Source of the DNA: Agathobaculum sp.
GTDB taxonomy: Bacteria > Bacillota > Clostridia > Oscillospirales > Butyricicoccaceae
Direction of reading: 5' to 3'
Assembly: GCF_022775115.1 (NCBI RefSeq)
Contig: NZ_JALFLA010000031.1
Location: 1-35,332, forward strand
DNA length: 35,332 nt
A program made the position numbers and the translations under genes. The notes below the pieces were generated by a model. The model was not told the DNA's origin. It ran no database searches and saw nothing but the letters and a program-made list of their open reading frames with translations. Positions 1-35,332 of the stretch are shown piece by piece; within the stretch, counting starts at the first letter, position 1; every line of letters begins with the position of its first letter.

Positions 1-86
1 ATCTCTTCCCGTGATGCATCACGGTAAGCATCATCTGCAATATGTACTGTCGCATGACCAAAATGATATGTTTTTACAATCGCCAT
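1..86 (-). CDS. partial small protein of unknown function, cut by the window edge
   Basis: An ATG at 86 is preceded by an excellent ribosome binding site (AGGAGG, complement of 95-100) and opens a frame that stays open to position 1. The visible 28 residues begin MAIVKTYHFG and contain VHIADDAYRD. I recognise this as resembling short hypothetical proteins that often accompany recombinases in clostridial elements, but I know no function for them. It lies downstream of the RHH gene at 190-339, separated by a hairpin repeat at 119-139, and the two are probably one transcript. The C-terminus is not in the window. Confidence 0.6.
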   Translation of the reverse strand, partial: MAIVKTYHFGHATVHIADDAYRDASREE

Positions 87-114
87 CTGCGCCACCTCCT
101 ATGCGATCCTATGC

Positions 115-141
115 GCTTACAGGCTTGTTTCTTGCCTGTCC
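115..141. repeat. 27-bp hairpin-containing repeat, copy 1
   Basis: The 27 bases here are identical, in the same orientation, to 912-938. Each contains the inverted repeat ACAGGC / GCCTGT around a 9-base loop. Both copies sit between two minus-strand genes, just upstream of the ribosome binding site of the second gene. A role in translation, RNA processing or attenuation is possible but is inference. Confidence 0.6.
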
Positions 142-189
142 ACCTTTTAGTTTGTTGGATAAGTCCATACTCGGCATGGTAAGCGTAAT

Positions 190-339
190 CTACTCTCCCA
201 ACCTCGCCTTCCACTCCTCAACAAAATCCCAAGCCATCTCAGAAATCAAAGAATTAACACTCAACCCGCGCTCTTTTGCTATGGCTTTGAGTTCTTCAGA
301 CAGTGAATGCACAAGCCTTATAGAAATTCGTTTATACAC
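190..339 (-). CDS. small ribbon-helix-helix (Arc/CopG-like) DNA-binding protein
   Basis: This 49-residue protein starts at a GTG (339-337); an in-frame TGA lies two codons upstream, so the start cannot be moved far, and GAAGG stands about eight bases before it. The sequence begins with the basic strand YKRISIRL (residues 2-9), followed by SEELKAIAKERGLSVNSLISEMA, split as helix, turn and helix, which is the standard RHH arrangement. Such proteins dimerise and insert the two N-terminal strands into the DNA major groove. It is divergent from the RHH gene at 466-792, and the 126 bases between them carry three repeated palindromes, so autoregulation of both genes is likely. An antitoxin or a transfer/partition regulator are alternatives. 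Confidence 0.75.
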   Translation of the reverse strand: MYKRISIRLVHSLSEELKAIAKERGLSVNSLISEMAWDFVEEWKARLGE

Positions 340-359
340 CTTTCATCGCCTTCTTTTAT

Positions 360-376
360 GACATAAATTTTATGTC
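360..376. promoter_or_regulatory. palindromic operator 1 of the RHH intergenic region
   Basis: GACATAAA and TTTATGTC flank one central T: a perfect 8-bp-arm palindrome, 20 bases upstream of the GTG of the leftward RHH gene. Related copies lie at 390-406 and 430-446. Repeated short palindromes between divergent RHH genes are typical RHH-family operators; the binding protein itself is inference. Confidence 0.65.
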
Positions 377-389
377 TATATAATAACAT

Positions 390-406
390 GACATATTTTT
401 TATGTC
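390..406. promoter_or_regulatory. palindromic operator 2 of the RHH intergenic region
   Basis: GACATATTTTTTATGTC shares both outer half-sites GACATA and TATGTC with the copy at 360-376; one internal base pair of the dyad is not matched. It lies 30 bases after copy 1, close to three helical turns, which would put both on one DNA face. Confidence 0.6.
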
Positions 407-429
407 AATTGATTTTCTCCAATTTTTAT

Positions 430-446
430 GGTATAAATTTTATGTC
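430..446. promoter_or_regulatory. palindromic operator 3 of the RHH intergenic region
   Basis: GGTATAAATTTTATGTC differs from the copy at 360-376 at two positions, both in the left half-site. It ends 20 bases before the start codon at 466 and just before its ribosome binding site, so occupancy would block initiation of the rightward RHH gene. Confidence 0.6.
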
Positions 447-465
447 ATTAAAGGAGGATAATTTT

Positions 466-792
466 ATGGCAAATGATATCTCTTTGACTATCCGGCTTCC
501 TCATGAACTTAACACTCAGCTTCAAACTGTTGCAAAAGAACTCGGCATGACAAAAACAAATCTTCTGCGCTCTGCCATACACGATCTCCTAACCACAGAT
601 GATATTACTCTCGATTTTTCATCAACGCCCGGAATAAAAGACAGGTTTGTGCTGAATGTCAATCAGATAACTCATGATATCCTTGAATCTGCTTGCGAGA
701 AGTATTCACAATCCATGAATGCGGTTGTTACTGCGGTAGGTGTTTTAGCTTTAGAACGCTCATCCAAATGGCTGCAATCAGCAAAGCCGTAA
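466..792 (+). CDS. protein with two ribbon-helix-helix-like domains
   Basis: The ATG at 466 follows AAGGAGG at the proper distance, so the open frame further upstream is not coding. The 108-residue product begins MANDISLTIRLPHELNT: a basic strand with alternating hydrophobic residues, then LQTVAKELGMTKTNLLRSAI, a clear RHH unit (residues about 4-40). A linker rich in D, S and T follows, and residues about 62-100 look like a second, more diverged unit (RFVLNVN strand, then ITHDILESACEKYSQSMNAV). A single chain with two RHH units could act as a pseudo-dimer. Its last 65 bases overlap the 3' end of the minus-strand RHH gene at 728-880. Three palindromes upstream suggest autoregulation. Function is inferred from fold only. 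Confidence 0.75.
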   Translation: MANDISLTIRLPHELNTQLQTVAKELGMTKTNLLRSAIHDLLTTDDITLDFSSTPGIKDRFVLNVNQITHDILESACEKYSQSMNAVVTAVGVLALERSSKWLQSAKP

Positions 793-880
793 CCGTTAAT
801 CCAGTTTGTTTTGATATTGCAACTAATGCTTCATGCAATTCAGCAGACAGGCGGACTGTTGTTTGCTCACCATCTCCCAC
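728..880 (-). CDS. small ribbon-helix-helix protein, convergent with the two-domain RHH gene
   Basis: This gene encodes 50 residues starting at GTG (880-878), with GGGAGG about ten bases upstream; the nearer ATG is in another frame that stops after six codons. The product has the RHH strand QTTVRLSAELHEAL (residues 6-19), then VAISKQTGLTVTALLIAAI, and ends in a hydrophobic, basic tail (SVLKLKHLPQ). It is downstream of the gene at 940-1113 on the same strand, separated by copy 2 of the hairpin repeat. Its 3' end overlaps the gene at 466-792 by 65 bp tail to tail, so one of the two C-termini may be longer than necessary or the overlap may be a way to balance expression. Confidence 0.65.
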   Translation of the reverse strand: MGDGEQTTVRLSAELHEALVAISKQTGLTVTALLIAAIWMSVLKLKHLPQ

Positions 881-911
881 GTTCCATTCACCTCCCACGA
901 AACCGTCCTGT

Positions 912-938
912 GCTTACAGGCTTGTTTCTTGCCTGTCC
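912..938. repeat. 27-bp hairpin-containing repeat, copy 2
   Basis: This is identical to 115-141, with arms ACAGGC / GCCTGT at 916-921 and 931-936. It lies directly behind the stop of the gene at 940-1113 and before the start region of the RHH gene at 728-880. Identity over 27 bases in otherwise unrelated flanks argues for a selected or mobile unit rather than chance. Confidence 0.6.
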
Positions 939-939
939 G

Positions 940-1113
940 CTATGCGCCTGCCCGCATATGATGGCACTCCTCATCGCTCATCAGAGCGACGCCTTGCATC
1001 ATGTAGTAAAAGCGCTCTTTTTCCTTGTCAGGCAGCTTACGCGCCATCTGCGCAATCTCTGCCACATCGATTTTTTCTTCCCGGCTGATCTGCCGCACAT
1101 CGCTTCTCAGCAT
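940..1113 (-). CDS. small protein of unknown function, divergent from the XRE repressor
   Basis: The 57-residue product starts at ATG (1113-1111), with GTGAGGTG six bases upstream. It begins MLRSDVRQISREEKIDVAEI and has a charged helical middle (ARKLPDKEKERFYYMMQGVA) and an acidic and His-containing end. I do not recognise a defined domain; short proteins with the pattern of aromatic residues and QG near the middle often lie next to phage-type repressors and are read as excisionase-like or repressor-like accessory factors, which is inference. It is transcribed away from the XRE gene at 1273, and the intergenic region between them carries three dyads, so it is probably a target of that repressor. 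Confidence 0.65.
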   Translation of the reverse strand: MLRSDVRQISREEKIDVAEIAQMARKLPDKEKERFYYMMQGVALMSDEECHHMRAGA

Positions 1114-1143
1114 TGCTATCACCTCACTGTTTCCTTATGCAAA

Positions 1144-1242
1144 TTTCATAATTGATTTTTCATAATCACATATTATCAAATATGAAATATCATGTCAAGT
1201 TCTTTTTTGATTCTCTCTTGACTTTTTATTTCATTTTTGATA
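1144..1242. promoter_or_regulatory. three TCA-N4-TGA dyads between divergent genes
   Basis: Dyads with the core TCA-N4-TGA and AT-rich flanks lie at 1146-1155, 1176-1185 and 1231-1240. The second and third share an ATTATCAAA-type half in opposite orientation. They occupy the space between the leftward small gene (start 1113) and the rightward XRE gene (start 1273), the arrangement of a phage-type repressor operator region. Binding by the XRE product is inference. Confidence 0.5.
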
Positions 1243-1244
1243 AT
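1218..1244 (+). promoter_or_regulatory. candidate promoter of the XRE-ImmA genes
   Basis: TTGACT at 1218-1223 and GATAAT at 1239-1244 form a sigma-A-like pair with a short 15-bp spacer. The third TCA-N4-TGA dyad lies inside the spacer and -10 element, so repressor binding would shut this promoter off, consistent with autoregulation. Confidence 0.45.
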
Positions 1245-1272
1245 CTGAAGCAAAGAAGTGGAGGTGTATACT

Positions 1273-1764
1273 TTGCAAGAACGTTTGAAAAGAATAAGAG
1301 AACATTTCGGAATGACACAATCCGAATTTGCAAAGAAACTCGGTATAGGGCAATCAACACTTGCCATGATGGAAGTGAGTAAGCGTGATATTTCGGATAG
1401 ACATATTAAGACCATTTGTGCCATTTTTTCTGTGAATGAAGAATGGTTGCGGAGTGGCGAGGGCGAAATGTTCATTGCAACGGACAAAAGCATCCTCTCT
1501 AACCTTGCATCTGAATATGACCTTGATACGCTTGACCAGAAAATTGTCGAGTGCTATTTGAACCTTAGCACGCTCCAAAGAAAGGTCATAAAGGACTATT
1601 TGCGCGACCTTGTTGACGCGGTGCTTTCCGACGAAAACTACGAAGCATATCGGGCGGACTATATCAAAGAAAATGCCAGTATGACAGCTGCGCGCAGCGG
1701 CCATGCCGGCAATTTGGACGAACTGAGAGAACTGTACGACAGCGCCAATCAGGACGATAAATAA
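1273..1764 (+). CDS. XRE-family helix-turn-helix repressor
   Basis: The start is TTG at 1273: GGAGGTG sits six bases before it, while the GTG at 1258 overlaps that ribosome binding site. The 163-residue protein has an N-terminal HTH of the Cro/CI type (residues about 2-60: LQERLKRIREHFGMTQSEFA, then KLGIGQSTLAMMEVSKRDIS) with the WLRSGEGEMF segment that ends many such domains. The C-terminal half is predicted helical and acidic (DLDTLDQKIVECYLNL, LRDLVDAVLSDENYEAYRAD) and probably mediates oligomerisation or contact with the protease. The next gene starts one base after its stop. In ICEBs1 and related phages an XRE repressor is cleaved by ImmA to release the element; the same role is inferred here. 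Confidence 0.9.
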   Translation: MQERLKRIREHFGMTQSEFAKKLGIGQSTLAMMEVSKRDISDRHIKTICAIFSVNEEWLRSGEGEMFIATDKSILSNLASEYDLDTLDQKIVECYLNLSTLQRKVIKDYLRDLVDAVLSDENYEAYRADYIKENASMTAARSGHAGNLDELRELYDSANQDDK

Positions 1765-1765
1765 A

Positions 1766-2407
1766 GTGCACAGATTTTTGCAGACTACTGCATGGAGCTT
1801 TTTGCTCGATCAAAAGATTGCATCTCTACCGGTTGACCCATTCCGCATCGCGACGCAAAATGGCTGGAAAATATACACCTATGAAGCATTTGCAGCCGTT
1901 GTGGGCAAATCTGTGGCAGAATTGATTGCGCGGTACGAAAAGGACGGATTTGCGTTTTGTGCAAAGGGCGATGATACGTTTGTTATCTGCTATAATTCTG
2001 CCCTGCCGTTTTCCACTTGCCGCTGGACGCTGCTGCATGAAATAGCGCATATCCATCTGGGGCATATCAATCCACAAACTCCCATTATTTCTCGCGTTCG
2101 AACAGAATATCGGTCTCTACTTGAACAGGAAGCGCAAGGATTTGCGCGCCGTGTACTCTGCCCATCCATTGTGCTGCATCACTGCAAAGCGCATGAGCCT
2201 GACCAAATCATGCGCTTATGCGGTGTAAGCCGCGATGCGGCCAATTATCGGAGCAAATACCTTAAAAAACTCGAAACGCGAGGAATGTTTGGCGTCCATC
2301 CGCTTGAAAGAAAGGTTGAAGCGCAATTTGCGCCTTTTGTTCGCCGCTACCTATTGCGAGAAGCCAAAATACGCTCCTGTAACTTTTGGCGGAGATCCAT
2401 CGCATAG
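1766..2407 (+). CDS. ImmA/IrrE-type metallo-endopeptidase
   Basis: The 213-residue product starts at GTG 1766, one base after the stop of the repressor gene, so translation is probably coupled. The zinc protease signature HEIAH is at residues 91-95 (His91, Glu92, His95), and a downstream Glu in EQEAQGFARRVLCP (about residue 122) fits the third zinc ligand and the family E-x2-A-x2-FA pattern. The C-terminal part (SRDAANYRSKYLKKL) matches the short helix found after the catalytic region in this family. Members cleave the partner XRE repressor and so induce excision and transfer functions. The C-terminus ends in a basic stretch with two cysteines, of unknown significance. Confidence 0.9.
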   Translation: MHRFLQTTAWSFLLDQKIASLPVDPFRIATQNGWKIYTYEAFAAVVGKSVAELIARYEKDGFAFCAKGDDTFVICYNSALPFSTCRWTLLHEIAHIHLGHINPQTPIISRVRTEYRSLLEQEAQGFARRVLCPSIVLHHCKAHEPDQIMRLCGVSRDAANYRSKYLKKLETRGMFGVHPLERKVEAQFAPFVRRYLLREAKIRSCNFWRRSIA

Positions 2408-2465
2408 CTAAAATAAACTGCGCAGCTAAAATAAAAAAAAACGGTCACCACGAGGGTAACCGGGT

Positions 2466-2494
2466 TTGACAAATCAATATAGGGCGGTTATAAT
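2466..2494 (+). promoter_or_regulatory. strong promoter of antitoxin RNA, cassette 1
   Basis: Perfect consensus boxes TTGACA (2466-2471) and TATAAT (2489-2494) are separated by exactly 17 bp. No protein gene follows; the transcript would begin near 2501 and end at the terminator at 2549-2592, giving a short RNA convergent with the toxin gene. The same promoter recurs at 2806-2834. Confidence 0.85.
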
Positions 2495-2500
2495 TAGAAA

Positions 2501-2592
2501 CAGAAAAGGGGCGCAGCCGGTTGACGGTTACTCCCTCAGACTATTGGTAAATGACCGCTAGTTTTGCGAGGACTGGGCGGTCATTTTCTTTT
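2501..2592 (+). ncRNA. antitoxin RNA of type I cassette 1 (predicted)
   Basis: The RNA is predicted from the perfect promoter at 2466-2494 to a hairpin with 10-bp arms AAATGACCGC (2549-2558) and GCGGTCATTT (2577-2586) followed by a T-rich tail. It carries no convincing reading frame. The hairpin covers the 3' end of the toxin gene on the other strand (the toxin stop codon lies inside the right arm), so the two transcripts overlap tail to tail, as in txpA/RatA and bsrG/SR4 of Bacillus. Base pairing of the 3' ends, starting at the 18-nt loop, would block the toxin mRNA or direct its decay. Exact ends are estimates. Confidence 0.7.
2549..2592. terminator. shared bidirectional terminator of cassette 1
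   Basis: There are 10-bp arms (2549-2558 and 2577-2586) around an 18-base loop, with a T-rich run on the right (TTTTCTTTT) serving the antitoxin RNA. Read leftward it lies just behind and partly within the toxin reading frame and probably also ends or shapes that mRNA. Confidence 0.75.
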
Positions 2593-2667
2593 GCTTATCT
2601 GAAGAATCAGACCGGCAAAGGCTATGAGCATAATCGCAAACTGAATCAGCTCCGAATATGTAACCAT
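2581..2667 (-). CDS. holin-like type I toxin peptide, cassette 1
   Basis: The gene encodes 28 residues: MVTYSELIQF at the start, a single hydrophobic helix (about residues 7-23, AIMLIAFAGLILQ) and a basic tail ending ISKRK. The ATG at 2667 follows GGGGAGGTGG; the open frame upstream of it is untranslated leader. Start MVTY, one membrane helix and a short lysine-rich end are the hallmarks of the putative holin-like toxin family (Hol_Tox) of Firmicutes, whose members damage the membrane when overproduced. A convergent RNA with a consensus promoter covers its 3' end, so it should be silenced by antisense RNA. A second copy at 2925-3011 differs by one residue. Role in stabilising the element is inference. 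Confidence 0.85.
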   Translation of the reverse strand: MVTYSELIQFAIMLIAFAGLILQISKRK

Positions 2668-2736
2668 AGCACCACCTCCCCTCCAAGGGAATGGTGGGAA
2701 TAACCGCCAACCGCTGGCACGGCTGTGCCCATTGAC

Positions 2737-2765
2737 AGGATAGCACACCATTCGGAAAATTACAA
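2737..2765 (-). promoter_or_regulatory. promoter of toxin gene, cassette 1
   Basis: Reading leftward: TTGTAA (2765-2760), 17 bp, then TATCCT (2742-2737) with an upstream TG (extended -10). The same layout is conserved in cassette 2. It gives a leader of roughly 60 nt before the toxin start. The promoter is weaker than that of the antitoxin, as expected for a type I pair. Confidence 0.65.
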
Positions 2766-2805
2766 AGAAATCCCACACCAATGTTGGTATATCGGCGCGG
2801 AAAAC

Positions 2806-2834
2806 TTGACAAATCAATATAGCGCGGTTATAAT
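2806..2834 (+). promoter_or_regulatory. strong promoter of antitoxin RNA, cassette 2
   Basis: TTGACA (2806-2811) and TATAAT (2829-2834) with a 17-bp spacer, differing from cassette 1 by a single base in the spacer (AGCGCGG instead of AGGGCGG). Confidence 0.85.
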
Positions 2835-2840
2835 TAGAAA

Positions 2841-2936
2841 CAGAAAAGGGGCGCAGCCGGTTGACGGTTATTCCCTTAGATAATTGTCAAGAAAATGACC
2901 GCTATCATGTAGGAGTGAGGGCGGTCATTTTCTTTT
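2841..2936 (+). ncRNA. antitoxin RNA of type I cassette 2 (predicted)
   Basis: The RNA is predicted from the promoter at 2806-2834 to the hairpin with arms AAATGACCGC (2893-2902) and GCGGTCATTT (2921-2930). The 5' part (GGGGCGCAGCCGGTTGACGG) is identical to cassette 1, while the segment before the hairpin and the 18-nt loop differ strongly (7 of 18 loop bases match). This is what would be expected if each RNA must recognise its own toxin mRNA. Ends are estimates. Confidence 0.7.
2893..2936. terminator. shared bidirectional terminator of cassette 2
   Basis: It has the same 10-bp arms as cassette 1 around a different 18-base loop, followed by TTCTTTT. The toxin stop codon (2927-2925) lies within the right arm. 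Confidence 0.75.
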
Positions 2937-3011
2937 GCTTATCTGAAAAATCAGACCAGCAAAGGCTATGAGCATAATCGCAAACTGAATCAGCTCCGAA
3001 TATGTAACCAT
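2925..3011 (-). CDS. holin-like type I toxin peptide, cassette 2
   Basis: The gene encodes 28 residues, identical to the peptide at 2581-2667 except for Phe instead of Leu at position 22 (GLIFQISKRK). It has the same ATG context with GGGGAGGTGG, the same single membrane helix and basic end. Conservation of the protein with silent changes in the DNA suggests that both copies are still under selection. It is covered at its 3' end by the convergent RNA at 2841-2936. It lies 155 bases upstream of the recombinase start on the other strand. Confidence 0.85.
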   Translation of the reverse strand: MVTYSELIQFAIMLIAFAGLIFQISKRK

Positions 3012-3080
3012 AGCACCACCTCCCCTCTAAGGGAATGGTGGGAATAACCGCCAACCGCTGGCACGGCTGCGCCTGTTGAC

Positions 3081-3109
3081 AGGATAGCACATCATTCGGA
3101 AAAATACAA
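3081..3109 (-). promoter_or_regulatory. promoter of toxin gene, cassette 2
   Basis: Reading leftward: TTGTAT (3109-3104), 17 bp, TATCCT (3086-3081) with extended TG. Spacing and -10 are conserved with cassette 1 although the surrounding bases differ, which supports function. Confidence 0.65.
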
Positions 3110-3165
3110 GAGAATCCCCATCATCCGGGGATGCACTAAAATATAAGTATAGGGGGATGGTCTTA

Positions 3166-4707
3166 ATGGCCGATAAATACTGCATTTACCTGCGCAAATC
3201 CCGCGCTGATCTTGAGGCCGAAGCACGCGGAGAAGCGGATGTTCTCGTCACACACCGTAAGAATTTGCTGGAATTAGCTGAATCACGTGGCTACACAATC
3301 GGAAAAATTTATGAGGAAATTGTTTCTGGAGATACAATTGCAGCGCGGCCAGAAATGCAAAAATTACTGCGTGAGGTAGAATCCAGAAACTGGTGTGGTG
3401 TGCTTGTGCACGATATTGAGCGCCTGGCGCGCGGAGACAGTATCGACCAAGGCATTGTCACACGAGCCTTTAAGTTTAGCAGCACCTATATCATTACGCC
3501 CGGAAAGGTGTTTGACCCTAATAATTATTATGATGAGGAGCATCTCGAGTTTGATCTTTTCATGTCGCGGCGGGAATACAAAATGATTAACCGCCGCCTA
3601 CAGGCAGGACGTCAGGCCGGCGCGCGTGATGGCCGATGGTTGGGTGGCCCTCCGCCATACGGCTATGACAGTCAACGCCTGCACCGGGAAAAGGGCTACA
3701 CTCTCGTACCCAATCAAGACGCGGATACGATACGTGCCATTTTCCAACTATATGTTGATGACCCTAAACTGGGTACTGTCCGTCTTTGCAATAAATTGAA
3801 TGATCTGGGATACCGCTCGCCAACAGGAAAACTATTCAACGTCGGCATTATCAAGGATATCTTGAGAAATCCCATCTACGCAGGGTATGTTACATGGGGG
3901 CGGCGTGGATATGTTAAAACAGTCAAAGATGGAGAAATCATCTATAACTATCCCCGTCACAAAGAATACCCGATATATCGCGGGCGGCACGAACCGCTCA
4001 TCACGGAAGAAGTCTGGAACGCAGCCCAAGAAAAGCTGAAAAAGCGCTCGTTTCCTGTTCCCCGCAGCAAAACATTGCAGAACCCATTCGCCGGCCTGTT
4101 GATCTGCGGTAAATGCGGACACAAAATGCAAGCCAGACCGCAAAGTGGAGGACAGTATATTTATTGCCATCATTACTGTGGTATGGTGTCTGCGCGCATA
4201 GATGAGGTCGAGAGCTCATTGATCTCCGCGCTAAGAAAATGGCTTGCAGACTATCAGGCTGCAAGCAAGTTACCAGTTCAATCTGAGCGAGAAATTGACG
4301 CGCTGGAAGCGGCATTGACGCGGCTCAATAACGATATCGCCGCAATAGACGAACAGCGCGCCCGCGCATTCGAACTGGTTGAAACGGGTGTCTATACCCC
4401 GGAACTGTTCAAAGAGCGCCAATCGCTGTTAACGGCTCGGCGTGACCGCATCGCGGACGCTGCCGCCCATACCAGAGAGGAGATTGATCGGCTGCATCGT
4501 GCCGAGCAAACGAAGCAAACACTTATCCCTCGTGTTGCATCGGTAATCAACACCTACGAAACAACCGAAAGCGCGCAGGAAAAAAATAGTATGCTCCGAT
4601 CGATCCTCTCACGAATCGTTTACAGTAAAACGACCACTACAATGAGCGAAACAGGCAGCGATCTGACCCTAACGCTATATCCTGTAATTCCTGCTACGGA
4701 TCACTAA
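3166..4707 (+). CDS. large serine recombinase (site-specific integrase/excisionase)
   Basis: The start at 3166 is preferred: AGGGGG (3151-3156) lies nine bases before it but abuts the ATG at 3157. The product has 513 residues. The resolvase-type catalytic domain (about 1-140) carries the nucleophile Ser12 in YLRKSRAD and the active-site arginines in HDIERLARGD (Arg86, Arg89). A recombinase domain (about 160-280) follows, with the PPYGYD start, then a zinc ribbon (CGKCGHKM, later CHHYCG) at about 320-350, and a coiled coil (about 375-460). This is the architecture of SpoIVCA/SprA and phage integrases. The gene sits at the very end of the element; its stop codon is followed in frame by GH18 coding sequence, so the att site is within a few bases. 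No excision factor (RDF) is identified. Confidence 0.95.
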   Translation: MADKYCIYLRKSRADLEAEARGEADVLVTHRKNLLELAESRGYTIGKIYEEIVSGDTIAARPEMQKLLREVESRNWCGVLVHDIERLARGDSIDQGIVTRAFKFSSTYIITPGKVFDPNNYYDEEHLEFDLFMSRREYKMINRRLQAGRQAGARDGRWLGGPPPYGYDSQRLHREKGYTLVPNQDADTIRAIFQLYVDDPKLGTVRLCNKLNDLGYRSPTGKLFNVGIIKDILRNPIYAGYVTWGRRGYVKTVKDGEIIYNYPRHKEYPIYRGRHEPLITEEVWNAAQEKLKKRSFPVPRSKTLQNPFAGLLICGKCGHKMQARPQSGGQYIYCHHYCGMVSARIDEVESSLISALRKWLADYQAASKLPVQSEREIDALEAALTRLNNDIAAIDEQRARAFELVETGVYTPELFKERQSLLTARRDRIADAAAHTREEIDRLHRAEQTKQTLIPRVASVINTYETTESAQEKNSMLRSILSRIVYSKTTTTMSETGSDLTLTLYPVIPATDH

Positions 4708-5034
4708 CAACTACGAGGTTATGACTGGATCTTGCCGTATATTGAAGGGCGCTCACGCGCACGCAGTCTGGGCAATGTGCAGGCAGTCGAACAGGCCATA
4801 CAGGTGGGTGCGCCCATCCAGTATGACGAGACGGCACAGTCGCCGCATTACAACTACTGGCGTGAGCGCGCCGAGCACGAGGTCTGGTTCGAGGACGCGC
4901 GCAGCATCCGCGTCAAGTTGGCGCTCGCGGGCGAATATCAGCTGCGCGGTGTGAGCATCTGGAACATTATGCGCTACTTTCCGCAGCTTTGGCTGGTGCT
5001 GAACAACCTGTATCAGATTGAAAAGCTGCCTTAA
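4708..5034 (+). pseudogene. 3' fragment of a GH18 spore-type glycoside hydrolase, interrupted by the element
   Basis: The frame is open from immediately after the recombinase stop and has no ribosome binding site or credible start. The about 109 encoded residues match the C-terminal third of YaaH/SleL-like GH18 proteins: GYDWILPYIEG, the PIQYDETAQSPHYNYW segment, VWFEDARSIRVKLALAGEYQ, and the final LRGVSIWNIMRYFPQLWLVL helix. These enzymes act on spore cortex peptidoglycan during germination. The catalytic DxxDxDxE motif lies further upstream in the family and is missing here, so this piece alone is not an enzyme. It would become a full gene if the recombinase excises the element and the 5' part lies on the left side. 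Confidence 0.85.
4709..4718. other. inferred right attachment junction (att) of the element
   Basis: Left of this point the frame encodes the recombinase C-terminus and stop; from 4717 onward it encodes GYDWILPYIEG of a GH18 enzyme. The bases AACTAC (4709-4714) would encode the Asn-Tyr that commonly precedes GYDW, but are two bases out of frame with it, which is what a recombined core could look like. The exact crossover dinucleotide cannot be fixed without the left junction. Confidence 0.5.
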
Positions 5035-5042
5035 AAATCGGG

Positions 5043-5079
5043 AAAATCGGCCGGGATATTCCAATTCCGTCCGATTTTT
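5043..5079 (+). terminator. terminator after the GH18 fragment
   Basis: Arms AAAATCGG (5043-5050) and CCGATTTT (5071-5078) are followed by T residues, eight bases behind the GH18 stop codon. Presence of an intact terminator indicates the host gene end is preserved. Confidence 0.7.
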
Positions 5080-5112
5080 TACGGGTATTTACTGATTTTT
5101 CGAATATTTCCA

Positions 5113-5142
5113 TTGCAAAACGGTTACAAAACGCACTATACT
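5113..5142 (+). promoter_or_regulatory. candidate promoter of the CAP-domain gene
   Basis: TTGCAA (5113-5118), 18 bp, TATACT (5137-5142), about 55 bases upstream of the ribosome binding site of the gene at 5204. Confidence 0.55.
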
Positions 5143-5203
5143 TTGGCTAACGGAGCAAAGCCGACCAGTTCTGCTCCGCAAACATTCCAAGGAGGCAAAA
5201 CCC

Positions 5204-5971
5204 ATGAAACTGAAAAAGCTCGCGCCGATCGCGCTGGCACTGACCGTCGCCACATCCACCGCCGCAGGCGCGGCAAACGTGCAGACGATCGTCAAATACT
5301 ACGCTTCGTGCTCGATCCCCTCGCAGGCGCAGCAGCAGATCATCCAAAAGCTGTGTGAAAAGTTTGACTTCTCCTTCTGCGGCCAGCAGAACAACTGCCC
5401 GAGCGTAAAGCCGGATGAGACCCCGGATACCACACCGGACGAAACCCCCGACACCGCCCCGGATGAGACCCCGGACACCACACCGGATGAGATCCCCGAC
5501 ACCGCTCCCGACGAAACCCCGGACATCCCTCCGGTGACCGATTCGGAGCAGACACCGGACAGCAAACCCGAGCAGACACCCGACAACGACACCACGCAGG
5601 GCAACTTTGCCGCACAGGTAGCGGTACTGGTCAATCAGGAGCGCGCAAAGGCCGGTCTGTCTCCCCTGAAGGTGGACGCCAAGGTGCAGCAAGCTGCGCA
5701 GGTGCGCGCAAAGGAGACCGTGCAGTCCTTCTCCCACACCCGTCCGAACGGCACCTCCTGCTTTACTGCGCTGACCGAGGCGGGCGTGCAGTACCGCGGC
5801 GCGGGCGAGAATATCGCATACGGACAGACCTCACCCGAAGCGGTCATGCGGGCTTGGATGAACTCCGAAGGCCACCGCAAAAACATCCTGAACCCCAGCT
5901 TCACGACGATCGGCGTTGGCTACACCGTCGTAGGCGGCACGCCGTATTGGACGCAGCTTTTCACCTATTAA
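5204..5971 (+). CDS. secreted CAP-domain (SCP/PR1, YkwD-like) protein
   Basis: The 255-residue protein starts at ATG 5204 behind CAAGGAGG. It has a signal peptide (MKLKKLAPIALALTVATSTA, cleavage near AGAA), a short Cys-containing segment (about 28-66), a low-complexity spacer of repeated TPDET/PDT units (about 69-125), and a C-terminal CAP domain (about 135-255). The last shows the family features VLVNQERAKAGLSPLKVD, FSHTRPNG, GENIAYG and HRKNIL. CAP proteins of this type are extracellular and common in spore formers (YkwD, spore-coat associated forms), with no agreed enzymatic activity. The Thr/Pro/Asp/Glu spacer probably spans the cell wall. The repeats are also repeats at DNA level and may vary in number between strains. 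Promoter at 5113; a hairpin follows the gene. Confidence 0.9.
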   Translation: MKLKKLAPIALALTVATSTAAGAANVQTIVKYYASCSIPSQAQQQIIQKLCEKFDFSFCGQQNNCPSVKPDETPDTTPDETPDTAPDETPDTTPDEIPDTAPDETPDIPPVTDSEQTPDSKPEQTPDNDTTQGNFAAQVAVLVNQERAKAGLSPLKVDAKVQQAAQVRAKETVQSFSHTRPNGTSCFTALTEAGVQYRGAGENIAYGQTSPEAVMRAWMNSEGHRKNILNPSFTTIGVGYTVVGGTPYWTQLFTY

Positions 5972-5996
5972 GCAGCCCTTACATTACACCAGCGTG

Positions 5997-6042
5997 AAAA
6001 ACCGCCCCTCGCCTGCAGCCGTTTGGCTGCCGCGAGGGGCGG
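5997..6042 (-). terminator. terminator of the feo operon (probably bidirectional)
   Basis: Eleven-bp arms CCGCCCCTCGC (6002-6012) and GCGAGGGGCGG (6032-6042). Read leftward it ends in five T residues (6001-5997), placing it just behind the Cys-rich peptide gene; it may also stop the CAP gene transcript from the other side. Confidence 0.8.
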
Positions 6043-6046
6043 CTCG

Positions 6047-6193
6047 TTATTCTGAATGCTTATGGTCACAGTGGCAGGTGCAGCCCGCACAGCCACCCGG
6101 GCATTCTCCGTTTTTCACCTGACGGCATACCGTGCGCACCGCGAAAAACACTGCGGCGGCCAGCAGCAGGCAAATAATGATTGTTGCCAACAC
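6047..6193 (-). CDS. FeoB-associated Cys-rich membrane protein
   Basis: This 48-residue peptide starts at GTG 6193, with AAGGAG nine bases upstream, 24 bases after the feoB stop. It has one membrane helix (LATIIICLLLAAAVFFAV, residues 2-19) followed by a short soluble tail containing a dense Cys/His cluster (CPGGCAGCTCHCDHKH, about residues 31-46). This matches the small Cys-rich proteins encoded directly after feoB in many clostridia (FeoB-associated Cys-rich membrane protein family). A role in handling Fe(II) at the FeoB channel, analogous to FeoC, is assumed but not proven. It is the last gene of the operon; a terminator follows at once. Confidence 0.85.
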   Translation of the reverse strand: MLATIIICLLLAAAVFFAVRTVCRQVKNGECPGGCAGCTCHCDHKHSE

Positions 6194-6217
6194 GAGCGTC
6201 AGCTCCTTTCTGTCATA

Positions 6218-8374
6218 TCAACCGGCCTGCACGCTCATTCCGCGCAGACCCTCCGTTTTCGCCTCAGCAGGCTTACGGAACAGCAAATAAATATAGACCG
6301 CCAGAATGAGTATCGCCGCGACCGTGCCCGCGCCGAAGGCAAGCTCACCTGTCGCCAACCCCGCAAACTGGTAGATCATCAGCGACACGGTGTAGGCAAA
6401 CACCGTCATATAGCCGATGGCAAACCAAGTCCATTTGGCGTTGTTCATCTCGCGCTTGATCGCGCCGATGGCGGCAAAGCAGGGCGCGCACAGCAGGTTG
6501 AACACCATGTAGGCATACGCTGCCACTGCCGTGTAATGCCCGGCAAGCTCACCCCAGATCTCGTCGCCCGCCTCGCTCAGCTCGCCTGTGAAGTGGAACA
6601 GCTGGCCGAAGGTCGCAACGACGTTCTCCTTGGCGACCAAGCCCGAAATGGCCGACACCGCGCCGCGCCAGTCGCCAAAGCCCAGCGGGGTAAACAGCGG
6701 TGCGATCGCATTGCCAAGGGCAGCAAGCAGGCAGTTCTCGATCTCCTCGACCGCGCCGAACGAGCCGTTTTCAAAGCCGTAGGTCTGCAAGAACCAAACA
6801 ACGATCGTCGACAGCAGAATAATCGTGCCGGCCTTTTTGATGAACGACCAACCGCGCTCCCACATCGAGCGGAGCACGTTGCCGGCCGCCGGCACATGAT
6901 AGGCGGGCAGCTCCATCACGAACGGCGCCGGGTCACCTGCAAACGCCTTGAATTTTTTCAGGATGATGCCCGACAGCACGATGGCCAAAATGCCGACCAG
7001 ATAGGCCGAGAAGGCCACCCAGCCCGCGTTGCCGAAAAACGCACCCGCAATCAAGGCGATGATCGGCAGCTTGGCGCCGCAGGGGATAAAGCAGGTGGTC
7101 ATGATGGTCATGCGCCGGTCGCGCGTCTGCTCAATCGTGCGGGAGGCCATAACACCCGGCACACCACAGCCCGAGCCGATCAGCATCGGGATAAAGGACT
7201 TGCCGGACAGGCCGAATTTGCGGAAGATGCGGTCCATGATGAACGCGACACGCGCCATATAGCCGCAGTCCTCCAGCACGGCCAGAAAGAAGAACAGCAC
7301 CAGCATCTGCGGCACAAAGCCGAGCACCGCGCCCACACCCGCGACAATACCGTCAAGAATCAGGCTCATCAGCCAGTCCGCGCAGCCGACCGCTGTCAAA
7401 AATCCCTCGACCGCGGGCGGCACGATCTCACCGAACAGCACATCGTTGGTCCAGTCGGTCACAAGCGTGCCGACCGTGCTGACCGACACATAGTACACGA
7501 TAAACATGACCAGCGCAAAGATCGGCAGCGCCAAAATGCGGTTGGTCACCACATGGTCGATTTTATCCGAGGTCGAAGCGCCCTTTCTTTTCTTCTTGAC
7601 ACAAGCGCCCACGATTTCCGCGATGTAGCGATAACGCGCGTCGGTGATGATGGACTCGGCATCATCGTCCAGCTCATCCTCGACCGCCGCGATGACTGCT
7701 TCCAGCTTATCGCGCGTATCCTGCCCAAAATGAAAGCGGGCAAGCACCTTTTCATCGCGCTCGAACAGCTTGATGGCAAACCAGCGGCGCTGCGCCGCCT
7801 CGGTCACATCGGCGATCATCGTTTCGATCGACGAAAGTGCGTTCTCGATCTCGTCCGAAAACCGGTGCAGCGGCGGCTGCGCCGCGCCGACCGCCGCCTG
7901 CTTGGCCGCGGCGATCAGCCCGCCTATGCCCTTGCCCTTGATGGCGGCGGTCTCGACCACCGGCACACCCAGCGCCTTGGACAGTCCCGCCGTGTCGATC
8001 ACATCACCGCGTCCCTCGACAATATCCATCATATTGAGCGCCACCACCACCGGCATCCCCATTTCCAACAGCTGCGTGGTCAGGTACAGGTTGCGCTCGA
8101 TATTGGATGCGTCGACCAGATCCATGATGCAGTCCGGCCGCTCACCCACCAGATAGTCGCGCGTGACGACCTCCTCCAGCGTATACGGTGAGAGTGAGTA
8201 AATACCCGGCAGGTCGGTGATGCGGACATCCTTATCCTCCTTCCAGCGGCCCTCCTTTTTCTCCACAGTCACGCCCGGCCAGTTGCCGACATATTGCGTC
8301 GCACCGGTCAGCGCATTGAACATCGTCGTCTTGCCGCAGTTGGGATTGCCGGCAAGCGCCAAACGAATCGACAT
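6218..8374 (-). CDS. feoB: ferrous iron transport protein B
   Basis: This 718-residue inner-membrane Fe(II) transporter has an N-terminal GTPase domain with G1 GNPNCGKT (residues 9-16), G3 DLPG (54-57) and G4 NMMD (114-117). A helical regulatory domain (about 170-270) and a membrane region of two Gate (nucleoside-recognition-like) blocks follow ([20 protein letters not shown] with PGVMASRTI, and later the [12 protein letters not shown] segment). Length is typical for the family (about 650-780). GTP hydrolysis drives or gates Fe(II) entry. The start ATG 8374 is conserved with the usual short N-terminus before G1. It follows two feoA genes and precedes the Cys-rich peptide; the operon promoter near 8,980 carries metal-box-like repeats. 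Confidence 0.97.
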
Positions 8375-8440
8375 ATTATTTCCCCTCTCTTTGAATTAGC
8401 ATGCGCTAACCCCTATGTAAATTTTTTCTTCCGGAACTGC

Positions 8441-8665
8441 TTACGCTTCGACGAGCACCATCTCCGCGTCGGCCTTGCGCAGGCTCAGCTCATAGCCGCG
8501 AACAGTCACTTCGATTGGGTCGCCTAGCGGCGCCACCTTGCGTACAAAAATCTCCGCCCCCCGGGTGATGCCCATATCCATGATGCGGCGGCGCACCGCG
8601 CCCTCGCCCTCGATCTTGCGGACGGTGACGGTCGCGCCCATGGGCGTATTTCTCAGGTTGTTCAT
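8441..8665 (-). CDS. feoA: ferrous iron transport protein A, second copy
   Basis: This 74-residue SH3-like FeoA domain protein starts at ATG 8665 behind AAGGAGG. Family features are MGATVTVRKIEGEGAVRRRI, then MDMGITRGAEIFVRKVAPLG, DPIEVTVRGYELSLRK and the ending AEMVLV. FeoA is a small cytosolic partner that regulates FeoB. It is 66 bases upstream of feoB and 11 bases downstream of another feoA-like gene, so the operon has two FeoA proteins, a common clostridial layout. Confidence 0.93.
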   Translation of the reverse strand: MNNLRNTPMGATVTVRKIEGEGAVRRRIMDMGITRGAEIFVRKVAPLGDPIEVTVRGYELSLRKADAEMVLVEA

Positions 8666-8676
8666 GCTGCTCCTCC

Positions 8677-8886
8677 TTATACCATGATGCGGGACGCCAT
8701 CGACTGCGACAGCGCAACGCGCGCATCGAGCACCTGCACGATCAGGTTGCCCGACAGCGAGGAGACGACCGAAACGCGCGCCCCTTCCACAAAGCCTAGG
8801 TTTTGCAGGAATTTTTTGGTCTGATCCTTTCCGCGAATCGTCTTGACCGTGGTCTCGATTCCGGCATCCATCATCGTCAGCGGCAT
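8677..8886 (-). CDS. feoA: ferrous iron transport protein A, first copy
   Basis: The 69-residue product starts at ATG 8886 (MPLTMMDAGIETTV), with GAGAGGAG about ten bases upstream; an in-frame start eight codons earlier would overlap that ribosome binding site. It contains the SH3-like FeoA pattern (KTIRGKDQTKKFLQNLGFVE, GARVSVVSSLSGNLIVQV, DARVALSQSMASRI), with FLQNLGF replacing the RRLMDMG of the canonical form. This is the promoter-proximal gene of the feo operon. Paired FeoA proteins may form a heteromer on FeoB; that is inference. Confidence 0.9.
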   Translation of the reverse strand: MPLTMMDAGIETTVKTIRGKDQTKKFLQNLGFVEGARVSVVSSLSGNLIVQVLDARVALSQSMASRIMV

Positions 8887-8934
8887 AATAGCGCTCCTCT
8901 CCTTCTCCATTCAGTCCAACCGCCCCACGACGGG

Positions 8935-9052
8935 GTTAGGTCATTCTAACTGTGATAACGCTTGTAGTTTACTGCTGCTAACCTGCTTTGTCAAGCGCCC
9001 TGTAAAAGTTTTGTCGGATTGCCCAATCGCCGCACAGTTAGTTGTAGCTAAT
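8935..9052. promoter_or_regulatory. GTTAG-N6-CTAAC operator cluster upstream of feo
   Basis: Three dyads of the same form are seen: GTTAG/CTAAC at 8935-8950, GTTTA/CTAAC at 8968-8983 and GTTAG/CTAAT at 9037-9052, each with six bases between the half-sites. The same motif recurs perfectly at 10011-10028 in front of the DUF3793 gene. The half-site resembles that of DtxR/MntR-family metal regulators, although the spacing is wider; iron control is inferred from the feo context. Confidence 0.6.
8966..8994 (-). promoter_or_regulatory. promoter of the feo operon
   Basis: Reading leftward: TTGACA (8994-8989), 17 bp, TAAACT (8971-8966). The spacer overlaps a GTTTA-N6-CTAAC element (8968-8983), so a bound repressor would exclude RNA polymerase. 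Confidence 0.75.
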
Positions 9053-9078
9053 TTGACAAATGCCCCAGCAAGGAGGAA

Positions 9079-9180
9079 GCCCGCAGCCGTGTTCCGTCGG
9101 CTGCGGGCTCATGTTGAGGTTTGGGGTTTGCACCCCGGACAAGAAAGGATACTTTGTATCATAACTGCGGCTTATCACCG
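9079..9180 (-). terminator. stem-loop cluster and terminator behind the DUF3793 gene
   Basis: The 329 bases between the feoA start and the DUF3793 stop hold, besides the feo promoter, a strong hairpin GCCCGCAGCCG / CGGCTGCGGGC (9079-9108) that read leftward is followed by TTCCTCCTT. It probably terminates the DUF3793 transcript. Three smaller stem-loops lie at about 9120-9140 (GGGGTTTGCACCCC), 9149-9161 (GATAC/GTATC) and 9165-9183 (CTGCGG/CCGCAG). No reading frame is convincing here. Confidence 0.5.
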
Positions 9181-9215
9181 CAGATACGACCGATAATAGG
9201 TTGATTTGGGCAGCC

Positions 9216-9779
9216 CTATGCAACAGCGAACACCTCAAGCAGCGTTTCACCCTGCTCGATGCGCTTTGTCACCGCGCGGCATACCCGCTCCAAGCGGTCA
9301 AACAGCGCGGCAGCGGCTTCGGCATCGCCGTACACCTTCCAGTAGCCGCACAGCTTGCAGCCGCGCCCGGCATTGCGGATAAAGCCCACCACGTCCTCAA
9401 TCGGGTAGCCGAGAAACAGCCCAATCTCATGCGGAAAGCTGCCTCCCTGCGCCATACGTCGCTTAAGCTGCCACAGCAGCGCCTCCAGCGGCTGCCCGGG
9501 CGCATAACCGAATGAGCGCAGCATACACCGCACATCCGCTTCACCCAACCGGCGCGCCAGCCGTGCGCGGTGATAGACAAGCAGCAGATACCGTTCCCGG
9601 CAGGCGCAGACGATCTCGAAGCGCACACCGCGCGGCGCAAACGCCGTGCGGTAATCGCGCAGCCGCCGCGGCAGGTCGGGATAGAGCGTGCGGTCGCACG
9701 AAACAAGGCTTGCGGGCTTGAGCCCCGCCAGCGTCGGCGAGCAATAGGCGGCGAGCAGCCGATCCAATTGATTTCTCAC
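9216..9779 (-). CDS. DUF3793 family protein
   Basis: The 187-residue cytosolic protein is taken from the GTG at 9779 (VRNQLDRLLAAYCSPTLAGL), with AGGAGG 12 bases upstream, which gives the usual family length; an open frame reaching 9908 has no ribosome binding site. The family is recognisable by the C-terminal block FPHEIGLFLGYPIEDVVGFI followed by the Cys motif CKLCGYWKVYGD. No reaction is established for this family. Genes of this type are often found close to feo and flavodoxin genes, and here its promoter shares a perfect operator with feo, so a role in iron metabolism is a reasonable inference. The two Cys residues could bind metal. Confidence 0.85.
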   Translation of the reverse strand: MRNQLDRLLAAYCSPTLAGLKPASLVSCDRTLYPDLPRRLRDYRTAFAPRGVRFEIVCACRERYLLLVYHRARLARRLGEADVRCMLRSFGYAPGQPLEALLWQLKRRMAQGGSFPHEIGLFLGYPIEDVVGFIRNAGRGCKLCGYWKVYGDAEAAAALFDRLERVCRAVTKRIEQGETLLEVFAVA

Positions 9780-9830
9780 GGTCTCAATGCACCTCCTGCC
9801 CTGTATTCTTTGCAATGCGACAATCTTTAT

Positions 9831-9884
9831 CCGCTCACCGGACGGCGCGGCCGCGGTTAGCCATACGGCCGCGCCGATGAGCGG
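9831..9884. other. composite hairpin in the DUF3793 leader
   Basis: Arms GGCGCGGCCG (9844-9853) and CGGCCGCGCC (9866-9875) are enclosed by CCGCTCA (9831-9837) and TGAGCGG (9878-9884). It lies in the about 220-nt leader between the promoter near 10,010 and the start at 9779. No T-run follows in either direction, so it is not a plain terminator. The remaining leader shows no clear gene; an 11-codon frame starting at ATG near 9,930 has no ribosome binding site. Confidence 0.4.
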
Positions 9885-9995
9885 AGCTTCAGCCCTCACG
9901 ATGCGCAAAATAACAAGGAGTCATGTTTTTGCCGCGCTGCCCACCCGCGTGTGGGCGAACGAGCCGCCCGGCTGGTTGGTATTTGGTAAGCATCG

Positions 9996-10038
9996 GCTAA
10001 CCTATGTATAGGTTAGCACAGACTAACCATCTTGTCAA
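9996..10038 (-). promoter_or_regulatory. promoter with tandem operators for the DUF3793 gene
   Basis: Reading leftward: TTGACA (10038-10033), 17 bp, TAACCT (10015-10010) with TG before it. GGTTAG-N6-CTAACC (10011-10028) is a perfect dyad across spacer and -10. A second perfect dyad with 10-bp arms GCTAACCTAT / ATAGGTTAGC spans 9996-10017 and shares a half-site with the first. This is the clearest instance of the motif seen at feo and implies co-regulation. Confidence 0.75.
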
Positions 10039-10075
10039 CCCTTTTTCAAAAAATTATGTCATGGCTGCGCGCTGC

Positions 10076-10105
10076 AAAAAGGCCGGGCACTCGCCCGGCC
10101 TTTTT
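10076..10105. terminator. bidirectional terminator behind the nitroreductase gene
   Basis: A perfect hairpin GGCCGGGC-ACTC-GCCCGGCC (10081-10100) is flanked by AAAAA on the left and TTTTT on the right. It serves the leftward nitroreductase transcript, ten bases after that stop codon. Confidence 0.9.
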
Positions 10106-10114
10106 GCCTGTGTT

Positions 10115-10654
10115 TTACCGGAAGGATACCAAATCGTCCACGCTTTTACGCTTGGGGCACATCGGCTCCTCGGCGGGGTGGCCGATCGCCAGCACTGCCG
10201 CGACCTCCTGCCCTTCCGGGATGTCCAGCAGCGCGGCGGTCTTGTGGTCATCAAAGATGCCCATCACGACCGTGCCGAGTCCGAGCGCGTGGGCGGCAAG
10301 GCAGAAGGTCTGCACAGCGATGCCCGCGTCGAACGACTGCCAGTGCGTGCCCTTTTCGGTCGAAAAGCTGCCGTCACGCTCAAAGCCGGAACGGCCGGTC
10401 AGCATCGTGACAACGATGAGCATCGGCGCGCTGCGCGCCGACTTCTGGTTGAACGCGAAGTCCATCATGCACTCGTCAGTCAGATGTGCCTTCTGCTCGT
10501 CATTGAGCACGATATAGCGCGCGATCTGGGTGTTCTTCCAGCGCGGCGCATAGGCTGCGGCGGCAACGATCTGCTCGATCTCCTCCCTCGTGACCGGCTG
10601 CTCGGTAAAACGCCGCACGCTGCGGCGCGTTTTGATACATTCCAATGCTTCCAT
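10115..10654 (-). CDS. nitroreductase family FMN-dependent oxidoreductase
   Basis: The 179-residue protein starts at ATG 10654 behind GGGAGGATT. The N-terminal ECIKTRRSVRRFTEQPVTRE is the classic FMN phosphate-binding region of the nitroreductase fold (Arg-Arg-Ser), followed by IVAAAAYAPRWKNTQ, and the C-terminal half has DAGIAVQTFCLAAHALGLGT, with GIFDDHKTAALLDIPEGQEV and the conserved GHPAEEP tail. It uses NAD(P)H to reduce a substrate not readable from sequence; family members act on nitro-compounds, quinones or flavins. No ferredoxin domain is fused. It is the last gene of a leftward operon with DUF896, CCA transferase and HD genes. Confidence 0.92.
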   Translation of the reverse strand: MEALECIKTRRSVRRFTEQPVTREEIEQIVAAAAYAPRWKNTQIARYIVLNDEQKAHLTDECMMDFAFNQKSARSAPMLIVVTMLTGRSGFERDGSFSTEKGTHWQSFDAGIAVQTFCLAAHALGLGTVVMGIFDDHKTAALLDIPEGQEVAAVLAIGHPAEEPMCPKRKSVDDLVSFR

Positions 10655-10730
10655 CGTTAGAATCCTCCCTTAACATTTTTGTCTTTTTATTGCGGCCGCC
10701 GCGCTGCGTCAGCACGGCGAAGGCGCTCTT

Positions 10731-11297
10731 TCATTCGCTGCGGCTCTCGTGTAAGTAGGTCGCTTCGAGGTCGGACAGGTGCAGCTTGACCGCGAGCGGA
10801 TACTTCTCATAAGCGTGCGCGATGGCAAACGAGCCGGCACGCGCAGCATCGTCAAAGCCGCCCATGTGCCAGCGGATGGCGACAGCCTCCTCCGTGCGCA
10901 GCCGCATGAAGCGCTCGATGAGGAATACCGATTTTTCACCATGGCCATAGGGAAACTGATCGTCCACCGTGTATACCGGCACGCGCTCCCATTCGCCATG
11001 CTCATTTTTGCGGTTGCGCAGCTCGGTCTTGTAGAAGCCTGCCTTGCACACATCGTGCAGGATGGCTGCGATCGTGCAGCTTTCGAGATCATCTGTCTCG
11101 GGGTCATAATGCTTGGCGCGCAGCACATGGTATACGTTGAGCGAATGGTCAAGCAAACCGCCCGCATAGGCCGCATGAAAGCGGGTGGACGCGGGGGCAG
11201 TGAAAAAATCGGTCGATTCCAGCCACGCGAGCAGCTTATCCGCGCCCGCGCGGTGGATATTGCTGTTGAATATGTCGATAAATTGCTCCTTTGGGGT
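10731..11297 (-). CDS. HD-domain phosphohydrolase family protein
   Basis: The protein begins MTPKEQFIDIFNSNI; its ATG lies at 11300-11298 and overlaps the TGA of the CCA transferase gene by four bases (ATGA). It is about 189 residues long and contains an HD-type metal site: His-Asp in LLDHSLNVYHVL (about residues 50-61), the second pair in ILHDVCKAGFY (about 80-90), and a later His in IRWHMGGFDD. HD proteins of this size hydrolyse nucleotides or phosphoesters; the substrate is unknown. Translational coupling to a tRNA-repair enzyme that itself has an HD domain may point to an RNA- or nucleotide-related role (inference). The frame extends three bases beyond the end given here, to 11300. Confidence 0.85.
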   Translation of the reverse strand, partial: TPKEQFIDIFNSNIHRAGADKLLAWLESTDFFTAPASTRFHAAYAGGLLDHSLNVYHVLRAKHYDPETDDLESCTIAAILHDVCKAGFYKTELRNRKNEHGEWERVPVYTVDDQFPYGHGEKSVFLIERFMRLRTEEAVAIRWHMGGFDDAARAGSFAIAHAYEKYPLAVKLHLSDLEATYLHESRSE

Positions 11298-12625
11298 CAT
11301 TTTCTCTCCTCCATTCGGGCGCGGGCGAGGGCAAGCAGTGCCCCGGCCGTGTTTTCCGTCGTTTGGTCAACCACCGCGTCGAGCAGCGCACGCAGCATCT
11401 CGCCCACCGCGGGGCCGCGCAGGCCGAGTGCCAGCATATCTCTGCCGTCCACGGCCAGCTGCCGCAGCGATAAGCAGGCATCCGCCGCGAGGGTTTGGTT
11501 CAGCAGCGCCTCGGTCTCCCACAGCGCGCCGACGTTGTCCGGGTGCGTACCCTGCCCGACCGCGTCTCCCTTTTTGATTGCCAGCAAACGCCGGAAGTTC
11601 GTCTCACCAAGCTGGGTCAGCCGGCGGCGCACCAGCTTGGCGCTGTCGCCTAACGGGCGGTCGTGCTGCTCAACCAGCAGGCCGATCTCGTCCTGCTCCT
11701 GCCCCGAAAAGCGCAGGCGGCGCAGTAGCCCCGCGGCGATCGCCCGACTGACGTCGGGGTGTCCGTAAAAATGGCCGATTCCGCTTTCGTCTACCGTCTT
11801 GCAAGCCGGTTTGCCGCAGTCATGCAGCAGCATCGCCCAGCGCAGCACAGGCTCGGCCGCCACCTGCCCGACTGCGCGGACGCTGTGCTCCCACACGTCG
11901 TACAGGTGGTGCGGGTTCTGCTGGGCGCAGGCATACATGGGGCGCAGCTCGGGCAACACCGTAAACAGCACATCGGCATACTGCATGAGCGCGCGGCAGG
12001 CAAAGCGGCCGCACAGCGTTCCGGTCAGCTCGGTGCGCACCCGCTCGGGCGCGATGCACGCCAGCCGCCCCTGCTGCCGCCGCATAGCCGCGGCGGTTTG
12101 TCCCTCGACCGCAAAGCCAAGCTGCGATACAAACCGCACCGCGCGCAGAATGCGCAGCGCATCCTCGGCAAACCGTGCGTCCGGGTCACCCACCGCGCGC
12201 AGCACGCCGCGCCGCAGATCGTCCCGCCCGCCAAAGGGGTCACACAGGCCGCGCTGTGGATGCCACGCCATCGCGCCGGCTGTAAAGTCTCGCCGGGCAA
12301 GGTCGTCCTCCACACAGCGCACAAAGCGCACGCTGTTCGGATGCCGTCCGTCGGCATAATCGCCGTCCGCACGGAAGGTCGTGATCTCGACCGGGCCGTC
12401 CGCAGTCAGCAGCGTCAGCGTGCCGTGCCGCAGGCCGGTCTCCAGCAGCCGCGCGCCCGCAAAAACGGCCTGCATCTCCTCCGGACGCGCGGCGGTGCAC
12501 AGGTCGAAATCGTGCGGCGTGCGCCCCATCAGGCTATCCCGCACGCAGCCGCCAACCGCCCACGTCTCATACCCGGCGCACTCGAGCGTATCCACTGCAC
12601 GCGCCACATACGCGGGCAGGCGCAT
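11297..12625 (-). CDS. cca: CCA tRNA nucleotidyltransferase
   Basis: The 442-residue class II nucleotidyltransferase repairs or adds the CCA 3' end of tRNA. The start ATG 12625 overlaps the stop of DUF896 (TGATG). The head domain has AVGGCVRDSLMGRTPHDFDL (about residues 24-43; GG and DxD metal site), then the RRDFTAGAMAWHP motif, and DPFGGRDDLRRGVLRAVGDP and EDALRILRAVRF (neck). A C-terminal HD-like part (LLHDCGKPA, HPDVSRA) follows. Length fits the family (about 400-450). Whether it acts alone or as an A-adding or CC-adding enzyme cannot be told by eye. Confidence 0.95.
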   Translation of the reverse strand: MRLPAYVARAVDTLECAGYETWAVGGCVRDSLMGRTPHDFDLCTAARPEEMQAVFAGARLLETGLRHGTLTLLTADGPVEITTFRADGDYADGRHPNSVRFVRCVEDDLARRDFTAGAMAWHPQRGLCDPFGGRDDLRRGVLRAVGDPDARFAEDALRILRAVRFVSQLGFAVEGQTAAAMRRQQGRLACIAPERVRTELTGTLCGRFACRALMQYADVLFTVLPELRPMYACAQQNPHHLYDVWEHSVRAVGQVAAEPVLRWAMLLHDCGKPACKTVDESGIGHFYGHPDVSRAIAAGLLRRLRFSGQEQDEIGLLVEQHDRPLGDSAKLVRRRLTQLGETNFRRLLAIKKGDAVGQGTHPDNVGALWETEALLNQTLAADACLSLRQLAVDGRDMLALGLRGPAVGEMLRALLDAVVDQTTENTAGALLALARARMEERK

Positions 12626-12837
12626 CAATGCCCGCCCTTCTTCTGCTTGAGCCTGTATGAAGTGCCGTCCGGGTTGAGCACGACCGTATTGTCCAGCTGC
12701 GCCTTCAGGCTTGCGCGAAAGCCCGCGATATACGCGGCGCGCAGCGCTTGCTGCTCGGCCTGTTCGTCGGCAGTCAGGCCTTCGGCCTTGGCCTTTTTCG
12801 CCAGCGCGTTGATGCGCGCGATCTTTTCCTCGGTCAT
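12625..12837 (-). CDS. DUF896 (YnzC) family small protein
   Basis: The 70-residue protein starts MTEEKIARINALAKKAKAEG, then has LTADEQAEQQALRAAYIAGF, RASLKAQLDN and ends with LNPDGTSY and a basic tail. This is the canonical DUF896/YnzC pattern: a two-helix hairpin with an unstructured end. B. subtilis YnzC is in the SOS operon with yneA, but its function is unresolved. It is the first gene of the leftward operon and overlaps cca by one base, so is co-translated with it. Confidence 0.93.
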   Translation of the reverse strand: MTEEKIARINALAKKAKAEGLTADEQAEQQALRAAYIAGFRASLKAQLDNTVVLNPDGTSYRLKQKKGGH

Positions 12838-12872
12838 AGACGCTTTCCCTCCGTATTTTTCAAGCTGCCCCT

Positions 12873-12901
12873 ATTATAGCAGATTGCCGGGGCAAAGTCT
12901 A
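12873..12901 (-). promoter_or_regulatory. promoter of the DUF896-cca-HD-nitroreductase operon
   Basis: Reading leftward: TAGACT (12901-12896), 17 bp, TATAAT (12878-12873), about 35 bases before the DUF896 start with GGAGGG in between. The -10 is perfect, the -35 weak. Confidence 0.65.
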
Positions 12902-12942
12902 CCGAAATCGGAGACACCTGCGGCGCGTGTGTGTTTCCCGCC

Positions 12943-12971
12943 TTGACCCACCCTTTTTCGCGTGATAGAAT
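12943..12971 (+). promoter_or_regulatory. promoter of the O-acetylhomoserine sulfhydrylase gene
   Basis: TTGACC (12943-12948), 17 bp, TAGAAT (12966-12971), leaving a leader of only about 27 nt before the ATG at 13005. That leaves no room for an S-box, SAM-II or T-box leader, so the usual methionine-type riboswitch control is absent here. Confidence 0.75.
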
Positions 12972-13004
12972 GTCAGTATCACTCATCCAAAAGGAGCCTA
13001 TATC

Positions 13005-14270
13005 ATGAAGATCGAGACGCAATGCCTCCACGCGGGCTATACGCCCGAAAACGGCGGCCCGGGCGTAATGCCCATCGTGCAGTCGACCACCTACCGCTTC
13101 GATTCGACCGCCAAGATCGCCGCGCTGTTCGATATGCCGACCGAGTTCATGTACTCGCGCTTTGCCAACCCGACCTGCGACGCGGTGGAAAAGAAGATCG
13201 CGGCGCTGGAGGGCGGCGCGGCGGCCATGCTGACCTCGTCCGGTCAGGCGGCCAATCTGCTGGCCATCCTCAACCTGTGTGCGGCGGGCGACAGCTTCAT
13301 CGCCGTCTCCACCATCTACGGCGGCACGATCAACCTGTTCGGCGTGACGCTCCGGCGGCTTGGCATCGAGTGCATCTGGGCAGATGCCGAGGCCGACGAG
13401 GCTGAGATCCAAAAGCTGTTCCGCCCAAACACCAAGGCTGTGTTCGGTGAAACGCTCGCCAATCCCGCGATGTCGGTATTCGATATCGAAAAATGGGCGA
13501 ACATCGCGCACAAAAACGGCGTGCCGCTGCTGATTGACAACACCTTTGCCACGCCCGTGCTGTGCCGCCCGCTCGAGTGGGGCGCGGATATCGTCATCCA
13601 CTCGACAAGCAAATACATGGACGGCCACGCCGTGCAGTGCGGCGGCGTCATCGTCGACGGCGGCAAATTCGACTGGGCGGCTTCGGGCCGGTTCGCAGAC
13701 TTTACCGAGCCGGACGAAAGCTACCACGGCGTGGTCTATACCCGCGAGTTTGGCCCGCTGGCCTACATTATCAAGGCGCGCATGCAGCTGATGCGTGATT
13801 TCGGCTGCTATCCGGCCGCGCATTCGGCCTTTCTGCTCAACCTCGGGCTGGAGACGCTGCCCGTGCGCATGAAGCAGTATTGCGCAAACGCCCTTGCCGT
13901 GGCCGAGCACCTGCAAGCGTCGGACAAGATCGCCGCGGTGCGCTATCCCGCCCTGCCGGACGACCCCTATCACGCGCGCGCGCAAAAATACCTGCCGCTC
14001 GGCGCTTCTGGCGTGCTGTCGATCGACATTAAGGGCGGCCGCGCACCTGCCATGCAGTTTATGGACAGCCTGAAGCTGGCCTGCAACGAGGTGCACGTCG
14101 CTGATATCCGCACCTGCGTGCTGCACCCGGCCTCCGAGACCCACCGCCAGCTGACCGATGCGCAGCTGGCCGCCGCCGGCATCGAGCCGGGGCTGGTTCG
14201 TATATCGGTCGGCCTTGAAAACGTCGAGGACATTCTCGCTGACCTCGATCAAGCGCTTGCGCAGCTCTGA
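13005..14270 (+). CDS. metY: O-acetylhomoserine sulfhydrylase (PLP-dependent)
   Basis: The 421-residue Cys/Met metabolism PLP enzyme starts at ATG 13005 behind AAAAGGAG. Lys203 in IHSTSKYMDGH is the Schiff-base lysine, Asp178 in IDNTFATP pairs with the pyridine nitrogen, and YSRFANPT and SSGQAANLLA form the cofactor pocket. The long C-terminal part (LPDDPYHARAQKYLPLGAS, VADIRTCVLHPASETH, and the final RISVGLEN) is typical of O-acetylhomoserine sulfhydrylases rather than cystathionine gamma-synthase. The reaction is O-acetylhomoserine plus sulfide to homocysteine. It is monocistronic with a terminator behind it. Cystathionine lyase-type activities cannot be excluded. Confidence 0.93.
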   Translation: MKIETQCLHAGYTPENGGPGVMPIVQSTTYRFDSTAKIAALFDMPTEFMYSRFANPTCDAVEKKIAALEGGAAAMLTSSGQAANLLAILNLCAAGDSFIAVSTIYGGTINLFGVTLRRLGIECIWADAEADEAEIQKLFRPNTKAVFGETLANPAMSVFDIEKWANIAHKNGVPLLIDNTFATPVLCRPLEWGADIVIHSTSKYMDGHAVQCGGVIVDGGKFDWAASGRFADFTEPDESYHGVVYTREFGPLAYIIKARMQLMRDFGCYPAAHSAFLLNLGLETLPVRMKQYCANALAVAEHLQASDKIAAVRYPALPDDPYHARAQKYLPLGASGVLSIDIKGGRAPAMQFMDSLKLACNEVHVADIRTCVLHPASETHRQLTDAQLAAAGIEPGLVRISVGLENVEDILADLDQALAQL

Positions 14271-14296
14271 TCCCGCCGCATAAAACCACCACAGAA

Positions 14297-14327
14297 AGGG
14301 ACGGCAGCCATATGCCGTCCCTGTTTT
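14297..14327 (+). terminator. terminator after metY
   Basis: Arms AGGGACGGCA (14297-14306) and TGCCGTCCCT (14313-14322) with a six-base loop, followed by GTTTT. It lies directly upstream of the ribosome binding site of the GNAT gene, which implies that gene has read-through or its own promoter. Confidence 0.75.
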
Positions 14328-14346
14328 ACCAAAGGAGAACTTCGTT

Positions 14347-14802
14347 ATGCTGATTCGCCAGATCCAACCGTCCGACCGCGACTATTTCCTCCAAAGCGTG
14401 CACGCCTTTTATCATTCCCCCGCCGTCGACCATGAGATTCCCGCACAGAACGCCGCGCGCACCTTTGAGCTGCTCATGCACGGCACGCCCTATGCGGACT
14501 GCCTGATCGCCGAGGATGAGACCGGCGCGCCCCGCGCCTATTGCTTGCTGGCGCTGACATGGTCGAACGAGGCGGGCGGCCTGTGCGTCTGGCTGGACGA
14601 GCTGATGGTGGACGACGCGCTGCGCGGCCAAGGCATCGGCAAGAAGCTGATCGCCGCCGTGCACGAAAAATACAACACCGCCGCGCGCTACCGCCTTGAA
14701 GTAACCGCGGCCAACCCGCGCGCCGCCGCGCTTTACCATCTGCTCGGCTTTGAAGCACTGCCCTACGAGCAAATGGTGCTCGATACGCCGGTCACCCTGT
14801 GA
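14347..14802 (+). CDS. GNAT family N-acetyltransferase
   Basis: The 151-residue protein starts at ATG 14347 behind AAAGGAG. It shows the GNAT fold: MLIRQIQPSDRDYFLQ, the central strand with CVWLDELMVDDALRGQGIGK (residues about 77-96; R-G-Q-G-I-G is the acetyl-CoA pyrophosphate loop), and the late strand RYRLEVTAANPRAAALYHLL with GFEALPYEQMVL. The acceptor substrate cannot be deduced. It is followed after 47 bases by a MATE exporter gene and the two may be co-transcribed; acetylation plus export could suggest drug or metabolite detoxification, but this is speculation. Confidence 0.9.
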   Translation: MLIRQIQPSDRDYFLQSVHAFYHSPAVDHEIPAQNAARTFELLMHGTPYADCLIAEDETGAPRAYCLLALTWSNEAGGLCVWLDELMVDDALRGQGIGKKLIAAVHEKYNTAARYRLEVTAANPRAAALYHLLGFEALPYEQMVLDTPVTL

Positions 14803-14849
14803 TACGCGAAACGGCGCGTCCCCCAGAATCAGAAAAGCGAGGTGCGCTC

Positions 14850-16187
14850 ATGGCTTCGGAAAACAAAATGGGCACCATGCCCGAAGGCAAGCTGATCGTC
14901 ACGATGTCCTTTCCGATCATGCTGTCCATGCTGGTGCAGGCGCTCTATAACATCATCGACAGCGCCTTTGTCGCACGCATCAGCGAGGACGCGCTGACCG
15001 CAGTCTCACTCGCCTTCCCGGTGCAGCTGCTGATGATCGCCTGCGCGACCGGCCTTGGCGTCGGCATGAACGCGTTGCTCTCCCGCCGTCTCGGCCAGCA
15101 CAAGCAGGCTGCGGCCGACGCGGCCGCGATGAACGGCATATTCCTGTCGGTCTGCTTCTGGCTGCTGTTCGCAGTGCTCGGGCTGCTGCTCGGGCGGCGC
15201 TTTATCGCGGCCTTTACCGATGTGCCCGCCGTGGCCGAGATGGGTGCGCAGTATGTCACCATCGTCACAGCCGCCTCGTGCGGGGTGTTCCTGCTCTTCG
15301 CCGCCGAGCGGCTGATGCAGGCGACCGGCAACACGGTTCACCATATGGTCACGCAGCTCATCGGCGTGGCGCTCAACTGTATCTTTGACCCGTTGCTGAT
15401 TTTCGGCCTTGGCCCCTTTCCCGCCCTCGGCACGGCGGGTGCAGCGCTCGCTACCGTATCCGCGCAGATCATTGCCATGCTGATCGGCTTTTCCATCAAC
15501 ATCCGCTTCAACCGGGATATCCACCTGCGCCTGCGCGGCTTCCGCCCGGACAAGACCATTCTGTGCGAGATCATCCGCATCGGCCTGCCGGCCGCCTTTC
15601 AGCAATCGCTGCTCAGTCTGCTCACCATATGCATCAACCGTATCCTGATGTCGTTTTCGCAGACCGCCGTCAACCTGTATGGGGTATATTACAAGCTGCA
15701 AAACTTCCTTTATATGCCGGTTTACGGCCTGAACAACGCGCTTATCCCAATCGTTGGCTACAATTTCGGCGCGGGGCGGCATGACCGCATCCACCGCGTC
15801 ACACGCCTTGCGCTGCTGCTCGCGCTCGGCATCATGGCGGCGGGCACGCTGCTGTTTGAGGCGCTGCCCGTGCCGCTGCTGCGGCTGTTTGACGCATCGG
15901 ACACCATGCTCGCCATCGGTGTGCCCGCCATTCGCCTGATCGCGCTGTCGTTCTGCCTTGCGGGCGCGTCAGTCATCCTGTGCGGCTGTATGCAGGGGCT
16001 TGGCAAAAGCGGCGCATCGCTGGCCGTCGCGCTGCTGCGGCAGCTCATCGTCGTTGTGCCGGCCGCGCTGCTGCTCGCACGCATCAGCCTGCGGGCGCTG
16101 TGGCTGGCCTTTCCGCTGGCCGAGGCCGTCGGCCTTGCCGCCGCGCTGGTGCTGTACCGGCGGGTGACAAAACGCCTGTCCCCCTGA
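14850..16187 (+). CDS. MATE family multidrug/metabolite exporter
   Basis: The 445-residue integral membrane protein begins at ATG 14850 (MASENKMGTMPEGKLI), with GCGAGGTG six bases before; an upstream in-frame GTG at 14799 lacks a site. Twelve hydrophobic segments in two similar halves are visible; the first carries MSFPIMLSMLVQALYNIIDS, the characteristic N-terminal MATE pattern, and each half has the P-x-Q/FQQS type motif (AFPVQLLMIACATGLGVGMN, PAAFQQSLLSL). It exchanges Na+ or H+ for organic cations. The substrate is unknown. No regulator gene is adjacent. Confidence 0.93.
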   Translation: MASENKMGTMPEGKLIVTMSFPIMLSMLVQALYNIIDSAFVARISEDALTAVSLAFPVQLLMIACATGLGVGMNALLSRRLGQHKQAAADAAAMNGIFLSVCFWLLFAVLGLLLGRRFIAAFTDVPAVAEMGAQYVTIVTAASCGVFLLFAAERLMQATGNTVHHMVTQLIGVALNCIFDPLLIFGLGPFPALGTAGAALATVSAQIIAMLIGFSINIRFNRDIHLRLRGFRPDKTILCEIIRIGLPAAFQQSLLSLLTICINRILMSFSQTAVNLYGVYYKLQNFLYMPVYGLNNALIPIVGYNFGAGRHDRIHRVTRLALLLALGIMAAGTLLFEALPVPLLRLFDASDTMLAIGVPAIRLIALSFCLAGASVILCGCMQGLGKSGASLAVALLRQLIVVVPAALLLARISLRALWLAFPLAEAVGLAAALVLYRRVTKRLSP

Positions 16188-16218
16188 AGCCGTTATTAAA
16201 AATGTTACAATTTACCCC

Positions 16219-16247
16219 TTGTTTTTCGCCGCGCCGGGGCATACAAT
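16219..16247 (+). promoter_or_regulatory. candidate promoter of the second HD gene
   Basis: TTGTTT (16219-16224), 17 bp, TACAAT (16242-16247), about 30 bases upstream of the start at 16279. Confidence 0.6.
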
Positions 16248-16278
16248 GAAAGCAGCTTCAAGGAAAGGGATGATACCA

Positions 16279-16794
16279 ATGGGCAGCGAATTCGAACAGC
16301 TTGCGGGGGATATCCTGTCCCACCCGAAATTTCAGCAGCTGCGCGGTTTTGTCCACCACGGGGCGGAAAATTCGGTGTACGACCATTCGGTCTCCGTGGC
16401 AGAGGCGGCTTATAGCATCGCCCGGCGGATGCGTCTGTCCGCGGACGAGACCGCCTCGGTCGTGCGCGCGGCGCTGCTGCACGATTTCTTCGGATACGAT
16501 TGGCACGGCGACCGCTTTCGCCGGTATTTGCAGCATTTTTCCGGCCTGCGCCGCTTAGCGCGGATGCACGCCTTTGTGCACGGCCATATCGCAGCGGATC
16601 GCGCCCGCGTCTGCTTCGGCCTGACCGAGCGCGAGTGCGAAGCCATCGCGCGCCACATGTTTCCGCTCAGCGCCATGCCGCGCACCCGCATCGCATGGAT
16701 CATCACGCTGGCCGACAAGCTGGTTGCCTCGCGCGAGATGCTGGCCGCCGTCGGCGGCTATATGTCCCGCGCCTACCGCAAGGTCTTTGCCTGA
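16279..16794 (+). CDS. HD-domain hydrolase family protein
   Basis: The 171-residue protein starts at ATG 16279 (MGSEFEQLAGDILSHPKFQQ), with AAGGGA eight bases upstream; the earlier ATG at 16270 overlaps that site. HD metal motif: His in HHGAENSVYDHSVSVAEAAY (about residues 30-49), HD in ALLHDFFGYDW (about 70-80), a later His in ARMHAFVHGHIAADRA, and Asp in ITLADKLVASRE. This pattern is typical of small phosphohydrolases such as YfbR/dNTPase-like or (p)ppGpp-like HD proteins; the substrate is not identifiable. It is monocistronic. It is unrelated in detail to the HD protein at 10731-11297 apart from the fold. Confidence 0.85.
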   Translation: MGSEFEQLAGDILSHPKFQQLRGFVHHGAENSVYDHSVSVAEAAYSIARRMRLSADETASVVRAALLHDFFGYDWHGDRFRRYLQHFSGLRRLARMHAFVHGHIAADRARVCFGLTERECEAIARHMFPLSAMPRTRIAWIITLADKLVASREMLAAVGGYMSRAYRKVFA

Positions 16795-16880
16795 AACCAA
16801 CAATGCCGCCGTCCGGATGCGTCTGTCCGGGCGGCGGCGCGCTGTTTGCAGCATCCGCCTTGCGCCCCATTCATCAGAAT

Positions 16881-16917
16881 AAAAAAGTGGGGCATCCTAC
16901 CCTTGGCAGGACGCCCC
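16881..16917 (-). terminator. hairpin with T-run on the minus strand
   Basis: Arms GGGGC-A-TCCT and AGGA-C-GCCCC (16889-16917), with six T residues on the leftward strand (16886-16881). No leftward gene ends here, so it either blocks antisense transcription from the amidohydrolase gene or acts weakly rightward for the HD gene. No other feature is seen between 16795 and 16969. Confidence 0.45.
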
Positions 16918-16969
16918 GCTGATCCATTACATTGTGGAGCGGATATCAACAAAACAGGAGGTCATAAAT

Positions 16970-18199
16970 ATGACGACCGAACAACTGCTGCGGGAGGCCG
17001 AGACGCTCGGCAGCAGCATCGTACAGCAGCGGCGCACGCTGCACCAAAACGCGGAGACAGGCTTTGACCTGCATGACACGCTGGCCTTTGTCAAGGCCGC
17101 ACTACAAGAGAGCGGTCTTGCGCCGGTCGACTGCGGCCGGGCAGGCTGCACCGCACTCGTGGGCGGCAAAAAGCCGGGCAAGGTGTTCCTGCTGCGCGCG
17201 GATATGGATGCCCTGCCCATCCGGGAACAGGCCGAGGTGGAGTTCGCCTCGCAAAACGGCCGGATGCACGCCTGTGGCCACGATATGCACACCGCCATGC
17301 TGCTGGGCGCGGCCAAGCTGCTCAAGGCGCACGAGGACGAGATCGAGGGCACAGTCAAGCTGATGTTCCAGCCCGCTGAGGAGATCTTCGAAGGCTCGCA
17401 CGACATGATACAAGCGGGTCTGCTGGAAAATCCCAAGGTGGACGCGGCTCTGATGATCCATGTGATGGCGGGTATGCCCTTTCCGGCGGGCACGGTCATC
17501 GTGTCCGCACCCGGTGTCAGCGCGCCTGCGGCCGACTATTTTACCATCACGGTGCAGGGCAAGGGCTGCCACGGTTCGATGCCCAACACCGGCGTCGACC
17601 CGCTGACCGCTGCAGCGCACATCCTCATCGCCTTGCAGGAGATCAGCGCGCGCGAGCTGGCTATGGGTGAGCGCGCCGTGCTGACGATTGGCACGATGAG
17701 CGCCGGCAGCGCCGCAAATGTCATCCCGGACAGCGTGACCATGGGCGGGACACTGCGCACCTTTGACGAGGACGCCCGCGCCTTCATCAAACAGCGGATG
17801 AGCGAGATCGCCGCCGGCGTCGCCGCGAGCTTCCGCGCCGAGGCCACTGTCTCCTTTGGCAGCGGCTGCCCTACACTGGTAAACGACGAGGCGTTGTCTG
17901 CCTGCTGCGAGACCTATGTGAAAGAGCTGCTCGGCGCGGACAAGGCGCTGTCCGCCGCCGAGCTCAGCAAAATGGGCGGGGATGGCAAGACCGCCAAGCC
18001 CGCAGGCTCAGAGGATTTCGCCTATGTCAGCCACGCCGTTCCCTCGATCATGCTGGCGCTGGCCAGCGGACAGCCCGAAAAGGGCTACCGCTATCCGCAG
18101 CACCATCCGATGGTCACGTTCGACGAAAGCGTGCTGCCCAGCGGCAGCGCGGTGTACGCCTATACGGCACTGCGCTGGCTGGCCGACCACAAGGCGTAG
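16970..18199 (+). CDS. M20 family amidohydrolase
   Basis: The 409-residue peptidase-M20/amidohydrolase starts at ATG 16970 behind CAGGAGGT. Metal ligands are visible in HACGHDMH (Cys102, His104, His107 region), EE in QPAEEIFEGS (137-138) and His164 in LMIHVMAG; a last His lies in PQHHPM near the C-terminus. A dimerisation (lid) domain spans about residues 175-290 (YFTITVQGKGCHGSMPNTGV). Its pattern fits N-acyl amino acid or hippurate hydrolases (AmhX/IAA-like, NahP), which cleave an amide bond with two metal ions. The exact substrate is not determined. It stands alone between a hairpin and the convergent kdgK gene. Confidence 0.92.
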   Translation: MTTEQLLREAETLGSSIVQQRRTLHQNAETGFDLHDTLAFVKAALQESGLAPVDCGRAGCTALVGGKKPGKVFLLRADMDALPIREQAEVEFASQNGRMHACGHDMHTAMLLGAAKLLKAHEDEIEGTVKLMFQPAEEIFEGSHDMIQAGLLENPKVDAALMIHVMAGMPFPAGTVIVSAPGVSAPAADYFTITVQGKGCHGSMPNTGVDPLTAAAHILIALQEISARELAMGERAVLTIGTMSAGSAANVIPDSVTMGGTLRTFDEDARAFIKQRMSEIAAGVAASFRAEATVSFGSGCPTLVNDEALSACCETYVKELLGADKALSAAELSKMGGDGKTAKPAGSEDFAYVSHAVPSIMLALASGQPEKGYRYPQHHPMVTFDESVLPSGSAVYAYTALRWLADHKA

Positions 18200-18209
18200 C
18201 CGCGCACGA

Positions 18210-19235
18210 TCAGCGCTGGATGCGGCCCGAGCCGTCGCCCGCGGCCAGCTTTTCGACCTCGTCCACAGTGACCATGTTGTAGTCGCCCTCGATGGAGTGC
18301 TTGAGCGCGGAGGCCGCGACCGCGAACTCGATTGCCTGCTGCGTGCTCTTGCCGGTCAGCAGTGCGTAGATCAGGCCGCCGCCGAACGAATCGCCGCCGC
18401 CAACGCGGTCAACGATGTGCAGCGCGTATTGCTTGGAAAAGCAGTATTCACCGGACGCGGCATCGTACAGCATGGCGCTCCAGCCATTGTCAGATGCGGA
18501 GCGGGACTCGCGCAGGGTGATGGCAACCTTTTCAAAGCCAAACTGATCTGCCAGCTGTTTGGCAACCGATTTGTAGCCCTCGCGGTTCAGCTCACCGGCG
18601 TAGATATCGGTCGCTTCGGCCTCGATGCCGAACACGTCCTTGGCATCCTCCTCGTTGGAAATGCACACATCGACATATCGGCACAGGTCGCTCATCGCGG
18701 CGCGCGCCTGCTCGCGTGTCCACAGCTTACTGCGGTAGTTCAAATCGCAGGATATTTTGACCCCGTGTGCCTTGGCGGCTATGCAGGCCGCGCGGCAGAT
18801 ATCAACGAGCTGACCACCCAACGCGGGCGTGATGCCAGTAAAGTGGAACCAATCGACACCCGCGAAAATGGCATCCCAATCGAAGTCGGCGGGCGCCGCC
18901 TGCTGGATAGCGGAATGGGCGCGGTCGTAAATGCAGACCGAGCCGCGCTGGGACGCGCCCTTCTCGTTGAAGTAAATGCCGACGCGCTCCCCGCCGCGCA
19001 CGATCTTGCTGGTATCCACGCCATAGCGGCGCAGCGAGTTGACGGCAGCCTGACCGATCGCGTGCGCCGGCAGCTTGGTGACGAACGCAGCATCCATGCC
19101 GTAGTTGGCAAGCGAAACGGCCACATTGGCCTCGCCCCCGCCAAACGAGAACGCAAGGCGGTCGGCCTGCACAAAGCGCTCATAGTTGTACGGCTGGAGA
19201 CGAAGCATCAGTTCGCCAAAGGTTACGATTTTCAT
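18210..19235 (-). CDS. kdgK: PfkB-family sugar kinase, probably 2-keto-3-deoxygluconate kinase
   Basis: The 341-residue protein starts at ATG 19235 (MKIVTFGELMLRLQP), with GGAGGAGC nine bases before. PfkB signatures are the N-terminal FSFGGGEANVAVSLANYG (about residues 28-45) and the C-terminal DRVGGGDSFGGGLIYALL with the catalytic Asp in GGGDSF (near residue 293). It phosphorylates 2-keto-3-deoxygluconate to KDPG with ATP; this assignment rests mainly on the next gene being KDPG aldolase, 68 bases upstream on the same strand. The two together form the lower part of the hexuronate/Entner-Doudoroff route. Its 3' end faces the amidohydrolase with ten bases between. Confidence 0.88.
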   Translation of the reverse strand: MKIVTFGELMLRLQPYNYERFVQADRLAFSFGGGEANVAVSLANYGMDAAFVTKLPAHAIGQAAVNSLRRYGVDTSKIVRGGERVGIYFNEKGASQRGSVCIYDRAHSAIQQAAPADFDWDAIFAGVDWFHFTGITPALGGQLVDICRAACIAAKAHGVKISCDLNYRSKLWTREQARAAMSDLCRYVDVCISNEEDAKDVFGIEAEATDIYAGELNREGYKSVAKQLADQFGFEKVAITLRESRSASDNGWSAMLYDAASGEYCFSKQYALHIVDRVGGGDSFGGGLIYALLTGKSTQQAIEFAVAASALKHSIEGDYNMVTVDEVEKLAAGDGSGRIQR

Positions 19236-19303
19236 AGGAATAGCTCCTCCATTGCGTAGTTTATGGTCATTTTTCGCCCGCCTGCCGCGGACGGACGGTG
19301 CGC

Positions 19304-19948
19304 TCAGCGTCCCCGTGCCTCCTTGACGGTCTCGACTGACCGGATGCACAGCGCGGTGATCTCGTCCCACCTGCCGTTTTCAATCAGCTCGGCGGTGACC
19401 ATATACGAGCCGCCGCAGGCCACGATCATCGGCTGCGCCGCATAATCGGCCAGATTGTGCAGGCCGATGCCGCCGGTGGGCATGATTTTGAACATGGGAA
19501 ACGGCGCGGCCATGGCCTTGAGCTTGGCGATGCCGCCGGACTGCTCGGCCGGGAAGAATTTGAGCACCTCAAGGCCCAGCTTGTAGGCGGCGTGGTAGTC
19601 GGTCGGTGTGGTGCAGCCGGGAAAAACTGCCACGCCGCGCGCACGGCAGTGGTCGACCAGCGCGGCATCCATACCGGGTGTGACGATGAACTGCGCGCCG
19701 GCGGCTACGGCCTCGTCGATCTGCTCGGTGGTCAGCACCGTACCCGCGCCGACGAGCATCTCCGGGCAGTTATCCCGCATCAGCTCGATGGCCTTGGCTG
19801 CGCCCGCTGCGCGGAAGGTCACCTCGGCCACCGGAACGCCGCCCGCGATCAACGCCTTGGCAAGCGGAATCGCGTCGCGCGTCGGCTCGCTGAGCTTGAT
19901 GACCGGCACGATGCCGATCGACTGTATTCTTCTCTCAATTTCATTCAT
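19304..19948 (-). CDS. eda: 2-dehydro-3-deoxy-phosphogluconate (KDPG) aldolase
   Basis: This 214-residue class I aldolase has all key features: Glu42 and Arg46 in AEVTFR, the Schiff-base Lys130 in EVLKFFPAE, PGCTTPTDY for the phosphate/substrate loop and IMPTGGIG. It cleaves KDPG to pyruvate and glyceraldehyde 3-phosphate. The ATG at 19948 follows GGAGG. It is first in a two-gene operon with kdgK and has a clear promoter at 20019-20046. No uronate isomerase, dehydratase or transporter genes lie next to it, so the upstream sugar route is elsewhere. Confidence 0.96.
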   Translation of the reverse strand: MNEIERRIQSIGIVPVIKLSEPTRDAIPLAKALIAGGVPVAEVTFRAAGAAKAIELMRDNCPEMLVGAGTVLTTEQIDEAVAAGAQFIVTPGMDAALVDHCRARGVAVFPGCTTPTDYHAAYKLGLEVLKFFPAEQSGGIAKLKAMAAPFPMFKIMPTGGIGLHNLADYAAQPMIVACGGSYMVTAELIENGRWDEITALCIRSVETVKEARGR

Positions 19949-20018
19949 GGCGGACTTCCTCCGTGTTTGGTATTGCGTATGATGAAATATCGTTCTGTCA
20001 GATCCATTGCTGCTCTTA

Positions 20019-20046
20019 ATTATAAGGGTTTGCCGTCAGATTGCAA
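20019..20046 (-). promoter_or_regulatory. promoter of the eda-kdgK operon
   Basis: Reading leftward: TTGCAA (20046-20041), 16 bp, TATAAT (20024-20019), about 70 bases before the eda start. The surrounding 240-bp intergenic region is AT-rich; nothing else in it could be identified beyond the ribosome binding sites of the two divergent genes. Confidence 0.7.
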
Positions 20047-20190
20047 GGGATTTTCTTGAACATTTTGTGCATATTACACATTGTTTTCTGGATAAAATCC
20101 CATAAATATGAAACAAAGTGGCATTATATAAAAACATGCTGTTCATGGCAGGCGGACGGGTGCGTCCGCCGCGCGGAAAGGAGCACCTCC

Positions 20191-20967
20191 ATGCCGGTAT
20201 CCTGCCCCATCGGACTGCCGCACGGCAGGCTGACATACTTCCCCGCCGCTGCACCGGCAGGGCGACCTGCGCTTATCCTCTGTCCCGGCGGCGGCTATGC
20301 GTTTTGCTCTATTCGGGAGGGCGCGCCCGTGGCGCGCGCGTTCAGCCGCGCAGGCATTGATGCCTTTGTACTCACCTATGACTGCGCGCCCACGCCCCTT
20401 GGCCGCACACCGCTGCACACCCTGTCCGCCTGCGTGGCATGGGTGCGCGGGCAGGCCGCGCGGCTGGGCATCGCGGCCGACCGCATCGCCGTGGGCGGAT
20501 TTTCGGCGGGCGCACACCTGGCGGGTACGCTAGGCACGGTCTGGAACCGCCCGGCGTGGTTTCCGCCCGACACCGACCTTGCCGCGCACCGGCCGAACGC
20601 GCTGGTGCTGTGCTACCCGGTTGTCTCGGCGGGCGCATATGCACACCGCGACAGCTTTGTACGGCTGGCAGGCAGCGACCGCGCCGCACAGCAGGCGTTT
20701 TCGCTTGAAGCCTTGGTGGACGCGGATACGCCGCGTACTTTTCTATGGCATACGCTGGACGATGCGACTGTGCCGGTCGAAAACACGCTGCTGCTCGAAG
20801 CTGCGCTGCGCCGCGCGAGCGTGCCGCATGAGTTGCATTTGTTCCCGCACGGCGTACACGGGCTTGCGCTGGCCGATTTTGAGACCTATGACCCTGCCCG
20901 CGGCCGCCTGCCCGACCGGCATGTCGCCCGGTGGCAGCAGCTGTGCGCCGAATGGCTGAAGGAATAA
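20191..20967 (+). CDS. alpha/beta hydrolase (esterase-like)
   Basis: The 258-residue protein starts at ATG 20191 with GGAAAGGAG upstream; an open frame reaching back to 20041 lacks a site. The alpha/beta fold is shown by LILCPGGGYAFCSIREGAPV (oxyanion region of carbohydrate-esterase-like hydrolases), the nucleophile elbow GGFSAGAHLAG (Ser at about 107), the acid Asp in HTLDDATVPVENTLL and the His in FPHGVHGLALAD. The family includes acetylxylan esterases and other sugar-acyl esterases; the substrate is unknown. It is divergent from eda-kdgK, so a role in plant polysaccharide use is plausible but unproved. It is cytosolic: no signal peptide. Confidence 0.9.
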   Translation: MPVSCPIGLPHGRLTYFPAAAPAGRPALILCPGGGYAFCSIREGAPVARAFSRAGIDAFVLTYDCAPTPLGRTPLHTLSACVAWVRGQAARLGIAADRIAVGGFSAGAHLAGTLGTVWNRPAWFPPDTDLAAHRPNALVLCYPVVSAGAYAHRDSFVRLAGSDRAAQQAFSLEALVDADTPRTFLWHTLDDATVPVENTLLLEAALRRASVPHELHLFPHGVHGLALADFETYDPARGRLPDRHVARWQQLCAEWLKE

Positions 20968-20974
20968 GGCCGCT

Positions 20975-21024
20975 TGTCCTGCACACGGTATTTTCCCTCC
21001 TCTGCAAAAAAGACCTGCAGGACA
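20975..21024. other. inverted repeat behind the hydrolase gene
   Basis: TGTCCTGCA (20975-20983) and TGCAGGACA (21016-21024) are perfect 9-bp arms around a 32-base loop, eight bases after the hydrolase stop. There is no T-run, so a terminator is uncertain. It also marks the switch from GC-rich to AT-rich sequence. Confidence 0.35.
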
Positions 21025-21117
21025 GCTATCTAGTCGTAAGACAGTACCTATTTTTGTGATATGCTTTATTCAGAGAAAGAGCGATATAAATTTGAATTTG
21101 ATAAAGGGGTGTGTGTA

Positions 21118-21465
21118 ATGGCTAATAAAACATCAAACAAACGAAAATGGACAGCAGAAGAAGTCCAACAATGGTATCGTGATACGGGCACCTTTACATA
21201 CGCAAACCCCGATGATTTAAATGTTGTTGTAAAGAAGCCAAGACGCGAGGGACTTACTGTGAATTGGGCGAACCCGAAAGCATATCTGCTACAAGGAGCA
21301 ATTCTTGCCGTTGTATTTGCTCAAATAAGTTGGAAAATTCCAATTTGTCGGGCTGTTACCCCTTTAGGAACGTTCCCTACGCTTCTGTCAGGTGTATCGT
21401 GTGTCCCGGGTTGCGCCATATTACCTCATCCAAAGAAAACTGACAGACCTCAAATATCCAGTTGA
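21118..21465 (+). CDS. DUF5808-like protein, possibly truncated
   Basis: The 115-residue product starts at ATG 21118 (MANKTSNKRKWTAEEVQQWY) with AAAGGGGTG upstream. It contains GTFTYANPDDLNVVVKKPRR and GLTVNWANPKAYLLQGAILA, a pattern I recognise as DUF5808-like, then a possible membrane segment (AYLLQGAILAVVFAQI). The last about 45 residues (ISWKIPICRAVTPLGTFPTL and beyond) are unlike the family, so a frameshift or recombination near 21,320 may have replaced the end. Codon and base composition are much more AT-rich than neighbours on both sides, suggesting transfer. The function of this family is unknown. Confidence 0.6.
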   Translation: MANKTSNKRKWTAEEVQQWYRDTGTFTYANPDDLNVVVKKPRREGLTVNWANPKAYLLQGAILAVVFAQISWKIPICRAVTPLGTFPTLLSGVSCVPGCAILPHPKKTDRPQISS

Positions 21466-21505
21466 TTTATTCTGTCAGGACAGCTGCGGCACATTTGCAA
21501 AAAAC

Positions 21506-21539
21506 AATCCTCCGTATGTTCTCGAACATACGGAGGATT
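21506..21539 (-). terminator. terminator of the SLH-protein gene
   Basis: Sixteen-bp perfect arms AATCCTCCGTATGTTC (21506-21521) and its complement (21524-21539); read leftward it is followed by TGTTTTTT. It lies 43 bases behind the SLH gene stop. Confidence 0.85.
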
Positions 21540-21582
21540 CACTGTTTTATGGGCGCAGCCCGACAAGCCTGTGGGGCGTTCT

Positions 21583-22659
21583 CTATGCTCTGACGTAATA
21601 AATAGCCGTTACCTCGCCGTTGACGATCGAGGGATAGCAGTACCGATAGGTGCTGCCCGTGCTCACCAGCGTGCGCAGCTGGTGGTAAGGCTTGACATCA
21701 ATGGCCACGCAGCCAGCTGCGATCGGATAGCTCTGCTGCTCCCCGGACAGGGTAAGCTGCCCGGCGGAATAGACGCCCTCGCGGTTGATCGGCTGGTTTT
21801 CCTCCAGCGTGATATAGGTCTCTCCATTCTGCTGCCACAGCCTCGAGTACCGCATCAGCTCGCTATAACGCACCGCCGGGTCATAGTTTGCGATGATGAC
21901 ATCGCAATAGCTCTGCGCGCCGACGCAGATATTGACCATATCGCTGCGCTTTTGGTAAGAAGCGCTGCCATTTTGCTCGGTCATATGGGTCGCGCGGTAC
22001 AGCATGACCGCCATTTCCGCGCGCGTGACCTGCGCAGTGGGGTTGAGACGGCCGTTACTGCCGCCGATGACCTGCGCGGTGACCAAGGCGCCGACCGCCT
22101 CGCGGGCATAGCTTGCCACCTGCGCGATATCGCCAAAGCCGCTCAACTGGCCGGCTGCGAGACGGAGCGGCGTGCAGTCAATCGTTCGCTTGAGAAAGAC
22201 CATCGCGTCCTGCCGTGTCATTTTCTGCTGCGGCAGAAAGCGCCCGTCGCTCGTGCCGCCGGCCACGCCAAAGGCCCTGGCCGCATTGACCGCCTTGGCA
22301 TAATACGCACCGGCCGGCACATCACTGAAGGTGCCCTTGGAGGCCACCAAACCGCTTTGCAGCGCGTCGCTCATGCCATAGGCGCGGTCGAGCATCACGA
22401 TAAAGTCCGCCCGTGTGATCGGATTGCCGGGGTAGAACAGGTGGTCGCCGCCGCCCTGCACAATGCCGTTGAGCGCGAGCGCGTCCACTTCCTTATACGC
22501 CCATGCGTACTCTTGCGCAACATCGTAAAAATAAACAGAGCGATCGGGCAGATACGCATAGGTGGCCGTGTTATCCGCCGCCAGCGCGGCCGTGAGGATG
22601 CCCCCTGAAACAACAGCGACCAGCAGCAGCATCGCCACCAGCTTGCGCGTTCTTGTCAT
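21583..22659 (-). CDS. secreted S-layer homology (SLH) domain protein
   Basis: The 358-residue protein starts at ATG 22659 behind AAGGAGA. Signal peptide about 1-27 (MTRTRKLVAMLLLVAVVSGG, cleavage near ALA-ADN). Three SLH-type repeats follow: YFYDVAQEYAWAYKEVDALA with ITRADFIVML (about 43-92), FSDVPAGAYYAKAVNAARAF with MTRQDAMVFL (about 110-160), and GFGDIAQVASYAREAVGALV with VTRAEMAVML (about 172-225). The C-terminal about 130 residues, with several Tyr and one internal VNICVGAQSYCDVII segment, match no domain I know. SLH units bind secondary cell wall polymer and anchor the protein to the wall. Monocistronic, with its own promoter and terminator. Confidence 0.92.
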   Translation of the reverse strand: MTRTRKLVAMLLLVAVVSGGILTAALAADNTATYAYLPDRSVYFYDVAQEYAWAYKEVDALALNGIVQGGGDHLFYPGNPITRADFIVMLDRAYGMSDALQSGLVASKGTFSDVPAGAYYAKAVNAARAFGVAGGTSDGRFLPQQKMTRQDAMVFLKRTIDCTPLRLAAGQLSGFGDIAQVASYAREAVGALVTAQVIGGSNGRLNPTAQVTRAEMAVMLYRATHMTEQNGSASYQKRSDMVNICVGAQSYCDVIIANYDPAVRYSELMRYSRLWQQNGETYITLEENQPINREGVYSAGQLTLSGEQQSYPIAAGCVAIDVKPYHQLRTLVSTGSTYRYCYPSIVNGEVTAIYYVRA

Positions 22660-22725
22660 AATCTTCTCCTTGTAGTAGGCTTAAAACACGGCGGCGCATG
22701 GCCATCCATGTAAACTGACTGCAAA

Positions 22726-22754
22726 ATTATAACACATCCATTTTGATTTGACAA
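22726..22754 (-). promoter_or_regulatory. promoter of the SLH-protein gene
   Basis: Reading leftward: TTGTCA (22754-22749), 17 bp, TATAAT (22731-22726), about 65 bases before the start. The remaining sequence from 22755 to 22946 holds the rpsT terminator and no other gene that I can support. Confidence 0.75.
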
Positions 22755-22896
22755 GTTAAAAGTTGACTAAAAATGTCGTATGAATCCCAATATGAGAACT
22801 TTTATCACCGTTTATGCGCCTTTTCTCCTGCACTTCCGTCCGCTCTCCCCACCTTTCGACCGGCGCGCCGCCGAGAGCCGCACAGCGCATGGCAAA

Positions 22897-22931
22897 GCAA
22901 AACCGCCCAAGGATATCCCCGGACGGTTTGT
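22897..22931 (-). terminator. terminator of rpsT
   Basis: Imperfect hairpin AAACCGCCC (22900-22908) with GGACGGTTT (22921-22929); read leftward it is followed by TTGCTTTG. It lies 16 bases behind the rpsT stop codon. Confidence 0.65.
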
Positions 22932-22946
22932 TTCCATATGAAAATC

Positions 22947-23210
22947 TTAGGCCATGCCGTTGAGCTTGATAGTCATCTTGCTCTTCTTGTTGGCCGCGTT
23001 GTTCTTGTGCAGGAGGTGCTTGGCAGCCGCCTGATCGACAGCCTTGACCGCAGTCGCATAGGCCTGCGCAGCCTGCGCCTTATCGCCGCCGGCAACAGCA
23101 GCGTCAAACTTCTTCAGGGTGGTCTTGAGAGCGCTCTTGGCCATCTGATTGTTCATCGCCTTGGTCGCATTGACCAGCACACGCTTCTTTGCAGATTTGA
23201 TGTTGGGCAT
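22947..23210 (-). CDS. rpsT: 30S ribosomal protein S20
   Basis: This 87-residue S20 protein is basic and helical: MPNIKSAKKRVLVNATKAMN, then MAKSALKTTLKKFDAAVAGG, VDQAAAKHLLHKNNAANKKS and the end KLNGMA. It binds 16S rRNA early in 30S assembly. Length is typical. It starts at ATG 23210 with AAAGGAGG upstream. It is divergent from gpr, the same neighbourhood seen in Bacillus and many clostridia. Confidence 0.98.
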   Translation of the reverse strand: MPNIKSAKKRVLVNATKAMNNQMAKSALKTTLKKFDAAVAGGDKAQAAQAYATAVKAVDQAAAKHLLHKNNAANKKSKMTIKLNGMA

Positions 23211-23251
23211 TCCGGAAACACCTCCTTTGTTCTCTATTCGTCAGTAGTTTC

Positions 23252-23280
23252 ATTCTACCATCAGTTTTTTCAAATTGCAA
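23252..23280 (-). promoter_or_regulatory. promoter of rpsT
   Basis: Reading leftward: TTGCAA (23280-23275), 17 bp, TAGAAT (23257-23252), about 40 bases before the start codon. Confidence 0.7.
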
Positions 23281-23298
23281 GTGTTTTTTCGATGAAAC

Positions 23299-23328
23299 AG
23301 AATAAAAATTCCCGCCTGCTGCAAAATA
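23299..23328 (+). promoter_or_regulatory. candidate forespore sigma (F/G) promoter of gpr
   Basis: AGAATAA (23299-23305), 16 bp, CAAAATA (23322-23328) resembles the sigma-G/F form TGAATA / CATnnTA. It lies about 50 bases before the gpr start. Matches are partial, so this is a candidate only. Confidence 0.4.
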
Positions 23329-23380
23329 ACGACAAAGCCGCCTTTCGCGGCACGATACCGCGCAAAAGGAGTGCATCTTT

Positions 23381-24268
23381 ATGGCCTTCCGCACCGACCT
23401 TGCGGTCGAAGCGATCGAAAATATGGAACAGGCGGCCGCGCTGCCCCACGTCCGGCAGGATGACCGCACTGTCGAGGGCTTTGCCGTGCACGAGGTCGAG
23501 ATCCGCAGCGAGCGCGCCGCGCGGGAGATCGGCAAGCCGTGCGGCCGCTACCTGACCTTTGAGCTGGACGCGCTGCTCCGGCGCGAGGAGGATGCCTTTC
23601 CCCGCGCATGCCGCGCGCTGAGCGGCCTGCTGCGCGGGCTGCTGCCCGCGCGCGCGCAGGACGGCCCCGTGCTGGTGACCGGCCTGGGCAACCGCATGAT
23701 CACGCCCGACGCGATCGGCCCGCAGGCGGTCGACCATGTGATCGCAACGCGACATCTGATCGAGCAGGTGCCCGATGTGTTCGCCAACTGGCGGCCGGTC
23801 TCCGCGCTCGCGCCCGGTGTGTTGGGGCAGACCGGCGTGGAGACCGGCGAGGTCGTCTGTGGCGTGCTCGACCGCGTGCGCCCGGCGGCCGTGCTCGCGG
23901 TGGACGCGCTGGCAGCGGGGCGGCTCTCCCGCCTGCTGCGCACCGTGCAGCTTGCGGATACCGGCATCACACCGGGCGCGGGCGTGGGCAATGCGCGCGC
24001 GGCGCTGGACGAGCGGACGCTGGGCGTGCCCGTCATCGCCATCGGCGTGCCGACTGTGGTGGACGGCGCGACCCTCGCCCACGAGATTGCTGCCCAGCTG
24101 GGCGGGCCGTCCTGCGAGGCGCTCGATGACCTCTGCCAACCCGTTATGGTCACCACCCGCAGCATCGACCGCGAGGTTGCCGATGTCGCCCGCCTGATCG
24201 GCTATGCAATCAACATGGCGCTGCACCCCTCGCTCTCGGTCGAGGATATCGACCTGTATCTGTCCTGA
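23381..24268 (+). CDS. gpr: germination protease GPR
   Basis: The 295-residue aspartic-type protease degrades small acid-soluble spore proteins (SASP) early in germination. It starts at ATG 23381 with AAAAGGAG upstream. The N-terminal FRTDLAVEA (residues 3-11) matches the propeptide cleavage region of the zymogen. Conserved features are LVTGLGNRMITPDAIGPQ, with the active-site Asp in TPDAIG, VLAVDALAAG with the second Asp, and the VVDGATLAHEI segment near the end. At 295 residues it is shorter than the about 370 of Bacillus GPR. In Bacillus it is followed by spoIIP, as here. Confidence 0.96.
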   Translation: MAFRTDLAVEAIENMEQAAALPHVRQDDRTVEGFAVHEVEIRSERAAREIGKPCGRYLTFELDALLRREEDAFPRACRALSGLLRGLLPARAQDGPVLVTGLGNRMITPDAIGPQAVDHVIATRHLIEQVPDVFANWRPVSALAPGVLGQTGVETGEVVCGVLDRVRPAAVLAVDALAAGRLSRLLRTVQLADTGITPGAGVGNARAALDERTLGVPVIAIGVPTVVDGATLAHEIAAQLGGPSCEALDDLCQPVMVTTRSIDREVADVARLIGYAINMALHPSLSVEDIDLYLS

Positions 24269-24345
24269 CCCATCGTCAGAATTCTGGTCTACTCGCGCGC
24301 GGACGGGCGTATGATAATAGCAAAACCATTCCGGGAGGCGGCGCC

Positions 24346-25410
24346 ATGAAACGATACCGAAAAAGACGCCGGCGGCAAGGCGGCATCGGCCTGTCCGCCG
24401 CCGCTGCGCTGTGCCTTGCAGTCTCCCTGCTGCTGTTCGCGCGTGCGGGCGGCGAAGTCGCCGTGCAGGAGCTGCTGGACGATCTTGCGCGCAGCAGCGG
24501 CTTTGTCACGCGCGCGGTCGCGCTCGAGCTGGGTCTTTCGGCCGATGCGGACACCGCCGTCTTCGCACCGCGCACCGCGGCCGCCGCCCGCAGCGAGGAC
24601 GCTGCCGACCCGGTCTCCGAAAGCACCTACATCCCGCTCGAAAGCGAAAATGACGCGCCCGTCCTGTCCGCCGCCGATAAGGCCGCGACCGTGACCGTCA
24701 ACAACGAGACCTCGTACCCCGTCGATGTGGCCGCCTGCCTGTCCGCGAAAACCGCTATCCGCGCCGGAGACGACGGCCCGCAGGTGCTGATCGTACATAC
24801 ACACGGCAGCGAAAGCTATACGCCCGACGCGGCCTTTCCCTACACGCCGACCGAAACCGAACGCACAACCGATACGCGCTACAACGTCGTGCGCGTGGGC
24901 GATGAGTTGAAAAGCGTGCTTGAGCAAAACGGCATCGCAGTCATCCATGTGCGGGATATCTTCGACTCCCCCACCTATTCCGGCTCGTACGACCGCTCGC
25001 TGGCTGCCATTGAGCAGGCGCTGGCCACCTACCCATCCATTCGGGTAGTGATCGACGTGCACCGCGATTCCATCCTGACCGATGACGGCCGCGCCTATAA
25101 GACCCTGTGCACGGTAGACGGGACGGACACGGCGCAGCTGATGTTCGTCGTCGGCACGGATGACGGCGGGCTGCACCACCCCGACTGGCAGCAAAACCTC
25201 AACTATGTGACCGGGCTGCAATACCGGCTCAACCGCAGTTATCCCGGCCTGATGCGGCCTGTCAACCTGCGCACACAGCGCTTCAACCAACACGCAAGCC
25301 CTGGCTCGATGCTGCTCGAGGTCGGCTCCTCCGGCAACACGATGACCGAGGCGCGGGCCGCCGTGCGGCTGTTCGGGCAGACGCTGGCAGACGATTTAAA
25401 CGGCGCATAA
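24346..25410 (+). CDS. spoIIP: stage II sporulation protein P
   Basis: This 354-residue amidase/endopeptidase works with SpoIID and SpoIIM in engulfment, cutting peptidoglycan around the forespore. It has an N-terminal membrane anchor (about residues 13-33), a low-complexity stretch, and the catalytic domain from about 145: VLIVHTHGSESYTP (His151 and His153 region, zinc site), the later VIDVHRDSIL (His239) and SMLLEVGSSGNTMTEA with the catalytic Glu near the end. Start ATG 24346 has GGGAGG upstream. Located 77 bases after gpr, as in other spore formers; a sigma-E-like -10 (GTATGATAAT) lies upstream but is not certain. Confidence 0.95.
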   Translation: MKRYRKRRRRQGGIGLSAAAALCLAVSLLLFARAGGEVAVQELLDDLARSSGFVTRAVALELGLSADADTAVFAPRTAAAARSEDAADPVSESTYIPLESENDAPVLSAADKAATVTVNNETSYPVDVAACLSAKTAIRAGDDGPQVLIVHTHGSESYTPDAAFPYTPTETERTTDTRYNVVRVGDELKSVLEQNGIAVIHVRDIFDSPTYSGSYDRSLAAIEQALATYPSIRVVIDVHRDSILTDDGRAYKTLCTVDGTDTAQLMFVVGTDDGGLHHPDWQQNLNYVTGLQYRLNRSYPGLMRPVNLRTQRFNQHASPGSMLLEVGSSGNTMTEARAAVRLFGQTLADDLNGA

Positions 25411-25493
25411 TATCGCTGCTATTGTGCAAAATATCCTTATTATTGCAAGCAAAACAGAAATAGTGACCATTCGGTCATTAAAGAGGTGCGCCG

Positions 25494-26939
25494 ATGGATA
25501 CCATCACGTTTTCGACCGATCTCGAATCCAATATCCGGCTGATGCAGTCGATCTTCAAGGGTGACAACACCTTGGTCGTGCGCCGCGCGCAAAGCCCGCG
25601 CGGCCTGCGCTGCGCGGTGTTTTTCTTCGACGGCATGGTAAACGCGCTGGCGATCAACCAGAGCGTCATCCGTCCCATTGTCTGCTCTGACCGCAAGCGT
25701 CTGACCGCCGACGAGCTGGCGCAGACGCTCCTGCAAGTCAACGACAGCCGCGTCGAGACCGACGCGGGCAAACTGTTCGCCTCCTTCCTTTACGGCGATA
25801 CCGTGGTGTTCACCGAGGGCGATGCGCGGCCGGTCGTGGTCAACACCAAGGGCTTTTCCATGCGCTCGACCGCCGAACCGGAAAACGAGCGCGTACTGTC
25901 CGGCCCGCGGGAGGGCTTTACCGAGTGCTTCATGCCCAATCTGGCGCTTATCCGGCGGCGGCTGAACGACAAGCGGCTCAAATTTACCTTTCTGCGCATC
26001 GGCTCGCGCACCAACACGGTCGTCTGCCTGTGCTATCTGGACGGTGTGTGTGACGCGAGACTGGTCGAGCATCTGCGGGGCAAGCTGGAATCGCTCGGCA
26101 TAGACAGCGTGCTCGATTCCAACTACCTTGCCGAGCGCATCCGCGACCACCGGCTGTCGCCCTTCCCCACCCTCGGCACGACCGAACGGCCCGACGTAGT
26201 CGCCGCGCGGCTGCTTGAGGGGCGCTGCGCGGTCGTGGCGGACGGCAGTCCGGTCGTGCTGACCGCGCCGTTTTTGCTGCAGGAGTGCTTTCAGTCCAAC
26301 GACGACTACTATATCAGCTTTCTGCACGCCAACCTGACGCGTGCGTTGCGCCTGCTCGGCTTTTTGTGCACGATCACCTTTCCCGCCGTTTACGCGGCGC
26401 TCATGCTCTATCACCGCGAGCTGGTGCCCGCCCGGCTGCTGTTTGCCGTATCGGCGGCGCAGCGCGGCGTGCCGCTGCCCATCGGCTGGGAGACCTTGCT
26501 GCTGCTGTTCGTGCTCGAAGCGCTCAAGGAGGCGGGCGCGCGCACGCCGGGCGCGGTCGGGCAGACGATGAGCATCGTCGGCGGCCTTGTGCTCGGACAA
26601 GCCGCCGTATCGGCGCGCTTTGCCGCCGCGCCGACCGTCATCGTCGTCGCCATTGCGGGCGTTACCGGCCTGATGGCACCCAAGCTGCAAACTGCCTCGC
26701 TTTACCTGCGCTTTCTGCTGCTGGCGGCGGGCGCGGCCTATGGGCTGTACGGCGTGGGGCTTGGACTGGCGCTCGTACTCTTTGGGCTGTGCCGGATGCA
26801 CTCCTGCTCGGTGCCGTATCTGCTCAACCTTGTGCCGCGCATACAGGCCGAGCAGGAGGACGCATGGCTGCGCGCGCCGTGGTTTTTCATGCGCTATGAC
26901 CGCTTTCCCGTCAAGCGAGATCGACAAAAAGGGGGCTAA
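25494..26939 (+). CDS. spore germination protein, GerA/GerXA family
   Basis: The 481-residue protein starts at ATG 25494 behind AAAGAGGTG. GerA-family A subunits have an N-terminal cytosolic domain (about 1-280: FSTDLESNIRLMQSIFKGDN and following) and a C-terminal membrane domain of four to five helices (about 285-450). The key segment DDYYISFLHANLTRALRLLG is seen, with PTLGTTERPDVVAARLLEGR before it. It forms the ion channel part of a nutrient receptor in the spore inner membrane. It is the first gene of a three-gene operon in A-C-B order with very short C and B subunits. Confidence 0.93.
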   Translation: MDTITFSTDLESNIRLMQSIFKGDNTLVVRRAQSPRGLRCAVFFFDGMVNALAINQSVIRPIVCSDRKRLTADELAQTLLQVNDSRVETDAGKLFASFLYGDTVVFTEGDARPVVVNTKGFSMRSTAEPENERVLSGPREGFTECFMPNLALIRRRLNDKRLKFTFLRIGSRTNTVVCLCYLDGVCDARLVEHLRGKLESLGIDSVLDSNYLAERIRDHRLSPFPTLGTTERPDVVAARLLEGRCAVVADGSPVVLTAPFLLQECFQSNDDYYISFLHANLTRALRLLGFLCTITFPAVYAALMLYHRELVPARLLFAVSAAQRGVPLPIGWETLLLLFVLEALKEAGARTPGAVGQTMSIVGGLVLGQAAVSARFAAAPTVIVVAIAGVTGLMAPKLQTASLYLRFLLLAAGAAYGLYGVGLGLALVLFGLCRMHSCSVPYLLNLVPRIQAEQEDAWLRAPWFFMRYDRFPVKRDRQKGG

Positions 26940-26942
26940 CCA

Positions 26943-27572
26943 TTGAGACGTTTGCTTATTCCGCTGCTGCTGGCGCTGCTCTGCGGCTGCGCGCGCGAGG
27001 TGTCGCCCGTCTCCGCGCTCGCGCTCGACCGAACGGAGAGCGGCTACCGCATGACCGCCGAGGTCGTCCGGCAGGACAGTATGGATGACCCGGCCGCGCC
27101 CGCCTATCTGTCGGCCACCGGGCGTGACCTGCCCGAGCTGATACGGGGCATCGAAAACCTGCTGCCCGGCGAGCTGTATTTGAGCCATGCGCAGGTGCTG
27201 CTCATCTCTGAGGAAGTCGCGCAGGACAGCATCCTCGCCCTTGCCGACTACCTGTGCCGCGACCCGGACGTGCGGCTTTCGCTGCGCGTGGCGGTCGTAC
27301 GGGACGGCGCGGCTGACGCGCTGATGCGGGCGGACGACGAGGTGTTCGCCCTGTCCGAAATGCTTGACCGCGCGGCCGACGCGGGCACGCTGCCCGATAT
27401 GCCGCTTTACCGCGCCGCCGAGGTGCTGCACGCGGACGGCACGGCCATTCTGCCCGCGCTGCGCTTGGACGAGTTCGGCCAGACCGCACCCGCCGGCACG
27501 GCGGTGTTTGCAAACGCGCGCCTATCCTGCTTTTTGGACGGCGGCGAGATCGGAGGACGTGCGTATGCATGA
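26943..27572 (+). CDS. spore germination lipoprotein, GerC-like, lacking the C-terminal domain
   Basis: The 209-residue protein starts at TTG 26943, three bases after the A subunit stop, overlapping a GGGG site. The signal peptide ends in a lipobox LLCGC (Cys16), so it should be a lipoprotein. Residues about 17-200 fit the N-terminal domain of GerC (VVRQDSMDDPAAPAYLSATG, then GENLL-type segment GIENLLPGELYLSHAQVLLI and the VRLSLRVAVVRD strand). The family is usually about 370-400 residues and has a second, C-terminal GerC domain, absent here. It overlaps the B gene by eight bases (ATGCATGA). Either a natural short form or a truncation. Confidence 0.8.
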   Translation: MRRLLIPLLLALLCGCAREVSPVSALALDRTESGYRMTAEVVRQDSMDDPAAPAYLSATGRDLPELIRGIENLLPGELYLSHAQVLLISEEVAQDSILALADYLCRDPDVRLSLRVAVVRDGAADALMRADDEVFALSEMLDRAADAGTLPDMPLYRAAEVLHADGTAILPALRLDEFGQTAPAGTAVFANARLSCFLDGGEIGGRAYA

Positions 27573-28395
27573 ACGCCTGTTTCCCCGCTGGGGCGCAGCG
27601 CTGTTCGCGCTGCTGCCGCTGAGCGAGATCCTCTATCTGCCGGTGGATGGGCAGACGATGTATGCCGCCGCGCTTGCCGGCTTGCTCTGCGCGCTGCTTT
27701 GCGCGGCGGGTGCGCGCATCGCGCCCACGCTCCGCGGGTACCGCGTGCCCGGCTGGATACTCGCGCTGTTCACCCTGTGGCCTCTGACCCGCTCGCTTGC
27801 GCGCATGGCGCTTTTTTTGCAGCGCACGGCCTTTCCGTCGCGGCCACTGTGGGGGCTTGTGCTGCTGCTGACGGTCTGTAGCCTGCTTGCTGCCTCCTCC
27901 GGTCTCAACCGCTGCGCAATGTGGGCGCTGCCGGTCGCGTGGGTGGCGGGCGGTATCCTGCTGCTGTCCGGCATACTGACCCTGCGCGACCTCCAGCCGA
28001 CACACTGGCAGCCGCCGGGCGGCACACTGGCCGCGCAGACGCGCGATATTCTCAGCACGCTGCTGCCCGCGGCGCTCACACTGTCTCTTGCGCTGCCCGC
28101 GCGGCTTTCCGGCGCGGCCGCGCGCGGACTTGCAGCAGGCAGCGCCCTGTTGGCGCTGATCTCGCTGCGCGCCGTGCTGCTGCTCGGCCCGCACACGGCG
28201 GCGCTGCTGCCCTATCCGAACTTTTCCGCCGCCGGATTGGCCGCCATCGGGGACTTCGCACGGCACGGCGAGGTATTCTTCGCTGTACCCCTGCTGCTGT
28301 GCGAGCTGGGGCGCACCGCGGCGCTTTGCTGTGTGCTGCTGCTGCCCATGACGAGCAGCTACGGCGTGTTCCACCTGTGGAAAAAGGACGCATAG
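27565..28395 (+). CDS. spore germination permease, GerB-like, short form
   Basis: The 276-residue membrane protein starts at ATG 27565 with GGAGG eight bases upstream, overlapping the preceding lipoprotein gene. It has about seven or eight hydrophobic segments: LFALLPLSEILYLPVDGQTM, with further helices up to CELGRTAALCCVLLLP. The GerB family (amino acid permease-like, nutrient-sensing subunit) is usually about 360 residues with ten helices; this one is shorter. Assignment rests on the operon position behind A and C subunits and on the topology more than on motifs; a generic membrane protein is the alternative. Confidence 0.7.
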   Translation: MHERLFPRWGAALFALLPLSEILYLPVDGQTMYAAALAGLLCALLCAAGARIAPTLRGYRVPGWILALFTLWPLTRSLARMALFLQRTAFPSRPLWGLVLLLTVCSLLAASSGLNRCAMWALPVAWVAGGILLLSGILTLRDLQPTHWQPPGGTLAAQTRDILSTLLPAALTLSLALPARLSGAAARGLAAGSALLALISLRAVLLLGPHTAALLPYPNFSAAGLAAIGDFARHGEVFFAVPLLLCELGRTAALCCVLLLPMTSSYGVFHLWKKDA

Positions 28396-28397
28396 AC

Positions 28398-28426
28398 TTG
28401 CCGACATGCATCGCCTTTGCTATAAT
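28398..28426 (+). promoter_or_regulatory. promoter of the ArsC/Spx-like gene
   Basis: TTGCCG (28398-28403), 17 bp, TATAAT (28421-28426), starting three bases after the stop of the B-subunit gene, so the following gene is not part of the spore operon. Confidence 0.75.
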
Positions 28427-28450
28427 AGGAGCAAAAGGAGACAAGCTGTG

Positions 28451-28786
28451 ATGAATATACAGATTTTCGGCAAAAGCAAATGCTTTGACACCAAAAAGGC
28501 TCAGCGCTGGTTTAAGGAGCGCGGCATCCGCTTTCAAATGATCGACCTTGCGCAAAAGGGCATATCCAAGGGGGAGCTGGACAGCGTGCTGCAAGCCGTC
28601 GGCGGGCTGGACGCACTGCTTGATACGGCCTCCAAGGGCTACGCTTCGCTCGCCTATCTGGCCTACGACGCAGACAAAAAGGAAAAGCTGCTCGAGGACG
28701 GCACGCTGCTGAAAACGCCTATCGTGCGCAACGGGCGGCAGGCGACGGTCGGCTACCGCCCCGAGATCTGGGCGGCATGGGAGTAA
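28451..28786 (+). CDS. ArsC/Spx-family thioredoxin-fold reductase
   Basis: The 111-residue protein starts at ATG 28451; GTG 28448 is an alternative with slightly better spacing to AAAAGGAG. The N-terminal IQIFGKSKCFDTKKAQRWFK holds the single active Cys of the ArsC/YffB-like fold (Cys at residue 10), followed by KERGIRFQMIDLAQKGISKG and the cis-Pro segment KTPIVRNGRQATVGYR. Only one Cys of a CxxC is present, as in ArsC-like and Spx-like proteins. Arsenate reduction, a Spx-type regulator and a generic reductase are all possible; no ars genes are adjacent. Confidence 0.85.
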   Translation: MNIQIFGKSKCFDTKKAQRWFKERGIRFQMIDLAQKGISKGELDSVLQAVGGLDALLDTASKGYASLAYLAYDADKKEKLLEDGTLLKTPIVRNGRQATVGYRPEIWAAWE

Positions 28787-28798
28787 GCGCAGTACAAC

Positions 28799-28842
28799 GA
28801 AAAAGCCGGCGGCTATTGCAACGCAATGGCCGTCGGCTTTGC
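28799..28842. terminator. terminator between the ArsC-like gene and phoR
   Basis: Stem AAAGCCGGCGGC / GCCGTCGGCTTT (about 28802-28842) with an inner TTGC-AAC-GCAA helix. It lies between two convergent genes and can stop both. Confidence 0.75.
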
Positions 28843-30498
28843 TTATTGCTTTGGAAACATGACTGTAATACAGGTCCCTTTGCCGGGCACGCTGTCGAGC
28901 GTCAGCTTGGCATGGTGGTACTGCGCGGCGTGCTTGACGATGGACAATCCCAGCCCCGTTCCGCCGGACTGCTTGGAGTGGCTTTTATCCACCCGGTAGA
29001 AGCGCTCGAACACCTTGGCCTGATGGGCGGGCGGGATGCCGATGCCGGTATCCTGCACGGTCAGCCGCGTCCCATCGGCCGCGTCGCGGATATCGACGGC
29101 CACCGTTCCGCCGCGCACATTGTATTTGATCGCGTTGTCGCACAGGTTATACAGAAGCTCAAACAGCAGCCTGCGCACGCCGTTTACCATGCCCGCGTCT
29201 CCGGATACGGTCAGCGACACGTCCTGCGCGCCCGCCGCGTCCGCCAGCGTCTCGCTGACCTCCTCCGCGAGCGCGCGGAGCGAAAGCTCCTCGCGCGGCA
29301 GCTCGCCCCCCTCGTCCAGCTGAGACAGACGAATGATATCGTCGATCAGCGCGACCAGCCGGGCGGCTTCTTTGTGGATATGCCCGATGAAACGCGGCAT
29401 ATCCTGCGGCTTGACCAGACCGCTTTCAATCAGCTCGGCCGAGCCGATGATGGATTGCAGCGGCGTTTTCAGCTCATGGGACACATTGGCGGTAAACTCC
29501 CGCCGGTTGCGCTCGGCGCTCACCTGCTCGGTCACATCAAAGATCAGGATGACCAGTCCACGCACGCTGCCGCCCGACTCGATGCGGCTCAGGTCAAACT
29601 GGTATTCCCTGCCATCCTGCTGCGCGCGAAACGCATCGTACCCGTCCTCCATCGCCCTGCCGGTCGCAAGACGGATATCCTGCCTGCGGTCAAGCGTCAG
29701 AAAATCCTTGCCCACGCAGCCGCCGTCCGCGTGGAACAGCGCCCGCGCCGCCGGATTGATGCTGACGATCCTGCCCTTACCGTCCAGCAGCACCAGACCC
29801 TCGCGCATATTGCCCGCGATCTGGTCAAACTCCTCCTGCTTTTGCCGCAGGCTTTTCATTTGCAGCCGCAGCTCCTTCTGCTGGGCATCCATGCGGCGCA
29901 GCAGGGGAGAAAGCTCCTCATACACATCGTTTTCCATCGGCTGCTCGAGGTTCAGCGTATTCAGCGGCTCGACCACCCGCCCTGCCATGCGGCGGGCAAG
30001 CCACACCGAAAGGGCGACGGCCAGCAGCACAATCACCACAACAGAGCGAAGCATACCCGCGACCAGCACGGCCGCCGTGGCGCGGCTGCGCGAGATGCGG
30101 AGCACGCTGCCGTCGGCCAGCCTGACCGCCTCATACAGCGTTTTTTCGGTCAGCGTGGCCGAATAGCGGATACTCCTGCCCGCACCCTCCGCCAAGGCCT
30201 GCTGTACCTCTTCCCGCCCGGCGTGGTTTTCCAGCTCGGCGGCCTCCACCTTTGTATCATACAACACCACGCCGTCCGCGCCGATCCACGTCAGGCGGTA
30301 GCGGCCGGTGTGCAGCTGCTGTAAGTAGTCCTTGCCCAGCGCCTGTGTCCCGGCTGCGGCCAGCGCCAACTCATCGCGCAGCTCGCTCTCCTGCACATCG
30401 CCAAAATAGTCATACAGCACGCCGGTGATGAGCAGCAGGCAGGCCAGCAACACCGCAATGGACGCGGATAGGATGGAACGGAAAATCTTATTGGTCAC
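28843..30498 (-). CDS. phoR: phosphate-regulon sensor histidine kinase
   Basis: The 551-residue membrane kinase starts at GTG 30498, with GGAGGC upstream; the frame overlaps the end of phoB by 11 bases. Architecture: first membrane helix (about residues 10-30), an extracytoplasmic sensor (to about 145), a second helix (about 147-168), HAMP-like linker, a PAS domain (about 225-330; IAGNMREGLVLLDGKGRIVS), then the HisKA domain with the phosphoacceptor His341 in NVSHELKTPL and the ATPase domain (NLCDNAIKYN, DTGIGIPPAHQAKVFERFYR, GTGLGLSIVK). This is the PhoR/WalK type; phosphate sensing is inferred from the operon with pst genes. Confidence 0.92.
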   Translation of the reverse strand: MTNKIFRSILSASIAVLLACLLLITGVLYDYFGDVQESELRDELALAAAGTQALGKDYLQQLHTGRYRLTWIGADGVVLYDTKVEAAELENHAGREEVQQALAEGAGRSIRYSATLTEKTLYEAVRLADGSVLRISRSRATAAVLVAGMLRSVVVIVLLAVALSVWLARRMAGRVVEPLNTLNLEQPMENDVYEELSPLLRRMDAQQKELRLQMKSLRQKQEEFDQIAGNMREGLVLLDGKGRIVSINPAARALFHADGGCVGKDFLTLDRRQDIRLATGRAMEDGYDAFRAQQDGREYQFDLSRIESGGSVRGLVILIFDVTEQVSAERNRREFTANVSHELKTPLQSIIGSAELIESGLVKPQDMPRFIGHIHKEAARLVALIDDIIRLSQLDEGGELPREELSLRALAEEVSETLADAAGAQDVSLTVSGDAGMVNGVRRLLFELLYNLCDNAIKYNVRGGTVAVDIRDAADGTRLTVQDTGIGIPPAHQAKVFERFYRVDKSHSKQSGGTGLGLSIVKHAAQYHHAKLTLDSVPGKGTCITVMFPKQ

Positions 30499-31168
30499 AG
30501 CCTGCCTCCAGCCGGTAGCCCACATTGCGGACGGTCTCGATCAGCTTGCCGTAGCCGCCGAGCTTTTGGCGCAGTGTACGGATGTGCATATCGAGTGTTC
30601 TGCTGTCGCCCATGTGCTCCATGTTCCATACCTGCGTAAACAGCTGCTCTCTGGTATATGCCATGCCGGGATGGGCAAGGAACATCCGCAGCAGCTCAAA
30701 CTCCTTATAGGTCAGCATGACTCGTTTGCCGTCGGCGGTAACGGTGCGCTCGTCCAGATTGACCGCAAGCCCGCCGATGCGCAGCGATCCCGCAGCCTGC
30801 TTGGGCTGGCAGCGGCGCAGCACGGCCTTGATGCGGGAGACCATCTCCATCATGCCGAAGGGCTTGACCAGATAATCGTCTGCACCAAGGTCAAGGCTTT
30901 GTATCTTATCATACTCCGCGCCCCTTGCCGTGGCCATGATGACCGGGATATCGCACAAGCCGGGCGCCTGCTTCATTTTCCGCAGCAGCGCAACGCCGTC
31001 CATGCCGGGCAGCATCACATCCAGCAGCACCAGCTCCGGCCTGTCTGTTTGCAGCGCCTGCCAGCAGGACGTTCCATCGGCAAAGCCTCTGGCTTCAAAG
31101 CCGGTGGACGTGAGCGCGTACAGCTCAATATCCCGTATGCTTGCGTCATCCTCCACGCACCAAATCAT
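30488..31168 (-). CDS. phoB: phosphate response regulator (OmpR/PhoB family)
   Basis: The 226-residue regulator starts at ATG 31168 (MIWCVEDDASIRDIELYALT) with AAGGGGG upstream. Receiver domain: acidic residues VEDD (5-8), phosphoacceptor Asp50 in LVLLDVMLPGMDG, Thr80 in IMATARG, Lys102 in YLVKPFG. The C-terminal winged-helix DNA-binding domain (about 130-226) has LTYKEFELLRMFLAHPGMAY and SRTLDMHIRTLRQKLG. It lies three bases behind phoU and overlaps phoR. It should bind pho boxes, probably including the pstS promoter, and so regulate its own operon. Confidence 0.95.
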   Translation of the reverse strand: MIWCVEDDASIRDIELYALTSTGFEARGFADGTSCWQALQTDRPELVLLDVMLPGMDGVALLRKMKQAPGLCDIPVIMATARGAEYDKIQSLDLGADDYLVKPFGMMEMVSRIKAVLRRCQPKQAAGSLRIGGLAVNLDERTVTADGKRVMLTYKEFELLRMFLAHPGMAYTREQLFTQVWNMEHMGDSRTLDMHIRTLRQKLGGYGKLIETVRNVGYRLEAGCDQ

Positions 31169-31170
31169 GC

Positions 31171-31815
31171 TTATGCCCCCTTGTGCACCCCGGTCACAGA
31201 ATAGATCACCCACTCGGCAATGTTGGTGGCGTGATCGCCGATGCGCTCAAAATACTTGGCGATCATCAGCAGGTCGAGCGCAAACGCGCCATCATCCGGC
31301 TCTGCCGCGATCAATTTGATTATAGCACATTTTGTCCGATTAAAATAGTCGTCTACGATATCATCATGGGCGATCACAGCCTCGGCCAGTGCAACATCCT
31401 TTTTCACATAGGCGTCGATGCTGTCTGTGACCATCTTGATCGTGGCCTTGGCCATTTCCTCAATCAATTTGCACTCGTCCATGCTGTGTCCGCCCAGATA
31501 GAGGATGATCTCGGCGATGTCCTCGGCCTGATCGCCGATGCGCTCCATATCGGTTATCATTTTGAGCGCCGCGCTGATCTGGCGCAGGTCGCGCGCCACC
31601 GGCTGCTGGTGCAGCAGCAGCTTCAAACAGCGGCCCTCGATCTCGCGCTCCATCTGGTCGATGCCGATGCCCTCTGACCGCACCTTGCGCGCCAGCGCCA
31701 TATCGCCGCCCAGCAGCGCCTTGGCCGCCATAGCGATCATTTCCTCACACATCGCGCCCATTTCGATCATCTCTTTGTTGAGCTGAGACAGCTGTTCATC
31801 AAATCTGTTTCGCAT
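31171..31815 (-). CDS. phoU: phosphate uptake regulator PhoU
   Basis: The 214-residue helical protein starts at ATG 31815 (MRNRFDEQLSQLNKEMIEMG), with AAGGAGG upstream; the earlier ATG at 31833 would overlap this site. Two three-helix bundles, each with the metal-binding E-x-x-x-D pattern: GIDQMEREIEGRCLKLL, then MITDMERIGDQAEDIAEI and the second KYFERIGDHATNIAEWV. PhoU represses phosphate signalling when phosphate is plentiful and links the Pst transporter to PhoR. Position between pstB and phoB is classical. Confidence 0.96.
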   Translation of the reverse strand: MRNRFDEQLSQLNKEMIEMGAMCEEMIAMAAKALLGGDMALARKVRSEGIGIDQMEREIEGRCLKLLLHQQPVARDLRQISAALKMITDMERIGDQAEDIAEIILYLGGHSMDECKLIEEMAKATIKMVTDSIDAYVKKDVALAEAVIAHDDIVDDYFNRTKCAIIKLIAAEPDDGAFALDLLMIAKYFERIGDHATNIAEWVIYSVTGVHKGA

Positions 31816-31825
31816 TTGCCCCTCC

Positions 31826-32581
31826 TTATCCAAACCGGCCGGTGATGTAGTCTTCTGTGCGCTTATCCCGCGGCTGGGAGAAGATATCGTCGGTCTGTCC
31901 GCATTCGACCAGCTCGCCCAGCAGGAAAAACGCAGTATAGTCGGACACTCTGACCGCCTGCTGCATATTGTGCGTGACCATGACGATGGTGTATTTTTCC
32001 TTCAGCTCCATGGCCAGCTCCTCGATGCGCGAGGTCGAGATCGGATCGAGCGCCGAGGTCGGCTCGTCCATCAGCAGCACCCGCGGCTCGACCGCGAGCG
32101 CCCGGGCGATGCACAGCCGCTGCTGCTGTCCGCCGGACAGGCCGAGCGCGTTCTTCCGCAGCCTGTCCTTGACCTCATCCCAAATGGCGGCACCGCGCAG
32201 CGCACGCTCAACGATTTCGTCCAGCCGCGCCCTGCCGGTAACGCCGTGTACCCGCGGGCCGTAGGCCACGTTGTCATAGATGCTCATCGGGAAGGGATTG
32301 GGCTTTTGGAAGACCATGCCCACCTCCTTGCGCAGTTGGTTGACATCCACCTCGCGGGAGAAGATATCCGTTCCGTCGTAGCGGATATCGCCGGTGATCT
32401 TAACGTCGGGAATCAGGTCGTTCATGCGGTTGAGCGTTTTCAGCAGGGTCGACTTGCCGCAGCCGGACGGGCCGATCAGCGCGGTGATGCTTTTTTCGGG
32501 TATCTCGATGCCGATATGGTGCAGCGCTTGATGCGCGCCATACCACAGGCACATATCCTTTACGGTGATGATGCTCGTCAT
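31826..32581 (-). CDS. pstB: phosphate ABC transporter ATP-binding protein
   Basis: The 251-residue ATPase has Walker [10 protein letters not shown] (37-45), signature LSGGQQQRL, Walker [14 protein letters not shown] and the switch His in VMVTHNM. Conserved PstB features such as ALNRMNDL-like [20 protein letters not shown] and [20 protein letters not shown] are present. It powers phosphate import through PstA/PstC. The start ATG 32581 overlaps the end of pstA by four bases. Confidence 0.97.
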
Positions 32582-33435
32582 GCGCTCCTCCTTTTCGTGA
32601 AATACTTTTGTACCAGCGCGGCCGCAAAATTGACCAATACGGTCAGCACCATCAAAATAGCGGCGATGGCAAAGGCCACGTTGAACTCCCCCTGCTCCTT
32701 GGCGTATACATACAGGGCGACGGTCAGCGTTGCGCCGGGGGCCGCAAGACCGTCAAGCATGCCGTACAGCGCGTGGGCAAAGCCCGCCGTGTACAGCAGC
32801 GCGGCCGATTCGCCCAGAATACGGCCGACCGACAGGATGCAGCCGGTGACGATGCCATCCACGCAGCCCGGCAGCACCACTGTGCGCACGACCCGCCACT
32901 TGCCTGCGCCCAGACTGAAAGCCCCCTCCCGGTAGGACTGCGGCACGGTTTTCAGACTCTCCTGTGTGGCGCGCATGATGGTCGGCAGGTTCATGATGAC
33001 CAAGGTCAACGCGCCCGCCAGCAGGCAGGTACCCATGTTGTTGGAAAACAGCAGCATACCCACCAGACCGTAGATGATGGAAGGAATGCCGGACAAGGTT
33101 TCCGCAGCGTATTCGATGACGCTCACCACCCTTTTGCTCGCGGCGTACTCGGTCAGGTAAATCGCCGCGCCCACGCCAAGGGGCAGCACGAGCAGCAGCG
33201 TGGCGATGATGATGTACAGTGTGTTTAGGATATCCGGCAGGATGCCGATTTTCCCCGTCAGGTAGCTGGGCCTGGTGGACAGCAGCCCCCATGTGATATG
33301 GGGCGCGCCCTTTGCCAGCACATAGGCAAGCAAAAGCAGCACCAGCGCGGCGGTCAGCCCGACCGACAGGCGCATCACGGCCTTCCACAGCCTTTCATAG
33401 TGCTTTCGCTTAGCAGATAACGGTTGACGCAGCAT
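32578..33435 (-). CDS. pstA: phosphate ABC transporter permease
   Basis: The 285-residue membrane protein starts at ATG 33435 behind AAAAGGAG. About six helices are seen, first at about 23-42; the EAA-type cytoplasmic loop is visible as [20 protein letters not shown] (about 165-184). It forms the pore with PstC. It lies three bases behind pstC and overlaps pstB, a tightly coupled operon. Confidence 0.95.
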
Positions 33436-33438
33436 AGG

Positions 33439-34305
33439 CTACTCCTTTTCTCTTTTGAGGAAGAAATTGAGCGCGGCATTGATGAGCATGATGAACAAAA
33501 ACAGCACCAATGCAATGGAAAACAGCGCCTGCCGCTGCAATCCACCGGCATAGGCCAGCTCGCTGGACACAGCGGTGGTCAGAAAGCGGACGCTTTGGAA
33601 CAGCGAGTCCGGCATATTGGGCACGTTGCCCGCCACCATCATAACGGCCATGGCCTCACCGATGGCGCGGCCAACGCCCAGCACCACGGCGGCCGCAATG
33701 CCGCTTTTGGCCGCTGGCACGGAAACCTTGCAGTAGGTCTCGACCGGCGTCGCGCCCAGTGCAAGGGATGCGTCCTCATATTCCTTGGGCACGGCGTCCA
33801 GCGCCGTGATGGACAGCTTGATGGTCGAGGGCAGAATCATGACCGCCAGCACGAGGATAGCGGCGAGCAGGCTCGCGCCATCAGGCACACCGAACAGCGT
33901 GCGGATGCCGGGCACGAGCACCAGCATACCGACCAGACCGTACACCACCGAGGGGATACCGGCCAGCAGGCTGACAGCCGACTGCATCACCGCCTTCACT
34001 CCGGGCGAGGCCAGCTTGGACAGGTAGACCGCCGCCAGCAGGCCGATGGGCACGCCAATGAGGATCGCGCCCGCCGCGCCGTAGACGCTGGTCAGGATAA
34101 ACGGCAGGATGCCGTATTTCGGCTCTGCTGCGGTCGAAACCCATTCTGTGCCAAACAGAAACGCCGTAAGGCCGATCTCTCGTATGGCCGGGATGCCGGA
34201 AACCACCAGATACACCGTGATGAGCAGCACACAGCCCACCGTGATAAGCCCCAGCAACAGAAACACCAAATGGACGGCTTGTTCAACGATTTGACTCTTT
34301 TTCAT
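33439..34305 (-). CDS. pstC: phosphate ABC transporter permease
   Basis: The 288-residue membrane protein starts at ATG 34305 with GGGAGCGC upstream. It has about six helices, GIPSVVYGLVGMLVLVPGIR in the middle and the EAA loop VPKEYEDASLALGATPVETY (about 165-184). The C-terminal part has GRAIGEAMAVMMVAGNVP, typical of PstC. Partner of PstA. It is 32 bases downstream of pstS. Confidence 0.95.
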   Translation of the reverse strand: MKKSQIVEQAVHLVFLLLGLITVGCVLLITVYLVVSGIPAIREIGLTAFLFGTEWVSTAAEPKYGILPFILTSVYGAAGAILIGVPIGLLAAVYLSKLASPGVKAVMQSAVSLLAGIPSVVYGLVGMLVLVPGIRTLFGVPDGASLLAAILVLAVMILPSTIKLSITALDAVPKEYEDASLALGATPVETYCKVSVPAAKSGIAAAVVLGVGRAIGEAMAVMMVAGNVPNMPDSLFQSVRFLTTAVSSELAYAGGLQRQALFSIALVLFLFIMLINAALNFFLKREKE

Positions 34306-34337
34306 AAAGCGCTCCCTCCGAGCCGATGGGTGCAGCC

Positions 34338-35141
34338 TCAGTTGGCAGGAACCACACCGGCGGCTGAGATGATTTCGTTTGCTGCGGCAGAGGTGATGTA
34401 GTCAAAGAACTGCTGGGCGGCAGCGGAAAGCGCGACGTCGCTCCTTGTCACCAGCACGAGCGGGCGCTGCACGGCATAGCTGCCATCCTTGATGGCCGCT
34501 TCGGTTGGCGCTGTACCGTCAACGGTCAATGCCTTGACTGTATCCTTGACCGATGCGACCGAGGCGTAGCCGATCGCCGCCGGGTTGCTCGCCACTGTGG
34601 TGATCACGTCGCCGGTCGAGGTCAGCTCCTGCCGGTATTGGCATTGCTCCTCTGTACCGGTAATGGACTCAAAGCCGTCCCGCGTGCCCGACCCTGCCTC
34701 GCGGCCGATCAGCACGATTTCGGCATCCTCCCCACCGACCGCCGACCAGTTGGTGATCTGTCCGGTGTAGATGTTGGCGATGTCTTCCAGCGTCAGGTCG
34801 GAAACCGGGTTTTCGGGGTTTACGATCACGGCAATGCCGTCATAGGCCAGCACCGTACCGGTCAGACCGGCCGCGCTCTCCTCATCCTTCAGCGCGCGGG
34901 AAGACAGGCCGATATCACACCGCCCCTCCTGCACGGCCTTGATGCCCGCGCCGGAGCCGGTGGGATTATAGGTAAAGCTGATGCCTGTATCCGTCTGAAA
35001 CGCCTCGCCCAGCGCGCCGATCACCTTCTCCATCGAAGTAGAGCCATCGGTTGTGACTGTTTCGGCAGCTTTGCCGCCGCAGCCCACCAGCATGGTAAGC
35101 GCCAAGGCGGCGGATATTATCGCAGCGATCCTCTTTTTCAT
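34338..35141 (-). CDS. pstS: phosphate-binding lipoprotein
   Basis: The 267-residue protein starts at ATG 35141 (MKKRIAAIISAALALTMLVG), with AAGGAGAT upstream; the open frame beyond it to 35273 is the untranslated leader. A signal peptide ends in the lipobox LVGC, so Cys21 is lipidated. The phosphate-binding residues appear in TTDGSTSMEKVIGALG, GREAGSGTRDGFE and the DIGLSSRALKDEE segment, the usual PstS signature. First gene of the operon. It binds phosphate outside the cell and hands it to PstCA. Confidence 0.96.
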   Translation of the reverse strand: MKKRIAAIISAALALTMLVGCGGKAAETVTTDGSTSMEKVIGALGEAFQTDTGISFTYNPTGSGAGIKAVQEGRCDIGLSSRALKDEESAAGLTGTVLAYDGIAVIVNPENPVSDLTLEDIANIYTGQITNWSAVGGEDAEIVLIGREAGSGTRDGFESITGTEEQCQYRQELTSTGDVITTVASNPAAIGYASVASVKDTVKALTVDGTAPTEAAIKDGSYAVQRPLVLVTRSDVALSAAAQQFFDYITSAAANEIISAAGVVPAN

Positions 35142-35157
35142 TTTGTTATCTCCTTGT

Positions 35158-35286
35158 ATTATAGAGTAGTAGTTATTAGAGCCCCTCTCCAAGGGCTGTG
35201 CTACACTGTAAGGGATGCTGTGGATTGGTGTTGTTCTCCTACCACAAGATGGTTCTCGAAAGGTTCCAACCACAGCCCCTTACAAT
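35158..35286 (-). promoter_or_regulatory. structured leader/promoter region of the pst-pho operon
   Basis: Reading leftward a perfect TATAAT (35163-35158) lies 16 bases before the start codon, without a matching -35, as expected for an activator-dependent promoter; the transcript would then have almost no leader. Alternatively the real promoter is further upstream. A long imperfect inverted repeat spans about 35206-35284 (TGTAAGGG, GCTGTGG and TTGG on the left match CCAA, CCACAGC and CCCTTACA on the right), and a smaller hairpin AGCCC/GGGCT lies at about 35180-35196. No pho box could be assigned with confidence. No gene is seen from here to the window end. Confidence 0.35.
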
Positions 35287-35332
35287 TTTGTTGATCAGTT
35301 AAATACCGCCAGACGGTTTATGTGGAACAAGG

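Follow-up and report, generated by a model that had tools for sequence, protein, structure and literature searches.

A YaaH/SleL-like spore gene of Agathobaculum divided into three pieces by two large serine recombinase elements

Introduction

In the assembled genome of an Agathobaculum strain, a LysM-GH18 gene of the YaaH/SleL spore family is split by two elements, both of which encode a large serine recombinase (LSR) of their own, and in silico removal of both reconstructs the gene in frame. These are probably sporulation gene-intervening elements of the skin, SPbeta or gin kind, whose excision and its timing in the mother cell we infer. A further reading, which we favor only by a narrow margin over its negation, is that two independent recombinases would join three exon-like pieces while the mother cell is dying, that this gene together with sigK would be a standing target in Agathobaculum and its relatives, and that the late spore program would need two or more DNA excisions per cell. 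The window, by which we mean the whole 35,332-nucleotide stretch that was analyzed, corresponds to the complete contig C22 of an assembly of 88 contigs and 2.19 Mb.

Excerpts of the published accounts cited here describe interruptions of sigK, spsM, spoVFB, spoVR, gerE, kamA and yabG (PMC4191935, PMC5595907, PMC6957869, PMC10747680, PMC5025042). According to these excerpts, the skin element in sigK of B. subtilis and C. difficile is likewise an LSR element within a mother-cell gene that excision restores (PMC5025042, PMC6957869); it differs in its host gene and in that its excision is known, whereas the present case comprises two elements in one gene, known from sequence alone. SPbeta is a prophage in the spore-envelope gene spsM of B. 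subtilis that is rejoined in sporulation (PMC4191935, PMC6957869), whereas the elements described below range from 4-kb islands to phage-like entities and occupy two sites of one gene. The gin element in gerE of B. cereus interrupts its gene without being a phage, has serine recombinases and uses a core of 9 bp, and one of our elements (element A) looks alike; however, gin spans 28.6 kb and has three recombinases (PMC5595907), while element A spans 6.4 kb and carries one LSR and a gene for an SLH-domain surface protein. The prophage-like yin element in yabG of C. botulinum also resides in a spore gene of the Clostridia, but it is reported as unique to one strain (PMC10747680), whereas the interruptions considered here recur across species and families. 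Finally, among the heterocyst interruption elements of cyanobacteria, multiple elements are present in 10 of the 87 interrupted genes, with up to four in nifD, and these provide a precedent for multi-piece genes while differing in cell type and genes (PMC4874684).

Within the open-licence PMC literature we found neither yaaH or sleL as an interrupted host gene nor any spore gene cut by two elements, and cases elsewhere are possible. If our reading is true, one more host gene joins the short list of those rebuilt by programmed excision in sporulation. Within that literature, this is the first example of a spore gene with two interrupting elements, and it shows that the same codons have been reached by recombinases of two distant lineages. 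New recombinase/att pairs come with the system, as do intervening elements of very small size (4-6 kb). Because the site is empty in some species and strains and occupied in others, natural comparison could help to decide between two roles for such elements, that of parasites which a disposable cell can tolerate and that of timing devices.

The host gene and its reconstruction

An initial annotation of the window had proposed that a serine-recombinase element splits a spore-germination GH18 hydrolase gene, with the C-terminal part of the gene lying in frame behind the recombinase stop. This stands: the recombinase TAA (4705-4707) ends 12 bp ahead of the att core, and GH18 coding sequence continues in frame to a stop codon at 5032-5034. 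The piece is the last quarter of the gene (105 of 425 codons), not the C-terminal third as first described, and, where the annotation saw no start signal, an in-frame TTG is present at 4732. The terminator, described as intact, corresponds to a hairpin match on the + strand, but the match is weak, and the 6 matches in the region are not clearly more than the 3.8 (sd 1.9) of shuffled sequence. Being a fragment, the 3' piece scores 25.2 bits against PF00704, under the 29.6 cut-off; in 21 congeners the C-terminus of a GH18 protein is 79-91% identical to it, G016 yielded a partial match only (61%), and no match was obtained in G015 or G021.

Table 1. Locations of the features in the window and on other contigs and loci (window coordinates unless a contig or locus is named)
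Feature	Location	Strand	Basis or content
Element B, right-hand part	1..4727		attL/attR pair and low GC
Possible ribbon-helix-helix protein	472..789	+	RHH_3 19.3 bits, under 21.6 cut-off
Cro/CI-type HTH regulator, element B	1258..1764	+	HTH_3, E 1e-12
ImmA/IrrE-like metalloprotease (Peptidase_M78), element B	1766..2407	+	E 8.6e-10
Two direct copies of a 315-bp unit, 91% identical	2466..3118		one promoter (+) and one 28-codon ORF in each copy
LSR, element B	3166..4707	+	Pfam domains; homology to site-B LSRs
3' piece of LysM-GH18 YaaH/SleL-like gene, last 105 codons and stop	4717..5034	+	PF00704 score, congener alignment, join
attR core TATGACTG, site B	4720..4727	+	common to attL on C62 at 10639
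Terminator-like hairpin behind gene (weak)	5052..5069	+	one + strand match
5' part of gene	C62 3247-4089		281 codons, up to MTYEW; contains GVDIDFEY
Middle part of gene	C62 10519-10646		42 codons
1405-aa protein gene, element A	L052:4263-8480		SLH, Ig-like and MBG domains; transglutaminase match below cut-off
LexA-like boxes	35-60 bases before LSR start		L158 near 17835 (G045); L057, L059, L062, L064, L066

The missing parts of the gene lie on contig C62 (11,055 bp), which carries, in order, the 5' part, element A, the middle part and the left edge of element B (Table 1). Element A is approximately 6.4 kb long and carries a second LSR at C62 8842-10470. The gene is accordingly found in three pieces on two contigs of one genome, separated by two elements each with its own LSR; the 5' part that the annotation had suggested should be sought is thus present, but the annotation did not foresee that element B borders a middle piece and that a second element separates this piece from the 5' part. 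Site A falls in the codons for MTYEW and site B in those for NYGYDW. When the pieces are joined, at TATGARTGG for site A and at TATGACTG for site B, the latter being the matching att core that the annotation had suggested should be sought and that is common to both ends of element B, a single 425-aa open frame results. This frame is 74-82% identical to 13 intact orthologues, with which it is colinear and gap-free at the joins; these 13 congeners, with an intact gene, also bear out the suggested comparison with relatives lacking the element. A contig search of the window genome found no second complete homologue of the GH18 gene. A match on contig C42 was considered as a second copy and rejected, as the protein is a different, glycosidase-like one that aligns weakly and over a part only (14.8 bits, positions 87-133).

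By these matches and those that follow, the host gene is assigned to the YaaH/SleL spore family of LysM-GH18 enzymes. The best PDB match of the alignment of the 13 intact orthologues is 4s3k, 'Spore germination protein YaaH' (profile 3-424, E 9.5e-98), and the same alignment also matches 4s3j, 'Cortical-lytic enzyme'. One intact orthologue passes the NCBIfam cut-off of the spore LysM model TIGR02899 in two stretches, and the GVDIDFEY of the 5' piece fits DxxDxDxE, which we take to be the catalytic motif of GH18 enzymes. Both cut sites lie in conserved motifs: among the 24 more distant homologues listed, MTYEW is present in 24, NY[G/A]Y in 22 and the exact NYGYDW in 14.

The elements, their recombinases and att sites

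Element B is seen only as edges on two contigs, its left edge being C62:10639-11055, and a comparison of the end of C62 with the start of the window, 400 bases each, found no overlap at 16, 20 or 25 bases. The contrast drawn in the initial annotation between an AT-rich element side and a GC-rich chromosome is real, with a GC content of 0.46 for 1-4707 and 0.62 for 5100-35332. The LSR open reading frame extends from 3157 to 4707, with the start at 3166 set by homology; Resolvase, Recombinase and Zn_ribbon_recom domains all score above the Pfam cut-offs, and the same set of three (Resolvase, Recombinase and zinc ribbon) is present in all four LSRs scanned with Pfam. Each of the two direct repeat copies ahead of this gene has a perfect TTGACA-17-TATAAT promoter on the + strand and, on the other strand, a hydrophobic ORF of 28 codons; by eye only, they resemble a type I toxin-antitoxin unit, and the ORFs yielded no Pfam family above cut-off. 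On the chromosomal side, the next gene (5204-5971) codes for a protein with a CAP domain and a repetitive linker rich in TPDE.

Element A has the GC content of its host (0.606 vs 0.607). That it is plain chromosome, as this composition and a chromosomal-looking first gene might suggest, was rejected on the basis of its att pair and LSR. A Pfam search of its large protein found no phage family, and its LSR had no match in IMG/VR.

The recombinases fall into distinct lineages. One clade corresponds to site B and comprises the window LSR and those of G006, G007 and G055, to which the window protein is 72.6%, 73.6% and 54.5% identical, respectively. Another clade comprises the Agathobaculum site-A LSRs other than that of element A, plus that of G045. 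The element A LSR is only 21% identical to the window LSR and 21-28% identical to both of these clades, yet it shares 54.6% identity with the LSR at site A in G346, a member of another family of the order; two distant LSR lineages have therefore reached site A.

With a site-specific recombinase at the element end, a short core at both ends and a frame that in silico excision restores, the sequence itself shows integration, att sites and restoration of the frame. In the mechanism that we propose, a YaaH/SleL-type LysM-GH18 spore gene is interrupted at sites A and B by two site-specific elements, each moved by its own LSR with crossover inside the short core. The predicted crossover dinucleotide at site B of the window is TG at 4726-4727. 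The dyad centers predicted for attP are GA in all six site-A elements tested that have the common LSR, TA for element A, and TG in both elements at site B, that of the window (12/22, P 0.16) being tied with an off-core center. The strongest dyad in the core is that of G045 (20/22). By shuffling, the dyads of G045, G024, element A and G007 (TG, 13/22, P 0.0025) are significant at 0.01, and those of the window, G017, G020, G009 and G014 are individually non-significant (P 0.06-0.28).

Cargo bears on a rival explanation that we consider unlikely, ordinary lysogeny, in which phages and islands would use a conserved gene as attB, excision would occur by SOS induction or chance only, and loss of the enzyme would be tolerated. 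Some elements do carry phage genes: ten proteins each were scanned from the G045 element, where they include portal, terminase, tape measure, baseplate and endolysin proteins and an integrase, and from the L218 record (L262/L263), where several are tail, portal and replication proteins. The same gene, however, is also occupied by small elements in which, by means other than PHROGs, no phage gene besides the LSR was recognized. By eye, the 5.6-kb element of G336 (L270) carries a K+ transporter pair of the KtrB/KtrA type and another transporter, and a 55-codon ORF directly ahead of its LSR is a candidate recombination directionality factor only. Upstream of the G045 element, and not part of it, is a further serine recombinase gene (L159:831-2486), whose product is 30% identical to that LSR of element A.

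Occurrence among relatives

Across the genus set of 25 Agathobaculum genomes (several of the compared genomes being MAGs), the gene is interrupted at one or both sites in 11 and intact in 13, with only a divergent partial match in G016. The interrupted genomes are G000, G006, G007, G009, G014, G015, G017, G019, G020, G021 and G024; ten of them are interrupted at site A and three at site B, G000 and G006 being interrupted at both, and the right edge of the interruption in G019 is a contig end. Screening a family set of 87 genomes, genus included, for short frames added two interrupted genomes, G045 (site A) and G055. The middle piece of G055 is bounded by a site-A edge and, at its opposite end, by a site-B edge, and the 3' piece of this genome lies behind an LSR; no 5' piece was found there. 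From an order sample of 295 genomes drawn, 84 had a 3' match at E<=1e-20, and 7 genomes with frames of 145-307 aa were inspected, with G215 left out. Both gene halves lie on one contig with an LSR between them in G346, G318 and G336, and G333 has an LSR and the 3' half only. We rejected G232, in which the pieces are adjacent and only the frame breaks, as well as G114 and G305, whose short frames come from contig ends.

In four genomes with both halves on a single contig, G045 among them, element sizes are 20.5 kb (G045), 9.7 kb (G346), 5.6 kb (G336) and 4.0 kb (G318), and the joins are in frame in all four, each outside the genus. The cut lies approximately 10 bases downstream of site A in G336 and in the IMG/VR contigs L171 and L177. 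This recurrence bears on whether the split is a chimera of assembly or binning, an explanation we find hardly credible: the window genome is in 88 contigs and element B breaks at contig ends, but the same architecture is found in other assemblies, including on a 1.55-Mb contig of G045, and a like junction of LSR with 3' half appears in two IMG/VR records.

In those two records, L218 and L219, the 3' half is preceded by an LSR with 83-84% identity to the site-A clade, and no 5' half was found inside them. Their host flank is 99.5% identical over 1.5 kb to G001, in which the gene is intact; beyond 1.5 kb it has no match within a 16-kb stretch of G001. Occupied and empty sites thus occur in records resembling one species. 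This could reflect vegetative phase variation, with elements flipping in and out in a subpopulation independently of sporulation, and excision of yin is described as heterogeneous in the excerpt of its report (PMC10747680). We nonetheless judge phase variation improbable, as the host gene is of a spore family and has a sigma-K-like promoter motif, and we retain excision in sporulation as the preferred reading.

Selection and age of the splits

Selection on the pieces was estimated as dN/dS by the method of Nei and Gojobori. For the 3' piece, median values are 0.087 between split genes (36 pairs), 0.090 between intact genes (77 of 78 pairs being usable) and 0.105 for pairs of one split and one intact gene (117); for the 5' piece, the corresponding medians are 0.115 (55), 0.157 (77 of 78) and 0.170 (143). 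For example, the 3' pieces of G017 and G020, both split at site A, differ by a dN of 0.004 and a dS of 0.41. Where insertions are recent or exchanged, as some may be, these low values would partly reflect time before the split, which makes us slightly less confident in the preferred reading.

That the gene is a pseudogene decaying after insertion is highly improbable given such values and joined frames that are open in silico in all five genomes joined, even though no full-length protein is possible while the gene is split and the middle piece was not found in G006 nor the 3' half in G015 and G021. Conservation also weighs on ordinary lysogeny: a promoterless 3' piece should decay unless rejoined, so that 3' pieces conserved at the protein level count against mere tolerated loss, and each genome has at most one 3' match, with no replacement gene end seen.

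In the lysogenic account's favor, the LSR looks younger than the host gene in 5 of the 15 pairs among G009, G014, G015, G017, G020 and G024, its dS being less than half that of the 5' piece; in 8 pairs it is within 20% of the 5'-piece dS. The latter value fits insertions inherited with the host, and a dS far below that of the host fits exchange or re-insertion, so that some insertions may be recent or exchanged. We rejected one old insertion inherited by this whole group, as the LSR dS values are mixed and exchange or re-insertion is as likely.

Regulation and sporulation context

Under our preferred reading, we infer that LSRs acting with putative directionality factors would excise both elements in the mother cell during sporulation, after which a sigma-K-type promoter would transcribe the rebuilt gene for the 425-aa enzyme, while the forespore genome would retain the elements. 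Upstream of the GH18 gene, CAC stands exactly 17 bases before CATA in 18 of the 23 genomes with enough upstream sequence, aligned on a CATA 29-32 bases before the ATG (G013 and G016 were left out), against a maximum of 5 in 5,000 shuffles. This CAC-N17-CATA arrangement fits the sigma-K consensus and is predicted to be a sigma-K-like promoter. The excerpts cited give, for C. difficile, a -35 AC for sigma-K and ATA for sigma-E (PMC3789822), and for B. subtilis sigma-K a gap of 14-16 between promoter elements (PMC517825).

Sporulation markers are widespread in the genus set. Spo0A_C is over cut-off in 23 of the 25 genomes, two of which (G011 and G022) have only partial, weak matches; SpoIVA_ATPase is present in 20, and SpoIVA was not found in the interrupted G009, G015 and G020 or in the intact G010 and G012. 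The sigK model TIGR02846 matches in all 25 genomes, never over cut-off, and none of the controls is over cut-off either.

Control of the recombinases appears to vary. A LexA-like GAACN4GTTC box lies upstream of the LSR in all five tested members of the site-A clade and in G045, as ordinary lysogeny would have it, and an inexact one is seen by eye in L218/L219; the box is absent upstream of the LSRs of the window, G006, G007 and element A. Occurring at some LSRs only, these boxes suggest SOS control of some elements and argue against one uniform regulation. Ahead of the window LSR no clear sporulation promoter was seen, and sigma-factor control of this gene was set aside, as by eye it has no motif in common with G006 and G007.

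As a separate observation, sigK also looks interrupted in Agathobaculum. It appears cut near residue 84, with an LSR beside each cut, in G020 (L274, L275) and G006 (L276). It ends near residue 227 in G014 (L277; LSR beside it) and G008 (L279; weak LSR match), as well as in G010 (L278) and G021 (L280), whose stretches have no LSR match. In G011 (L281) it breaks off at about residue 81, not far from a contig end, and in the window genome the sigK match covers residues 13-242 of 244. If the interruption of sigK is true, G006 would need three excisions.
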